DNA of 64,000 bases from NCBI RefSeq assembly GCF_000217995.1, contig NC_015676.1:1280103-1344102 (forward strand), written 5' to 3'. Position numbers and translations under genes: made by a program. Below the pieces are notes generated by a model, which ran no database searches, was not told where the DNA came from, and saw only the letters and a program-made list of their open reading frames with translations. Source of the stretch: Methanosalsum zhilinae DSM 4017 (GTDB taxonomy: Archaea; Halobacteriota; Methanosarcinia; Methanosarcinales; Methanosarcinaceae). Each line of letters starts with the position of its first letter. The stretch's first letter is position 1. Positions 1 to 64,000 of the stretch are shown here, piece by piece.

Positions 1-611
1 GCTTCATCTCGAGTCATTCCAAATAGTTTTGCAAGCGCTATCATTTCCAGTGGAGCACGCATATCATAAATTGAAAATGAATTACTCGTTAAGATTAACG
101 GAACATTGAACTTACGTGCAAGATTTAGATTGTTCTTAAAGTGTAACAATGAATGTACTCTTTTCCCACCACGTCCCTTTGTTATAAGATCGAGATTAAA
201 ATCAATAGCAACATTATTGGTGGATGCGGCTTTTGCAAGTACATGATTGAGTCCACTATCTCTTGGAGTAATAGGATGCGCCAGATAATCTATATTTGGA
301 TTTTCAACTGCTGCCCGATTTATTTTTTCACTCCCGCCATGAACTGAAATAATATCTACCTTATTCCTATATTTTCCAACAAGGCCGTGAAGTTTCGAAG
401 GAGAATCAGTGACAATTTCTATTCCCCTATAAATGTTAAGTTCATCCTCCTCGTAGTCCATGTCAATGTCAGCTCGTTTATTGTTTGAGTGTGTGGTGAT
501 AACGATACCTGAATAGCCCAGATGTTTTGCAAAATCTGTAATTTCAGAAACTGAACTGGTCCCGTCTGGATAAGAATGTACATTACATTCATAAAATTTG
601 TATTTATTCAA
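1..611 (-). CDS. rnp3: RNase P protein component 3 (Rpp30), C-terminus cut by window edge
   Basis: Protein subunit of archaeal RNase P, which trims the 5' leader of pre-tRNA; Rpp30 has a PHP-like TIM-barrel fold. Read on the minus strand from a TTG at 611, the protein begins [20 protein letters not shown] and continues with VITTHSN, VDIISVHGGSEKINR and YLAHP, the family's barrel strands. No ATG occurs in frame near the N-terminus, and the TTG overlaps the stop of the upstream RNA-binding gene by 8 bases, so a coupled TTG start is likely. The last visible codons encode MIALAKLFGMTRDEA; perhaps 30 residues are missing at the left edge. The order L15e, RNA-binding protein, Rpp30 is the start of the archaeal RNase P/proteasome/exosome super-operon. 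Confidence 0.85.
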   Translation of the reverse strand, partial: MNKYKFYECNVHSYPDGTSSVSEITDFAKHLGYSGIVITTHSNNKRADIDMDYEEDELNIYRGIEIVTDSPSKLHGLVGKYRNKVDIISVHGGSEKINRAAVENPNIDYLAHPITPRDSGLNHVLAKAASTNNVAIDFNLDLITKGRGGKRVHSLLHFKNNLNLARKFNVPLILTSNSFSIYDMRAPLEMIALAKLFGMTRDE

Positions 612-1044
612 GCACTTCCTCCATAAATCTTCTGGCATTGTCCCAGTTTTTTGGGAAAGTGGTGATTTTCATTTTTACGGTAACTGCATCAGATGACGAT
701 GAGAGTTCAAGTTTTCCCTGATATGCTGTCTGCTTATCAAATTTCATGTAGAAGAACTGATCTTCATCAAGCCTGAGACTTATTTCAGATCTTAACTTTT
801 CAAGATCATCGGGATTTAATTCCTTTTTTAGAAAGCTGATAAAATATCTGCACTTTGATCTTTGAGTGATCTGGGCATTATAAATGATAATTGGGTTGCC
901 ATAATGTCCCTCAGCGGATATGGTCTCAACTAACTTTTCTTTGTCAGAATCAATATTTTGCAAAAAAAAATCCAGGGCTTGATCAACCCTGGATCTATCT
1001 TCCGTTGAATGCGCGTTAACTCGCAGAGTAATATACTGAATCAC
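604..1044 (-). CDS. Exosome-type RNA-binding protein (COG1325 family)
   Basis: 146-residue protein of the archaeal family of small RNA-binding/exosome-associated proteins encoded between L15e and Rpp30. It opens [16 protein letters not shown], a beta strand followed by a helical segment, and carries the conserved middle region [19 protein letters not shown]. No enzyme motif is visible. The ATG overlaps the L15e stop by 4 bases (ATGA) and the 3' end overlaps the Rpp30 start, so the three are translationally coupled. The family assignment rests on length, these motifs and the neighbours; the role in RNA processing is known only in general terms for the family. Confidence 0.8.
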
Positions 1045-1640
1045 TTGACCCGACTCAACTTTGAACTTATACTTGGCCTAGTTTTTTCTGTACCTTTACC
1101 ACGGCCCATCATACCTCTGCCTTTCCTTCCAGCACTGGTTTTACCACGGTACGCACGTCCCTTCTGTGAGCTTTTACATATCCAGTTGAGATTCTTATCA
1201 TTCTGAATGACAGGATGTGCAGGATCAACAAGAATTACCTCATACCACTTGGACATACCGTCTTCAGCTACCCAATATGAGTTCAGGACTTCCATGTTAG
1301 GATACTTTCTGCTAGCACGCTCCTCCGCAATTCTCTGTATGCTCTTTCCAGGAGTCATTTTGTTTTTGCCCATACGCTGGGTACGTCTACCACGCACGTA
1401 CCTGGATTTCCTCAAACCACCGCGACGAACCTTTGCCCTTGCGATTATGATCCCCTGTTTTGCTTTGTACCCCAGTGATCTTGCACGATCTATACGTGTT
1501 GGTCTTTCAATCCTGACCAGTGAACCTTCCTTTCTCCATTTCTGAAGACGTTCCCACCTGAGATCCTTCACGTATGTATTATCAGGATCTTTCCATGCGT
1601 CTCTGACATATCCATAAAATGATTTTGACAATTTGGTCAC
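1041..1640 (-). CDS. rpl15e: 50S ribosomal protein L15e
   Basis: Archaeal/eukaryotic large-subunit protein eL15, 199 residues (family about 195). It is rich in Arg and Lys and contains the family blocks [12 protein letters not shown] at the N-terminus, [20 protein letters not shown] near residue 60, [12 protein letters not shown] near residue 115 and the glycine-rich [16 protein letters not shown] tail. The ATG follows a GGTGAC ribosome-binding site. It is the first gene of the minus-strand operon that continues into the RNA-binding protein and RNase P subunit p30. Confidence 0.97.
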
Positions 1641-1697
1641 CTTTGTTTCATCTTAGTTTCATGGTTCAATTCATCGGTTTAACGAATCACATCCCTA

Positions 1698-1712
1698 CGG
1701 GAATATATCCCG
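1698..1712 (-). promoter_or_regulatory. Putative TATA box of L15e inside a short inverted repeat
   Basis: A perfect 5-bp inverted repeat (CGGGA and TCCCG) brackets the A/T core ATATA. Read on the minus strand this gives GGGATATATTCCCG about 65 bp before the L15e ATG, a suitable position for a TATA box with a leader of about 40 nt. The symmetry suggests an operator overlapping TBP binding, but it may be chance. Confidence 0.35.
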
Positions 1713-1869
1713 ATAATGAAACATCCGCTACTACATACCTGATTGCATTTAAGTTTTTGTGTTTTGTTCAGGTTTCTATGTAATGCAGTAGCATTTGTAG
1801 CATATATTTCTCGCAAAGTACATATAATTATCAACCATATATTATATTGTAGTTTTTTAACCATGCGAA

Positions 1870-2010
1870 GTTAATGCAGCTTTCAATCATTGCATCTTCA
1901 GGCATAGGTTAGTCCAGTACGAAATGATATGTGCTGGAAGGGAGTACTGATACCCCTGGCATGTCGCTGGTTTGAAAGCAGCCAGCCATGGAACGCCACA
2001 TAATGTGGAA
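1870..2010 (+). ncRNA. Candidate structured leader RNA upstream of the SAMP operon
   Basis: This part of the 400-bp gap between L15e and the 50-residue gene is richer in G+C than its flanks and packs four hairpins in a row on the plus strand: CCAGTAC/GTGCTGG (1914-1937), AGGG/CCCT (1939-1957), CATG..GCTGG/CCAGC.CATG (1960-1990) and CCACA/TGTGG (1996-2008). Possible TATA elements (CATATATTATATTG) lie at 1835-1850, so a transcript starting near 1870 would carry about 180 nt of leader. I could not match it to SRP RNA, RNase P RNA, a tRNA, a C/D box sRNA or a riboswitch class I know. It could be a cis-regulatory leader or an independent small RNA. Confidence 0.35.
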
Positions 2011-2048
2011 GTATATCAGCAAAAGACAGTTCTTTGAGGTGAAATGAA

Positions 2049-2201
2049 ATGTCCAAGTTCCATAAAAGAGATACTGAGCGAAAAGGGGTTAAAAAGCATG
2101 AAAAACTGGAAGAAAAATTAATCCATGAAAATCTTAATGACCTTATCGGGACAGAAGAGCTCAGTGAAGAAGAGTCTGAAGGTGGTGAATATTTAGAGTG
2201 A
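2049..2201 (+). CDS. Small charged protein, 50 residues, coupled to SAMP
   Basis: Short reading frame from ATG at 2049 to TGA at 2201, preceded by GAGGTGA. The product is MSKFHKRDTERKGVKKHEKL up to residue 20, then an acidic half ending in EEESEGGEYLE, so the charge flips from basic to acidic along its length. I do not recognise a characterised family. Its stop overlaps the GTG start of the ubiquitin-like protein gene by 4 bases (GTGA), so the two are almost certainly co-translated, which is the best support that it is real. Function unknown; a partner or substrate of the SAMP is a guess. Confidence 0.7.
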   Translation: MSKFHKRDTERKGVKKHEKLEEKLIHENLNDLIGTEELSEEESEGGEYLE

Positions 2202-2410
2202 GCAAAAAAATAAATCTCAAACTGTTGATGGGGAACAAATCTGAAAAAAAAATGGACGTGGACGATGAATGTACATATGAAGAATTGCTGAATATACTGG
2301 ATATCAATCCTGAAACGGTTCTTGTATTAAACAATGGACAGGCAGTTCCACTTGATGAAATTATAGATTCAGGAGATCTAACAATATTAAAGATTGTTTC
2401 TGGTGGATAA
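2198..2410 (+). CDS. Ubiquitin-like small archaeal modifier protein (MoaD/ThiS family)
   Basis: 70-residue beta-grasp protein ending in the di-glycine tail IVSGG that ThiS, MoaD and archaeal SAMPs need for adenylation by an E1-like enzyme. The body fits the fold: an N-terminal strand INLKLLMG, the helix TYEELLNILDI, the turn VLVLNNGQAVPLDE and a final strand DLTILKIVSGG. It may serve as a sulfur carrier (tRNA thiolation, molybdopterin or thiamine synthesis) or as a protein tag; sequence alone does not decide. No E1 enzyme lies in the window. The start is GTG, overlapping the stop of the preceding small gene. Confidence 0.85.
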   Translation: MSKKINLKLLMGNKSEKKMDVDDECTYEELLNILDINPETVLVLNNGQAVPLDEIIDSGDLTILKIVSGG

Positions 2411-2490
2411 TCTTTTATCCTGTTCATTCATTTATTTATTCTGAAATAGCAATATTATGTACAACCTACTTGCATAATTCCCAGTCAAAC

Positions 2491-3579
2491 TTAACTATTT
2501 CGTCTAAACCAGCTATCAGGTGCTTTTCTTTCATTTCCCTGCTGGTCTCTAAAAAACGCAACGAATTTACCTTCTGGATAGCTACGATCAAAAACAAATT
2601 CGTACTCCACAACAAAATATGCCCAGAATCTAACATATTTGCTTCGTGCATCCCCAATAACCACTGTTACAGAGGACTCATTAATCATAACTGAATAAAC
2701 TGGATAATCAATTTGCTGGGCAGGGTTAGATGCATAGAGTTCATATGCTCTTTCAATATAAGGATTAATGTCGGTATCTAAATATTCATAGGTTGAATCG
2801 GTATAGGTTATTTTCTCAACATAGTCACTTCTTTTAATTACCGAATGATATGATATCTCCATAATTTTATAATGAGAATCATTGAATGAATAAGCAGATA
2901 TGAAACTCGCAGGAGATACTGGATATGTGTTCTGGTAGCTTATTTTTGCATCTTCTATTTCAGAGACTTCGTTTACAAGCATATATTTTGCAAAAGGAGT
3001 CACTGCACACCATATAACAAAAATTACAACAAGAATATTATAGATCAATCTTTCATTTTTTTTTGCATAGGTATATATTTTGTTCAGCCAGTTTTTTCCA
3101 GCATCAACTTTATTTTTCATTTTAATATCTAATAAAAAAATGAGTATGGGTATAATTGAAATCACAGATATCACAGGATCAAAAAAATACATAGACCCCA
3201 GAGTGGATGGCTCATTTATAAAAGGATATAAAGGACGCATTTTCCAGCTTGTTGCATAATCAAGAAAAAAGTGGCTAAGCAATACGAGAAAGCCTGTAAA
3301 TGTAAATAACCTGTTTTTTTTCCAGAACCATAGTATAGAAGTTATTATCAGTATGAAAAGCAATGAGTGCATGAACTCACGATGAACCATTAGATAAAAT
3401 AGCTGTGTACGCAATTCATAGGTAAGTGCATCTTCTATTGCAAAAAAAATAATGTTTGGTATGAAATCAAGGTCAGGAATAACTGCAATCAAGCCTAAAT
3501 ATACTCTCTCACGTCCTTTAAATCCTAAAAATGATGCAATTAAAAAGCCAATTCCAAAATGAGATATGCTGTTTACCAT
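2491..3579 (-). CDS. YdjM/DUF457-type membrane-bound metal-dependent hydrolase
   Basis: 362-residue membrane protein. The N-terminal 150 residues carry the YdjM pattern: an early His (SISHFGIGF), Asp residues at DLDFIPN, HREFMHS and LLSHFFLDYATSW, which together form the predicted metal site, within about four membrane helices. A fifth helix (NILVVIFVIWCAVTPFAKYM) precedes an extracytoplasmic C-terminal domain of about 150 residues containing the YSFNDSHYKIMEISYHS and RFWAYFVVEYEFVFDRSYPEGK blocks. The catalytic activity of the family is not established. It lies 33 bp downstream of the histidine kinase gene on the same strand, so co-transcription is likely. Confidence 0.75.
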   Translation of the reverse strand: MVNSISHFGIGFLIASFLGFKGRERVYLGLIAVIPDLDFIPNIIFFAIEDALTYELRTQLFYLMVHREFMHSLLFILIITSILWFWKKNRLFTFTGFLVLLSHFFLDYATSWKMRPLYPFINEPSTLGSMYFFDPVISVISIIPILIFLLDIKMKNKVDAGKNWLNKIYTYAKKNERLIYNILVVIFVIWCAVTPFAKYMLVNEVSEIEDAKISYQNTYPVSPASFISAYSFNDSHYKIMEISYHSVIKRSDYVEKITYTDSTYEYLDTDINPYIERAYELYASNPAQQIDYPVYSVMINESSVTVVIGDARSKYVRFWAYFVVEYEFVFDRSYPEGKFVAFFRDQQGNERKAPDSWFRRNS

Positions 3580-3612
3580 TATAATTCAACTTTCACATAC
3601 AATCATAGATGC

Positions 3613-5187
3613 TTACGCTTTATTAACAGTAAACCAGAATACACTCCCCTTACCCTGGGGGTTATCTTCAACTCCGACCTGCGTTCCATGAAGATCAATG
3701 ATCTTTTTAACTATCGTAAGTCCCAGGCCTGTACCCTTAATGCCTGGTTTGTTCATTCGTTTAAACCTTTCAAAAATAAAGGGCTTGGATTTTTCATCAA
3801 TCCCTTCACCAAAGTCGGTTACCATGATCTTCCAATACTTACCTGCATCCAGAATATCGATGATTATTCTACTTTTTTCTGGACTGTATTTTATTGCATT
3901 GGAAAAAATATTTACAAAAACCTCTTCTATAATCGGGTTTGCCTGGGCAAGATATACTCCCTCAGACTGAAAATCCACATCCATTTCTTTTTCATCGATC
4001 TGTGGGGAAAAACTATCAACTACATTTTTAAGCATAAGTCCTATGTCAAATGTTTCAAATTCAATATCCTCAATAGAATCCAACTTAGCAAACCTGGAAG
4101 CATCTTCAATCATTTTTATAACTTTATTGTTGTTACGTTCAATTGTCTTAAGGACCTGAATTTTCGAATGATCTTTTTCCTGGCCAATTAAAAGGTCTAT
4201 ATATCCCTTTACAACGCCTGCTGGATTTAATAGATCATGACGAAGAATATCCAGAAACAATTCTTTCAATTCATTGGAGCGTTCCAATTCCTCAGCATAT
4301 GATCTTAGCTTTTCCAGCGACTTTTTTCGCTGAATGATTTTCCACATTCCCTGCATTAACAATCTCAATTGACGTACATCTGCTCGGTCATAGTCTTCAT
4401 CCTTGTTTCCAACACCAGCTGTTGCCACAATTCTATCATCATCAAATACAGGAACGCTCATATAGCGTTCCAGTTCTACATGTCCCGGGGGATATCCTTT
4501 TTTAAGTGAATTGAATGATTGATAATCATTGATGATTATAGGCTTTCGCTGCCTTACCGGCTCTCCCCACAATCCGGTCGTTTCAATTGGATAAACAAAT
4601 TTCTTATTTGGAACTGAACACTCTTTCATTACGCTGTTTGACCATGTATGCATTGTAAAGACAGTCTCATCTTCATTTAGAAACGCAACATATCCAATTT
4701 TGCTCCCGGTGAGGTTAACTGCAGCTTCATGGACAAAATCTGTGATTTCCTGCATTGTTGCTTTATCACTGATCATATTGAGCTTTAACAGACTTTCAAG
4801 TCTGGACTCATCCAATTTCAGGGCATCTTCTAATTTTTTATGTCGGGTGATATCTTCAGCAATGCAGATACCCCCAACGATAGAGCCATCATCTGATATA
4901 TTCTGACTGCAATCTATCTTTATTTTAATTGACTTTTTGCCATCTTTTAGTTCAAGGTCTCCTTCATAATGAGTTCTTTTTTTGAAGAATACGTCTTTAA
5001 GGCTACTGAAAATAAGATCATTCTCAAAAACTTCATCTAACCTATAACCAATTATTTTCTCAGTGGGCAGCCTAAGAATATTTGCCATTTTTTCATTACA
5101 ATCAGTAATGACATCATTGGTGTTAAAATGAAATATTCCATGTGGAGAATTTCTGAAAATCAGTGAATATTCATTTCTGATACTCAT
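3613..5187 (-). CDS. PAS-GAF sensor histidine kinase
   Basis: Soluble sensor kinase of 524 residues counted from the ATG at 5187, which has an AGGA ribosome-binding site; a GTG at 5226 would add 13 residues. Domains in order: PAS (about 1-125; FRNSPHGIFHFNTND to AEDITRHKKLEDAL), GAF (about 140-300; HTWSNSVMKECSVPNK, WGEPVRQRKPIIINDY), HisKA with the phospho-acceptor His in LDILRHDLLNPAGVV (about 314), and HATPase_c with N-box NIFSNAIKYSPE and G-boxes DFGEGI and GTGLGLTIVKKI. There is no membrane segment, so it should sense a cytoplasmic signal. No response regulator is adjacent. Methanosarcinales have many such orphan PAS/GAF kinases. Confidence 0.93.
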   Translation of the reverse strand: MSIRNEYSLIFRNSPHGIFHFNTNDVITDCNEKMANILRLPTEKIIGYRLDEVFENDLIFSSLKDVFFKKRTHYEGDLELKDGKKSIKIKIDCSQNISDDGSIVGGICIAEDITRHKKLEDALKLDESRLESLLKLNMISDKATMQEITDFVHEAAVNLTGSKIGYVAFLNEDETVFTMHTWSNSVMKECSVPNKKFVYPIETTGLWGEPVRQRKPIIINDYQSFNSLKKGYPPGHVELERYMSVPVFDDDRIVATAGVGNKDEDYDRADVRQLRLLMQGMWKIIQRKKSLEKLRSYAEELERSNELKELFLDILRHDLLNPAGVVKGYIDLLIGQEKDHSKIQVLKTIERNNNKVIKMIEDASRFAKLDSIEDIEFETFDIGLMLKNVVDSFSPQIDEKEMDVDFQSEGVYLAQANPIIEEVFVNIFSNAIKYSPEKSRIIIDILDAGKYWKIMVTDFGEGIDEKSKPFIFERFKRMNKPGIKGTGLGLTIVKKIIDLHGTQVGVEDNPQGKGSVFWFTVNKA

Positions 5188-5416
5188 ATTTAATTTCCTG
5201 ATCGATTTTTGAAAATGATGATACACATGAATTACTATTGGATTACATTTTATTTAATATAATTCCAAAAGGAAAATTTTTGAAAATATCTCATATTTGA
5301 TTTATTCTTAAGAAAGACAAATACATAATAAAGAAATTTATATATAGGCAAAATATTTGTTATTCTATAGTGATTTAGTGAAAATTTGAAAGAAGTTCAA
5401 TGTGGAAGTGTAGCAT

Positions 5417-7744
5417 TTGATATCCATAAGTAAGATATTGCAATCACTTAGGAAAAGTGAACAGCAAAATAAAATATGTAACTACAAGCTGGTTAATACT
5501 AGCAATGAAAGAAAAGTGATATTAAACTGTAAGAAATGTTCATTCTCATCAGACTTAAACGATAAATCCTGTCTTGATAATATAATCCATGTCCTCTTAA
5601 AAGAGCCGTATATTGATAGACTGGTACTTTCCCATCTGTATGAAAGAGAATATGAAAAGGAAAGTCTGACGATCTTAAAAGAATTTGCATATTTCTGTGA
5701 TTTCATAAATGCTTATAACAACGCAGCGCTAACAGACAGCGGATGTACATATCCTGAGAAATTAAAATGTCAAATAGCAAGAAAAGAGATTATTGATGCT
5801 TTGATCGCGCAGTCATTTAAGGATCCTCTGCAAATAATGGATATTCTGTTTGAACAAAATGGAACTAAAATTGAAGGGCATATATTAGATAATCTTCCAG
5901 ATCATTCAGAATGTAACAGCTGTATTGAACAATTCAATTTTATACTAAATGAAATCAAACAGAAAGCACTTATTACCAAAAATAGATTAAAGGCTCAAAA
6001 ACAAAAAGCAGCCATATCTGACTACAATACCCAGATAAGATCTTATGTAAGGCCCTCTTTTTCAACTTCCAGAATATATGCAGAGCCTCCCGACAATACT
6101 GAATTTATAGAGTGTTATGACATTCAGTACAAAAAAGGAAGAGAGCTGGAAATATCCATATATGCATTCAATGATCGACCAGAAAAACTCTATTTCATAA
6201 AACCTTTCGAATATTTTCTGGATCCTTTAGACCTGAGTACAATAGAAAGAATCAGAAAAAAAATAATACGGCATCGTCCAGATGATCTAAGTTTTGCAGA
6301 TCCAGCTAATTCAAGGGAATATTTCAGGCAGATAGCAAAAAGGATACTATTAGAAGATACAGAATTATATGGGAACTACCTGAATCCTTCCAGGGTAGAT
6401 ATTTATTCAGACCTTCTGGCAAAATACACAAGCGGACTGGGGATCCTCGAAGATATACTGTCAGATCCCCGTGTAACTGATGTGTATATCAATGCACCTG
6501 CAGACAGCAATCCAGTTAATGTGGTGATAGATGATGAAGAATGTATAACTAACGTATTTCTCTCCCAGAATGATCTGGATTCAATGGTCTCACGCTTTAG
6601 AGCCATCAGTGGAAGACCTTTTGGGGAAGCTACTCCGGTCCTGGAGATGAAGCTTGATGATCCAGATGTAAGAGTTTCAGTTATTGGAGATCCTTTAAGC
6701 TCTAATGGACTTGCATATGCATTCCGAAAACATGCACATACTCCATGGACACTCCCAAAGCTGATCAGTTCAGGAACAATTTCACCCCTTGCTGCAGGAC
6801 TTCTAAGCTTTATGGCTGAAGGACAGTCATCCATACTGATTGCTGGAGATGTCGGGGCCGGAAAAACGTCGCTACTGAGTTCCATGATCGCCGAGATCCC
6901 TCAAAAATACAGAATACTTACAATTGAAGACACCCCTGAAATTCCTGTGAAACCGCTTCAAAATCTTGGATGGAAGATTCAGGGAATGAATTCCCAATCA
7001 TCGATCATGAAATCAAATGCGGAAATGACACCTGAAGTTGCATTGCGTGCAGCTCTAAGGCTTGGAAATTCATCGCTTGTCATAGGAGAAGTAAGAGGTA
7101 CTGAGGTCAGAGTCCTTTATGAAGCCATGCAGGTAGGTACTGCAGGAAATTCTGTAATGGGTACAATTCATGGAGCTTCAGCAAAGGCCGTTTATGAAAG
7201 AATAATAAATACACTGAAAGTACCATCTTCTTCATTCAAGGCTACTGATGCAATTGTGATATGCTCAAGCACGAGAACGGCTGGTGAAATGAACAAGAAA
7301 AAACGGGTAACTCAGATCGCGGAAGTAAATGATCTGATCACTTCTGAATACAGTAGTGATAATATGTTTTCTGACCTTTTTACTTACAGTTCATCAAAAG
7401 ATTCACTGGTATCTGCAGACATTCTTGACCGGGGACAATCTGCACTGGTCAATAAGATTGCATCGAAAATGGGAATCTCAATAGACGATGCATCAAAAAA
7501 CATTCAACTAAGAGCAAAAATAAAAGAAAAAGTTGCAGACTGGGGTAACAAAAACCCTGAAATTATGGAAATAGAAGCTTTGAGCATTGCAAATAATATG
7601 TTCTGGCTCTTGATGGATGAGCAAAAACAGAATGATATATTGGATTATAACTTTGTTTTCAAAAGATGGTTGGAATGGTTTGAGGATTTTGCACAGAACA
7701 TGACAGAAAATCATTCATATACGTACTACTCTTTTACGGAGTGA
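5417..7744 (+). CDS. Type II/IV secretion system ATPase (GspE/TadA family)
   Basis: 775-residue ATPase of the archaeal pilus/secretion type. The last 450 residues are the motor: an N-domain-like region (YSDLLAKYTSGLGILEDILS, VYINAP), Walker A AGDVGAGKTS near residue 478, the Asp-box ILTIEDTPEIP near 502, Walker B LVIGEVRG near 554 and the His-box GTIHGAS near 580. The first 200 residues are specific to this protein and hold spaced Cys residues (NCKKCSF; HSECNSC) that could bind metal. The start is TTG, as no ATG lies near; GGAAGTG precedes it. It overlaps the membrane-platform gene by 4 bases, forming an E/F pair without pilins in view. Confidence 0.9.
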   Translation: MISISKILQSLRKSEQQNKICNYKLVNTSNERKVILNCKKCSFSSDLNDKSCLDNIIHVLLKEPYIDRLVLSHLYEREYEKESLTILKEFAYFCDFINAYNNAALTDSGCTYPEKLKCQIARKEIIDALIAQSFKDPLQIMDILFEQNGTKIEGHILDNLPDHSECNSCIEQFNFILNEIKQKALITKNRLKAQKQKAAISDYNTQIRSYVRPSFSTSRIYAEPPDNTEFIECYDIQYKKGRELEISIYAFNDRPEKLYFIKPFEYFLDPLDLSTIERIRKKIIRHRPDDLSFADPANSREYFRQIAKRILLEDTELYGNYLNPSRVDIYSDLLAKYTSGLGILEDILSDPRVTDVYINAPADSNPVNVVIDDEECITNVFLSQNDLDSMVSRFRAISGRPFGEATPVLEMKLDDPDVRVSVIGDPLSSNGLAYAFRKHAHTPWTLPKLISSGTISPLAAGLLSFMAEGQSSILIAGDVGAGKTSLLSSMIAEIPQKYRILTIEDTPEIPVKPLQNLGWKIQGMNSQSSIMKSNAEMTPEVALRAALRLGNSSLVIGEVRGTEVRVLYEAMQVGTAGNSVMGTIHGASAKAVYERIINTLKVPSSSFKATDAIVICSSTRTAGEMNKKKRVTQIAEVNDLITSEYSSDNMFSDLFTYSSSKDSLVSADILDRGQSALVNKIASKMGISIDDASKNIQLRAKIKEKVADWGNKNPEIMEIEALSIANNMFWLLMDEQKQNDILDYNFVFKRWLEWFEDFAQNMTENHSYTYYSFTE

Positions 7745-9690
7745 ATATTGTGCTAAATCTGGAAAACTGGTACTTTAAAAGCTGTAAATTTTTGAGTAAG
7801 CACTTTATATGTATTGCAGGAGATATCACCGGTTTTGAAAAAAAATGTGAACAGAGTGCCGGACAAAAATACCGAGATGCAATTACCTTTACAGGTATTG
7901 ATATTGAGCCATTTGAAAGTACCCTTCTATCTTATGCAGGCGCTGTTATAACACTCCTATTGCTCCTTTTATTAAATCTTATCCTGTTTCAGATCACCAC
8001 ATACAGTTCAACTACCCTCATATTAATTTCACTGATTACGATAACTTTTCCCTTTATAGTCTTCACATATTTGAACAATTACATCATTGTACACTCGGAA
8101 TTTATGAAAATACGTTCCCTAGGAGACATTCCAGAAGTACTTAGCTACATTGTTATGTCAATGAAGATGGTCCCAAATATGGAACATTCTATTTTATTTG
8201 CAGCAACTAATTCTAACAGACCACTTGCCCATGATCTGAAAAAGGTTTTGTGGAGCCTGCATGTAAGACTTTACAATAGCATGGATGATGCAGTAATAGA
8301 GTTTTCTGAAATGTGGGGTAAAAATAGTGAATATTTTAAAAGGGCACTTCACCTTATCAAAAGTTCTACAAACGAAACAGATGAAGCTCAGAGAATAATT
8401 GTACTCAATAGGGCTCTTGATATAGTTCTCGATGGAACTAAAAATATAATGGAAATTTTTGCTTCCAGACTCAAAACACCCACATATATATTGTACTCAA
8501 TATTTATCCTTATACCTCTGGCACTTGTAGCTTTATTACCTGCAGTTACAGTGGTGGGATGGAGATTTAATATAGTTACTCTGATACTATTTTACAATAT
8601 AGTGCTTCCAATTGCTACTTTTGTCTATGGGGAGTATATACTGATGCAAAGACCAGCGGCTTTTCTTCCCCAGAGGATACCAGAAACACATCCAAAACTT
8701 GAAAATATACAAAACAAAAAAATAATTGCCCTCATTATTGCAGGTATAATAGGAGCATTTACAGGACTGTCAGGATATCTATGGATCGGTCTGGGCAATC
8801 CGGGTGGTATTGTTTCCACATCTACAATGGAAGGAGTTATTCCACCAACAGTTCCTGTACTTTGGGGATTGGTTTTTTCCTTTTCCCTCTATTTACATAC
8901 AGTTTATAGTCCCTATAAACAGATAAGAGATAATATCCAAAAAATGGAACATGAGTTTGCAGACTCACTTTTCATACTGGGAAGAAGAATTTCAGAAGGA
9001 CGATCTGCAGAAGAATCGTTTGCACATATTTCAAAAACTATGAAAGGTTCTGCAATTGCCAGTACTTTTGACACAATATCCAGCAATATAATGAGCCTTA
9101 GAACTGATATTAGAGCAGCAATGTTTGATGATGATTTCGGGGCACTCAAGGACATTCATTCTGATAGGATTAATACTACGATGAAACTATTTGCTGAAAT
9201 TGTCCAGAAGAGTCACATCTCTGCAGGTACTGCAGTCATTAAACTGGCAGATCATTTAAAGCAACTCCAGGAAGTAGAACGCAACATCAAAAGGTCTCTT
9301 TATGATATTACCTCAACTATGAGGTCAACGATCACAGTATTTGCACCTCTTATAGGTGGAGTTACAATTGCGCTTTCTGAAATAATAGCTGCAATACTGC
9401 ATAATGTGGCTGAGAGTATGGCACGTCTGCCACAGAACATGATGCCTGGACCTGCACAGATCGACCCATCAAATCTAAATCAGTCGATACCAACCGATCT
9501 GTTTACCCTTACAATTGGATTATATATTATAATGATAGCAGCTATACTAACACGCTTTTCCGGTACTATTGAATACGGGGGGGATAAATATCAGCTTATG
9601 TATGATCTCAGCAGGATGCTGCCCGTTTCTGTGGTAGTCTTCTCGATATCTACAATATTTTCCAGAATAATATTTGGAAATCTCATATAA
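7741..9690 (+). CDS. Type II secretion system F-domain membrane protein (TadC/FlaJ-like)
   Basis: 649-residue polytopic protein forming the membrane platform for the ATPase encoded just upstream. Two T2SSF-like halves can be seen: helices near residues 60-115 followed by the cytoplasmic SLGDIPEVLSYIVMSMKMVP segment, and a second copy beginning about residue 395 (ADSLFILGRRISEGRSAEES), each with conserved Gly/Pro turns; about eight membrane helices in all, the last at the C-terminus. The GTG start overlaps the ATPase stop (GTGA). Doubled F domains are usual in archaeal pilus-type systems. No prepilin or prepilin peptidase is encoded nearby, so the cargo is unknown. Confidence 0.87.
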   Translation: MNIVLNLENWYFKSCKFLSKHFICIAGDITGFEKKCEQSAGQKYRDAITFTGIDIEPFESTLLSYAGAVITLLLLLLLNLILFQITTYSSTTLILISLITITFPFIVFTYLNNYIIVHSEFMKIRSLGDIPEVLSYIVMSMKMVPNMEHSILFAATNSNRPLAHDLKKVLWSLHVRLYNSMDDAVIEFSEMWGKNSEYFKRALHLIKSSTNETDEAQRIIVLNRALDIVLDGTKNIMEIFASRLKTPTYILYSIFILIPLALVALLPAVTVVGWRFNIVTLILFYNIVLPIATFVYGEYILMQRPAAFLPQRIPETHPKLENIQNKKIIALIIAGIIGAFTGLSGYLWIGLGNPGGIVSTSTMEGVIPPTVPVLWGLVFSFSLYLHTVYSPYKQIRDNIQKMEHEFADSLFILGRRISEGRSAEESFAHISKTMKGSAIASTFDTISSNIMSLRTDIRAAMFDDDFGALKDIHSDRINTTMKLFAEIVQKSHISAGTAVIKLADHLKQLQEVERNIKRSLYDITSTMRSTITVFAPLIGGVTIALSEIIAAILHNVAESMARLPQNMMPGPAQIDPSNLNQSIPTDLFTLTIGLYIIMIAAILTRFSGTIEYGGDKYQLMYDLSRMLPVSVVVFSISTIFSRIIFGNLI

Positions 9691-9874
9691 AGTCTGCAAA
9701 GCCAGATCATTTATGGCCATTATTGCAATCATCTGTATTGACAATCGGTACCGCAGATATGAAAACTATTTCCTGAAAGTATAAACAATTTTAATGTTAA
9801 ACTATTATTTCGTATATATTAATATGTGATCAAAGATTAATAAAGCTGAGTAATTAACTAAATATACCAGCAGA

Positions 9875-10966
9875 TTGAATGAACTGAACATTAAAATGAA
9901 TCTTCAAAATAATCTCAACCAGAATAATATCTTCACAGGTGAAGCAGGATCGTTTTATAATTATTTATCAGAAGGCTGCAAGCTATGCCAGGAAGGTGCA
10001 AAAATGGTCCTTTTTGTAACCGGAAGCTGCTGCAATACCTGTTTCTATTGTCCCTTATCAGAAGAGAGGCAGATAGAAGTAACATATGCTAACGAAAAAC
10101 AGGTCATCTCAGATGAGGATATTATCCATCAGGCAAAAATAATGGATGCTCTTGGCACGGGAATAACAGGAGGTGAACCATTGATTGCAGAAGATAAAGT
10201 TATGCATTACATAGAACTTTTGAAGTCACAGATGGGCAGCAGTCATCACATACACCTTTACACATCCCTTGCACCCAGCACAAAAACACTTGAAAAACTT
10301 GCCAGCGCAGGACTTGATGAAATAAGATTCCATCCACCACCAGATCAATGGAAATCACTCAAAGATTCAGAATTCATTAGATCAATTAAGCAGGCAGTTA
10401 GTATGAATATATCAGCAGGTATTGAAGTTCCATCCATAATGGGAATAGCAGATATAGTTGATACAGTTAATGAGCTGGAAATATTCCTTAACATTAATGA
10501 ACTTGAATTTTCAGATACAAACGCAAACAATCTGTACAATGCAGGCTACATGCTTAGGGATGATATTTCAAATGCTGCAGCTGAATCTGAAGAAATAGCA
10601 AAAAAAATTGCACACAAATGTTCCAGAATCCACTTCTGTTCATCCAGATATAAAGATGCAATACAGCTTAGAAAAAGACTGATCCGAATTGCAGGAAACA
10701 CATCCAGGATATTTGATGAAGTAACCGAAGACGGAACTATTGTACACGGGGTGGTTATACACCATAATATAAGTGAGCTTATTCTAACCTTAAAGCAGAT
10801 CCGAGTTCCAGAAGATATGTATCAGGTAAAAGATGATTGTGTAGATATTGCATGGTGGATACTTGATGATATCTCAGAATACCTGAAAGAAGCAGGCAGT
10901 GATGTTAAAATAATTGAGAGGTATCCCTGGAACAGGGGTCTGATAGTTGAAACAATACCCATCTGA
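9875..10966 (+). CDS. Radical SAM protein (COG2108-like)
   Basis: 363 residues from a TTG at 9875, or 356 from the ATG at 9896; neither has a clear ribosome-binding site. The [4Fe-4S]/SAM cluster motif CX3CX2C is seen as CCNTCFYCPL near residue 50, followed by the GGEP-type motif TGGEPLI near 104. This resembles the archaeal group related to pyruvate formate-lyase activating enzyme. Other cysteines (CKLCQEG before the motif, KCSRIHFCSS near 250) may add a second metal site. Substrate unknown. It stands alone between the secretion pair and the DUF2551-like gene, with a probable TATA box (GTATATATTAATATG) near 9812. Confidence 0.85.
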   Translation: MNELNIKMNLQNNLNQNNIFTGEAGSFYNYLSEGCKLCQEGAKMVLFVTGSCCNTCFYCPLSEERQIEVTYANEKQVISDEDIIHQAKIMDALGTGITGGEPLIAEDKVMHYIELLKSQMGSSHHIHLYTSLAPSTKTLEKLASAGLDEIRFHPPPDQWKSLKDSEFIRSIKQAVSMNISAGIEVPSIMGIADIVDTVNELEIFLNINELEFSDTNANNLYNAGYMLRDDISNAAAESEEIAKKIAHKCSRIHFCSSRYKDAIQLRKRLIRIAGNTSRIFDEVTEDGTIVHGVVIHHNISELILTLKQIRVPEDMYQVKDDCVDIAWWILDDISEYLKEAGSDVKIIERYPWNRGLIVETIPI

Positions 10967-11098
10967 AATGTTAAAATTTATAAATAAGAAAGATATAAGT
11001 CTATCGATCTCAGAACTGGTTTTGTTCAATTCACAATAAATTACATAGGTTTATAAATTAAAAAATGCATAATAATTACAATAATTATAGAGGTGTTT

Positions 11099-11404
11099 GT
11101 GCTGGAAACAATAGAAGACCGGGTACGGGCAAGACTAATTAAATATCTTGGCCGGGATGATACCGGAATACGCAAAGAAGTGCTGAAATTATTTTTAGAA
11201 GGAGGATCATTTACTACCAACGATGTTTATGAGCAGCTTCAAAAGCGTGGTTATAATGTGAGTTATAGGGGTGTTTCCGCAATGGTAGGACTGATGAACA
11301 CCAGACTTGGCATTTTAAGTATCAATGTAACCGGAGATCACAACATATATTCTCTTAAAGAAGATTACAGAGAGATAGTTGCCTCTGTACTCAAAAATTA
11401 CTGA
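11099..11404 (+). CDS. DUF2551-like small winged-helix protein
   Basis: About 100 residues; GTG at 11099 is preferred because AGAGGTG precedes it, with GTG at 11093 as the alternative. The sequence IRKEVLKLFLEGGSFTTNDV, then VSYRGVSAMVGLMNTRLGIL and a short wing reads as a winged helix, and it resembles the methanogen-restricted DUF2551 family. A DNA-binding role is an inference from the fold. A TATA-like TTTATAAATAAG lies upstream at about 10977. It precedes the cis-prenyltransferase gene by about 70 bp on the same strand. Confidence 0.7.
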   Translation: MLETIEDRVRARLIKYLGRDDTGIRKEVLKLFLEGGSFTTNDVYEQLQKRGYNVSYRGVSAMVGLMNTRLGILSINVTGDHNIYSLKEDYREIVASVLKNY

Positions 11405-11472
11405 GAATCCCCAGGTAAAGACTGTACATATTCACATAATTGTTCCTTGAATATCATGTTATCGGTGAACTT

Positions 11473-12369
11473 ATGATTAATAGGATAATTAAATTCCTTT
11501 ATCAGGGATATGAAAAGATTCTCTTTCAGGAAGTATCAAAAGGTCCCCTTCCCGCACATATTGCAATTATTATGGACGGAAATCGCAGGTTTGCCAGCAA
11601 AATTGGAAAAAATAGTTATTTTGGGCATTCAAAAGGCGCAAGAGTAACTGAGAATCTAATCCGGTGGTCATGGGAAATCGGAATAAAGCAACTTACAATT
11701 TATGCTTTTTCTGCACAGAACTTTAAAAGATCACCAAAAGAGATCAATGATATTTTCGATCTGATGTCCAGAAAATTTGACAGAATGTCTGAAGATGAGG
11801 AAATACATGAAAATAGAGTAAAAGTTAAAATAATTGGCGATAAAAACCGCATTCCACCTTTTCTTCAAAGGTCCATAGATCGACTGGAAACAAATACACA
11901 TAATTATGATCAGTTCAACCTCAATATTGCGATCGCATATGGCGGACGTCAGGATATCGTTCAAGCCACACAGGAAATAGCAACCAAAATAAAGAACAAG
12001 GACCTGAGTGTTGATCAAGTAACTGAAATGACTATTTCTGAGCATCTTTACCCGGCAGATGATGCAGCAGTTCCAAATGTGGATCTGATAATACGCACCG
12101 GAGGGGATGAAAGAATTTCCAACTTTCTTCCGTGGCAGACAAATGGCAATGAATGTGCAGCATATTTTTGTGCACCATACTGGCCTGAATTTAAAAAGAT
12201 CGATTTTTTACGTTCTATCCGAGTGTACCAGGCACGAAAGATCGAGGTCAGGAAGAACAATGCGCTGAGAACTGCGCAGTTGCTTGCTTCTATTGGAAAT
12301 AAAAGATCATTTAATGCAAAGAGTAATCAAACCGATTTATCGATCAGTGATTGTCATAAGAATTATTAA
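11473..12369 (+). CDS. uppS: Cis-prenyltransferase (undecaprenyl/decaprenyl diphosphate synthase)
   Basis: 298 residues from ATG 11473, chosen because GGTGA sits just upstream; a TTG at 11440 is less likely. Condenses isopentenyl diphosphate units in cis onto an allylic primer, in archaea making the lipid carrier for N-glycosylation. Signature motifs: HIAIIMDGNRRFA with the catalytic Asp (about residue 35), GHSKGARV, LTIYAFSAQNF, and IRTGGDERISNFLPWQ with the conserved Arg/Asp/Ser near 207-220. Archaeal homologues use geranylgeranyl diphosphate as primer. The C-terminal tail after residue 270 is polar and variable. Confidence 0.93.
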   Translation: MINRIIKFLYQGYEKILFQEVSKGPLPAHIAIIMDGNRRFASKIGKNSYFGHSKGARVTENLIRWSWEIGIKQLTIYAFSAQNFKRSPKEINDIFDLMSRKFDRMSEDEEIHENRVKVKIIGDKNRIPPFLQRSIDRLETNTHNYDQFNLNIAIAYGGRQDIVQATQEIATKIKNKDLSVDQVTEMTISEHLYPADDAAVPNVDLIIRTGGDERISNFLPWQTNGNECAAYFCAPYWPEFKKIDFLRSIRVYQARKIEVRKNNALRTAQLLASIGNKRSFNAKSNQTDLSISDCHKNY

Positions 12370-12456
12370 AATTCTTTTTTTGGATCATAATATTTGGTCC
12401 TTCTTTAAATTCTAAAAGGAAAATTTAATCTATCATAGTGATTGACTATGCATTAA

Positions 12457-13116
12457 ATGACTTCTTTTTTAGACATAAGAAACAGTAATATACACACAGT
12501 ATCTGACAAATTGGATGTTTATCACAAAACAAGCAACTGTGTCTGTGTAATATATAATGACATACTGGATGAGTGGTTATTTTTCATACCTAACAATAAA
12601 GACATATGTTCATTTAAAAGCATAATGAAGAAGATTTATTTTAAAAATTATTTTTCTTCAGATATTTCAGATCTATATTCATTTCTCCAGCGGGATTTTG
12701 CTGTTGGTTTTGATCTGAAAAAATTTAAACATATATTCATGCCGCAGGTCCACAGTAAAAAAGAAAAAGATCCATTCAATTTTGATATATTTGAATACAT
12801 ATCCAATTTTACCGGAAGACCCATATCCCTCGATAATATAGCAGCTCAGACATTACAGGTAGGCCTTAACCATAAAAGCAAACTTCCTGTCATCGAATGG
12901 GAAACCGAGAACATGAAGAATCATCTTGATGTATATAGAAACATTGAACATGGTTACCACATATCGGCAGGAATCAATATATACAATACTATAGACCAGT
13001 GCAGACATAATGTAGAACTTGTACATGGAATTTATACTTTCGGTGTAGAAAACGGATATATCAGTTATCTTGATAAAGGATCAAATACTGTTCTAAAAAT
13101 GGAAGTTGACTGGTGA
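12457..13116 (+). CDS. Stand-alone YprB/RNase H-like exonuclease domain, probably inactive
   Basis: 219 residues that I align by eye with the 3'-5' exonuclease-like domain (YprB group) often fused to DEAD-box helicases. Matching blocks are FLDI near the start, AVGFDLKKFKH near 85, FNFDIFEYISNFTGRPISLD near 107, IAAQTLQVGLNHK and CRHNVELVHGIYTFGVENGY near the C-terminus. The usual acidic residues are altered: FLDIET is FLDIRN, the Asp of GFN..FD is Lys (FK), and C..DV is CRHNV. An extra segment (residues 150-185) interrupts the last block. A nuclease-dead binding role is inferred. The gene stands alone and convergent with the reductase; its own TATA is not obvious. Confidence 0.6.
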   Translation: MTSFLDIRNSNIHTVSDKLDVYHKTSNCVCVIYNDILDEWLFFIPNNKDICSFKSIMKKIYFKNYFSSDISDLYSFLQRDFAVGFDLKKFKHIFMPQVHSKKEKDPFNFDIFEYISNFTGRPISLDNIAAQTLQVGLNHKSKLPVIEWETENMKNHLDVYRNIEHGYHISAGINIYNTIDQCRHNVELVHGIYTFGVENGYISYLDKGSNTVLKMEVDW

Positions 13117-13121
13117 CCTGG

Positions 13122-14261
13122 TCATTTCTCCAGCACATCAACGACTTTTTGCAGCGTTTTTATGATTGGGATATGTTGAGGACATCTAGATTCACATTGA
13201 CCACATCCGGTACATTTTGAAGCTTTTCTTTCATTTCCAAGGTGATTTATGTAGTTTTTTCTTGTCATTTCAATATTATTGAATATTGAGGCATTATTCA
13301 GATATTTGAAATTCAGAGGTATATTCACCCCGACAGGACATGGAAGACAATATCGGCAGCCTCCACAGTCTACCGCAAGCTTTGTACGGTACATATCTCC
13401 TACCTTTGAAATTATATTTCTTTCTTCAGTGGTCAGCAATCCAGAATAACCATTTTCAGCAGCTTTCAGATTCATTTCCAGTTGTTTTATGTTTGACATT
13501 CCGCTTAGCACAACATCTACTTCCTTGTAATCCCATAGATACTCAAGACACCACTGGGCCGGACTCCTCTGGACATCGCAACTGTCCCATACTTTCCTGA
13601 TATCCCCTGGAACCATCTCAGCAAGACAGCCACCGCGCATGGGTTCCATAATAACAATCCCCAGCCCTTTATCAGCTGCATAGAACAATCCATCTTTTCC
13701 TGCCTGATAGTATTCATCCACTATATTGTACTGTATCTGGCATAAACTCCATGAATATGCATCAACAATTTCCCTGAAGGTTTCATTATCGTCATGAAAA
13801 GAAAAACCAGCATATTTTATTCTACCATCATCGATGGCAGAATCAAGAAAATCAAATAATCCCAGTTCTGTCAGGTTCTTCCAGTAATCACTATTCAAGC
13901 TATGGACAAGGTAAAAATCAATATGATCAGTATTCAGTTTCCGGAGTTGTTCTTCAAGATAAATATCCATATCTTCCCTGCTTTTTATATCCCAACTTGG
14001 TAATTTTGTTGCAATGTAAACCATTTCCCGATATCCATCTTTAAGAGCATCACCTAGAAAAGATTCACTTCTACCTTTGTGATATGGATAAGCCGTGTCA
14101 ATATAATTGATTCCAGAATCTATGGCATAATGAAGGAGCTGAGCGGCTTTTTCCTGATCAATCATTTCAGGCTTCTCATTGAAAACAGGAAGTCTCATGC
14201 ATCCAAAACCAAGTATAGAAACTCTCTCACCTGTCTGCCCAAGTTTTCTGTATAGCATCAT
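13122..14261 (-). CDS. Aldo/keto reductase with C-terminal ferredoxin domain
   Basis: 379 residues: an NADPH-dependent aldo/keto reductase barrel (1-280) with the catalytic Asp and Tyr in YIDTAYPYHKGRSE, Lys in ATKLPSWD and His in FYLVHSL, followed by an iron-sulfur extension with CGGCRYCLPCPVGV (about 300) and CTGCGQCESRCPQHI (about 350). This 4Fe-4S-tailed subgroup is common in anaerobes and methanogens; its physiological substrate is unknown. It is a single gene converging on the upstream exonuclease-like gene, with only 5 bp between their stops. Two adjacent ATGs (14261, 14258) are possible starts. Confidence 0.92.
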   Translation of the reverse strand: MMLYRKLGQTGERVSILGFGCMRLPVFNEKPEMIDQEKAAQLLHYAIDSGINYIDTAYPYHKGRSESFLGDALKDGYREMVYIATKLPSWDIKSREDMDIYLEEQLRKLNTDHIDFYLVHSLNSDYWKNLTELGLFDFLDSAIDDGRIKYAGFSFHDDNETFREIVDAYSWSLCQIQYNIVDEYYQAGKDGLFYAADKGLGIVIMEPMRGGCLAEMVPGDIRKVWDSCDVQRSPAQWCLEYLWDYKEVDVVLSGMSNIKQLEMNLKAAENGYSGLLTTEERNIISKVGDMYRTKLAVDCGGCRYCLPCPVGVNIPLNFKYLNNASIFNNIEMTRKNYINHLGNERKASKCTGCGQCESRCPQHIPIIKTLQKVVDVLEK

Positions 14262-14358
14262 CTATATTAACTGTGTTTTTAGTTTTAAGCTTTTATGAAC
14301 AAAATATTAAAATGTAAGTATGAAATAATGGAAATAACCAACAAAAAGGAGGCATTGG

Positions 14359-14538
14359 ATGGATAATGAACAAAAAATTTTGAAAGCAATGAAAGATGCT
14401 GGAAAACCATTAAAGTCAGGTGAAGTTGCAGAGATGACAGGAATTGATAAAAAGGAAGTCAGCAAAATCATAAACAACCTGAAAAAAGAAGGTACTATAA
14501 TTTCTCCAAAAAGATGCTATTATGAGACAGCAAGTTAA
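14359..14538 (+). CDS. Small winged-helix DNA-binding protein, 59 residues
   Basis: ATG at 14359 preceded by a strong AAAGGAGG site with 6-base spacing. The product consists of one helix-turn-helix: MDNEQKILKAMKDAGKPLKS, GEVAEMTGIDKKEVSKIINN, LKKEGTIISPKRCYYET. This matches the small MarR/winged-helix proteins found widely in methanogens. It is monocistronic, divergent from the aldo/keto reductase gene (97 bp apart), so control of that gene is possible but unproven. Confidence 0.85.
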   Translation: MDNEQKILKAMKDAGKPLKSGEVAEMTGIDKKEVSKIINNLKKEGTIISPKRCYYETAS

Positions 14539-14690
14539 TTATGAATGAGTAAAACATCTTTCACTTTCAGTAAAAAATTATCATAATACAAACAAATTTA
14601 CATTTTCAGATATTCATGTTGCAGATATGATTTTATGCCTATCCAATTTTTTTAATAGACGTAGCTGATATGTACCAGGAAAGGACCAAA

Positions 14691-14969
14691 CCATACCTTA
14701 GAGTGTATTCTTAATAAAGTTCCAGATTGCTATATTTGGAGCATGGTTATACTCAATGAACACGTACACAGAAAATCCTGTGACTTTGAATTTCTTGAAG
14801 TTAATTCTACATATAAAAATATGGTCGATTAAAAGATAAACATATTACTGGAAAAAGGATTACTGAAACTTTTTTCCCTCCATTAAAAGTGATAATTTTA
14901 ACTGGATCAGGCTCTATGGAAACGTTGAGTTAGCTGGTTAAAAAGGAAATATAGAGCAATTCATTTAGT
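14691..14969 (+). pseudogene. Decayed PAS-domain signalling gene fragment
   Basis: The 445-bp gap holds a readable PAS relic. One frame gives ECILNKVPDCYIWSMVILNE and then KSCDFEFLEVNSTYKNMV before a TAA at 14830. A single-base shift restores LKDKHITGKRITETF, and a further shift gives IKSDNFNWIRLYGNVELAG before another stop and KGNIEQFI. These three pieces are in the order and spacing of the PAS domain of archaeal sensor kinases (FEFLEVN..Y..M.GLK...I.GK.ITE.FP...NWI.LYG.VAL). No kinase domain remains, and no intact start. Confidence 0.6.
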
Positions 14970-14984
14970 CATCTTCATTTCCCA

Positions 14985-15266
14985 TCATAACATTTTCAAC
15001 ATATACTTCACCTCTTGGAGAAAGCTGATATATAATACAATATTATCTTTTGTTCTTTTTTCTATAGATAGAGAAGATTCTAACATACTAAGATGGAACT
15101 TGGTTTGCATTGCATCTATTTTTAGCTCTTCTCTAATATCATCTGCTCCCATAGGATATCTTGCAAGCATGTCTAATATTTGTCTTCGAGTGGGATTCTG
15201 GAGTGCCATTAAGCTGGCTTCATGATCCTGAGTTGGATTTATATTGAGTTTACCTTCCCTTTTCAT
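14985..15266 (-). CDS. ArsR-like winged-helix transcriptional regulator
   Basis: 93 residues with the ArsR-type core: LMALQNPTRRQILDMLARYP (helices 1-2), MGADDIREELKIDAMQTKFH (helix-turn-helix, about 45-65), LSMLESSLSIEKRTKDNIVL (wing) and a C-terminal helix. There are no Cys-rich metal sites, so a metal sensor role is not indicated. It sits 15 bp from the PAS relic and divergent from the betaine carrier gene about 210 bp away; control of that carrier is a possibility only. Confidence 0.8.
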   Translation of the reverse strand: MKREGKLNINPTQDHEASLMALQNPTRRQILDMLARYPMGADDIREELKIDAMQTKFHLSMLESSLSIEKRTKDNIVLYISFLQEVKYMLKML

Positions 15267-15479
15267 CCAATCTTGCTTATCTCATCAATATATGCAATTT
15301 AGGTGAAAATATTTATTCATTTACTGGATGAAAATATAATTATAGAGATATTCTTTCAGAATAAAAAGGTAAATTTTTAAGTGTTGCATATGTGATTTAA
15401 CTCCAGTAATGAAAATGATATCAATATATCTGCATAAGTATAAATTATAATATCAGGAGATATACGGAGACATTTATTG

Positions 15480-17075
15480 ATGAAAGATCCGCATATGTAC
15501 AGAATTAATCCGCAGGTATTTTATTTTTCTGCAATTATTGTATTGCTCTTTGTTACAATGGGAGTTTTGTTCACTGGGCGAATGTCTAGCATATTTAGTA
15601 CAATTCAGGATCTTATAGTTACCAACTTTGGATGGTTTTATGTGCTGGCTGTTGCCTTTTTTCTTATTTTTGTAATAGGGCTTTATTTTAGCAAATATGG
15701 GCATATAAGACTTGGTAAGGACTCTGACAGACCTGAATACAAAAATAGCACATGGTTTGCAATGCTCTTTAGTGCAGGTATGGGAATCGGCCTTTTATTC
15801 TACAGTGTCGCAGAGCCAATCCTTCATTTCTCACAACCAAAAGAAGCATCTCCAGAAACCATAAGTGCAGCAATGGAAGCTATGAATCTGACTTTTTTCC
15901 ACTGGGGACTTCATGCATGGGGGATATATATTATAGTTGGGTTATCACTTGCTTATTTTTCATACAGGCATGATCTTCCATTAACCATCCGTTCAACCCT
16001 GTATCCAATTTTTGGAGAAAAGATATATGGAATCCGTGGAAATATTGTTGAAGTAATCGCAATCTTTGGAACTCTTTTTGGTGTTGCTACCTCTCTTGGA
16101 TTGGGAGTTATGCAGATCAATGCTGGTATAGATCATATTGGATTGGTTTCCTATTCCCTCAATAATCAAATCCTGTTAATTGCTATAATTACCTTGATTG
16201 CCACTATATCTGTTGCATCAGGACTTGATAAAGGAATTAAGACTCTTAGCCAGTTTAATATAATACTGGGCATATCACTGGTAATTTTCGTTTTGATTGT
16301 GGGTCCTTCCATATTCCTGCTAAGTTCTTATGTTCAGAGTATTGGGTTTTATCTGCAGAATATAGTCTATTTGACTTTCCAGACAGATGCTTTCATAGGT
16401 CTTGACTGGCAAAAATCATGGACTATGTTCTACTGGGGATGGTGGATATCATGGTCTCCTTTTGTAGGCATGTTCATAGCAAGAATCTCAAGGGGACGGA
16501 CTATTCGTGAATTTATAATGGGTGTTTTACTGGTTCCTACTCTGGTTACATTTCTCTGGATAGTTGTATTCGGAAATACTGCAATACATATGGAACTATT
16601 TGGTTCAGGAGGAATAATAGAAGCAGTTCAAGAAAGCGTACCAACTTCACTTTATGTGCTCCTTGATCAGTTACCAGGAGCCTTTATCACAACTCTGATA
16701 GCCACCACTGTGATAGTGACTTTTTTTGTTACATCTTCAGATTCAGGTTCTTTGGTTATCTCCATACTCTCATCCGGGGGAAATCCATATCCACCAATGG
16801 TTCTTAGAATTTTCTGGTCACTTCTTCAGGGAGCAGTTGCAGCAATACTCCTTATAACAGGCGGGTTGGCCAGTCTTGAAACCGCAGCACTCACAACAGC
16901 TCTACCTTTCAGTTTTGTGATGATACTTATGTGCTATAGCCTTCATAAAGGACTGAAGGCAGAATCCCTTGGGTACGATGTCGTTGATGCAGACATACCG
17001 CCTCCACCAGAAAGTACATCACAGGTGAAAACAAAGACATTAATAAGGGACCTGCTAGGAAGGGGTAAACAGTGA
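15480..17075 (+). CDS. BCCT-family sodium-coupled glycine betaine transporter
   Basis: 531 residues from ATG 15480 (GGAGA 9 bases before); the TTG just ahead is less likely. Twelve hydrophobic segments and the BCCT signature WWISWSPFVGMFIARISRGRT, with substrate-cage Trp residues in FYWGWWISW near 318. The glycine stretch GMGIGLLFY (near 102) matches the GMGIG of Na+-coupled betaine carriers such as BetP rather than the proton-coupled choline type. The role is import of the compatible solute glycine betaine under salt stress, fitting a salt-adapted methanogen. The C-terminal tail is short, without the long sensor helix of BetP. Its stop overlaps the next gene (GTGA). Confidence 0.95.
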   Translation: MKDPHMYRINPQVFYFSAIIVLLFVTMGVLFTGRMSSIFSTIQDLIVTNFGWFYVLAVAFFLIFVIGLYFSKYGHIRLGKDSDRPEYKNSTWFAMLFSAGMGIGLLFYSVAEPILHFSQPKEASPETISAAMEAMNLTFFHWGLHAWGIYIIVGLSLAYFSYRHDLPLTIRSTLYPIFGEKIYGIRGNIVEVIAIFGTLFGVATSLGLGVMQINAGIDHIGLVSYSLNNQILLIAIITLIATISVASGLDKGIKTLSQFNIILGISLVIFVLIVGPSIFLLSSYVQSIGFYLQNIVYLTFQTDAFIGLDWQKSWTMFYWGWWISWSPFVGMFIARISRGRTIREFIMGVLLVPTLVTFLWIVVFGNTAIHMELFGSGGIIEAVQESVPTSLYVLLDQLPGAFITTLIATTVIVTFFVTSSDSGSLVISILSSGGNPYPPMVLRIFWSLLQGAVAAILLITGGLASLETAALTTALPFSFVMILMCYSLHKGLKAESLGYDVVDADIPPPPESTSQVKTKTLIRDLLGRGKQ

Positions 17076-17551
17076 GCTGGTGGAAGGAACAACTTAAAAG
17101 TATCATTCAGGAGAGTTCTGAATCCAATAATTATAAGCATCCAGAGAACTTAAATGTCAAATTCGCACAATTTAAATTAAGAAAAGTATTTAGAGATATT
17201 ATAATTCCTGCACTTGATGAGCTCAAAGGAGAAATCGAAAAATACGGTCGCAGAGTAGTAATCGAGGTCGATGATACAGGTTTAAACTCTGCTACGATCA
17301 TTGTATATGCCTGCTCAGAAGAAGATAGACACAAAGAAATAGAAGAATTCTATTTCCAGATAAAAGGCAGAGCATATCAAAAAGCAGGATTTGCATTTCC
17401 AGAACATGCAGAAGAAGGCAAACCCCGGATAACAAAAGTTGAAATTTTGCTCAGGAGCGGAACTCTTGCAGAGTATGATGTGGAGGAAGTTGACAAGGAT
17501 AATATAATAGAAGTTTTTGTAGAAGAATATTCCAAATGGATAAATTATTGA
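17072..17551 (+). CDS. Conserved-looking hypothetical protein coupled to the betaine carrier
   Basis: 159 residues, GTG start overlapping the transporter stop by 4 bases, so the two are translated together. I do not recognise the family. It is soluble and charged: an N-terminal amphipathic helix (MSWWKEQLKSIIQESSE), a helical stretch ALDELKGEIEKYGRRVVIEV, then mainly strands (SATIIVYACSEE, PRITKVEILLRSG) and an acidic C-terminus (DNIIEVFVEEYSKWINY). A regulatory or accessory role for the carrier is inferred only from the overlap. Confidence 0.7.
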   Translation: MSWWKEQLKSIIQESSESNNYKHPENLNVKFAQFKLRKVFRDIIIPALDELKGEIEKYGRRVVIEVDDTGLNSATIIVYACSEEDRHKEIEEFYFQIKGRAYQKAGFAFPEHAEEGKPRITKVEILLRSGTLAEYDVEEVDKDNIIEVFVEEYSKWINY

Positions 17552-17666
17552 ATGCAAATTCAACCTTTCAATCAGATTACACCCATAACATGAAGCGCAT
17601 TATGGAAATATTATCAGGTGTGACTGAAAAATTAGCAGATTACAGGTAAAAAAATATCTGTTCGAT

Positions 17667-17978
17667 TTACAAATAATCATTCAGATCCACAAATTCATCA
17701 AAATAATCTGAATATGTAATTATGTGATCATCTACAGTAAAAACAGGACCTTTCAGTGTCAACCATGATAAGCTGGTCTCAGGCAAACTGTATCCATTAA
17801 GGACTGGCCATTCAATAATGCCTTCTATTTTTGGAATTAGATCCTCAGAAGGATCATATTCATTCTTTTCAGATATGATATCATATTGCATTTTTATATC
17901 TTTATATATTTTATTGAGTTCATCCACATCCCTGGCATCTTTTATTCTTTCTCTGATCTCGGAATCAATAATTTCCAT
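17667..17978 (-). CDS. Hypothetical acidic protein, 103 residues
   Basis: ATG at 17978 preceded by AAGGGG. The product has a helical first half (DSEIRERIKDARDVDELNKI) and an acidic second half (WLTLKGPVFTVDDHIITYSD, YFDEFVDLNDYL). No known family is recognised and there is no partner gene: it is convergent with the transporter-associated gene. Codon use resembles the neighbours, which supports it being real. Confidence 0.55.
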   Translation of the reverse strand: MEIIDSEIRERIKDARDVDELNKIYKDIKMQYDIISEKNEYDPSEDLIPKIEGIIEWPVLNGYSLPETSLSWLTLKGPVFTVDDHIITYSDYFDEFVDLNDYL

Positions 17979-18426
17979 AGTAACCCCTTCCCAATCATTT
18001 CACAAAAGTATTATAATATTATTATATTACCATCCATATATATAATATGATGTAATTATCAACCGGTCCTAACCTGTACAATCCAGCAGTCTCCAAAAAG
18101 TATGATTTAAATGTATGACACTATAGTTGATTCTCGATACCTAACTTTTTCGTCTATAGAGAGTGTTTTGCAGGAATCCTACATCCATATTAATTAGTAT
18201 ATAACTATTAAGTTCACCAATATAATTTTTATATAGTAAATAAAATCAGAAAACTAAGAATTTAATAAAATTCAATGTGAAAACTATACGAGTATATCCC
18301 GTATTTCTATTTCCATAAAATTTAAGTTTGTAAAAAACGTACAGGGTACTTCTTGTTAGTATCTTTTCTTTGAACAGATATCTTATCTTAACCAAAAGAT
18401 AAAAATTGAATAGTAGAGTGTTGGCC
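17979..18426. other. Intergenic stretch without recognised content
   Basis: About 450 bp of A+T-rich sequence between two divergent genes. TATA-like runs occur at 18005-18050 (for the minus-strand gene) and 18218-18245 (for the plus-strand gene). I see no gene, tRNA, sRNA box pattern or strong hairpin. Confidence 0.5.
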
Positions 18427-19080
<654 letters not shown>

Positions 19081-19090
19081 GTTTAGTTAG

Positions 19091-19321
19091 CATAAGAATG
19101 ATCATGGAAATTGTGGAGTTACATTATATTTTTTAAAACAAGATAGCTTACACATCATCTTACAGGAAAAAAGAATAACGTGGGATTTGACAAATTGTTT
19201 TACAGAATTAAAGAGAGCTGATTCAGAGTTACTGAGACCAAATATACTGAAAATGTCATATTCTGAATGGGAGGAGATGGATTCTCTAAAGTGCTTTGCA
19301 TTATATGAAACAAATTACTAA
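19091..19321 (+). pseudogene. Start-less protein-like remnant of about 76 codons
   Basis: A stop-free frame from just after a TAG at 19088 to TAA at 19321 with no in-frame start near its left end. It reads VTLYFLKQDSLHIILQEKRI, TWDLTNCFTELKRADSELLR and MSYSEWEEMDSLKCFALYET, with normal protein composition. It looks like the 3' end of a gene whose 5' part has been lost. I do not know the family. An ATG at about 19202 inside it could start only a very short product. Confidence 0.4.
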
Positions 19322-19401
19322 ATCTGGGAAAATTTTTAGTCTGACTTCCTACATAAAGGAAAAATTGGACATGTGGAAAATAAGATTAAAATAGGTGTGA
19401 T

Positions 19402-19956
19402 ATGGCAACAGATAATATTCAGGTAAGGGAAGCAAAAGATTCAGATCTTAACAATGTAATGGCAGTTGAAAAAGAGGCTTTTGGATCTGAGGAAGAAGCA
19501 AATCTTGTATCTAATCTTCTGGAAGATAAAAGCGCAGAACCAGTAATATCCCTGCTGGCTTTCAAGAAAAATGAAGCATTAGGCCATATTCTTTTCACAA
19601 AAGCAACCATTGATGGAAATACATCATCTCCATTAGTTTACATTCTTGCACCTCTGGCAGTTAAACCGAAACACCAAAGACAGGGAATTGGTGGAATGTT
19701 AATTAATGAAGGGTTGAAGAAGCTAAAAGCAATTGGTGCTGAAATGGTATTTGTTCTAGGACATGAAAGCTATTATCCAAAATATGGATTTAAACAGAAT
19801 GCTGCACGTATGGGTTTTAGTCCAACTTATCCAATTCCTGAAGAACATGCCGATGCATGGATGATCTATCCTTTAAGTTCAGGGTCAATTGATGAATTTA
19901 AGGGCAGAGTTGTTTGTGCTGATGCCATGAATAAACCAGAGCATTGGAGAGAATGA
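19402..19956 (+). CDS. GNAT-family N-acetyltransferase (YhbS-like)
   Basis: 184 residues. The acetyl-CoA binding motif A is VKPKHQRQGIGGMLINEG near residue 93, preceded by strand VYILAPLAV and followed by FVLGHESYYPKYGFKQNAAR, the motif B region typical of the YhbS group. The substrate is unknown; YhbS relatives act on small molecules or tRNA. The start ATG follows AGGTGTGAT. Monocistronic. Confidence 0.9.
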   Translation: MATDNIQVREAKDSDLNNVMAVEKEAFGSEEEANLVSNLLEDKSAEPVISLLAFKKNEALGHILFTKATIDGNTSSPLVYILAPLAVKPKHQRQGIGGMLINEGLKKLKAIGAEMVFVLGHESYYPKYGFKQNAARMGFSPTYPIPEEHADAWMIYPLSSGSIDEFKGRVVCADAMNKPEHWRE

Positions 19957-20130
19957 AAAATTATTGAACTGATATTCATTCTAAATAAAATATAATGCTT
20001 TTTTTAATTAAAACACAAAGAATTGATTTGTAGGTAGGGCTGGTTTTTCTAGCCATTTAAATCAACAGAAGATTCTCAATATGACATAAGACTTAACTTT
20101 TTCGAAGATACCTATAACCCAAAAAGCAAG

Positions 20131-20215
20131 TGCGAGGGGTGAGATTCGAACTCACGAACTTCTACAAGACTAGGCCCTCAACCTAGCGCCTTTGACCTGG
20201 CTGGGCAACCCTCGC
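20131..20215 (-). tRNA. tRNA-Leu (anticodon GAG)
   Basis: Minus-strand cloverleaf: acceptor GCGAGGG pairing with CCCTCGC, D-arm region GCCCAGCCAGG, anticodon stem CTAGG/CCTAG around loop TTGAGGG giving anticodon GAG, a long class II variable arm, and the T-arm TGAGTTCGAATCTCA. Discriminator A, as expected for tRNA-Leu. No CCA is encoded and there is no intron. Confidence 0.97.
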
Positions 20216-20293
20216 ATAATGAATGATGCTACAATCTTGCTTTTTATTTATAAAGTTTACGAAAATGTTACAGAGCAGTTTCCAGAAATAGAT

Positions 20294-20313
20294 GATTCCA
20301 CGTTAGTGGAATC
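20294..20313 (-). terminator. Perfect 8-bp hairpin just after rpoD
   Basis: GATTCCAC-GTTA-GTGGAATC lies 8 bases downstream of the rpoD stop. It is a stable stem with a tetraloop at the end of the S13-S4-S11-rpoD operon, suitable as a 3'-end stabiliser or terminator. No T-run follows on the minus strand. Confidence 0.55.
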
Positions 20314-20320
20314 TATCCTA

Positions 20321-21115
20321 TTACATAGACTCTAATATGTCCTGCATTTCTGATGCTTTCTTTCTGATAACTTTTCCTGCATTTATAATTAACTCTTCAG
20401 AAGTATATGATCCATCAGATTCCATATTGAATATGAAAGAGCTTTCACTCTGATTGACTGAAACTGCATTGATCCCGCATGCTTCAGCGCATGTCTTGCA
20501 TAAGGTGCACTTTAAAAGATCCTCGGAAGATATTTCCGCACCTGCAGGACCCATCTTGATGATCTCTTTTGGACACTCTTCAATGCATGTTCCACACTGA
20601 TCACAGTTTGTGAAGGATACTATCGGATAATTTTTGTATCCACATCCTACACCAGCTTGCCACTTTGCATGCTCTTTACCATAGCCTGCATGAGCCAGTG
20701 CTTCAATAAATAATTTCTGTCCTTCTTTTAGATCTATTATGGGTATATTGCTATCTGCAGGACGTACCTCCGGATCAGCAGATACAAAATCACCAGAATA
20801 AACCATCTTCGGACCTTCAACACTTAATGTAAGGGATAGTTCACACGCGGGACATACATCTTCGCAGTTGCATTCATCCTTTGGGATATAATCATCCATA
20901 TTTGCAGTTAAAGGAATCAAAGCAAGCCTTAAGCCCAATTGTTCATCATAGAGCACAGAAGTGTTGTTGTAAACGTTCACCTCATCTATTGCCAATGTGG
21001 GAACATCTGCAAGCATGGCTCTTCGGATCCCATTTGCAAAAGCTACCGATGCATCTGACAGTACAAACGATGCAGTTCTCTCGGATAGTTCCAGAATATC
21101 AATTTTCATAGTCAT
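20321..21115 (-). CDS. rpoD: DNA-directed RNA polymerase subunit D
   Basis: Archaeal RNAP subunit D (alpha/Rpb3-like), 264 residues, which forms the assembly platform with subunit L. N-terminal dimerisation domain: FVLSDASVAFANGIRRAMLADVP with the conserved NGIRR; a Cys-rich insert ECNCEDVCPACEL at about 82; then a ferredoxin-like domain with CDQCGTCIEECPK (about 176) and CTLCKTCAEACGI (about 207), so both [4Fe-4S] cluster motifs are complete. An internal ATG at 21109 is an alternative start. Last gene of the S13-S4-S11-rpoD operon. Confidence 0.96.
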   Translation of the reverse strand: MTMKIDILELSERTASFVLSDASVAFANGIRRAMLADVPTLAIDEVNVYNNTSVLYDEQLGLRLALIPLTANMDDYIPKDECNCEDVCPACELSLTLSVEGPKMVYSGDFVSADPEVRPADSNIPIIDLKEGQKLFIEALAHAGYGKEHAKWQAGVGCGYKNYPIVSFTNCDQCGTCIEECPKEIIKMGPAGAEISSEDLLKCTLCKTCAEACGINAVSVNQSESSFIFNMESDGSYTSEELIINAGKVIRKKASEMQDILESM

Positions 21116-21145
21116 AGACCCAGGTTTTGTTCTAAACTATATAAT

Positions 21146-21526
21146 TTATACACGTCTTCCGCCTTTTGGACGAGTACCGTCATGAGGTACTGGAGTTACA
21201 TCCTCGATCCTGCCAATCCGTATACCAGCCCTTGCAAATGACCTGATAGCAGCCTGTGCACCGGGACCTGGACTTCTTTGTTTGTTCCCTCCAGGTGCTC
21301 TGACCTTAATATGTACTCCTTCAATACCTTTGTCTTTGAGAATATCTGCTATCTGGCTTGCCATCTGCATTGCAGTATATGGTGAGCTTTCATCTCTTGC
21401 AGCTTTTACAAGCATACCACCGGAGGCTTTTGCAATTGTTTCTGCGCCGGTGAGATCAGTTACTGTTATGATAGTATTGTTAAATGAACTGTTAATGTGG
21501 GCTACTCCCCATGTTCCGTTTGTCAT
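21146..21526 (-). CDS. rps11: 30S ribosomal protein S11
   Basis: uS11, 126 residues from the ATG at 21526, chosen over the upstream ATG at 21547 because AAGGAGG sits 8 bases before it. Typical blocks are [40 protein letters not shown] and the C-terminal [20 protein letters not shown] followed by RPKGGRRV. The protein lies in the platform of the small subunit and contacts the mRNA exit channel. Confidence 0.97.
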
Positions 21527-21539
21527 TGATATATCCTCC

Positions 21540-22094
21540 TTATTCATTCACAATGGATGATGCGACCTGTGCGGGCCTTTCTGGATGTGACTCATTGTTC
21601 AGCGGAGAAGTACCATAGTATCCGATTCTCATCTCTTCATCTTTGGATACGAACTTTCCAGGAACTGTCACCCTGTTTCCATCTATAGCAATATGTCCGT
21701 GAGTGATGAACTGTCTTGCCTGTTTCATTGTAAGTGCAAGTCCCAGTCTGTGAACCTGTGTCTGTAACCTTCGCTCCAGAATAACATCAGTATCCAATGC
21801 AAGAATATCATCAATCTTTGAGTCAGATTTGAGGATAGAGTATCTGATCAGTCTATTAAGAATTTGGTCTGCTTCAGTTTTTAGATGACCAGAAAGTTCT
21901 GCCTCAGCAGATTCTGCCAGAAGTCTTCGGGCATCTGCCCTGTAACGTCTCAGAATACTTTGAGCCTTCCATAATTCTTTCCTGTTACGCAGTCCATACC
22001 TTGTGATCAGTTCAACTTCAGTGGCCATTCTGGCGGCCTGCCATGGGTGCTTCGGAGTATCAAAGCTTTTTCTCTTTTTACCAGGGTATACCAT
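21540..22094 (-). CDS. rps4: 30S ribosomal protein S4
   Basis: uS4, 184 residues, archaeal short type. It begins [18 protein letters not shown] and carries the S4 RNA-binding domain from about residue 105 ([40 protein letters not shown]). A primary 16S rRNA binder in the small-subunit body. The stop lies 14 bases before the S11 start and covers its ribosome-binding site, which points to translational coupling. Confidence 0.97.
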
Positions 22095-22106
22095 GTCAAA
22101 TCACCT

Positions 22107-22553
22107 TCATTTCTTTTTGCTTACGCCAACTGTAGTGCTACCCCTTCCAGTAGACTTCGTTCTCTGTCCTCTGACCTTAAGACCTCTCTCATGGCGTATT
22201 CCGCGGTAGGCACGTACTTTCTTGAGAGTATTGATATCTTCACGCACAGTTAATATAATATCCTGGCCCAAAAGATGCTTATCATCACCTGTAACAGGAT
22301 CTTTCTGACGATTTAACATCCATGGAGGGATGTTCTGCTCAAAATCATTGATGGTTTTGTTGAGCTTCTGCACATCTTCATCAGATAGATATCCTATCAT
22401 AACTGTAGGATCCACACCTGCACACTCAGTCAGAATCCTTGCAGTACGCCTTCCTATTCCACGAATACCTGTAAGTGCATACTGCACAGGCTGATCACCC
22501 TGCAGGTCAGTATTCATGATACGAACTAAATGTCTAATTTCTTCATTTGCCAT
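22107..22553 (-). CDS. rps13: 30S ribosomal protein S13
   Basis: uS13, 148 residues, archaeal length. Blocks: [34 protein letters not shown] (helix-hairpin-helix) and the C-terminal [20 protein letters not shown]. It lies in the subunit head and touches the P-site tRNA and bridge B1. First gene of the rpoD operon; AAGGAGG precedes its ATG. Confidence 0.97.
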
Positions 22554-22559
22554 TTAATT

Positions 22560-22745
22560 TTCCTCCTTAAGGATGTAATCACACATCCCGTAGCCCTGAA
22601 ATCCACATGATTCCAGCACAGCCAATAAAGGCTCTGAGATTACAAATGTATCATCCAATATAATATTACATAAATATATCCATTATACCAGATACTAATC
22701 CAGATTTTTATTGAACGTAATAGCTTCGCTGTATATAATATAAGT
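22560..22745 (-). promoter_or_regulatory. Leader and promoter region of the S13 operon with two hairpins
   Basis: Minus-strand reading from S13 outward: the hairpin GGATGT/ACATCC ends just before the AAGGAGG site, a second one AGCC/GGCT lies about 55 bases further upstream, and TATA-like runs (AATATTATATTGG near 22660 and CTTATATTATATACAG near 22735) follow. The stem next to the ribosome-binding site could control translation, as in autoregulated ribosomal operons; this is inference. Confidence 0.35.
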
Positions 22746-22884
22746 TGTATATAACTTTATTTGTGAGATTTTCATCAACTGTAGATGCAATTTATTTTCA
22801 GAATTTATTCAGCAGTATTTTTAGTATTGTCAGCTACCTGTTTAAGAATGTATCCAGTCATAGACCCAATCTGGAAAATACTGT

Positions 22885-23499
22885 TCAGAAATTGCTGACA
22901 TCTCCCTTATACCCCCTACCAGGAATTATTCTGCGAACCTCTTTCTGATACTGAATGTATTTATCACCAAACTGTGACACCAGCCTACTCTCCCAGTGCA
23001 GGGATCCGATATACAGGTATATGCTTGCAAAAATATATAGCACAAGCAAGTTTACCGTCATGAATGGAGTAAGCCACAGTATGACCAGGCCGGAAAGTAG
23101 AAAAGGATCTCTCACCCATCTGTATATCCCCCGAATTTTCAGTTCACCTGCTTCGGGTGTTCCTGATACAGATAACTGAGAAAGTATCCTGAACCTCTGA
23201 GGTGCATCCATAAAGGCCCTGGGCGCAATCACCGCAGCAATCGCCTGACCTGTAACCATTAGCCAGAACCAGGGATAGGGTACCACATAAAGAACCTGGC
23301 CAGGATACCTGTAGAGCAGATAAACAACAGGAAGTATCATCAGCACTGCAATCAGACTGTAAACGGGAAGATACAGTTTTTCTGCTCTGGGACCCAGAGC
23401 CTTTATAATTGCTCTTTTAAATTTCAGACTTGCCATAAAACTGTGAATGGCTGCAAAAGCAACCAGGCAAAGAACAATTATCACTGTAGAAATTACCAA
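22885..23499 (-). CDS. NnrU/isoprenylcysteine-methyltransferase-like membrane protein
   Basis: 204 residues with five to six membrane helices. The C-terminal block GIYRWVRDPFLLSGLVILWL (near 125) followed by LHWESRLVSQFGDKYIQYQK and VRRIIPG is the pattern of the NnrU/ICMT/PEMT superfamily, where Arg-x-Pro and Glu-Glu/Glu-Ser residues bind S-adenosylmethionine. The substrate is unknown; in methanogens related proteins have no assigned role. It is the same orientation as the S13 operon but 330 bp upstream of it with its own promoter region. Confidence 0.72.
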   Translation of the reverse strand: MVISTVIIVLCLVAFAAIHSFMASLKFKRAIIKALGPRAEKLYLPVYSLIAVLMILPVVYLLYRYPGQVLYVVPYPWFWLMVTGQAIAAVIAPRAFMDAPQRFRILSQLSVSGTPEAGELKIRGIYRWVRDPFLLSGLVILWLTPFMTVNLLVLYIFASIYLYIGSLHWESRLVSQFGDKYIQYQKEVRRIIPGRGYKGDVSNF

Positions 23500-23608
23500 T
23501 TGAGATTATCTCCATTTTTATTTTAGACTGTATATTCAGTATTATTGTATTTAGAATTTATGAATGTATACTTACTTTGATGAGTGTGATTTCAAATGCT
23601 GTGCTCGA

Positions 23609-24598
23609 TCAATTCATTTGTTGTCTTCCTGGAAAAATTACTGTTGCAAGTGCGATCAGCGGACCGATGAGTATCCCGGACCATGTAAAAAGGCCTGCAA
23701 CACTAACTAAAGCCATTGATAATCTTTCTTTGTTTCCTACATGGTCTTGCAGTGATATTTTTATGAGAAGCAAGCCCATTAGCACAGAAATAGCTATCAG
23801 GACAAGAGTTACAATTACCAGAAAACCTGCATCGGTGCCCATCATTGCAATTATCATCTGATAGAGATTCATTGCTGCACTTCCAATATAAAATAATCCT
23901 GCGGTTATGCCTGTAATTGCAAAGAAAGACAGATTCTTTCCTTTATTAAATACAATAGAAAGGCCTGTCAACAGAGTAATAATAAGAGGTGCCAGTATGA
24001 AAAATATTGATTGGCCTTCCCAAAGATGTATTCCAATAGCATATCCCGGAACTGTAATCCACTCAACTATTGTGAATGATTCCAGATATCCAATGACAAA
24101 TGCATATTCTCCACCATTTTTGTCAGAGTAGATCACAACATGATATTTACCAGCAGATGGTGCAACTGTATCAATATCCACCACATTATAATATTTTGAA
24201 GGTGTGAAGGGTTCATAAGACCCTTTTTCAGGCGTTTCTCCTCTAATTAACCAGGCCCCTTTATTTTCAGGAATGTCAATATATTCCGGAACATCTCCGT
24301 CCATCTCTATAGCCGGGCCTATGAGAATCATATCTGGAATGAAGTCCTGATTGCGAGGAACCGTAAGAGATAGTTTTAGCCGGTCACCTTCTCCCATTTC
24401 AAATGTATAATACTGAGCAATATCAGAATCCGGTAGATGAGAATAAAAAACCCATGATTTCAGAGGATCATCTACTTCAATTGCAGTATCAATACTGTAG
24501 CCATTATCTGCAAACTGGGGAACATGGCCTGAAGAGATCTGACAAAATATCAGGATTATCAATATGCTCATTATAACAAAAATTGACCAGACCCTCAT
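23609..24598 (-). CDS. Membrane protein with extracytoplasmic beta domain
   Basis: 329 residues. A signal-like N-terminal helix (IFVIMSILIILIFCQISSG) is followed by an outside domain of about 150 residues (DIAQYYTFEMGEGDRLKLSL; GKYHVVIYSDKNGGEYAFVI), which resembles the pre-peptidase C-terminal type beta sandwich, and then four to five membrane helices (about 195-320). No catalytic motif is visible. Similar proteins occur in methanogens without known function. It stands between tRNA-Ser and the methyltransferase-like gene, with about 110 bp to the latter. Confidence 0.65.
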   Translation of the reverse strand: MRVWSIFVIMSILIILIFCQISSGHVPQFADNGYSIDTAIEVDDPLKSWVFYSHLPDSDIAQYYTFEMGEGDRLKLSLTVPRNQDFIPDMILIGPAIEMDGDVPEYIDIPENKGAWLIRGETPEKGSYEPFTPSKYYNVVDIDTVAPSAGKYHVVIYSDKNGGEYAFVIGYLESFTIVEWITVPGYAIGIHLWEGQSIFFILAPLIITLLTGLSIVFNKGKNLSFFAITGITAGLFYIGSAAMNLYQMIIAMMGTDAGFLVIVTLVLIAISVLMGLLLIKISLQDHVGNKERLSMALVSVAGLFTWSGILIGPLIALATVIFPGRQQMN

Positions 24599-24728
24599 GT
24601 TATCCCACCCTGCTCAAATGATTCTTATCAGAGTATTAATATCTGCTCCTGTTGATCTGATTCAAATTTGAGATGAGTTCCTTTTTTTAAAGCAATGAAT
24701 GATCAAATAAATGTTAGTAAAAATAGTA

Positions 24729-24812
24729 CGCCGAGGGGGGGATTCGAACTCCCGAGGGGCTGAAGCCCCACAAGCTTTCCAGGCTTGCGCCTTACCGCTA
24801 GACTACCTCGGC
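24729..24812 (-). tRNA. tRNA-Ser (anticodon GGA)
   Basis: Minus-strand class II cloverleaf: acceptor GCCGAGG pairing with CCTCGGC, discriminator G as required for serine, D-arm GTCTAGCGGTAAGGC, anticodon stem CAAGC/GCTTG around CTGGAAA giving GGA, long variable arm TGGGGCTTCAGCCCC and T-arm CGGGAGTTCGAATCCC. No CCA encoded. It follows the 3' end of the Cbf5 gene by 30 bases and may be co-transcribed. Confidence 0.97.
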
Positions 24813-24842
24813 ATTTCGTATGACATAACATTAGAGCAATTA

Positions 24843-25844
24843 TTAACCAGTTTTGCTCCAGGCTGATGGATAAGTGCCGGCATCTATTATTACTCTTTCG
24901 GTCACTGCAACAATTCCCGAGTCTTTTTCAAGAATCTCATCAGTAGTCATCACAGCCCTTGATAGAGCAACGGCTTCGCCTTTTAGAGTATAGATACAGA
25001 CCGTATCGTCTTTTTTGATCATAGAATCCAGGCTCACAATACCTGGTACTGCCAGTGATGCACCTTGACAGATTGCATCCACAGCACTGTCCCTGATAAC
25101 AACAGGGGGCAGATGTTTGAGACCTTCTTCCATGGGAAGAATGACCCTGCGAAGTTCAGATTCATCTCCATGTTCTTTCCAGAAAGTGTATGCATCAGTA
25201 ACGTCATGTAGAGTAACGGCCGTATCTTCATTGAAAGGTCCTGTTTTGGTACGTCTCAACTCCTGCATATGGGCACCACATCCAAGAGCTTCACCAATAT
25301 CATGACACAATTTTCGGATATATGTCCCGGCCTCACATCCAATCCTCATTAGAACAAGATTATCTTTCATTTCAATTATCTCAAGATAATATATCCTCCT
25401 AATCCTTACTGCTCTTTTTACAGCTGAAATCAAGGGAGGTATCTGGAAGATCTGGCCCTCAAACTCCGAACATACCCTTATTATTTTCTTTTCAGGAACA
25501 GAAGAATGAAGTCTCATAAGGCATACATACTCCTTTCCAGAAAGTCGAAGCGCTCGTATTGTTTTTGTGGCCTTTCCAAGCATTATAGGAAGCAGGCCAT
25601 CCACTACAGGATCAAGGGAACCTGAATGGCCTGCCTTCTTTAAATGAAGAATGTCCTTCACCCATGCTGTAACTTCATGACTGGTGGGACCTTTTGGCTT
25701 CAGCAGGTTGATAACGCCCCTATTTATATGTTCATCAATCGGGCGCATGTGTGGAGAACAACCATATTCTACACTGACACTGCTTTTAGATACATGTATC
25801 AGCTTTCGTTCAGTTTCAGAGGGAAGTTTAGTATAAGGGCCCAT
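24843..25844 (-). CDS. cbf5: Cbf5, catalytic subunit of H/ACA RNA-guided pseudouridine synthase
   Basis: 333 residues. The TruB-like catalytic domain has the active Asp in GHSGSLDPVVDGLLPIMLGK (about residue 78), preceded by LLKPKGPTSHEV; IPPLISAVKRAVRIRRIYYL and GTYIRKLCHDIGEALGCGAH complete the fold. The C-terminal 75 residues form the PUA domain (GLKHLPPVVIRDSAVDAICQ; DTVCIYTLKGEAVALSRA). It works with Nop10, Gar1 and L7Ae and can also modify tRNA U55. Last protein gene of the super-operon. Confidence 0.96.
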   Translation of the reverse strand: MGPYTKLPSETERKLIHVSKSSVSVEYGCSPHMRPIDEHINRGVINLLKPKGPTSHEVTAWVKDILHLKKAGHSGSLDPVVDGLLPIMLGKATKTIRALRLSGKEYVCLMRLHSSVPEKKIIRVCSEFEGQIFQIPPLISAVKRAVRIRRIYYLEIIEMKDNLVLMRIGCEAGTYIRKLCHDIGEALGCGAHMQELRRTKTGPFNEDTAVTLHDVTDAYTFWKEHGDESELRRVILPMEEGLKHLPPVVIRDSAVDAICQGASLAVPGIVSLDSMIKKDDTVCIYTLKGEAVALSRAVMTTDEILEKDSGIVAVTERVIIDAGTYPSAWSKTG

Positions 25845-25869
25845 GACGAATCAACTATTCATAAAAATT

Positions 25870-26400
25870 TCAGTCAGACTCATTATAACTATCAATTGCT
25901 AGAATCAATATATCAGCAATCTCACGAGGAATCCAGTTCTTAGAATCTACCACGATATCATATATTGATAGATCATTGATATCGATTCCATAAAAATCCC
26001 TGTACCTTAGAGATTCGGAAGCTTCCCTTATTTTAGTCTCATTAAATACCTGATCAAAATCCATGGACTCTCTTTTTGCAATTCTTTCAACACGAACTTC
26101 CATTGGAGCTTTTATCCATATGCGAAACGCCATTTCAGCCATATGTCCGGCAAGCCTGCCCTCAAGTATTATATTATTCTCACTTGTAGCAATTTCCTTC
26201 TGCCTCTCATCTATCATAGAGTCTATAGAAGGATCATTTTCTGCCAGTGATCCAAACTCTTCAAGGGACATGTTCTTTTCTCTGGCAAGAGCTCTGAATA
26301 CCTCTCCAGCAGAAACAAGTCTAATGTTATAATATTCTGAGAGTATTCGGGATACTGTGGTTGTTCCGCTGCCGGGAAGACCGCTGACTGTCAAAAGCAT
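25870..26400 (-). CDS. cmk: Cytidylate kinase (archaeal type)
   Basis: 176 residues. The P-loop GLPGSGTTTVSRIL near the start is the archaeal Cmk form. Other kinase elements are VSAGEVFRALARE (nucleotide monophosphate binding), IILEGRLAGHMAEM and RVERIAKRESMDF (lid). Phosphorylates CMP/dCMP. It sits between the EMC3-like and cbf5 genes, the usual archaeal place; no L34e or L14e gene lies between them here. Confidence 0.93.
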   Translation of the reverse strand: MLLTVSGLPGSGTTTVSRILSEYYNIRLVSAGEVFRALAREKNMSLEEFGSLAENDPSIDSMIDERQKEIATSENNIILEGRLAGHMAEMAFRIWIKAPMEVRVERIAKRESMDFDQVFNETKIREASESLRYRDFYGIDINDLSIYDIVVDSKNWIPREIADILILAIDSYNESD

Positions 26401-27039
26401 TTACAGGCCACCGATATCTAGTGATTTTCTAATAAGCTGACTTACACCCAGAGATGTGATGAAATACCAGAATATCCAGTACTGTATAGGCCCAAGTATA
26501 CCATCTACAAGATTCCGCTCACCTATAAACGGAAATATCATTGTGATATCCCCATGCGTACTTATATAAAAATAAGCCCAGAGGAACAGAGGCAGTGAAA
26601 TTACACTGATATAGATCATTGGTCTTATCTGCTGCTTGGACATCTCCAGTTGTTCAGACATCATCTCAGAACGCTGTTTTTCCATCTTTTTCAGCATATG
26701 AGTATTCTGGGATAGCTGTGCTTCCCTGAACTCTTTCTGGAATGCTTTCATCTTTTCCTGAGTTAGCCGCATCTTACGCCAGTCAATAGTGTATTTCTGA
26801 ATAAGGGAAGCATAAAGAGCAGTCACTGCAGCAAGTATAAGAAGTGCAATATGAAAATGTTCCTCCCCTCCTACAACAAACATCACAGGATCCATCAGAA
26901 CTTCAAATGCGTTACCAATTGATTGCCTGAAATCTTCACCAAACAGCAAAATACCAAATAGAAGTGACACTCCAAAAGCAATTAACAATTTATCCAGTAC
27001 ATTTTTAAAATCGGAATTTTTCAAGGCAATCCTCACCAT
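26401..27039 (-). CDS. EMC3/DUF106 membrane-insertion protein (Oxa1 superfamily)
   Basis: 212 residues. Topology fits the DUF106/EMC3/TMCO1 group: two N-terminal helices (about 18-35 and 60-80), a charged cytoplasmic coiled coil (MRLTQEKMKAFQKEFREAQL through about 125), then helices at 135-155 and 180-203. Family members act as YidC/Oxa1-like insertases next to SecY. Start options are ATG 27039 and TTG 27021; the latter has GGTGAGG before it. Directly followed by cmk with no gap, and downstream of secY and adk, which supports a role in membrane-protein insertion. Confidence 0.87.
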   Translation of the reverse strand: MVRIALKNSDFKNVLDKLLIAFGVSLLFGILLFGEDFRQSIGNAFEVLMDPVMFVVGGEEHFHIALLILAAVTALYASLIQKYTIDWRKMRLTQEKMKAFQKEFREAQLSQNTHMLKKMEKQRSEMMSEQLEMSKQQIRPMIYISVISLPLFLWAYFYISTHGDITMIFPFIGERNLVDGILGPIQYWIFWYFITSLGVSQLIRKSLDIGGL

Positions 27040-27074
27040 GACAAATTTTTGTATTTAATTAGTACTCAAAATCA

Positions 27075-27719
27075 TTACTTACTTAATAAAGTATTGATTC
27101 TATTAAGTACTTCGTCTACATTTCCTGTACCATCTATTGTCATAAGTACATCTTTGTCTTCATAATATTCAATAAGCGGATAAGTCTGTTTCTTGTAGAC
27201 AGACAATCTCTGCAATATTACATCCTTTTTATCATCATCCCGCTGATAAAGTTGTCCACCACACAGATCACAGATATTTTCCTTCTCAGGAGGATTGAAT
27301 TCAACATGATAACTTGCACCACAGTCATTGCACAAACGTCTTCCAGAAAGACGTCTTACCAGTTCCTCATCCGGGACATCAAGATTAATTACTGCATCTA
27401 CTGGTTTATCAAGTTCGTCCAGGATGTCGTCGAGTGCATCTGCCTGAGGAACTGTTCTTGGATACCCATCAAGCAGGAAACCTGAAGATGTATCATCTTC
27501 AGATAACCTGTTCTTTATCAGGTTGATAAGAACATCATCCGGTACAAGTTCTCCTTTATCCATATATTTTTTAGCTTCAAGTCCCAACTCGGTCTCAGAT
27601 TTTACATTTTCTCTCAATATATCACCTGTGGATATATGAGGAATGTCATACTTTATAGAAAGTTTTTTAGCCTGGGTGCCTTTACCGGCACCAGGCGGTC
27701 CAAATAGTATCAGATTCAT
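27075..27719 (-). CDS. adk: Adenylate kinase, long zinc-lid type
   Basis: 214 residues with P-loop GPPGAGKGTQAKKL, the AMP-binding HISTGDILREN, LLDGYPRTVPQADAL and a full LID domain holding two Cys pairs, CNDCGASYHVEF and CDLCGGQLY, a structural zinc site. This is the bacterial-like long form and not the short trimeric AdkA of Methanococcus and Sulfolobus. It balances AMP, ADP and ATP. Encoded between secY and the EMC3-like gene. Confidence 0.97.
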   Translation of the reverse strand: MNLILFGPPGAGKGTQAKKLSIKYDIPHISTGDILRENVKSETELGLEAKKYMDKGELVPDDVLINLIKNRLSEDDTSSGFLLDGYPRTVPQADALDDILDELDKPVDAVINLDVPDEELVRRLSGRRLCNDCGASYHVEFNPPEKENICDLCGGQLYQRDDDKKDVILQRLSVYKKQTYPLIEYYEDKDVLMTIDGTGNVDEVLNRINTLLSK

Positions 27720-27737
27720 TCAGAGAAACCTCCTTAA

Positions 27738-29216
27738 TTATTTTTCTCCACCAAAGAATGATCTAAGCATTGGATGCATTTCCATCATCTGTTCTGAGGC
27801 AATATCTTCATACAGCCGATATAGAATACTTACAGCAAGCAGAAGACCCATACCTCCAGCCTCACCAATTGTACCAAGAAGGCTTGCAATCAGAGTTAAA
27901 AGTCCAACGAATGCACCACCAATCACAGTAACTTTTGGAATATATCTGCCCATTACCTTCTCAATACTTCCTATATTTCTCCTGAATCCAGGAATCTGCA
28001 TTCCGGAATTGAATATCTTCTGAGATGTTTGTTTTGCACCCATACCGGTAGTTTCAACCCAGAAAATTGCAAATATGGCACCACCAACGATTAGAATGGT
28101 TGCATCAATTAAAACATGCAGACCAATCTGCCAGGTTGCAGGAGCCGCAACACCCATTCCAGCAAAGGATTCTGCCACAAGAGATGGCACCCAGTCATAA
28201 GGACTGTGAATAGGAGATAGATAATACATCAGACCACTTACAGGTGTCGATCCAACGAATTCACCAAGGAAAGTAATGCCTCGGCTGTCCAGTAGCATAC
28301 CAATTATTTGAATGTTTGCCTGTAGAGCCCTGACAAAGATCATTGGAAGAACTGAAGCATATATAAGCTTTACAGGGAACCTTCCACGAGCACCCCTTGC
28401 CGCACTGTGGGCCAGCGGGATCTCAATACGGCTACTTTCTGCATAAACAACCAGAAGGAAAATACCAACTGTGGTAATAAGTGCTAGTATTCCACCGGTG
28501 ATCATTATAAACATTATCCCATCCAGTGAAAATTCCAGTAGATGAGTATTTTGAAGAATATGTATCCATTTTGGAATAACACCTATTGGGAGGCCAACCT
28601 GATCAGGTCTCCAGTTGATCAGACCGGTAATAATCTGCTGGGAAACCTCAGCAACAATAAATAGTCCTACACCAGAGCCAATTCCCCATTTTGAAACTAT
28701 CTCATCCATAAATAGTATCAGCACACCACCGATACAAACCTGAATGAATATCATCCATGTGATGACTCCAAGACTTACACCCAGTGCCTGAGCTAACCCT
28801 GGATCCGGAAGCAAAAAGCCACCCCATATCTGCGGAAGCGTTTCCAGAACAATCATTACAAAAACCAGAAATTTCTGTGCACCCTGGAAGAATGCCTGAT
28901 CAGCAGGATCTGAAAGATCCAGTTTAATTACATCGGCACCGACCAGCAACTGCAGCACAATTGATGCTGTGACGATTGGCCCAATACCAAGAAGAAGTAG
29001 TGATCCGTGTGCACCTGCAAAGAATGCACGATATGCCTCAAAAAGATCTATGGACTCCGGGGATAATCCAAACAAAGGAACATTCCTAAGTGCAAAATAC
29101 AACAGCAGAATTGCAAGTGTCCACCACAGTTTGCTTTTGAAATGGACATGACCTTCAGGTCCTGTTACAGCCGGTAATTTGCTAAAAATTGGTCCCAAAC
29201 TCTCCCTAAAACTCAT
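27738..29216 (-). CDS. secY: Preprotein translocase subunit SecY
   Basis: 492 residues, ten membrane helices, the channel subunit of the Sec translocon. Recognisable parts: the plug region after helix 1 (SPESIDLFEAYRAFFAGAHG), LLLGIGPIVTASIVLQLLVG (helix 2), GSGVGLFIVAEVSQQI (helix 5), the cytoplasmic loop ESSRIEIPLAHSAARGARGR that binds the ribosome, and IPGFRRNIGSIEKVMGRYIP before helix 9. Follows L15 in the super-operon as in other archaea. Confidence 0.97.
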   Translation of the reverse strand: MSFRESLGPIFSKLPAVTGPEGHVHFKSKLWWTLAILLLYFALRNVPLFGLSPESIDLFEAYRAFFAGAHGSLLLLGIGPIVTASIVLQLLVGADVIKLDLSDPADQAFFQGAQKFLVFVMIVLETLPQIWGGFLLPDPGLAQALGVSLGVITWMIFIQVCIGGVLILFMDEIVSKWGIGSGVGLFIVAEVSQQIITGLINWRPDQVGLPIGVIPKWIHILQNTHLLEFSLDGIMFIMITGGILALITTVGIFLLVVYAESSRIEIPLAHSAARGARGRFPVKLIYASVLPMIFVRALQANIQIIGMLLDSRGITFLGEFVGSTPVSGLMYYLSPIHSPYDWVPSLVAESFAGMGVAAPATWQIGLHVLIDATILIVGGAIFAIFWVETTGMGAKQTSQKIFNSGMQIPGFRRNIGSIEKVMGRYIPKVTVIGGAFVGLLTLIASLLGTIGEAGGMGLLLAVSILYRLYEDIASEQMMEMHPMLRSFFGGEK

Positions 29217-29299
29217 AAATTATTCCCTCTTAAAAATTTTTAAATCTCAGATCGCCGCAACGCAGAAAACGTCAGGGAGAAGTAATGTCCTTTATGGCA

Positions 29300-29734
29300 T
29301 TACTCCTTCAGTTCAATACATTTTCCACCACTGCTTTCTATTTTATCACGTGCGGTGCTGGAGAACTTTTCTGCAGTTACAATCAGGTTTTTAGTAACCT
29401 TTCCGTTACCAAGCACCTTCTCAATACCTATGTCTGCAAGATTGATGTGATAGGCACCATCTTTCAACTGGGCCAAGCCATCTTCGATCAACTGGTCAGA
29501 AAGTTCATCGATCTCTCCTACATTTACTATAGATACATAATTGACCATCTTCTGCGGGCGCTTGAATCCTTCCTTTCCGAAGGTGTATCCACGTTGCATA
29601 GCTCTTACATTATGGTGCTTGCATCCACCTGCCTTACCCCGGCCACCTCTGTTTCCAGCTCCACGCCGGTTCTTGCTGGTACCACCACCACAGGTTCTGG
29701 AGCCTCTGAATTTTTTAGTTTTAAATTTACTCAT
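29300..29734 (-). CDS. rpl15: 50S ribosomal protein L15
   Basis: uL15, 144 residues. The Gly/Arg-rich N-terminal tail [40 protein letters not shown] reaches into the 23S core; the globular C-terminus has [20 protein letters not shown] and [23 protein letters not shown] follows GAGGTGG. Confidence 0.97.
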
Positions 29735-29746
29735 GATTCAGCCACC

Positions 29747-30214
29747 TTACCTCATTTTATTTAACAGCCCATTTATTTCTTCACCGTGGTTCCCCAGAAC
29801 TCCACCCATCTGCGCACTTCTCTTAATGCCTGCATGCCCCTTACGAGGGGGATGAAGCCTGAAAACGGGTTTAAGCTTTGGAACATCTTTTAATGTAGCT
29901 CTGTTCTCATAGACTGCCTGAGCAAAGTCCTCAATTGACTCAAAATCTGTGTTAGTGGAAATGTATTCGTCGGTGAGTCGAGAACCTCCTTCCAGTCTTC
30001 CTCGGTTTTTGAGCATCTGGGTAAGTGTTTTTGCATCTATTACCCCGTATGCAACATAATCCTTTACTTTCTGGATCATACCTCTGTTGTGAGCATTATC
30101 TTCCAGAACAACACAATGATTAATCCTGTGTAATCTAAGCATTTTCAGGGTATCCTCAATTGATCCCCTTACATTTACCTGACCACGAACTCTAACTACA
30201 GCATACATTTTCAA
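29747..30214 (-). CDS. rpl30: 50S ribosomal protein L30
   Basis: uL30, 155 residues, archaeal/eukaryotic L7-like length. N-terminal [20 protein letters not shown] with [20 protein letters not shown] is the core ferredoxin-like fold; the archaeal C-terminal extension ends [20 protein letters not shown]. Overlaps the S5 stop by 4 bases. Confidence 0.97.
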
Positions 30215-30849
30215 TAGGCCTCCAATTCAGTATTATTCAGAGGGGATCTTACTGTATTAGTTTTCTTTAATGCTACATATGTTGCCTTAGCAAAGTTGAG
30301 AGTGGTACGGGTAGTTCCTTCGGTCCGGGTCCAGACATCTTTTATCCCTGCCTTTTCAAGAACCTTCTTAGCAGTGCTTCCGGCTGCAAGTCCCAGTCCT
30401 CTTGGAGCAGGCTTGAGCTCAACTATTACACTTCCAGCTTTTCCACGAACTTCAGATGGAACTGTATGATTAAGGCCACATCCGCATTCCCATGATCCAC
30501 AGCCACGTTTGATCCGGATTATGTTGAGCTTTGCGTTATCAATGGCTTTTCTTATTGCAGGTCCAACCTGCGCATCCTTGGCCTGCCCAAGTCCGACAAA
30601 CCCGTCACCATTTCCAACTATAACAGTAGCCCTGAACTTTACTCTACGGCCAGAGTCAGTCATCCTCTGAACCATATTGATATCAAGAACCTCGTCCTCA
30701 AGGTCCGGCAATAGAGTATCAATTATTTTTGATTCCCGGATTGGGAGCCCAGAATCAATAGCTTCATCAATAGAAGTTATCTGTCCTTCCTGAACAAGTC
30801 TTCCAAGCATTGTCTTGGGAACCCATTCCTCTGTATATTCATAAGCCAT
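30211..30849 (-). CDS. rps5: 30S ribosomal protein S5
   Basis: uS5, 212 residues. Double-stranded RNA-binding N-domain ([40 protein letters not shown]) and C-domain ([40 protein letters not shown]). Acts in decoding fidelity at the mRNA entrance. Confidence 0.97.
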
Positions 30850-30859
30850 ATTAAATCAC

Positions 30860-31381
30860 CTAATTAAAATCAGAAAGTATCTTCTCTCTGGCTGCTTCAA
30901 ACTGTTCAGACAGATTGGACCCTTCTATATATTCATCCACATGTTCGCCTTTTATTCTATCATCTGAAGGGAATATTTCAGGGTTATGAGGAATGTCCAA
31001 TCCAGCATCTACAGTTCCTTTAAGTGCTGCATAAACACGGGAACCTTTAGATGAAGCCTGCAAACCGATATCCAGTATTCCACTGTCATATCCTTCCTTC
31101 AAAGCTTTGTAGCCAAAAAGTAATCCTGTCAGATATGCAGCAGTTGTATTTCCAGTTGATCCTTCATAACCATACTTATTCAATTCTGTTGATACTGCAG
31201 ATGATAAAGTTACATCTCCCTCTAAACGGGAATTCACCAGCTGAATCTGGATATGTTTAGAACTTTTGCGAACTACAACACGATTCTGTTTGGATAAGAT
31301 AAGTTTTAGCCGTTGATGATAGTTAGTTCGTCCTTCCCGTCGCCTTCTAAATGCAACTTTATATCTTGGACCTGTTGCCAT
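30860..31381 (-). CDS. rpl18: 50S ribosomal protein L18
   Basis: uL18, 173 residues, archaeal form. Binds 5S rRNA through [20 protein letters not shown]; the core has [20 protein letters not shown] and [20 protein letters not shown]. The acidic tail ends [20 protein letters not shown]. Confidence 0.97.
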
Positions 31382-31425
31382 TTGTAAATCCTCCGCATCT
31401 TCATTGTAAAAAATTAAATATTAAA

Positions 31426-31884
31426 TTATTCCTGCTTTTTGATAAGGTTCTGTGACTCAAGATGAGATTCGAGATGAGCTACATTACGATATTCTCCACC
31501 TTTTGCTTTTCTATAGATTTTACAGTAAGCAGATTTCTCAAGAGCTCCTTCAGCACGAAGTTCTTTAAGCCTTTTTCTCAGTGAACGGATCTTCTTCATC
31601 CACTGTTCTTTAGTAGGATTTCGTGCACCTTTTTTACCTTTTCTTGATCCGTGCCCTTTTTGGTGTCCATACTTGCGTTTTGCATCTCTGAGTCTTGCAC
31701 GACCTCGGCTGACACCCTTTACTTTCTGTGCCTTAATACTTCCATTCTGTATGAGGGTTCTGATATCTTCCCTGGTAATTGCAACTGCAATTTCTTCTGA
31801 AGCTGTAGGATCCATCCAGACCCTGTGAACACCGCATTTAAGTATTTCAGATGCCATTCTTTTCTGATTGGATAGGTCTGTCAT
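31426..31884 (-). CDS. rpl19e: 50S ribosomal protein L19e
   Basis: eL19, 152 residues, absent from bacteria. Blocks: [20 protein letters not shown], the basic stretch [34 protein letters not shown], and a C-terminal helix [19 protein letters not shown]. Overlaps the L32e stop by 4 bases. Confidence 0.97.
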
Positions 31885-32306
31885 TCTTCAGCACCTCCTC
31901 GAAGGTTAAGGATTTTAATTCCTATATCCATAGCCTTTGACTCTATTAAAGACCTTTTTCTGCCTCCTACAGTTCTTCCAATCCTGATTGCCTGAGTTAA
32001 TGGATCTACGTTATCAATATCAGATAAAGTGTTAACCATAACTTCCTGATATCCGGAAGGATGAAGGCCTTTTACCTTTGAAGGACTACCATATCCTACC
32101 TGTGCAAGAGAACCTTTTGCCTTTATGTGCCTTCGAAGCTTGCTCTGCAAACCTCTTGGTTTTCTCCAGTTGGAATCAAGACGCTTGTGTTTATGTGAAT
32201 CTGCCCTTTTAAACTGGGGCTTTTTATCCTTCTGAACTTTTCGCACTTTAAATAGACGTTTTGATTCTTCATCCATCGCAAGTTCACCATTATTGGTATT
32301 TTCCAT
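31881..32306 (-). CDS. rpl32e: 50S ribosomal protein L32e
   Basis: eL32, 141 residues. The family core runs [20 protein letters not shown] to [20 protein letters not shown] and [20 protein letters not shown]. An acidic N-terminal leader of about 25 residues ([14 protein letters not shown]) precedes the core; internal ATG codons could trim it. Confidence 0.96.
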
Positions 32307-32315
32307 TTAGACCAC

Positions 32316-32849
32316 CTACACTCTCTTCTCCGTTAGGTATATTCCATCCTGGAATACACGTGGATCAAATTTTTTAATCCGGGTCAGCTGTTCAATATTT
32401 GCTGCAGTCTGACCAACATCTTCCTTATTGATTCCTTCAATTATGATTTCATCTCCACTTGTTTTGACCGTCGTATCACCAACGATCCTGGCAGAGCGGG
32501 GTTTTTTCTCACCAAGGAAGTTATTGACCACAAGCTTATTTCCTTCTACTTTGAGTTGCATAGGAAAGTGAGAATATACAACCTTCATTTTATACTCAAA
32601 GCCTTCGGTTACCCCTTTGATCATATTACGCATATGGGATGCGATAGTACCAACCATTGCCTTCTGTGTTTTCTTGTTAGATACAGCGTCGACAATAATT
32701 TCTGAATCAGCTATTTCTATACTTATGCCTGGATACCAGAAATGCCTTTCATTACTTCCTTTTTCTCCAGATGCTTTTAGTATATTTCCTTCAAATGTAA
32801 CTGTGACATCATCAGGGATTGGTACAACTTTAGTAATTTCTTTTGCCAT
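32316..32849 (-). CDS. rpl6: 50S ribosomal protein L6
   Basis: uL6, 177 residues, two repeated beta-alpha domains. [20 protein letters not shown] begins the first; [20 protein letters not shown] and the archaeal [20 protein letters not shown] near the end mark the second. Lies near the GTPase-associated centre. Confidence 0.97.
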
Positions 32850-32868
32850 ATCTTCATCTCCTCAATCA

Positions 32869-33261
32869 TCAGTACACATATGCGAGTAGCTGGCCGCCGA
32901 TATTACTCTCACGCGCCTCGATCTGAGACAATACACCCTCAGAAGTTGTGAGAATAAGTGCTCCAAAATTTCTAGCTGGCAAATATTGTTTTTCCCATTT
33001 TTCAAATTCTTCGGATTGTACTGAATATCGCGGTTTAATTGCTCCGCATTTATTAATTCTTCCAATCAGCTTTACCTCATAAATTCCTGCTTTTCCGTCT
33101 TCAATGAACTCAAACTCGCCAATATATCCGTTATCCTTCATGACTTTGAGTACATTTCCAATTAGCTTAGAAGCCGGTTTAATTGTGCAGGACTGTTTTC
33201 CAATATCTTCTGCATTTTTTATAGTTGACAGTGCATTAGCCAGAGGATCCAATAAAACCAT
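32869..33261 (-). CDS. rps8: 30S ribosomal protein S8
   Basis: uS8, 130 residues. [20 protein letters not shown] and [20 protein letters not shown] form the N-domain; [20 protein letters not shown] and the C-terminal GGQLLAYVY form the 16S rRNA helix 21 binding domain. Confidence 0.97.
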
Positions 33262-33272
33262 AATAATTCACC

Positions 33273-33428
33273 TCATGTATATTTTTCAAATCCCATTTCA
33301 TGGGCCATCTCACGGAAACAATGTCGACACATACATATCCCATATTTTCTCACAAGACCCTGCTTTCTACCACAGCGCCTGCATTCAAGTAAAGCTACCG
33401 TGTCTTCTTTTTTGACCTGAGCCATCAT
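33273..33428 (-). CDS. rps14: 30S ribosomal protein S14, zinc type
   Basis: Short gene of 50-51 residues. The product contains [20 protein letters not shown] then [18 protein letters not shown], with the four Cys (CxxC ... CxxC) of the zinc-ribbon form of uS14. Two consecutive ATGs: the first overlaps the L5 stop as ATGA, the second (33425) has better spacing from GGAGGT; either gives the same body. Confidence 0.95.
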
Positions 33429-33934
33429 TCTACCTCCACGCCATATTTATCTTTAAAGAACGATATTGAATCCTCTTTGGTTATCCTATGTGATATGGGT
33501 ACCTTACGTTTTGCAATCACCCTCTTACCTATCCTGTATCCAGGGCGTTTGAGGACTACAATGACATCCATTCCGAATATGCCAATGTTTGGATCATATC
33601 TCATTCCAGGAAAATCGGTATGCTCCTCAATTCCAAAAGCCACGTTCCCATTATTATCAAACTGTGCTGAATCAAGTTTGTGTTCTATAATTTCAAGAGA
33701 TGTGCTGAGGAAATTTTCTGCTCGCTCTCCCCTAAGTGTAACCTTACAGCCAATAGGTTCTTTTTTCTTAATTCCAAATCCTGGAAGAGTCCTTTTAGCA
33801 TGTGTTTCAACTATTTTTTGCCCAGTGATCTTTTCAAGAATCCCTTCACCATTTACAAGATGCTGGCCACTTTCACCAACACCCATATGGACAACTACCT
33901 TATCAACTTTAGGGATTAGCATAGGATTACTCAT
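33425..33934 (-). CDS. rpl5: 50S ribosomal protein L5
   Basis: uL5, 169 residues from ATG 33934, preferred over upstream GTGs because GGTGGTGA precedes it; it then overlaps the S4e stop by 8 bases. Blocks: [40 protein letters not shown] and [20 protein letters not shown]. Binds 5S rRNA and contacts the P-site tRNA. Confidence 0.96.
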
Positions 33935-34637
33935 AAGTTTCACCACCCAGGTCTATTTCAGGTTCTTTCTCCCCAACAATCACAACATAATCTTCGATTG
34001 TTTCAAAGTCATACTCACCTGATACAGCTACGGTGTTATTCTTAGAGCTGCGAACCTTATTTATAGATCTGATAGTTCCAAGTTCACCTGAATGAGTACC
34101 GCCTACAATCATCGCAAGGTTTCCTTCTTTATACTCAATATGCTTTACTATCTCCTTATCAGGTAAAGAGATTATAACTGAGTCGTTAGGTTTGTACTCA
34201 CTGGTAGCTATAATATTGGTACCATCACTTAAATTAAGCTGAACCTTTCCTCCTTTGACAGTGGTCTTTCCATTGATCTTGCACAGCTTTGTGGTAGTTA
34301 TGTCCTGTAGCTGATTCAAGACCAATCTTCCCTTCCTATCAAGGAGTACTATATATGAAAGATTATTCAGTGGAATTGTTATAATGTCAAATAATCCGAT
34401 TGGAAAACGTACATCTTTTCTCACAGTTCCGTCAACCAGTATTTTTCCATCTGACAAAACCTTCTTAGCTTCACTACTATTGTCCACAAGTTCCAGCATA
34501 TCCCTTAGAACAATCCCGATTGGAACGCTCTGTGCTTTATGGTGAGGGCCTGGTCTTGTTGATAATGCCCATTTATTGGCTTTTTTTGGTATTTGCCAAC
34601 TTTTAGGTACTGATATTCTTTTTTGATGTTTGCCCAC
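33927..34637 (-). CDS. rps4e: 30S ribosomal protein S4e
   Basis: eS4, 236 residues from the GTG at 34637, which gives the standard N-terminus [20 protein letters not shown] and has GGTGA just before it. An S4-like RNA-binding domain ([38 protein letters not shown]), a central domain and a KOW segment ([20 protein letters not shown]) follow. Present in archaea and eukaryotes only. Confidence 0.96.
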
Positions 34638-34647
34638 AAAAATCACC

Positions 34648-35001
34648 TTATTTCTTACTTAATCTGGATTTTCTTTTCTCATCCTTCAATTCCAGTTTTG
34701 TAATAATAACATTTGAAGGATGGATCGGCCTTGCTACTTCAGTACCATCTGCTTTGATGGATATTGCTCCTTCGACCGATAATGTTCCTCTCTTTAATGA
34801 GACCTCTTCAACTTCGCCTGTAATGCCCGCATAATCTCCACATGCGATTTTAACAGTATCTCCAACTGCAACACGGGCACTTTTTCGACCGTATTTTTCC
34901 CGCAGGTCTTTTGAAAGTGGGGCTCTTAGATATTTCTGCCTTATATGAAGAGGTGCATTGTATCTTCCTTTTCTTTGCTTTCTTGGTTGTTTTGACACCA
35001 T
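34648..35001 (-). CDS. rpl24: 50S ribosomal protein L24
   Basis: uL24, 117 residues from ATG 35001 with GAGGTG upstream. [20 protein letters not shown] is the archaeal N-terminus; the KOW motif is [20 protein letters not shown]. It binds near the peptide exit tunnel and starts 50S assembly. Confidence 0.96.
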
Positions 35002-35011
35002 AAATAACACC

Positions 35012-35410
35012 TCACACAATTATAGAAGCTGTAGTACCTATCTTAGGATACCTTTCAGCCACTTCTCTTGCAATAGGACCTTTTACATCTGTGCCTTTTG
35101 GTATACCGGTTTCATCAGTAATCACCACAGCATTGTCCTCGAATGATACACGAAGACCATCAGGTCTTCTGAACTCTTTCTTCTGCCGGACAACAACTGC
35201 ATGCAGTATCTGTCTTCGCATCTCTGGTGTTCCTTTCTTTACAGAAACGACGCACATATCTCCAATTCCTGCTCTTGGATGCCGGTTCTTAACGCCTCTA
35301 TACTTTTTCACAGAGATGATCTCTACAGTTCGTGCACCAGTATTATCCACACAGTCTATATTAGCACCTGCATTCAATGCACGTGGAATTTTTGATCTCA
35401 TTCCTTTCAT
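35012..35410 (-). CDS. rpl14: 50S ribosomal protein L14
   Basis: uL14, 132 residues. The true start is the ATG at 35410, which overlaps the S17 stop (ATGA); the longer open frame upstream is S17 sequence out of frame. Core: [40 protein letters not shown] and [20 protein letters not shown]. Forms an inter-subunit bridge. Confidence 0.97.
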
Positions 35411-35736
35411 CTCTGTTCCTCCGCTTTGATCACTACAAAAGACTTGGTTTTGCTTAGTGGTCTGCATTCTGCAATAGTTACAACATCCCCTACCTTTGCA
35501 TTGATACATGGAGGGTTGTGTGCATGAATTTTTGACTGTCTCTTTTCATATCTCTGGTATTTGTCTACCAGTGTTTCATGACTTCTCTGGATAACCACTG
35601 TCTTTGTCATTTTGTTACTGACGACGTTCCCGGATAGAACTTGACCTCTGACCTTCAATGATCCATGAAAAGGACAATCAACATCATTACATTCTTCCTG
35701 AGGAATAGGGACATCCAGTCCAATATTTCGTACCAT
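35407..35736 (-). CDS. rps17: 30S ribosomal protein S17
   Basis: uS17, 109 residues, archaeal form with the N-terminal [20 protein letters not shown]. The OB-fold core has [40 protein letters not shown] and [20 protein letters not shown] primary 16S rRNA binder. Confidence 0.97.
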
Positions 35737-35742
35737 GACTAA

Positions 35743-36039
35743 TTACCTCATGCGTATTTTCATTATATTCTTAATTCTGTTTTCGGGTTGTGAGAGTAAT
35801 AGATTACCATTAACCTGTACATATTTTTCAGCAGAATTGTTCTTTATTTGAAACACGAAAGTTGAATTTTTTTTTGGAACCATTTTTTCACCGTTCTCAG
35901 TATCTATAATCAACGTGTTCTGTGTTTCATCAACAACTCTGCCTTCCATACCTACGTAGCTTTTGTTACTCGAATCTGTTATATTTACATTAAGACCTAT
36001 TAGTTCATGAAATATCAGATTTGAGCATGAAATCTCCAA
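35743..36039 (-). CDS. rnp1: RNase P protein component 1 (Rpp29)
   Basis: 98 residues, the Rpp29/Pop4 Sm-like barrel subunit of archaeal RNase P. Motifs: ISCSNLIFHELIGLNVNITD, YVGMEGRVVDETQNTLIIDT and KKNSTFVFQI. It pairs with Rpp21 on the RNA specificity domain. Its position between L29 and S17 is the standard archaeal one, joining tRNA maturation to ribosome synthesis. Confidence 0.92.
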   Translation of the reverse strand: MEISCSNLIFHELIGLNVNITDSSNKSYVGMEGRVVDETQNTLIIDTENGEKMVPKKNSTFVFQIKNNSAEKYVQVNGNLLLSQPENRIKNIMKIRMR

Positions 36040-36040
36040 T

Positions 36041-36244
36041 TCAACTCTCCTTTAACTCATGCTGGATTGTTTTTATCCTTGCTATGGTCCTTTTCAATTC
36101 ACCAATTCGTCCAGGATTTTCAGGAGCTCCACCTGCTGATGCAAGTGCATATTCACGGATTAGATCGGATTCCATTTTTTCAAGTTCATCCATTCTCTCC
36201 TCTGGAGTCATATTCCGTATTTCCTTCCTTCTAAGGATTGCCAT
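36041..36244 (-). CDS. rpl29: 50S ribosomal protein L29
   Basis: uL29, 67 residues: a two-helix hairpin, [20 protein letters not shown], then [20 protein letters not shown] and [15 protein letters not shown]. The [11 protein letters not shown] turn is the archaeal family mark. It stands at the tunnel exit where SRP docks. Only one base separates its stop from the Rpp29 start. Confidence 0.96.
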
Positions 36245-36247
36245 AAA

Positions 36248-37183
36248 TCAGCCCTCCCTGTGAATACGAGCCATTGGATGCCAGTAGTTATGTCCTTCAT
36301 GTTTATGTTGCCAGGTTCCATCTACAAGGCGGCGTTCTTCCCCTGGAAGTTCAGATTCATCAGGCTCTCCTAGAGATTCGTCTTTAGAAGACGATTCTTC
36401 ATCCTCTGCTTCCTGGACAGGAGCTTCAGCTGATGTTTCTGGCTCTATTTCAGTCTCCTGAGTACTGGCCTCCACCTTTTCTTCCTCTGCTACTGATTCC
36501 CCTGTAGCTTCAGTATCTACAAGTTCCTCAATACCAGTTGCAGATTTTTTAGCTTCTTCGGATTCAGCCTTCACTTCTTCTTTCACAGGAACTTCTATTA
36601 GGTTAAAATTGTCAGGAAGAATAGCACCTGGGGGAATTATACGAACCACACAGCCAATAGTACCAAGTTTCTTTACTGCTGTAGCAAATCCATAATCTAC
36701 GATATCATCCACGGGTTTACCAGCATGTTTGATATATCCATTAACCATTTTTTCCACACGTGATCTTGATCCGGTCAGCTTCCCTGAAAGAACGATCTCA
36801 CAACCAAGAGCACCTGCACCCATGATAGCACGCATTGCATTGTGTCCTGCTTTACGGAAATACCATCCTCTTTCAATGGATGAAGCAAGTCTTGAAGCCA
36901 TTATCTGAGCATTCAGAGCAGGATTCTTGACCTCCTGAGCATCAATTTGAGGATTGTCCAGATTATACATCCGATCAACCTCACGTGTCAGCTTGCGGAT
37001 TACCTTACCTGCCTTTCCAATCACCATACCAGGTTTTTCAGCATATATCGTGATCTGAGTACCCATGGGAGTCCTGTTAAGATCCATTCCGCCATAGCCT
37101 GCTCTGCTTAACTGTTTTGCAAAATATTCGTTCATTGAGGCTTTTACATAGCCGTCCTGTACGAACTTTTTCTCAATTGCCAT
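36248..37183 (-). CDS. rps3: 30S ribosomal protein S3 with long acidic tail
   Basis: uS3, 311 residues. Residues 1-200 are the normal two-domain protein: KH motif [40 protein letters not shown] and [20 protein letters not shown]. Residues 205-285 are a Glu/Ser/Ala-rich acidic region ([20 protein letters not shown] onward) of low complexity, and the last residues ([20 protein letters not shown]) are basic. Related methanogens carry such tails; an adaptation to salty cytoplasm is plausible. Adjacent to L22 with a one-base overlap. Confidence 0.96.
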
Positions 37184-37638
37184 TAGCGCACCTCTTTTAA
37201 AATCATCTCTACATACACAGTTTCTGTATTCTTAGGAGTAGCTCTCCCACGAGCTCTTGGACGCATACCATGTATCACACGTCCTCTCTTAGCAGATATA
37301 TGTGAAATGTACATATTCTCAGCTTCAAGACCTTTATATTCTGCATTGCTTTCAGCATTTTTTAAAATTTTCAAAAACTCCTGTGCAACTTTAACAGGAT
37401 ATCTGCCTGCTGCCATTGAGCCTTTTTTATGACCAAGGCTGTCACAGTGTCTTCTGAAAGGTACTGCCTGTTTGAGAGCAGTGACATCTTCAAGATACTT
37501 TCTTGCAGCTTTTGTACGCATTCCCTTTATAGCCCTGCCAAGTTCCCTTGATTTTTTAGGAGATATATGCAGTTCTGAACCCATTGCTCTGGCAGTTGAA
37601 TCCTTATCAGATTCCACGGAATAATTAATTCTTGCCAT
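37183..37638 (-). CDS. rpl22: 50S ribosomal protein L22
   Basis: uL22, 151 residues, archaeal length. [40 protein letters not shown] and the long beta hairpin [20 protein letters not shown] that lines the exit tunnel. Confidence 0.97.
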
Positions 37639-37649
37639 CTGTTATCACC

Positions 37650-38063
37650 TTATTTTAGTGGAACAAATTTACTTGAACGGGTTGCTCCAACACCTGCACT
37701 GCCATGCTTAACTCTGCTTCGGGTCAGTGAGAATTCTCCAAAGCGATGGCCAACCATCTCAGGAAGAACTTCTACCTTTACAAATTCTTTACCATTATAT
37801 ACTTCGATATTCTTACCAACCATTTCTGGCAGGAATATCATGTTTCTGTGATGTGTCCTTACTGTTTCTTCTCCATCCTTGATCTTCTGAAGTACTTTTT
37901 TCTGTTCTTCTGAAAATCCTCTTTTAATACTTCGCCTTTCTCTTGCAGGAAGAAGCTCAGTAAATTCTTCAAGGCTTAATTTCTGTAACTCAGCGGTGGT
38001 TTTTCCGCGATATGTAAATTCGCCTTTTCTTTTTGGTAATCTTGATGTTGCTTTTTTTGCCAT
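37650..38063 (-). CDS. rps19: 30S ribosomal protein S19
   Basis: uS19, 137 residues from ATG 38063; the GTG nine bases earlier is part of the GAGGTG ribosome-binding site. The archaeal N-terminal half ([20 protein letters not shown]) precedes the S19 core [20 protein letters not shown] and [20 protein letters not shown]. Located in the subunit head next to S13. Confidence 0.96.
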
Positions 38064-38078
38064 GATATACACCTCAGT

Positions 38079-38792
38079 TTAACGTTTTCCGGTCCTCCTT
38101 GCAGCAATCTGACCTACTTTACGACCAGCAGGAGTATTTCTGCCTACTGTTGTAGGTTTACCCGGATGCTTACGATTTCCACCACCGAATGGATGGTCTA
38201 CGGCATTCATAGCAACTCCTGATACACGCGGATATTTTGTTGCTCTGGTCTTCATCTTGTGATATTTGTTACCAGCTTTCAGGAAAGGTTTGTCAGCCCT
38301 TCCACCACCAGCAACAATACCAATTGTTGCTCTACATTTTGGATTCAGCCATTTCATCTCACCGGAGGGCATCTGAACAACAACCTTTCCCCTCTCATGG
38401 GCAATCAATGTTGCAGAAACACCTGATGAACGAGCAAATCTGCCACCATCGTTTGGCTTTGATTCTATATTGCATATTGGAACACCTTCAGGAATCTCTG
38501 CCAGATATAGAATATTTCCTGGTTTGATTTCTGCACTGATCCCGCATGATATCTGCTGTCCAACAGAAGTACCTTCTGGAGCCAGTATAAAGCGCTCCTC
38601 TCCATTATCAAATTTTACCCTTACAATAGGAGCAGACCGTGATGAATCATGTTTTACGGCCGTAACTGTTCCATAGATTGTTTCATTTTCATCTACTTTA
38701 GGATGTTTGAGAGTGCCTTTATACTTGTGAGATGGTGCTCTGTAAGTTGGAGTTCCACGTCCTCTGTTCTGTGATATAAGTCTTTTACCCAT
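38079..38792 (-). CDS. rpl2: 50S ribosomal protein L2
   Basis: uL2, 237 residues from ATG 38792 (GAGGTGA upstream). [20 protein letters not shown] opens the protein; the SH3-like core and the peptidyl-transferase segment [20 protein letters not shown], with the conserved His in HPFGGG, are intact. Confidence 0.97.
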
Positions 38793-38802
38793 TAATCTCA
38801 CC

Positions 38803-39051
38803 TCACATTAATCCCAGTCTTGTAGCAATCTCATGTGCCGCATCTGTTTCTTCAAATGTGACAACTGCTTTCTTGAGACCTTTCATAGTAGTCATAGTAC
38901 TGACAGACCTTACATCAAAACCATATTTTTTTGATACATCATCTTTTATTTGATGCTTGTTTGCTCTGGTATCGACTATAAACTGGAGTTTATTATCATC
39001 AAGTTGTGCCATTGATTTTTCAGTTATGAACGGAAATTTTATTGCAGTCAT
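38803..39051 (-). CDS. rpl23: 50S ribosomal protein L23
   Basis: uL23, 82 residues: [40 protein letters not shown] and [20 protein letters not shown]. It forms part of the tunnel exit and SRP/Sec docking site. Starts next to the L4 stop with no gap. Confidence 0.96.
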
Positions 39052-39810
39052 TTAAATACCCCTTTCTAAATTGGATATTGCAGATTCAGTCCATATTGTT
39101 AATCTTCCGGCGTGTGTACCTGGTGCAAGATGTTCAATATTTAACGAATCAACTGGAACAGCATCAACGCCTGGAAGATTTCTTGCGGACTTTAGCAATG
39201 GAGCCTGAGAACCTGTTACTATCAGAATACTTTTCCTCTGACGATACTTTCTACCACGGCCCTTTCCTTTTCCAGCACGGATTTTCCTGCCTTCTTTAGC
39301 ACGAAGGACATCACTATAGACACCAACATTGTTCAGGTAGTTAACCAGTTCTTTTGTTCTGGTAAGTTCTTCCAAAGAATCATCTGCAACAAAAAGACCT
39401 TCGTTCTCAAATCTGTGACCTCGCTTTTTCACAATATCATAGTTCATTGTTGCAGCAATTGCGGATCTAAAAGCAATTCGTTTCTCCTTTTTGTTTATTT
39501 TCTCAGTTACATCTTTTTCAGGTTTTGGAGGATGAGCACGCCTTCCACCTACAGCCTGAGGGACTCTTGCTGCACGACTACCATTTGAAATTCGAGGAAT
39601 CTGAGCAACACCCCTTCCTGAACCCCAGGAATGTGCAGATGTTTCCATACCAGAATATAAACGAGGACCATAAGGCTGATATCTTGTAGACTGCAGGGAT
39701 AGAACTGCCTTTTTAATTAAATCCGGCCTGTAAGGCTCATTAAAAATCTCTGGTAACTCAATATTATCTTTTTCATTTCCTGACAAGTCAATAACTTTTG
39801 TTTTTGTCAT
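39052..39810 (-). CDS. rpl4: 50S ribosomal protein L4
   Basis: uL4 (archaeal L4/L1e type), 252 residues. The tunnel loop is [54 protein letters not shown]; the C-terminal Rossmann-like part has [19 protein letters not shown]-type sequence and ends [20 protein letters not shown]. Confidence 0.97.
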
Positions 39811-39816
39811 TCAAGT

Positions 39817-40830
39817 TCACCCCTGTCTGGATCTTCTATTAATATGAACTATCTGTGGATCGCCTACACCATTCATCTTTGGTCTGACAGGCTCTCTCAA
39901 TCTCACAAGTCTTTTCGAAGGTCCGGGAATACTGCCCTTTACAAGTATATAGGAGTTGCTGACAAGGCCATAATTAATAAAGCCACCATCCGGATTCACT
40001 TCATCTGCATCGGATGACATTTTGAGAATACGTTTATTATATTCAGTTCTCTGATGATAGCCCATCTGCCCCATCTGAGGTACTCTCCAGCTTACATGTG
40101 CCGGTCTCCACGGTCCCAGAGTACCAACCTGGCGAAGACTTCCTGCACGTGAATGTTTGTGCTTTGCCATCTGAATACCCCATCTTTTAACAGGTCCCTG
40201 AGTTCCCTTACCAGTCGTAATGGATGCAACATCCACAAGGTTGCCACTGTCAAAAATATCAGAAATTTCCACTTCATTACCAAGAATTGAGCTTGCATAT
40301 TCAAACTTTGCCCGGACATCATTTCCACTGATAGAGGTTTCCATCAGATCAGGTTTTTTCTTGGGTATGCCGGTTATGTTTTTAGGAAGTGTGTATGTGG
40401 CCACTCTTATATCTGTAGCATTTCCTTCCTCTATAAGTCCTGAAATTTTGTCCAGGGCATTCTGGGTGCTGTAATCTTTGGGTAAACATATATTCCTGCT
40501 TAGACTCTCATCCAGATCAGATGCCCATGCTTCATAAACTGGCTTTTTACCATAAACGTCTTCTGCATACGCACGTATTGCAGCAACACGTATGGCAGGG
40601 GTCTCAATTATAGTTGCAGGAACAGAGATTTCAGTCCCTTCGGTTAAGCTGTTTTTCACGTTATCGATCATAATTACATGAGTCATACCAACTTTATAAC
40701 CCGCAAAGTCCTGAAGCTTTGGTTCACCAGCAGACTCAGGCCATGATCTGAATTTCGCTATGTGGCTTTTCGCTCTTTTGCGTGGACTGAATGCGAGTGA
40801 TCCTCGCCGTGGTCTATGTCCTTTTGCCAT
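39817..40830 (-). CDS. rpl3: 50S ribosomal protein L3
   Basis: uL3, 337 residues, archaeal/eukaryotic long form. [20 protein letters not shown] is the N-terminus; [38 protein letters not shown] and [20 protein letters not shown] follow. First gene of the super-operon; AGGAGG precedes its ATG. Confidence 0.97.
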
Positions 40831-40879
40831 TATTTATCCTCCTGATTATACACTTGCTTATATTTTTTTGAATTGATTT

Positions 40880-40895
40880 GTTCTTATATTTTCGG
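40880..40895 (-). promoter_or_regulatory. BRE/TATA promoter of the ribosomal super-operon
   Basis: On the minus strand CCGAAAATATAAGAAC gives a good BRE (purine/A-rich) followed by the TATA core ATATAAG. It is about 50 bp before the L3 ATG, so transcription should begin near 40862 and leave a leader of about 30 nt containing AGGAGG. No other promoter-like site this good lies upstream of L3. Confidence 0.65.
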
Positions 40896-41199
40896 ATTTA
40901 GCTGGACAAGTAGGGAAGCAAGTTAAAAACCACAAACATGGCAGGATCCTCATCAAGACAGTACTATTTGAGCTGATGATTTCAGATCAAGAAGATATAA
41001 TATGACTGCTCTCCAGTCTACCCAAGCTTGACCAGGTACCTGAACCTTGTTTTTGGTTTACATTCCAAACATTTGAAAGTGGTCGTCTCTAAAAGATTTA
41101 AACAAGCAGAACGTTCCAGGATGCAACAATGCATACATAGACGGGCATTCTACGAATTGGCCCACGTCCTGTTGTTAAATCCAACACACATCACACTAC

Positions 41200-41340
41200 T
41201 TTTATGTCCTGTTATGCCCTGTAAGGATACAGGGCTAGATATAACATCTATTTATGGAATGTAAATAAAACACCCCATATATAAATGCTGTGCATGAATC
41301 CGGATGTTCTGACATCCAGATTATGTGCACAGACAAAAAT
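41200..41340. other. Two strong hairpins between L3 promoter and iorB
   Basis: The 548-bp gap 40831-41378 has no credible gene. It holds stem A, GCCCTGT/ACAGGGC (41216-41235) with an outer TGTTAT/ATAACA pair, and stem B (41288-41332), about 18 bp with two single mismatches and a bulge around the loop TCTG. Stem B lies about 45 bp after the iorB stop and could end the iorAB transcript. A TATA-like CATATATAAAT at 41276-41286 sits between the stems and would allow a small plus-strand or minus-strand RNA. The rest of the gap is featureless. Confidence 0.45.
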
Positions 41341-41378
41341 ATCGGTTTATTTTACTATGCAGCTGGAGTTAAAGATAC

Positions 41379-41978
41379 TCATTGATCTGTAATCTGGCTT
41401 TTACCAAGTCTGAATGCTTCCATATTAATATCCAGTGTTCTGGGAGGTACCATCTCTTTTATGCACCCAACCAGAACTTCAGATTCAAATGGAAGATAAT
41501 TTGATAAAGCACCTACCATTACCACATTCATGGATTGCTGATGTCCGGCTTTACGGGCCAGGCCAGTAGCATCAAATGAATTTACAGTAAAGTTATCTTC
41601 AAGCTCCTTTAAAATGGCCGAGATGTCGGGATACTTCGATTTTCCGGAAAGGACACTTACCGGATATACAGGCTCAGTATTCATAATAACAGTACCACCC
41701 GGCGAAAGATATTCAATGTACCTGATAGCTTCTGATGGTTCAAGCGCAAGCATGATATCTGCTCCACCCGGAGGTATAAGTGATCCAAGATCACAGCCGA
41801 TCCTTATGTGATTTATGACGGATCCACCCCTCTGCGCCATCCCATGGGTTTCCGCTGCCCTTACAGAATAGCCCGATAACACTGCAGCCTTACCTATGAT
41901 ATCAGATGCAAGAATTGTCCCCTGCCCTCCAACACCGGAAATTATCAAATCAAATTTCGAGGTCTTTTTTTCACTCAT
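41379..41978 (-). CDS. iorB: Indolepyruvate:ferredoxin oxidoreductase, beta subunit
   Basis: 199 residues, the gamma/beta-type domain of 2-oxoacid:ferredoxin oxidoreductases: DLIISGVGGQGTILASDIIG at the N-terminus, AAETHGMAQRGGSVINHIRI with the conserved GMAQRGG, and ADIMLALEPSEAIRYIEYLS. With IorA it oxidises aryl pyruvates from aromatic amino acid transamination, or runs in reverse to make them from aryl acids. Overlaps iorA by 4 bases. Confidence 0.95.
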   Translation of the reverse strand: MSEKKTSKFDLIISGVGGQGTILASDIIGKAAVLSGYSVRAAETHGMAQRGGSVINHIRIGCDLGSLIPPGGADIMLALEPSEAIRYIEYLSPGGTVIMNTEPVYPVSVLSGKSKYPDISAILKELEDNFTVNSFDATGLARKAGHQQSMNVVMVGALSNYLPFESEVLVGCIKEMVPPRTLDINMEAFRLGKSQITDQ

Positions 41979-43786
41979 TCTGAAACCTCCACTATTGCTC
42001 CAAACTTACACATCTGGACACATGAACTGCAACCTGTACACATAGAATTGATCCTTGCACGTTTTGATTCTTCATCAAACTCAATTGCAGGACAACCGAA
42101 TTTTATACAGGCTTTGCATCCTGTGCACAGTTCAACATTGATAGTATAAGGTGAACATCTAATACCCATTCTTCTGGCCAGTATCATGCATGGCTGCTTG
42201 GCAACAACAACTGAAGTACCCTGAAAATCCTTTGCACTCCTGAATGTTTCAATGGTTGTGTTGATATCTGAAGGGTCCACAGTTTCAACAAACTCTGCTC
42301 CCAGGCTTCTGCACAGATCTTCAAAGCATATCTCTATAGTCTGTTCACCTGTTGCCAGTTTACCCATACCCGGATTTGGCTGATGGCCTGTCATAGCAGT
42401 TGTCCTGTTGTCAAGAACTGTAACCGTGATGTTCGATTTATTGTAAGTGGCATTCAGCAGTCCGTTTATACCAGTATGCAAAAATGTTGAATCACCGATC
42501 GAACAACATATTGGCCTCTTCTCACCAGAATTATAAATTCCGGAAGCAACAGTAATACTTCCCCCCATACACAGTGTTGTATCTACCGTCCCACTTTGGA
42601 CTCCCAGTGTATAGCATCCGATATCGCTGGGATAAATCGAATCCGGTCCAAAGGCTTTTTTCATTGCATAATATGTGGCTCTGTGAGAGCAGCCTGGACA
42701 CATTACAGGAGGACGATCTGGAAGATTCATCACTTTATTCATACTGTGAATTTTAATTTCAGGAGAATCAATATCACAGACTGTGGATATTGCCCTTTCA
42801 CATATATCCACACTGAGTTCCCCATCCCGGGGAATAAAATTCGGTCCTTTACCTTTAACTATTATATCTCGACTATAATTGCTGGCAATTATCTTCAGGC
42901 GATCTTCAACAATAGGTTCAAGTTCCTCAATAACCAGAACAGTATCCACATTGTCAAGCATCTCTCGGATCATTGATTCAGGAACCGGATATGTTCCAAT
43001 CTTCATAAAAGATACATCTAACCCCAGTTTCATAATGGCTTCCTTGGCATAAACAGAAGCAATACCTGAAGCAACTATACCAATTTTTGATCCACTGGAT
43101 ATCTCAAGCTCATTCCATGGTGATTTTTCCAAATAGGAAGCCACTTTTTCCTGAATATCCAGAAGCTGAGGGTGACGGACACAGGCATGCTTTGGGATCA
43201 TTACCCATCTATCAACCTGTTTTTCAAAATGGGGTTCTGGATTGGTATCAGGGAGGTCTGAAAGTATAATATCAGATTTTCCATGAGATATACGGGTGGT
43301 CGATCTGAAAATCACAGGAATTTTGAATTTCTCTGACATTGAAAATGCATAGGGAATCATGTCCTTTGCTTCCTGGGGAGTGGATGGGTCCAGGCATGGA
43401 ACCATTGAAAACTCTGAGTACCTGCGTGTATCCTGTTCATTCTGTGATGAATGGCATCCAGGATCATCTGCAACCAGTATAACCATTCCTCCTTCAACTC
43501 CCATATAAGCCAGAGTCATCAAAGGATCAGCTGCAACATTAACCCCTACATGCTTCATCGTAACAACAGAACGCACACCTGTCATCGCTGCACCAACCGC
43601 AACTTCCATGGCAACCTTTTCATTAACAGACCATTCCACATAGAAATTTCTGTTTTCCATAGAAGCTAGTGTTCCTATTATTTCTGAAGAAGGTGTACCG
43701 GGGTACCCTGTAATCACTTTTCCTCCACCTTCCAAAATGCCTCTAGCAATGGCAGCATTCCCAAGCATATATTCTCGGTTTTTCAT
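41975..43786 (-). CDS. iorA: Indolepyruvate:ferredoxin oxidoreductase, alpha subunit
   Basis: 603 residues. N-terminal pyrimidine-binding domain (GNAAIARGILEGGGKVITGY; PGTPSSEII), central domain II, TPP-binding domain with GDSTFLHTGINGLLNATYNK and GDS...N-type motif (about 430), and a C-terminal ferredoxin part with CTGCKACIKFGCPAI and CTGCSSCVQMCKFGA for two [4Fe-4S] clusters. Methanogens use it for aromatic amino acid metabolism. A TATA box lies at 43832-43849. Confidence 0.96.
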   Translation of the reverse strand: MKNREYMLGNAAIARGILEGGGKVITGYPGTPSSEIIGTLASMENRNFYVEWSVNEKVAMEVAVGAAMTGVRSVVTMKHVGVNVAADPLMTLAYMGVEGGMVILVADDPGCHSSQNEQDTRRYSEFSMVPCLDPSTPQEAKDMIPYAFSMSEKFKIPVIFRSTTRISHGKSDIILSDLPDTNPEPHFEKQVDRWVMIPKHACVRHPQLLDIQEKVASYLEKSPWNELEISSGSKIGIVASGIASVYAKEAIMKLGLDVSFMKIGTYPVPESMIREMLDNVDTVLVIEELEPIVEDRLKIIASNYSRDIIVKGKGPNFIPRDGELSVDICERAISTVCDIDSPEIKIHSMNKVMNLPDRPPVMCPGCSHRATYYAMKKAFGPDSIYPSDIGCYTLGVQSGTVDTTLCMGGSITVASGIYNSGEKRPICCSIGDSTFLHTGINGLLNATYNKSNITVTVLDNRTTAMTGHQPNPGMGKLATGEQTIEICFEDLCRSLGAEFVETVDPSDINTTIETFRSAKDFQGTSVVVAKQPCMILARRMGIRCSPYTINVELCTGCKACIKFGCPAIEFDEESKRARINSMCTGCSSCVQMCKFGAIVEVSE

Positions 43787-43831
43787 ATTAATCTCCTATT
43801 GATAGCAGAAAGGATGTTTAAAACACAACAT

Positions 43832-43849
43832 GAATCCTTATATATAGAT
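43832..43849 (-). promoter_or_regulatory. TATA box of iorAB
   Basis: Minus-strand AATCTATATATAAGGATT contains a consensus archaeal TATA box about 50 bp before the iorA ATG, predicting a start near 43810 and a short leader. Confidence 0.55.
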
Positions 43850-44007
43850 TTATCATGTATTTACCTGATAATTCTTCACGAGTAATATGAGTCATCATTA
43901 TTAAAATCTACTAATTATAAGATTTTACTATGTTCTTCTAGTGTAAGAAACATAATTATTTGATATGAAAAAGCAAAAAATTACGATCAAAATATCCGGG
44001 TTTGGGT

Positions 44008-44079
44008 ATTTCATGTGCCTCAGAACTCATAGGGCTCATCATATTGTCAGTAACAGTAATCATCACAGGCACATGAAAT
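44008..44079 (-). ncRNA. C/D box sRNA (2'-O-methylation guide)
   Basis: Minus-strand order: terminal stem ATTTCATGTGCCT, C box GTGATGA, 9-nt guide TTACTGTTA, D' box CTGA, spacer CAAT, C' box ATGATGA, 12-nt guide GCCCTATGAGTT, D box CTGA, then AGGCACATGAAAT, which pairs perfectly over 13 bp with the 5' arm. All four boxes match consensus and spacing of archaeal C/D sRNAs bound by L7Ae, Nop5 and fibrillarin. By the D+5 rule the D guide places the methyl on the C of ACUCAUA, which is C34 in the anticodon loop of elongator tRNA-Met. The gene begins 14 bp after the pyrF stop and may be processed from the same transcript. Confidence 0.85.
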
Positions 44080-44092
44080 CAACACATCATAT

Positions 44093-44749
44093 TTACCGGG
44101 TCACTGACTCTATTTCAGCAACAATACTTTCTGCCACTTTTTTAGGATATTGGGATTTATATATACTCCTGCCTACAATTATCCAGTCTGCCCCCGATGA
44201 TATGGCGTCTGAAGCTTTGCCGCCCTGAGCACCTACACCAGGAGACATGATCTTAAGTTCATTCCCTATAATATTCCTTATTCTCTTTAAGGAGTCAGGT
44301 CTTGTGGCAGGCGCAACTACACCGGCTGCACCGCATTCAACTGCCATCTCTGCTATAGATTCAGCTACAGGAAGGAAAAAATCAGTAGCTCCAGGATGGC
44401 TCATCTCAGCCACAACGTATACTTCCTTTCCAAATTCCTCAGCAGTTTCAATGCATGAAGAAAGACTGTCCCTTCCAGGAAATCCATGTGAGATTACAGA
44501 ATCCGCACCTGCTTTGAATACATGTTCACATATTAATTTGTTCGTATTTGGAATATCAGCAACTTTAAAATCTGCAATAACAGGTGCATATCGTGCCAGT
44601 TCTCCAATGATACCAATACCAGCTCCAAGCACCAGTGGGTACCCTACCTTTATAGCATCAACTGAATCACAGGTTTCTTCTGCTATCATGATTGCTTTTT
44701 GTTTTTCAACTACATCCATGGAAAGTATTAATCCTTTATTTTTGATCAT
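44093..44749 (-). CDS. pyrF: Orotidine 5'-phosphate decarboxylase
   Basis: 218 residues, the last step of UMP synthesis. The catalytic Asp-Lys-Asp triad is in [13 protein letters not shown] (about residue 62), with the opening [13 protein letters not shown] and the phosphate-binding end [20 protein letters not shown] and [13 protein letters not shown]. Length and motifs are of the archaeal type. Follows deoxyhypusine synthase with 6 bp between. Confidence 0.95.
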
Positions 44750-44755
44750 ATTTCA

Positions 44756-45703
44756 TCAATCCTTCAAGCGGCTACGTGCAGCTGCCACAATAATAGGAAG
44801 AGTAATTGTTGCATCTGAATACACGGTTACCGATCTGGCTTCCTCACCAACTTTCCCCCATGATATAGCCTCCTCTAGGGATGCTCCACTGAGACCACCT
44901 GTTTCTGGAGTGTCCATAGTCAACTGTATTGCATAATCAAATTCTTTTGGAGTAACAAGCATCGACTGGAAGATATAATTCTTAGGAACGCCACCCCCTA
45001 CAAGAAGAGCACCTGCTTTTTCAGCCTCATAACAGATATCCAGAAATTCACTCATATCAGCGAACACATCAACATTCAAAGGGTTAATTTGTTTGTATAG
45101 CCATGCCTGCAGACCAATTACACAATCCTGTATCGCAGGACAATAAACAGGCACATCATGATCTGCTGCTGTTTTGAGTATTGAATTATCATCATCCAGG
45201 TTTTTCCCAATAAAGCTTAAGAACTGGCGTATTGAGATTTTTTCCTCTCCCAGTTCACTGAAAACTGACTGCAGTTTTTCTTCCAGGCCCGTAAAATGGT
45301 GTTCTGGTAAATATACATCATATATTCGATTAATTTCATCATTTTTCAGACAGGCATCATTTATAGCATCAGTCCCCTTGTAATGATGGAGGTCCAGAGA
45401 TTCTATTATGTCATGAACCAGATTTGCACCGGTTGTTACAAGTACATCAATATTCCCATCCCTGATCAGATCAGAGATAATACATCGCATGCCTGCAGGG
45501 ACCATTGCTCCGGCAAGTCCGAAGAATTTGGTAGTATCTTCAGCTAACATCTCACAATATATATCAACCGCCTGTCCCAGGCGACCTGCACCAAATGCAC
45601 ACCCTCTCATCTGGCCTACAAGTTCATCCACATTCATACCCGGACTGATTCTGGCATGTTGAATTGGATATCTCAGTTTATCATGATCTTCCTCAATATG
45701 CAT
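44756..45703 (-). CDS. dys: Deoxyhypusine synthase
   Basis: 315 residues. Transfers the aminobutyl group of spermidine to a lysine of aIF5A. The catalytic Lys is in EEAISWGKVGEEARSVTVYS (about residue 283), matching SWGK of the eukaryotic enzyme; NAD-binding parts are FFGLAGAMVPAGMRCIISDL and DVLVTTGANLVHDIIESLD, and GGGVPKNYIFQSMLV is also typical. Because the active Lys is present it should be a true synthase and not the catalytically altered DHS-like paralogue. Confidence 0.94.
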   Translation of the reverse strand: MHIEEDHDKLRYPIQHARISPGMNVDELVGQMRGCAFGAGRLGQAVDIYCEMLAEDTTKFFGLAGAMVPAGMRCIISDLIRDGNIDVLVTTGANLVHDIIESLDLHHYKGTDAINDACLKNDEINRIYDVYLPEHHFTGLEEKLQSVFSELGEEKISIRQFLSFIGKNLDDDNSILKTAADHDVPVYCPAIQDCVIGLQAWLYKQINPLNVDVFADMSEFLDICYEAEKAGALLVGGGVPKNYIFQSMLVTPKEFDYAIQLTMDTPETGGLSGASLEEAISWGKVGEEARSVTVYSDATITLPIIVAAARSRLKD

Positions 45704-45730
45704 TACATACCTCTAATAAGTTTTACATAT

Positions 45731-47677
45731 TCAATTGGTACCTGATTCATCAACCTTTCTCTTCAGTTCTTCAACTATCTCAGGATTCTGGAGAGTAGTA
45801 ATATCTCCAACATCTTCACCATCAGCAATGGATTTCAATATCCTACGCATTATTTTACCGCTTCTTGTCTTTGGAAGTTCATCTGTAAAGAAAATATGTG
45901 CAGGACGTGCAATTGGTCCGATTTCATCTGCAACATGATCCACAAGATCACTCATAAGATTGTCACTTTCTGAAATTCTTTCTGCCAGCGTGACATAAGC
46001 TACAATGACTTCACCTTTAACTTCATCCTTTTTACCAACCACTGCCGCTTCAGCCACTTCTGGATGGGAAACAAGAGTACTCTCGATTTCCATAGTTCCA
46101 AGCCGATGGCCTGCAACTTTGATAACATCATCAACACGTCCAAGTATCCAGAAATAACTGTCCTCATCCCGGCGTGCTCCATCCTCAGACATATAGGTAT
46201 CGATATCCCATTTACTCCAGTATGTGTCTATAAATCTTTGTTCATTCTTATATACGGTCCTTATCATACTGGGCCACGGACGTGTCAGGGCAAGATATCC
46301 CCCATGACCTTGAGAAACCTCATTACCCTCATCATCAAGGACCTTTGCCTTTATACCGGGGAAAGGTCTGGTAGCACTTCCAGGTTTTAACGGCGTAATG
46401 CCTGGAAGAGGAGTGATCATTATCATCCCGGTTTCGGTCTGCCACCATGTATCTACAACAGGACACCTTTTATTGCCAATATTTTCATAATACCATAGCC
46501 ATGCTCTCGGGTTTATCGGCTCCCCTACGGTTCCCAGTAATCGAAGAGTAGATAGATCATGCTTTGCAGGGATATCCTCGCCCCACCTCATAAATGCCCT
46601 GATAGCAGTAGGTGCAGTATAAAATATTGTCACCTTATGACGCTCGACAATATCCCAGAAGCGGTCACGTTCCGGATAATCGGGAGCACCTTCATAGATA
46701 AGAATTGTAGCCCCGTTTGACAACGGGCCGTATACTATGTAGGAATGACCTGTTATCCAGCCAACATCAGCAGTACACCAGTATATGTCATCTTCTTTGA
46801 TATCAAAAACCCAGTTTGTAGTTATGTGCGTACCAACCATATATCCGCCAGTGGTATGAACCACTCCTTTAGGCTTGCCAGTTGTACCGCTTGTGTACAT
46901 CAAGAATAGCATATCTTCTGAATCCATAATTTCTGGATCACAGCCTGTACTGGCAGAATCCATCACTTCATGCCACCAGACATCCCTCTGTTTACTCATG
47001 GGTACATCACTGCCGGTATGCCTGACAACAATGACTTTATCGACAGTATCCACCCTGCTCACTCCTTCATCGGCTCTTTTCTTGTGTGGGATCTCTTTTC
47101 CCCGCCTAAGATACCCATCACAGGTAATAAGGAACTTGCTACGGGAATTTTCAATTCTCTGGGCAAGTGCATCAGCAGAGAATCCTGCAAACACCACACT
47201 ATGGGGAGCTCCAATTCTGGCACATGCAAGCATCGCAATGACAGCTTCAGGGATCATAGGAAGATATATTGTTACAATATCACCCTTTTTAACACCCATA
47301 TCTTTTAGAGAATTGGCAAACCTTGAAGTTGCATCCAGAAGTTGCCTATAGGTATACTTACGTATGTCACCTTTTTCTCCTTCCCATATAATAGCAGTTT
47401 TATCACCTCTGGAATCTATATGGCGATCAAGGCAGTTGTAGGAAGCATTCAGTTTTCCTTCAATAAACCATCTGGCATGGGGTGGTTCCCATTCCAGCAC
47501 AGATTTCCATTTACTGTACCAGTCAATGTTCTCAGCAATTCCTTCCCAGAACCTTTCATAATCTTTTTCCGCCATGTCGTAGATATCAGGATCATTCATA
47601 TTGGCCTTCTTTACAAATTCTTCTGGAGGTTCTATTTTCTGCCATTCTTTTAAACTGGATTCAATCGCTTCTTCCAT
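45731..47677 (-). CDS. acs: Acetyl-CoA synthetase (AMP-forming)
   Basis: 648 residues, full length. Adenylation motifs [20 protein letters not shown] (about 262), [16 protein letters not shown] (about 413) and the C-terminal [16 protein letters not shown] with the acetylatable catalytic Lys (about 616). The CoA-binding region [18 protein letters not shown] is intact. It activates acetate at the cost of ATP to AMP, here most likely for biosynthesis, as no acetate kinase or ACDS genes are near. Monocistronic or with the orphan gene upstream (28 bp). Confidence 0.96.
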
Positions 47678-47705
47678 AAATTCACCCCATTTATATGATA
47701 AATCA

Positions 47706-48692
47706 TTAACTGTATGAACCGAAATCTGTTATATTTGTATTATTCAAATAAAATAGGTTCAGTATTCCATGGCATTTACAGGATGTGCCTACAAAAAATA
47801 CATGACCCATGTTACCATCAATGTTCCTTTCATTACCCATAGAATATATGTTTCGAACATACTTCAATGCATCTAAAAGGTTCTTTTTCACATCATTTCC
47901 ACTGATTCCACCAAGTCCTGCTCCTATCTGATAGCTTTCAAAGACCCATCCTGGATGAAAGGATTTCAGCTCCATTACATAATCTATGGTATCTCTGGGT
48001 TTGTCTCTTTCAAAAAAAGGACAGTATCCCGAATAACCGGAACAGTGATCCGGACACATCTCATCGCCTTTGGTGTATGATAGTACAATTATTCCCTTTT
48101 CAGGATACTGAGACAGAATTATATGCTCAGGCAGGTTTGATACGAAATTGTTAAAGAAATTCTTTTTTGCCGGATCAGAATCCGATACTGTAAACTCACG
48201 GACAGGTATTGATGGTCCCGATGTTCTAACAATCTCCGCATCCTGCTGATATTTTAGGGGAAAAGTCATTATATCTGATATCAGCTGTGCTGCAATATGA
48301 ACAGGTACTGCTGGAACAATACATTCCGGAATCCCATGTGAAAGAATATATTTAATTATCCCGGTATCGCATCTATAGAAATAATTTCTGTTAAGGGGAA
48401 TACCATTCTTCTGTGATCTGTGTCCATTTTTCTCCAATATCTCGATCTTCTGCCTAAGGATAGATGAAAGCTTTTTTTGATCTTCAACTACTTCAGATAT
48501 TCCTGATGCCTCTGCTTCTGAATCAATGTCTATGGTCAGGACCAGTGGAAAACGCTCAGAACTGGTATTCTGTATAAAGCGAGTACCGACTTTACCACCG
48601 CCGATCACCAGAGCATATCCATTAATTACAGGCAGTTCGTCCAGTAAAGCTAATTCTCTATCAATACAGGAAATCAGTAGCTCTTTTTCATC
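47706..48692 (-). CDS. Uncharacterised protein with nucleotide-binding N-terminus and Cys cluster
   Basis: 328 residues from ATG 48692 (another ATG at 48719 adds nine). The N-terminal strand-turn-helix [17 protein letters not shown] followed by [12 protein letters not shown] resembles a Rossmann dinucleotide site (GxGxxG-like). A Cys-rich segment [20 protein letters not shown] lies near 215, and [15 protein letters not shown] near the end holds two more Cys, suggesting an Fe-S or zinc site. I do not know the family. It is upstream of acs on the same strand, 28 bp from it, so a shared transcript is likely. Confidence 0.7.
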
Positions 48693-48835
48693 CATATTCC
48701 CATCTCTATCAATAACCAAATATTGCGATCATAATAATTATATATTATCATCATAAGTGGTTTATGCTATAAATTAAGATTAAAGGATGCAATATCCCGA
48801 ATTAATAATCTGATCATCAGAATGATTCATACTAT

Positions 48836-49738
48836 ATGAACGCAAACAAAGCTCACAATAAAATCATGGATATTAAAATAAAACCAGTCATCAACAAACC
48901 GGCTCTTATTATCTCGAATACAATTGATGTTCTGGCAGTTGCGGATATACATCTTGGGATCGAATGGGATCTCTACAGAAGTGGATTTTCAATTCCAAGC
49001 CTGCTAGAAAAAAAACTTTCCCAGATGCAGGAGCTTATAAGAGAAACAGAACCTGACAGGGTGGTACTTGTTGGAGACGTAAAGCATAATGTCCCTTCAA
49101 TATCCTGGCAGGAAAGGAGAGAAGTACCACTTTTTTTACATAATATTGCACAAAACCTCCCTGTTGATATAATCCCTGGCAACCATGACGGTGGAATAGA
49201 ACTTCTATATGAAGGTAACAAAAATATTACTTTACACCCTTCAAGAGGTGCTTGCATAGATTCGGTTGGCTACTTTCACGGACATACCTGGCCATCCCCG
49301 GAAGTAATCAGTTGCTCTCATATAATCACAGCTCACAACCATCCCTCGGTACGCCTGACCGATTCTCTTGGTTACTCTACTTCAGAGCCTGTCTGGATCA
49401 GAACCAGAATTGATCCAACAACTTTACCAAAATATGAAAAAGTATTTATTCCCGAACTAACTCCACGCCCTGAAAATATAAACAGTGAAATAATCATCAT
49501 GCCTGCATTCAATGAACTGTGCGGTGGTATCGCCTTCAATGAGATACAGACAGAGGAACTTCTTGGACCTGCGTTTTCAGCAGGAGTTGTTGAATTTGAT
49601 ACTGCTGAAGCATATATGTTAGATGGTACGAGACTTGGAATGATTCAGGATATACGCAAGTTCAGTAATGCTAAAAGAAAAAAGAAATTTAAACGCTCGA
49701 TTTCATCAAAAAGATACTCCACAATAAATGAAAGATAA
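48836..49738 (+). CDS. Lhr-associated metallophosphoesterase
   Basis: 300 residues (an internal ATG at 48866 may be the start). Calcineurin-like metal ligands appear in order: [38 protein letters not shown] and ITAHNHPSV, matching the archaeal group of phosphoesterases paired with Lhr helicases. The C-terminus is basic ([14 protein letters not shown]). It overlaps the Lhr gene by 11 bases. A DNA-repair nuclease role is inferred from the pairing and from resemblance to SbcD/Mre11. Confidence 0.88.
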
Positions 49739-52583
49739 AAGTAATCCATTCGAACTTCTGGTCCCTGAAATACAGGAATCTTTGAATAAGCAGGGATTTA
49801 AGAGACCTACCAAACCGCAGGAAAAAGCAATTCCTGTGATCCTTGAAGGAAAACATACACTGCTGATAGCACCTACCGGATCTGGAAAGACCGAATCTGC
49901 AATCCTGCCCATATTTAATTCCATCCTATTGAACAGACGCTCAGAACAGAATACTGAAAAAGTTGAAAAGGGAATATCAGCACTTTATATAACTCCTTTA
50001 AGGGCCCTCAACCGGGACATGCTGTCCAGAATACAGTGGTGGAGCCAGCAGCTCAGCATAACAGTTGCTGTCCGTCATGGAGATACTTCACAATATGAAC
50101 GTCAGAAACAATCACGGAATCCGCCTGACATGTTGATAACAACACCCGAAACTCTTCAGGCAATGTTTACCGGTTCAAGGCTCAGAAAAAACCTGGAAAC
50201 GGTTAGCCATGTAGTAATTGATGAGATACATGAACTGGCCAGTTCCAAGAGAGGTAGTCAGCTTACTGTTGCCCTTGAAAGACTTGTTGAAATTGCAGGC
50301 GAGTTCAAAAGGATCGGGCTGTCAGCAACTGTTGGTAATCCAGAGGAAGTGGGGAGATTTATGGCAGGTTCTAACCGAAATGCAGTTGTTGTCGAAGTTG
50401 CAATGCTAAAGGAACTTGAATTCAATATTATAACTCCTGTAAGGACGGATACAGACACGAAGATATCCAGAAAAACAGGATACGATCCGGATTTTGTATC
50501 TCATCTTCAGGCCATCCATAATATAGTAGAGAACAGCAGTTCAACACTTATTTTTGTCAATACCCGTCAGAGTGCAGAGGCTTTGGCTTCAGGATTTAAA
50601 GCAATTGAAGCACCTATTGGTGTCCATCATGGTTCTCTTTCATTTGATGCCCGCCTGGAAGCTGAGGAAACATTCAAAAATGGAAAATTGAAGGGACTAA
50701 TCTGCACATCCTCAATGGAACTTGGGATTGACATCGGAAGTATTGACCATGTGATTCAATACGGATCTCCGCGCCAGGTATCCAGACTGCTCCAGAGGGT
50801 AGGCCGTGCAGGCCATAAAATTCACGAGACCTCAAGGGGTACTATACTTGCACTGGATTTTGATGATATTATTGAGAGCATGGCAATTGCAAAATCCGCT
50901 ACCTGTGGAAATGTCGAGAATATTTCCTATCATATTAATTCATTTGATGTAATTGCAAACCAGATTGCAGGCATGGTACTTGATTTTGGAGAAACTGATA
51001 TTGATAGGATATATTCCATCATTAAAAGAGCATATCCATTCAGTGATCTCAAAAAAGAGGATCTAACCCAGATAATCAATCAGATTTCGGAATACAGGCT
51101 AATCTGGTATGAAAATGAACATCAGAAAATAGGTAGAAGAAAGAAAAGCCGTCTATATTACTATGATAACCTATCCATGATCCCGGATGAAAAAAGATAT
51201 GAAGTATTTGATATTGTTAGCGGGAAAACGGTTGGATCACTTGACGAAGCTTTTATAGTCAACTTTGCGTCTCCTGGTGCAGTATTTATTACGAGGGGAG
51301 ATTTATGGCGAATTATTGAGCTGGAAACTGAAAGGGAACGAATAAAGGTAGAGCCTGTGAAGGGTGGTGGTGAAATTCCAAGCTGGACAGGCGAAGAAAT
51401 ACCTGTCACCTTTGAAATAGCCCAGGAAGTCGGGAAGATCAGAGCAAAGATTGCACGTATGATACATCAGGATTACAGTGATGAAGAAATTATACATCGC
51501 CTTAAAGATGAATATCCTGCTGAGAAAAGCGCCATCAAAATCGTTGTTGAGCTAATAAGGGAACATGTAGTAAAGCAGCTAGATCTTCCAGATGATAAAA
51601 CAATAACAATTGAACCTACCGGTTCTAATGAAATTACAATAAATACCTGTTTGGGACATAACACAAATCAAACACTTGCAAGAGTTTTGACCTCCCTTCT
51701 TTCTGCAAGGTCAGGAAGCACCATTGCACAGGAGATTGATCCCTATCGCATCAAGCTTACATTTCAAAAAAACATATCTGCAGATCAGATAAAAGGGCTT
51801 TTAATGGAAATAAAGCCTCAGCATCTGAGACCCCTGATAGAGATCACTCTTAAAAATACCAGCCTTATGAAATGGAAAATGGTTCATGTTGCCAGAAAAT
51901 TTGGTGCTTTGAGCAAAGATGTGGAATATGAGCGCCTTAGTATGAAAAAGCTTATGGAAGTATATAAGGATACATCCATGTACAATGAAGTTGTAAGAGA
52001 AATATTTCATGATACACTGGATATTAAACATACACACCGAATACTTTCTGATATAAGTAAAGGATATATTAAAATTGTCATCTGTCCACAGTCACCCATA
52101 TCAAAAGCGGGATTTTCCATGAGAAAGGAACTAATTGCTCCTGAAAAAGCAGATCATTCAATTCTGGCTGCACTAAAAGAGAGAATAATGAACGACAGGG
52201 TGATCCTGTTCTGTGTAAACTGCACTAAATGGGTCTCTCGCAGAAAAGTGAAAAATGTGGATGAAATACCAACCTGTCCAATCTGTGACTCCAGATCAAT
52301 TGCAGCATTGAAACCCTGGGAAGAGGATGAGATATCACTTGTCAGAAAAAAACATAAAAATCTCTCAAAAGACGATTCAAAAAGAATCAGAAGAGTACAC
52401 AGGAACGCAAATATTGTGCTTTCCCAGGGTAAAAAAGCTGTGATCGCACTTGCAAGCCGGGGAATTGGACCGGATACCGCATCCAGGGTCATTGAAAAAA
52501 TGAGGGTAGATGAAGATGAATTTTACAGAGATATACTAATTGCTGAAAGGAACTATGCAAAAACCAAACAGTTCTGGGACTGA
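49728..52583 (+). CDS. lhr: Lhr-type superfamily 2 helicase
   Basis: 951 residues. Helicase motifs: Q-like [20 protein letters not shown], Walker [28 protein letters not shown] (DEIH box, about 164), [27 protein letters not shown] and [20 protein letters not shown] (motif VI). A WH/domain-4 region follows, and the C-terminus carries a zinc-ribbon-like [12 protein letters not shown] ... CPICDSR. Lhr core helicases unwind DNA and RNA:DNA forks in repair. Coupled by overlap to the phosphoesterase gene. Confidence 0.94.
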
Positions 52584-52679
52584 GATTGAAATCATATTAC
52601 ATACATTAAACATCTTATAGAAATCTATAAATAGCAGAATCAGTTAATTTTCAATCAATTGATATTGGGGAGTAAGATA

Positions 52680-52910
52680 ATGGCAGATAAAGCAGATAAA
52701 GTTCCGGAAAATGTACCAGGTCCATATTATGTGGATGAAGAATGTATTGCATGCGGAATTTGTATAGAAACGGCACCTGAAAACTTTAAAATGAATGAAG
52801 ATGGATCCAAGGCATACGTTTACCGTCAGCCGGAAACTGACGAAGAAATAGATACCTGTGAAGATGCCCTGGCTGAATGTCCGGTAGATGCAATAGGAAA
52901 CGATGGGTGA
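52680..52910 (+). CDS. Ferredoxin, single-cluster type
   Basis: 76 residues from ATG 52680, with GGGGAG upstream. Cluster ligands are CIACGIC near residue 22 and the distant CPVDAI near 69, with C in DTCEDALAEC between, the layout of monocluster [4Fe-4S]/[3Fe-4S] ferredoxins of the Pyrococcus type; the second motif position is IETAPENF instead of CxxxCP. It is small, acidic and soluble. Transcribed alone after lhr. Confidence 0.9.
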   Translation: MADKADKVPENVPGPYYVDEECIACGICIETAPENFKMNEDGSKAYVYRQPETDEEIDTCEDALAECPVDAIGNDG

Positions 52911-53122
52911 TATTCCAATTTCCCAATTGTATATGCCGTTGAATGTATGATCGGATTATTCTGGAAATTACTTCAGGTAAAATAATTTCATGAATGATAT
53001 GTTGTGCATTGACTACGAATAGTAAGGTATTTAGTCGGCAATCTTAAGTTTGCATATCTGGACTTATGAAAAATCAAAATGAACGATCCATAGAAACAGC
53101 ATGACCAAAAATCAATTCTAAA

Positions 53123-53611
53123 TCAATTCTGTTTCTTTTTACCATGTACAGGACATTGATCAGAAGTTATAGAATTTTCCCCTATATACTGACCGGTTTC
53201 ATAATAGTACCTGAAGTGATCCAGCCATACCGGAGATTTTTTATTTTTATTGATGAATTCAGCAAATTTTGTCAGTGTTTTTAAGGTTTCGGGGGTCAGA
53301 AGGTGTTCAATCTTGCATGCATCTTCATCTGCCATCTTTTCATCCACTCCCAGTATCTGCAGGAAATCCCTAATAACACCATATTTTTCCTTTGTGCTCC
53401 TGGCAATTTCCTTTCCACTGTCTGTTAGTGTAACTCCGCCATATTTTTCGTAATTTATATAGCCTGAGTCGTCCATGCGCTGAAACATTTCAGTTACACT
53501 TGAAGGGCTTACATCCAGGGCTTTTGATACATCTTTTACCCGTACATATCCTTTTTCATCCAAAAGTTCCTGAACAACTTTCAGATAATCTTCTTCTCTT
53601 TCTGTAACCAT
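53123..53611 (-). CDS. DtxR/MntR-family metal-dependent regulator
   Basis: 162 residues. An N-terminal winged helix (EDYLKVVQELLDEKGYVRVK; VSPSSVTEMFQRMDDSGYIN) and a dimerisation/metal domain (DEDACKIEHLLTPETLKTLT, FRYYYETGQ region) typical of DtxR/MntR; the Cys-Glu-His trio of the primary site is ACKIEH. The SH3-like third domain of DtxR is missing, as in MntR. The end CPVHGKKKQN has extra metal-binding potential. An inverted repeat lies upstream (53616-53657). Confidence 0.9.
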   Translation of the reverse strand: MVTEREEDYLKVVQELLDEKGYVRVKDVSKALDVSPSSVTEMFQRMDDSGYINYEKYGGVTLTDSGKEIARSTKEKYGVIRDFLQILGVDEKMADEDACKIEHLLTPETLKTLTKFAEFINKNKKSPVWLDHFRYYYETGQYIGENSITSDQCPVHGKKKQN

Positions 53612-53615
53612 ATAT

Positions 53616-53672
53616 AATCAAATTTTGGTTATTCTAATTATTTTAGGATATTTGATTTTTTTATATATAAGT
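53616..53672 (-). promoter_or_regulatory. Promoter of the DtxR-family gene with an 8-bp inverted repeat
   Basis: Minus strand: TATA box CTTATATATAAAA at 53660-53672, then the arms AATCAAAT (53650-53657) and ATTTGATT (53616-53623) separated by 26 bases around the expected start. It may be an operator for autoregulation; the arms are A+T-rich, so chance is possible. Confidence 0.35.
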
Positions 53673-54159
53673 ATTGTGAGTATGTTTTTAAAGAATATTT
53701 GTATGTTTCCATATTATGATTACATATTATAATTATAGTAATATCTAACTATTAAATCTCTAAATAAGAATTAATTTGGAATCAATAACAATTCTAAGAT
53801 TAATAAGGAATTATTTTTAATCTATAATTAGTAATATAAATTAAAAACCTTAATTTTTACATAATAATGAATATAATCAATATTAATATGAGTTATTAGA
53901 ATATAAAATGTGTTTTATTCGATATATTATAGTTATATATGAATAAAATATCATTAAGGAGATTTATATTGATTTATAATGATTTATAATAGATAAAAGA
54001 TCAATCCTATATATTTAAATGTATATTTATGATATAAAATGTTAAATATGATATTTTTACCTTAATAAAATCATAATTCATAATAATATGCCTATTAAAT
54101 ACCTATTATTTCTTTTATCCGTTAAATATATATGTAAGAAATAGCATTCAGGATGAATC
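53640..54159. other. Very A+T-rich intergenic tract
   Basis: About 520 bp made almost entirely of A and T with no open frame, hairpin or box pattern that I trust. Several TATA-like runs are present. The bias continues into the first third of the DMT transporter gene. Confidence 0.6.
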
Positions 54160-55134
54160 ATGACTGAAGTGGCTATAAATCAAAATAAAGCATATATTAA
54201 CGTAGTAATTGGGTGTTTAATTGCTGGAATGGTAGGTATATTTTTAAAAAGTATTAATAATATGAATATTGGATCTATACTATTTTATAGACTTTTATTT
54301 GGATTTATAGTTCTGTTATTATTTATAATAGCAACTAAAAAGTTAAATGAGATTAAATTAGGTCAAAAAAAGAAATATATAGCTTTAATTGGAATATTAA
54401 ATGTAATAACCTTATTTTCTTATTTTTCAGCCATTCAGTATACCAATATATCTATAGGAGTCCTTCTACTGTATACTGCTCCGGTTTATGTCACTCTCCT
54501 CTCTCCAATATTTCTGAAAGAAGGGATCTCAATGCAGGGAATGCTGGGATTATTACTCTCAATTGGAGGAATTGTTATGATAGTAGATCCGAGCAATGGT
54601 GCACTTGGAGGGGAGTATCTAAACTATACACTTGGAATCCTATTCGGACTTCTTGCAGGACTCTCTTTTGGAACCACTATAATTACAGTTAATTACCTCA
54701 AAGACTCATATACAGGATTGTCCCAGTTATTCTGGTCTACAGGTATAAGTATAGTCATACTGTCGCCATTTGCAGTCAATACATGCAGTCAGACATTGTC
54801 AGATAATATCACAATCCTGATTTCATTTGGAGTTCTGACCACAGCCATAGGAGCTCTCTTTTATCTGAGCGGAATTGTTCGCATAAAAGCCCAAAAAGCT
54901 GGAGTGCTTGCTTTGCTTGAACCGGTCAGTGGCATATTGTTTGGCTTTGCAATTCTTGGAGATCCCATATTTGCAAGTACTATAAAGGGATGCAGTTTCA
55001 TACTACTTGGAGCCATGATCGTAAGCATGAATAATTCTCAATTCACCCAAATTCAGAAAATTGCAAATACCATGATAGGAAGAAGCAGAAAATACCCAAA
55101 AAATACGGAAAATACTGGAGTGGAAAGCTTCTAA
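54160..55134 (+). CDS. DMT/EamA-family transporter
   Basis: 324 residues, ten membrane helices in two EamA repeats (IGSILFYRLLFGFIVLLLFI; LSYFSAIQYTNISIGVLLLY-like block and LLSIGGIVMIVDPSNGALGG in the first, ILFGLLAGLSFGTTIITVNY and AGVLALLEPVSGILFGFAIL in the second). The family exports or imports small metabolites; the substrate is unknown. The first 95 codons are extremely A+T-rich (TTA, ATA, AAT), and from about 54440 the usage turns to CTC/CTG/GGA like the rest of the window, which suggests a mosaic origin. Confidence 0.9.
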   Translation: MTEVAINQNKAYINVVIGCLIAGMVGIFLKSINNMNIGSILFYRLLFGFIVLLLFIIATKKLNEIKLGQKKKYIALIGILNVITLFSYFSAIQYTNISIGVLLLYTAPVYVTLLSPIFLKEGISMQGMLGLLLSIGGIVMIVDPSNGALGGEYLNYTLGILFGLLAGLSFGTTIITVNYLKDSYTGLSQLFWSTGISIVILSPFAVNTCSQTLSDNITILISFGVLTTAIGALFYLSGIVRIKAQKAGVLALLEPVSGILFGFAILGDPIFASTIKGCSFILLGAMIVSMNNSQFTQIQKIANTMIGRSRKYPKNTENTGVESF

Positions 55135-55163
55135 ATTAAAAAGGCTAAAAATCATGTAAAATC

Positions 55164-55180
55164 AAGTGTTTTCGACACTT
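55164..55180 (+). terminator. Hairpin after the DMT transporter gene
   Basis: AAGTGT-TTTCG-ACACTT, a perfect 6-bp stem about 30 bp after the transporter stop. The T-rich sequence lies in the loop rather than after it, so it may stabilise the 3' end or aid termination. Confidence 0.35.
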
Positions 55181-55311
55181 CATGTACCGTCAAATGTGCA
55201 GGCCAATTTTCTGTCAAGCATCCTGGTAAAAATCGGCCTCTCACCCATTACATAATATTGCTTTAAAGATGCAAACAACCAGCCTTTATTTCTGCAAAAA
55301 ATTGTAAGCAA
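55180..55311 (-). pseudogene. Short protein-like frame, possible gene remnant
   Basis: Minus-strand frame of 43 codons from a TTG at 55311 to TGA at 55180: LLTIFCRNKGWLFASLKQYY then VMGERPIFTRMLDRKLACTF. Its composition is protein-like and unlike the surrounding A+T-rich spacer, but there is no ribosome-binding site and no known family comes to mind. A relic of a lost gene is the simplest reading. Confidence 0.3.
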
Positions 55312-55451
55312 TAATTACATTCAGGATACTAATCAAATTCATCAGAACAATTTATATATTTTATTTTTTAAACATTATCAAAGTTCTCAGCTTGCTGATA
55401 TGTTACTAATTTCAGCAGGATTAGCATCTGGATTAAGTAAGTTGTTCAAAA

Positions 55452-56447
55452 ATGGTGAGATATTTGTCAAATTTAAACCTTATTCAGGAATTAAAGAAAA
55501 AGGCATTGAAGGGAAAAAGACTGAACCGTGATGAGATCATATCCCTGCTCGAAATAGACCCGGAATCAGAAGAAGCTGAATTACTTGGAAGTGCTGCAAG
55601 GGAAGTTGCAGGAGCAATCACAAATGATAGAGCTGATATCTGGGCATCCGTTGGAGTAGACTACAGAAATTGTCCAATGAGTTGCAATTTCTGTGCTTTT
55701 GGAAAAGAATGGGGAATTGTAACTGAAGAAAACGAAAGAAATTTTGATCAGATAACTGAGATCATCCATAACTTTGTATCACAGGGAGCAAGATGGATCA
55801 TCTTACGAACAACCCAATTTTATGAATTTGACAAATTAACCGAACTAACTAAACTGGTCCGATCACAAGTTCCAGGGGATTATGAAATTGTAGTAAATAC
55901 CGGCGAATTTGATGAACTGAATGCAAAGCTTCTCGAAGAGTCAGGAGTACAGAGAGTATATCATACATTGAGGCTAAGAGAGGGTATTGATACAAAATTT
56001 AAGCCAGATGATAGAATTGCAACACTTGAGACAATAAAGGATTCACAACTTGAACTTGCATATCTGATAGAACCTATTGGTATTGAACATAAAAACGAAG
56101 AAATTGCAGATATTTTTTTGACTGGTTTAGAGCATGGTGCAACACTAACTGGCGCAATGGCTAGAGTACCATTACCTAAAACACCACTGAGTGAATTACC
56201 ACAGATATCCAGTCGAAGGCATGCACAGATAGTGGCTGTTACAAGACTTGCTGCAAATAGACATGCTCCAAATGTCTGTGTACATCCTCCTAACCAAACA
56301 GCTCTTAACTGGGGTGCAAATGTATTAGTTGTTGAAACAGGTGCAATCCCCCGAGATGTTACTAAATGTGAAAGTGAATGGAATGGATTTGATATTAAGA
56401 CTGCTAAACAAATGTTTAAAAATGCAAATTACGAGTTCAGGAGCTGA
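55452..56447 (+). CDS. BioB-like radical SAM enzyme
   Basis: 331 residues (ATG 55452; a TTG at 55464 preceded by GGTGAGA is an alternative). The cluster motif CX3CX2C is YRNCPMSCNFCAFGKEWG near residue 76, in the BioB/ThiH/CofH style; ARWIILRTTQFYEFDKLTEL, EIVVNTGEFDELNAKLLEES and GVQRVYHTLRLREGID continue the radical SAM barrel, and the C-terminal QTALNWGANVLVVETGAIPR resembles the end of BioB. It lacks the usual extra Cys ligands of a sulfur-donating biotin synthase, so biotin is not the expected product. It is directly followed by a three-gene ABC transporter (7 bp to the binding protein). Confidence 0.8.
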   Translation: MVRYLSNLNLIQELKKKALKGKRLNRDEIISLLEIDPESEEAELLGSAAREVAGAITNDRADIWASVGVDYRNCPMSCNFCAFGKEWGIVTEENERNFDQITEIIHNFVSQGARWIILRTTQFYEFDKLTELTKLVRSQVPGDYEIVVNTGEFDELNAKLLEESGVQRVYHTLRLREGIDTKFKPDDRIATLETIKDSQLELAYLIEPIGIEHKNEEIADIFLTGLEHGATLTGAMARVPLPKTPLSELPQISSRRHAQIVAVTRLAANRHAPNVCVHPPNQTALNWGANVLVVETGAIPRDVTKCESEWNGFDIKTAKQMFKNANYEFRS

Positions 56448-56454
56448 ATGAAAT

Positions 56455-57435
56455 ATGAAAACTCTATTCTCCATAATATGTGTTCTATTACTATTAAGTT
56501 TCAGTGTTACATTATCAGGGTGTATCAATCCGGATAACGAATTCGATACAACTGTAGGAACATGGAGAACAGCTCAGACGATTCAGCCATATGTGTACCA
56601 TGAACATATTGATGAGAATTATAGTGTGAATGTGCTTCCATTCACAAACCCAGGTGACCAAAAATCTGCTTTGTTGGCTGGAGGCCTGGATATGACCGGC
56701 ACAACAATAGCACTTGCAATCACCAGTGCATCAAAAGGAGAACCAATAGTCATAGTAAGTAGCCTCTGCAATAAATGTTCAGCTATTGTTGTTAGAGAAG
56801 GCTCGGATATAGAAACACCAGCCGATCTTAAAGGTAAAACTATTGCATATGTTCCAGGAACAATGCATCATGTACTTCTGCTTGAAACACTCAAACAGGA
56901 AGGATTGGATCCAGATGTGGATGTTATATTAAAACGGATTGATTTTTTTGATATGGGTCAGGCATTATCAAGAGGTACAGTCGATGCTTTTTGTAGTGGA
57001 GAACCGTATCCATCTCTGGCAGTGGCAGAAGGATACGGTAGAATACTTACTTATCCATATTACGGAGATAATATAGGAACTATTAATGCAGGGATGATCA
57101 CTACAAAAAACAAGATTGAGAATGATAGAGATAAAATACAATCTTTAGTAACAGCTCATGCAAAAACCACACAGCATTTAAACCAAAATAAGGAGGAATG
57201 GCTTACTCTGGCAGAAACTTTTGGTACATCCAGAGATGTTCTAGAAATAGCAGAACCTAACATGGAACTTGTATGGGATATTGATGATGATGATTACATA
57301 GAAAACACAAGAAACCTTGCAATTGAAATGTACGAGCTTGGAATGATAAACGAAGTGCCTGATATTGATTCAATGTTTGATTTGAGCTTCGTAGAAGAAG
57401 CAAGAAACAAGACAAATAATACAAATATCACCTAA
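56455..57435 (+). CDS. NitT/TauT-type ABC transporter substrate-binding lipoprotein
   Basis: 326 residues. A signal peptide with lipobox LSFSVTLSGCINP gives a lipid anchor at Cys 23. The mature part has the SsuA/THI5-like pattern: NVLPFTNPGDQKSALLAGGL, DMTGTTIALAITSASKGEPI, VREGSDIETPADLKGKTIAY and AFCSGEPYPSLAVAEGYGRI. These proteins bind nitrate, sulfonates, pyrimidine precursors or cofactor fragments; the ligand here is not evident. First of three transporter genes. Confidence 0.88.
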   Translation: MKTLFSIICVLLLLSFSVTLSGCINPDNEFDTTVGTWRTAQTIQPYVYHEHIDENYSVNVLPFTNPGDQKSALLAGGLDMTGTTIALAITSASKGEPIVIVSSLCNKCSAIVVREGSDIETPADLKGKTIAYVPGTMHHVLLLETLKQEGLDPDVDVILKRIDFFDMGQALSRGTVDAFCSGEPYPSLAVAEGYGRILTYPYYGDNIGTINAGMITTKNKIENDRDKIQSLVTAHAKTTQHLNQNKEEWLTLAETFGTSRDVLEIAEPNMELVWDIDDDDYIENTRNLAIEMYELGMINEVPDIDSMFDLSFVEEARNKTNNTNIT

Positions 57436-57437
57436 AA

Positions 57438-58238
57438 ATGTTAAATCTAAAAAAAATAAATGTATTAGGTTTTTTAATTCCAGTAATAGTTCTTACCTTC
57501 TGGTATATTGTAACAAGGGAAGGTATGGTACCACCATATTTGGTTCCTTCTCCTTCCAGTTTACTCTTAGTGTCCATCGATTTTGCAATAGGTAATCTGA
57601 ACATAACACCTTATTCTGGAACTTTGTTCACTCATGCATATGCGAGTATAACAAGAGTATTATCTGGATTTGCAATAGCTACAGTTCTGGGACTGACTCT
57701 TGGGTTTTTAACTGGAAGAAGCATGTTAGCTAAAGATACATTTGATCCAACAGTACACCTTATTAGAATTATTCCAGGGATTGGATGGTTGCCAATTGCT
57801 ATAGTTTGGTTCGGTGTTGGTGAAACAACAACTTTGTTCTTGATATCCTTAGCCGCTTTTTTCCCAATATATGTCAATGCAGCGCAAGGTGCTTCTTCAG
57901 TCTCTCCACTTCTGATCAGAGCAGGGAAAATGCTTGGAGCAAATAATATTTCATTATATACAACCGTTATCATACCAGCAGCTATGCCTTCAACGATTGC
58001 AGGATTAAGATTAGGACTGGGTGTATCATGGGGATTTTTAGTTCTAGGAGAACTTACAGGAGTCGCAAGCGGACTTGGTGCGTTGATGATGGATGCAAGA
58101 ATGTTAGGGCATGTAGATATTATTCTGGTTTCAATGATTTGTATAGGAATCCTGGGACGTGTTAGTGATATATTGCTAATGTCTTTTTTTAAGAGGTCAG
58201 GATTGCTGGTTGAAGGAGATAAAAATGAAGGGAACTGA
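57438..58238 (+). CDS. NitT/TauT-type ABC transporter permease
   Basis: 266 residues, six membrane helices. The EAA-type loop is AGKMLGANNISLYTTVIIPA-AMPSTIAGLRLGLGVSWG (about 175-200), the contact with the ATPase. ITRVLSGFAIATVLGLTLGF and IIPGIGWLPIAIVWFGVGET are typical of SsuC/TauC proteins. Two bases separate it from the binding-protein gene. Confidence 0.92.
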   Translation: MLNLKKINVLGFLIPVIVLTFWYIVTREGMVPPYLVPSPSSLLLVSIDFAIGNLNITPYSGTLFTHAYASITRVLSGFAIATVLGLTLGFLTGRSMLAKDTFDPTVHLIRIIPGIGWLPIAIVWFGVGETTTLFLISLAAFFPIYVNAAQGASSVSPLLIRAGKMLGANNISLYTTVIIPAAMPSTIAGLRLGLGVSWGFLVLGELTGVASGLGALMMDARMLGHVDIILVSMICIGILGRVSDILLMSFFKRSGLLVEGDKNEGN

Positions 58239-58995
58239 TATAGTTGTCAAAGGACTTAGTAAAAGTTACAATTCAGTTAATGGAGAAGAGAGTCTAGAAG
58301 TTCTTGATGACATTCATCTTCATATAAAGCAAGGAGAATTCATCAGTATACTTGGCCCTAGTGGCTGTGGTAAATCTACACTATTGAACATCCTTGCGGG
58401 TTTTGAGTCTGGCGATAATGGTGTTGCCACATGCTGTAAAGAAAAGATTGAAGGAGTGTCAACCCAACGAGCAGTTGTATTCCAGTCGCCTGTACTATTC
58501 CCATGGTTGAGCGTAAGAAAAAATGTAATGTTTGGTTTAAAGCAAAAAAAAATGGATGATGGAGTGAGACAAAAAATTGTAGATAAGTATTTGAAAGCCG
58601 TTGGCATCAGTAAATTTGAAAATTATTATCCCGGTCAGCTATCCGGTGGTATGCAGCAGAGAGTCGCGCTTGCCCGTGTTCTCGTACTTGACCCCAATAT
58701 ACTGTTAATGGACGAACCTTTTGCAGCACTGGATGCACAATCAAGACTTAGTATGCAGGAATTACTTTTAAATCTTTGGCAAAAACATAAACCTACCGTT
58801 ATATTTGTGACACATGATGTTGAAGAAGCACTGTTCCTATCCGACAAAATATTTATCATGAGCAAAAGGCCAGGTAGGATAAAAGAAGAAATTGAGGTGA
58901 CATTTAGAAGACCACGCAATATCTCTATAATTGGAACACCAGAGTTTTCTGAATTAAAAAAGCATATATTATCAACTCTAATGGACATGTGTTAG
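58225..58995 (+). CDS. NitT/TauT-type ABC transporter ATPase
   Basis: 256 residues from ATG 58225, preceded by AAGGAG; it overlaps the permease end by 14 bases. Walker A GPSGCGKSTLLNILAG, Q-loop VFQSPVLFPWLSVRKN, signature LSGGMQQRVALARVLV, Walker B NILLMDEPFAALDAQS and the H-loop IFVTHDVEEALFL are all complete. The SsuB/TauD-type tail IFIMSKRPGRIKEEIEV follows. Confidence 0.95.
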   Translation: MKGTDIVVKGLSKSYNSVNGEESLEVLDDIHLHIKQGEFISILGPSGCGKSTLLNILAGFESGDNGVATCCKEKIEGVSTQRAVVFQSPVLFPWLSVRKNVMFGLKQKKMDDGVRQKIVDKYLKAVGISKFENYYPGQLSGGMQQRVALARVLVLDPNILLMDEPFAALDAQSRLSMQELLLNLWQKHKPTVIFVTHDVEEALFLSDKIFIMSKRPGRIKEEIEVTFRRPRNISIIGTPEFSELKKHILSTLMDMC

Positions 58996-59007
58996 TAAAT
59001 TTTTATT

Positions 59008-59148
59008 ATGTCACTATTACTAAATGAGCTGATAAAATCATCAACAATCTCACTAAAAACTATCCATCCCCCTGCAGAGGATTATGGTGCTTATCATATT
59101 GATGGAACAGTGCTGATAATGACTGCAGATTTTTTATCTGTTCTTTAG
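59008..59148 (+). pseudogene. Short frame resembling the N-terminus of a SelD/AIR-synthase protein
   Basis: 46-codon frame: SLLLNELIKSSTISLKTIHP then PAEDYGAYHIDGTVLIMTAD and FLSVL before TAG. The part EDYGAYHIDGTVLIMTADF has the look of the GDDAxVY...D..LV.T.DF motif of selenophosphate synthetase and other PurM-fold proteins. It ends inside the 3' end of the convergent regulator gene. Either a truncated relic or a chance frame. Confidence 0.3.
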
Positions 59149-59541
59149 CCCCATCATCTGATCTATCTCTTCTGCAACATTTTCCAGTTCATCAAATATC
59201 CTTTCAGAATCTTTCCTTATCTCCTGGACTGCTGATTTGAGGCTTCCGCCACGGAGGTATATATGCCGTTTTTTCCTGTACACAAGTCCTGCCTGTATCA
59301 GATTCCTGATATGATGGTTAACTCTTGATATATTTATATTCAGATCATTGGCTATCATTTCAGATGAGATATTGTCTTCATAGGGAGTCCTGTTTAATAG
59401 ATCCTGTATGATCCGGATAGAAACATTTTCTATGTCCCTTCCTGAAGATAACCCAAAACAGTCACAAACCCACTGAATATCTGAATCCAGATTTTTTTCA
59501 TTTGATTTTTCTATATCTATCAAAGTTATCTGTCGGGTCAT
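59134..59541 (-). CDS. Winged-helix regulator divergent from groES-groEL
   Basis: 135 residues. The central winged helix is SIRIIQDLLNRTPYEDNISS, EMIANDLNINISRVNHHIRN, LIQAGLVYRKKRHIYLRGGS, an ArsR-like fold; a C-terminal helix (AVQEIRKDSERIFDELENVA) probably dimerises. The N-terminal 45 residues have DSDIQWVCDCFGLSSGRD with two Cys. It shares a 235-bp intergenic region with groES, so control of the chaperonin genes and of itself is likely but not shown. Confidence 0.82.
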   Translation of the reverse strand: MTRQITLIDIEKSNEKNLDSDIQWVCDCFGLSSGRDIENVSIRIIQDLLNRTPYEDNISSEMIANDLNINISRVNHHIRNLIQAGLVYRKKRHIYLRGGSLKSAVQEIRKDSERIFDELENVAEEIDQMMGLKNR

Positions 59542-59776
59542 GATAGCCTATATAATTTAAAATATATATAAATATTATCCATTATATCGATAAGGTTTAA
59601 ATTAAATTAAAATATCTTTAATTAAATTAAAACTTATATCAATTAATATATTATATCTATATTATATATGGATTATATGAATAAAATTGATTAATTTTAT
59701 ATAATAGTTTTATAATTATAGCTTATTAAAACTGGGAACTTCCAGTTGAAGTAACAAATTTTGGAGGATTGGATTT
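59542..59776. promoter_or_regulatory. Shared promoter region of the regulator and groES
   Basis: A+T-rich spacer with a direct repeat (TTAAATTAAATTAAAA near 59597 and TTAATTAAATTAAAA near 59615), many TATA-like runs and an inverted repeat AACTGG/CCAGTT with a 6-bp centre at 59730-59747, about 30 bp before the groES ATG. The inverted repeat could be a leader hairpin or an operator; the direct repeat could bind the adjacent regulator. Confidence 0.4.
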
Positions 59777-60052
59777 ATGAAAATTAAACCTGTTGGAGAA
59801 AGAATATTAATTAAAGTCATAAAAGAAGAGGAAGTTACAAAAGGCGGAATATATATTCCTGAATCAGCCAGAAAAGAGAAAAAAGAGGGTATTGTTGTGG
59901 CTGTGGGGACATATGAAGATGGAAAAGGCCTGCCACTCGAAAAAGGAGATCATATAATATATGGAGGATTCCAGTCTGATGAGATAGATCTTGATGGCGA
60001 GCAGCATATGTTCCTCGAGTTCAAGGATGTACTGGCAGTGATTGAAGATTAA
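59777..60052 (+). CDS. groES: Group I co-chaperonin GroES
   Basis: 91 residues, the bacterial-type 10-kDa lid. MKIKPVGERILIKVIKEEEV, the mobile loop TKGGIYIPESARKEKKEGIV and KGDHIIYGGFQSDEIDLDGE. The GGIYIP form of the mobile loop is typical. TTTGGAGG is placed just before the ATG. First gene of the groESL operon. Confidence 0.96.
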   Translation: MKIKPVGERILIKVIKEEEVTKGGIYIPESARKEKKEGIVVAVGTYEDGKGLPLEKGDHIIYGGFQSDEIDLDGEQHMFLEFKDVLAVIED

Positions 60053-60109
60053 ATATTTCTTGCTATAAGAATTTCGTCCAGATACTAAATAAGTTCATGA
60101 GGTGAATAA

Positions 60110-61720
60110 ATGACAACAAAGCAGCTTATATTTGAAGAAAATGCAAGACGATCTCTGTTAAGTGGGATTGATAAAGTATCCAATACTGTAAAAATAACAC
60201 TTGGACCACGCGGTCGATATGTGGTTCTCGATAAAAGCACAAGCCCTGTAGTTACAAACGATGGTGTAACCATTGCAAAAGAAATCGAACTTGTAGACAA
60301 ATTTGAAAATATTGGCGCAAAACTTGTAAAAGAAGTTGCATCCAGAACCCAGGACAATACAGGAGATGGAACTACAACAGCAACCCTGCTTACACAGGCA
60401 ATACTTACAGAAGGAATAAAAAACATTACCTCCGGAGCAAATCCTATCGAGATCAAGAGGGGAATCGACAAAACTACAGCTCATATAGTAGAACAGCTCA
60501 AGTCCAAAAGTAAAGATGTAAAGGACAAAAATAAGATCATCCAGGTAGCTACAATATCAGCAAATAATGATGAAGAGATCGGAAATCTAATAGCTGACGC
60601 AATGGAAAAAGTCGGATACAATGGTGTGATCACAGTAGAAGAGTCAAACAATATAGATACCGGACTTGAAATTGTTGAGGGAATGCAGTTTGACAGAGGA
60701 TACCTATCTCCCTATATGGCCACAGATCATGAAAAAATGATCTGTGAGATGGAAAGTCCATATATACTTGTAACTGACAAGAAAATCAACAGCCTCAACC
60801 AGATCGTACCGGTCCTTGAAAAAGTTGCACAGGAAGACAGAGGACTGTTGATCATTTCACCTGATGTTGAAGGTGATGCACAGGCTGCCCTGATCCTGAA
60901 CATAATGAGAGCTTCACTGAAAGTATGTGCAGTAAAAGCACCTGGATTTGGTGATGAACAAAAAGAAATGCTGGAGGACATTGCTGCTGTAACCGGTGCA
61001 ACTGTAATTAGTGAAGAAAAGGGAATGAAGCTGGAAGAATTTACAGAAAATATGCTGGGCTCAGCACGGAAAGTGAATGTGGATAAACAAAATACTACAA
61101 TCGTAGAGGGAAGAGGCGATAAAGAAAATATCGATAAAAGGATCAAGCTTCTGGAAACTCAGATTGATGCCGAGGAATCAGATTTCCGCAAAAAAGAACT
61201 TCGCAAGCGTCTTGCTAAACTCAGCGGTGGTGTGGCAGTTATAAAAGTTGGAGCTGCTACTGAAACAGAACTCAAAGAAAAGAAGATGAGGACCGATGAT
61301 GCACTGAATGCTACAAAAGCCGCAGTTGAGGAAGGAGTAGTTACTGGAGGAGGAGTGACCCTTTTCAGACTTGCTATGGCTCTTGAAAGATTCAATCTTG
61401 AAAATGATCAGCAGATCGGAGTTAATATAATTAAAAGAGCACTGACTGAGCCTGTGAGGCAGATTGGTGAAAATGCAGGTCGCGAGGGTGCTGAAATAGT
61501 CTCAGCTCTGAAAAATGAAACTGACGACCACTTTGGATATAACGCAAAGAAGGATAAATTTGAAGACCTGTTCGAAGCAGGAGTTATTGACCCAACCAAA
61601 GTTGTCAGGAGCAGTTTACAGAATGCAGCGTCAATTGCGGGAATGGTACTTATAACCGAAGCGCTGGTAACTGAATATGATGTTGAAAAAGATGAAAAAA
61701 CAGCAGCGATCATAATCTGA
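60110..61720 (+). CDS. groEL: Group I chaperonin GroEL
   Basis: 536 residues. ATP-binding motifs [20 protein letters not shown] and [35 protein letters not shown] with the catalytic Asp; apical domain with [40 protein letters not shown] and [20 protein letters not shown]. The C-terminus ends DEKTAAIII and has no Gly-Gly-Met tail. Group I chaperonins in Methanosarcinales coexist with thermosomes and are thought to be acquired from bacteria. 57 bp after groES. Confidence 0.97.
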
Positions 61721-61748
61721 TCACTGCAACTTTTTTTCATTTATTGCC

Positions 61749-62393
61749 TTATAGAGATTCTATAAACCTTTCATATTTCTCCAGCTCATCGATCCCTTCC
61801 TCCTCTGAAAGCTGGTTAGTCTCATATATTATATATGAAGGCAGAACCTCCATCCCTGTGAATTCAAATGTACAGTGCGTAATATATCTAAGCAACTCAT
61901 TGATATCACCATGTAATCCATCTGGAGAATACATTTTTTTATCAGCACCTGCAGTTATGACCAGAAGAGCCTTTTTTCCTTTAAGAAGACCTTTTTCATA
62001 CACCTCACCCTTTACAGGATTAAAGGCAAAACCGGCTGCAAAGATTCGATCAATCCAGCCTTTCATGATTGCAGGAACTGAAGTAAAATACAGAGGAAAC
62101 TGAAATATCAGAATATCAGCCCAGTTGACCTTATTCATTTCAGCCCTTATATCTTCTGAAAAGCCATTCGTTTTGACAGCATTGAGTTGTTCCAGAAAAG
62201 GATTAAAGAATTGCTTATATTTTCTCTGCTTAAAATCTTCAGGTCTTAGAATAGGATTGAAATCCATTTCATACAGGTCAGAGTTCTGAACAGAGTCTTG
62301 CCTTTCATTGAAAACTTTCACAGCTCTTTCCTTCATTGCAAAATTGAAAGAATTACGATCCGGATGTGCAAAAATATACAATATATTCATCAC
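61749..62393 (-). CDS. NAD(P)H quinone reductase-like flavoprotein
   Basis: 214 residues of the NQO1/MdaB flavodoxin-like fold: the FMN/FAD phosphate loop AHPDRNSFNFAMKERAV, the FQFPLYFTSVPAIMKGWIDR signature (about 106) and KKALLVITAGADKKMYSPDG. It probably makes two-electron reductions of quinones or similar acceptors and may defend against redox stress. Convergent with groEL (28 bp between stops). Confidence 0.9.
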   Translation of the reverse strand: MMNILYIFAHPDRNSFNFAMKERAVKVFNERQDSVQNSDLYEMDFNPILRPEDFKQRKYKQFFNPFLEQLNAVKTNGFSEDIRAEMNKVNWADILIFQFPLYFTSVPAIMKGWIDRIFAAGFAFNPVKGEVYEKGLLKGKKALLVITAGADKKMYSPDGLHGDINELLRYITHCTFEFTGMEVLPSYIIYETNQLSEEEGIDELEKYERFIESL

Positions 62394-62603
62394 ATGTTCC
62401 CCCAGTAAACTGAATATCTGAATTATATTATTTAAGGTTAAAGTATATTGTGAGCTGAGAGATCATATCCGGACTTTGAGATCAAATATTCCGGTGCCTG
62501 ATATAAACATTTAAGAAATATGAATACATATCAAGTGTGGCTATAACAGATACTGAAAAATGAATTCAATAGAAATCTAATACAAATTTTTTATATTCAG
62601 TTT

Positions 62604-62622
62604 TGTACGAGTACTCAGTACA
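62604..62622 (+). promoter_or_regulatory. Inverted repeat near the gyrB promoter
   Basis: TGTAC-GAGTACTCA-GTACA, a 5-bp inverted repeat around the palindrome GAGTACTC. It lies about 60-80 bp before the gyrB ATG, 8 bases after a TATA-like TTTTTATATTC (62586-62597), so a bound repressor would cover the transcription start. Confidence 0.35.
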
Positions 62623-62677
62623 TATTTTGAACATCCAATTGTATTGTTCATTATAGATTGGATTTTATGGAGAATAA

Positions 62678-64000
<1,323 letters not shown>

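Follow-up and report, generated by a model that had tools for sequence, protein, structure and literature searches.

The interval between pyrF and iorA in the halophilic, methanogenic archaeon Methanosalsum zhilinae DSM 4017, whose genome is a single contig of 2,138,444 bases, raises two questions: whether it encodes a C/D box small RNA (sRNA), as suggested by an initial annotation of the window (the whole 64,000-nucleotide stretch of DNA that was analysed), and, if so, which RNA it may guide. Both flanking genes named in that annotation were identified on the minus strand: pyrF (orotidine 5′-phosphate decarboxylase; positions 44093-44749; NF010386, 304.9 bits at a cut-off of 208) upstream of the proposed sRNA and iorA (TIGR03336) downstream of it.

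Structure of the sRNA gene

The sRNA gene extends from position 44079 to 44008 of the minus strand and contains C, D′, C′ and D boxes in this order, enclosed by a terminal stem; its RNA reads AUUUCAUGUGCC U GUGAUGA UUACUGUUA CUGA CAAU AUGAUGA GCCCUAUGAGUU CUGA GGCACAUGAAAU. The C box (GTGATGA; 44060-44066), D′ box (CTGA; 44047-44050), C′ box (ATGATGA; 44036-44042) and D box (CTGA; 44020-44023) are present at the places and in the order originally reported, and they follow the RUGAUGA/CUGA pattern with the spacing of archaeal C/D box sRNAs. The boxes delimit two guides: (i) the 9-nt D′ guide TTACTGTTA (44051-44059) and (ii) the 12-nt D guide GCCCTATGAGTT (44024-44035). The terminal stem, located beside the C/D k-turn, is formed by the 5′ arm ATTTCATGTGCC (44068-44079) and the 3′ arm GGCACATGAAAT (44008-44019). 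It had been described as 13 bp long; 12 of these pairs are perfect, but the thirteenth (44067 U / 44020 A) involves the final A of the D box.

The 64-kb window has a single instance of the strict C-D′-C′-D pattern, whereas 60 simulated windows had none, and even a loose box pattern was found only 0.017 times per simulated window. The folding energy of the sRNA strand is -20.6 kcal/mol, compared with -11.5 kcal/mol for shuffled sequences (z = -4.0). The box order and stem, together with a match to the Rfam model sR41 (described below) and the relatives detected with this model, identify 44008-44079 as a real C/D box sRNA gene, encoding an archaeal guide of known type. The protein machinery is also present, since the genome carries adjacent genes for fibrillarin (PF01269, 281 bits) and Nop5 (PF01798, 200 bits). 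In the related Methanolobus psychrophilus, C/D sRNAs, fibrillarin, Nop5 and L7Ae are expressed (PMC5378194).

Several other RNA features were recorded in the window and elsewhere in the genome. The window contains, on its minus strand, a eL15-Euryarchaeota ribosomal protein leader (1658-1712; Rfam, 41.8 bits, above threshold), a tRNA-Ser(GGA) gene (24728-24813; Rfam and ARAGORN) and a tRNA-Leu(GAG) gene (20130-20215), which was called by ARAGORN and is absent from the Rfam scan of the window. A tRNA-Pyl(CUA) gene (L045) is located at positions 1119807-1119875 of the contig. The intron-containing tRNA gene L043 (493151-493254) was called tRNA-SeC(UCA) by ARAGORN, but is probably tRNA-Arg(UCG), because a related gene (in L190) reads as Arg(UCG).

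The two guides and their predicted targets

According to the initial annotation, the D guide targets the anticodon loop of elongator tRNA-Met, with one G-U pair at position 30 and the methyl group placed on C34. A search of tRNA-Met for complements to the guide returned this site, with the fifth base upstream of the D box (G) opposite C34 (D+5). The sole elongator tRNA-Met gene of the genome (L027; contig positions 239994-240103) contains an intron after position 37, which starts with GGG (...GCCAGA CUCAUA|GGGAAAUAAG...). The core of the D guide, CCCTATGAGT, forms 10 contiguous Watson-Crick pairs with A31-CUCAUA|GGG, plus the G30-U pair, and this duplex crosses the exon-intron junction. Thus the proposed pairing with the anticodon loop stood, but its extent was too short: it left unpaired the CCC of the guide, which matches intron bases 1-3. 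The complementarity to the anticodon loop and the 5′ end of the intron, with D+5 on C34, is that of the sR-tMet class.

The match between the CCC of the guide and the GGG of the intron makes pre-tRNA the better description of the substrate. The calculated duplex energy is -18.2 kcal/mol with the precursor versus -8.9 kcal/mol with the spliced tRNA. Initiator tRNA-Met and tRNA-Ile(CAU), which are also present in the tRNA set of the genome (assigned from their sequences), form only 8 pairs each, two of them G-U, when D+5 is placed on C34. It is very probable that the guide directs 2′-O-methylation of the wobble base C34 of elongator tRNA-Met, and the substrate is probably the intron-containing pre-tRNA-Met rather than the spliced tRNA. 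The 5′ splice site would lie within the paired region, which takes in the 5′ half of the bulge-helix-bulge motif, and therefore methylation of C34 should precede splicing; the same argument has been made for H. volcanii (PMC2584109).

Comparison of 69 distinct relatives of the sRNA revealed that the 10-nt core is invariant in all of them, whereas every column of the D′ guide varies. The extraction of these sequences did not demand a particular guide, but the loci came from searches that score it, so the invariance of the core is partly selected; its contrast with the D′ guide is still large. On the target side, CUCAUA|GGG is present in every elongator tRNA-Met read (more than 40 in the family, plus three from two other families). 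Conservation of the intron GGG alone is no proof of guide pairing, because these bases are also part of the bulge-helix-bulge motif. The elongator tRNA-Met genes of Methanotrichaceae and Methanoperedenaceae, whose T-loop reads CTCGAA and not TTCRA, were found with a tRNA model. The guide was examined for covariation with its target at two positions: the base preceding CCC (G, A or T) did not track intron base 4 (A or T), nor did the base adjacent to the D box (T, A, C or G) track tRNA base 30 (always G in those read). The guide core displays conservation, not compensatory change.

No target of the D′ guide had been named in the initial annotation. Our search, which covered 16S and 23S rRNA and all tRNAs, found one perfect match: all nine bases of this guide are complementary to 23S rRNA positions 1383-1391, which would direct a methyl group to A1387 (own numbering). 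Shuffles of the D′ guide of the window find a perfect rRNA complement in just 1% of cases, and the sRNA could on this evidence be a dual guide, acting on both C34 of tRNA-Met and A1387 of 23S rRNA. We nevertheless consider a dual function unlikely. Across the family, 60 distinct D′ guides yielded a single perfect 9-mer complement in rRNA, against a mean of 0.56 for shuffled guides, and another Methanosalsum genome (L161), with a different sRNA, has an unrelated D′ guide, so that this sequence is not kept within the genus. Moreover, one guide without a target is common among archaeal tRNA-directed C/D sRNAs (PMC7994747). Given the chance-level frequency in the family and the unrelated sequence in the congener, the D′ guide is treated here as a probable orphan.

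It is far less likely that the true target of the D guide is another RNA, e.g. tRNA-Ser(GGA), and that the tRNA-Met match is secondary: although a 14-base pairing with tRNA-Ser(GGA) has a duplex energy (-19.4 kcal/mol) similar to that with tRNA-Met, five of its pairs are G-U, the D+5 base falls on a paired U of the anticodon stem, invariance among relatives extends to both the guide core and CUCAUA|GGG of tRNA-Met, and an identical guide is the published Cm34 guide of H. volcanii.

Distribution and linkage to pyrF

In the family, 93 of 112 genomes gave a hit to the gene in a DNA search; the sR41 model detected it in 210 of 238 genomes across the class and in 221 of 394 from a phylum sample. 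Some genomes (G124, G196, G198, G203 and G232) contain two matches to this model, and the second may be another copy or a related guide. The same sRNA is present in a further Methanosalsum sp. (L266), whose pyrF is 94.5% identical to that of the window, as is the pyrF of G073 (same genus). Across 73 relatives, the inner five pairs of the terminal stem are conserved at 90-99%, and pairs 4 and 5 show compensatory changes; a stem length of 12 pairs is peculiar to the Methanosalsum sequences.

A same-strand pyrF is located immediately upstream of the sRNA in 133 of 184 loci, comprising essentially all Methanosarcinaceae with enough flanking sequence, plus Methanoperedenaceae; this linkage is absent from the Methanotrichaceae loci. 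In Methanosarcinaceae, between 6 and about 160 bases separate the pyrF stop codon from the C box. In Methanoperedenaceae, in family f15 and in the records of Methanolliviera and Methanoliparum, the C box itself supplies the pyrF stop codon with its first TGA, for example in K-C-R-stop, read from AAGTGCCGATGATGA. Among the Methanoperedenaceae, K-C-R-stop on ..TGCCGATGATGA was found in L092, L095, L096, L099, L103, L106, L108, L204, L218 and others. A single stretch of DNA thus serves in this family as both the pyrF stop codon and a k-turn motif. Overlap with the 3′ end of an upstream ORF, with the stop codon in the C box, is a generally known property of archaeal C/D sRNA genes (Tripp et al. 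2017, reviewed in PMC7994747). Such an overlap is shared by Methanoperedenaceae and some other lineages, but not by the window, where 26 bases lie between the pyrF stop codon and the C box.

An independent promoter of the sRNA was sought by base composition across the family, and no consistent TATA-like position was found. Since the space available for a promoter is small in many genomes, a transcript that is shared with pyrF and then processed seems likelier than transcription from a promoter of the sRNA itself. Downstream of the sRNA, the T-rich stretch TTTTTTGCTTTTT (43950-44000, minus strand) may constitute an archaeal transcription terminator, judging from its sequence. The distribution of the linked loci suggests that the association of the guide with pyrF is old. 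Among the papers searched, none joined Methanosarcina, C/D box sRNA and pyrF.

Two further proposals concern the transcript itself. One, which we regard as speculative and improbable, is that a single transcript yields either the pyrF mRNA or the guide; excision of the guide would then remove the 3′ end of the mRNA and couple pyrimidine synthesis to the modification of tRNA-Met. The other, that the k-turn is a cis-acting L7Ae site in the 3′ part of the pyrF transcript, governing the processing or stability of the mRNA with no free guide being formed, would suit the position of the sRNA after pyrF at the 133 linked loci and the stop codon inside the C box of Methanoperedenaceae, but is most improbable in view of the location of the Methanotrichaceae RNA away from pyrF and of the invariance of a guide core that cis-regulation would not need.

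We return to the free guide RNA, and hold with high confidence the combined reading of a C/D sRNA that is probably cut out of the pyrF transcript or transcribed as part of it, whose D guide specifies Cm34 of elongator pre-tRNA-Met and whose D′ guide is most likely idle. The following course of events in Methanosalsum, from transcription to the timing of methylation, is inferred from the sequence data. Once released, probably from the pyrF transcript, the sRNA would fold into two k-turn motifs binding L7Ae, Nop5 and fibrillarin. The D guide would then pair with nucleotides 30-37 of elongator tRNA-Met and, in the precursor, with intron bases 1-3, and fibrillarin would methylate the ribose of C34 before the pre-tRNA is spliced. 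Most likely, the D′ half has no target and plays a part in the assembly of the RNP.

Relationship to known Cm34 guides

The default Rfam scan of the window listed neither sR41 nor sR-tMet at the sRNA locus. A search at relaxed thresholds matched both of these archaeal C/D sRNA families. The best match was sR41 (RF01126; 44 bits, E 3.4e-9 for a 301-base stretch, spanning 44018-44070), and the second was sR-tMet (RF02163; 26.1 bits). Since both scores are below the curated cut-offs (54 bits for sR41 and 50 bits for sR-tMet), the default scan is silent at this locus, and by these formal limits the sRNA of the window belongs to neither family. The sR41 score is below the cut-off in 237 of the 238 genomes of the class and passes it in only one, i.e. 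the cut-off shuts out nearly all relatives in the class.

The sRNA of the window resembles sR41 in its overall length, its boxes and its D guide GAGCCCUAUGAG, which is identical; it differs in the D′ guide, in the bases around the C box and in those just before the D box. The guide GAGCCCUAUGAG is also carried by the sR-tMet Rfam family. With sR-tMet of H. volcanii the sRNA shares (i) the target nucleotide, (ii) the guide GAGCCCUAUGAGU, (iii) the pairing with the first bases of the intron and (iv) a trans-acting mode, being encoded apart from the tRNA gene. It is shorter than sR-tMet, which has a longer D′-C′ part, and its D box is the canonical CTGA, in contrast to CCGA in the sR-tMet Rfam consensus. 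The sR49 RNA of Pyrococcus, cited in PMC2584109, has the same predicted target (Cm34 of tRNA-Met) and is compared here on that basis.

In 2008, a separate sRNA for Cm34 of the intron-containing tRNA-Met, which in part pairs with the intron, was reported with 18 candidates, and Cm34 in H. volcanii was assigned to such a guide (PMC2584109); Joardar et al. 2011 (cited in PMC4033218) showed the Cm34 guide of this species to be sR-tMet. Cm34 guides with intron pairing were thus already described in 2008-2011 in Haloferax and other archaea, and the phenomenon is established. What the present analysis adds is a well-supported Cm34 guide for Methanosalsum and most Methanosarcinia, missed by the default Rfam thresholds, in which the second (D′) guide drifts freely while the attachment to pyrF persists across several archaeal lineages. 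The sRNA of the window is not of a new kind: with the same guide, it would work as the known Cm34 guides do.
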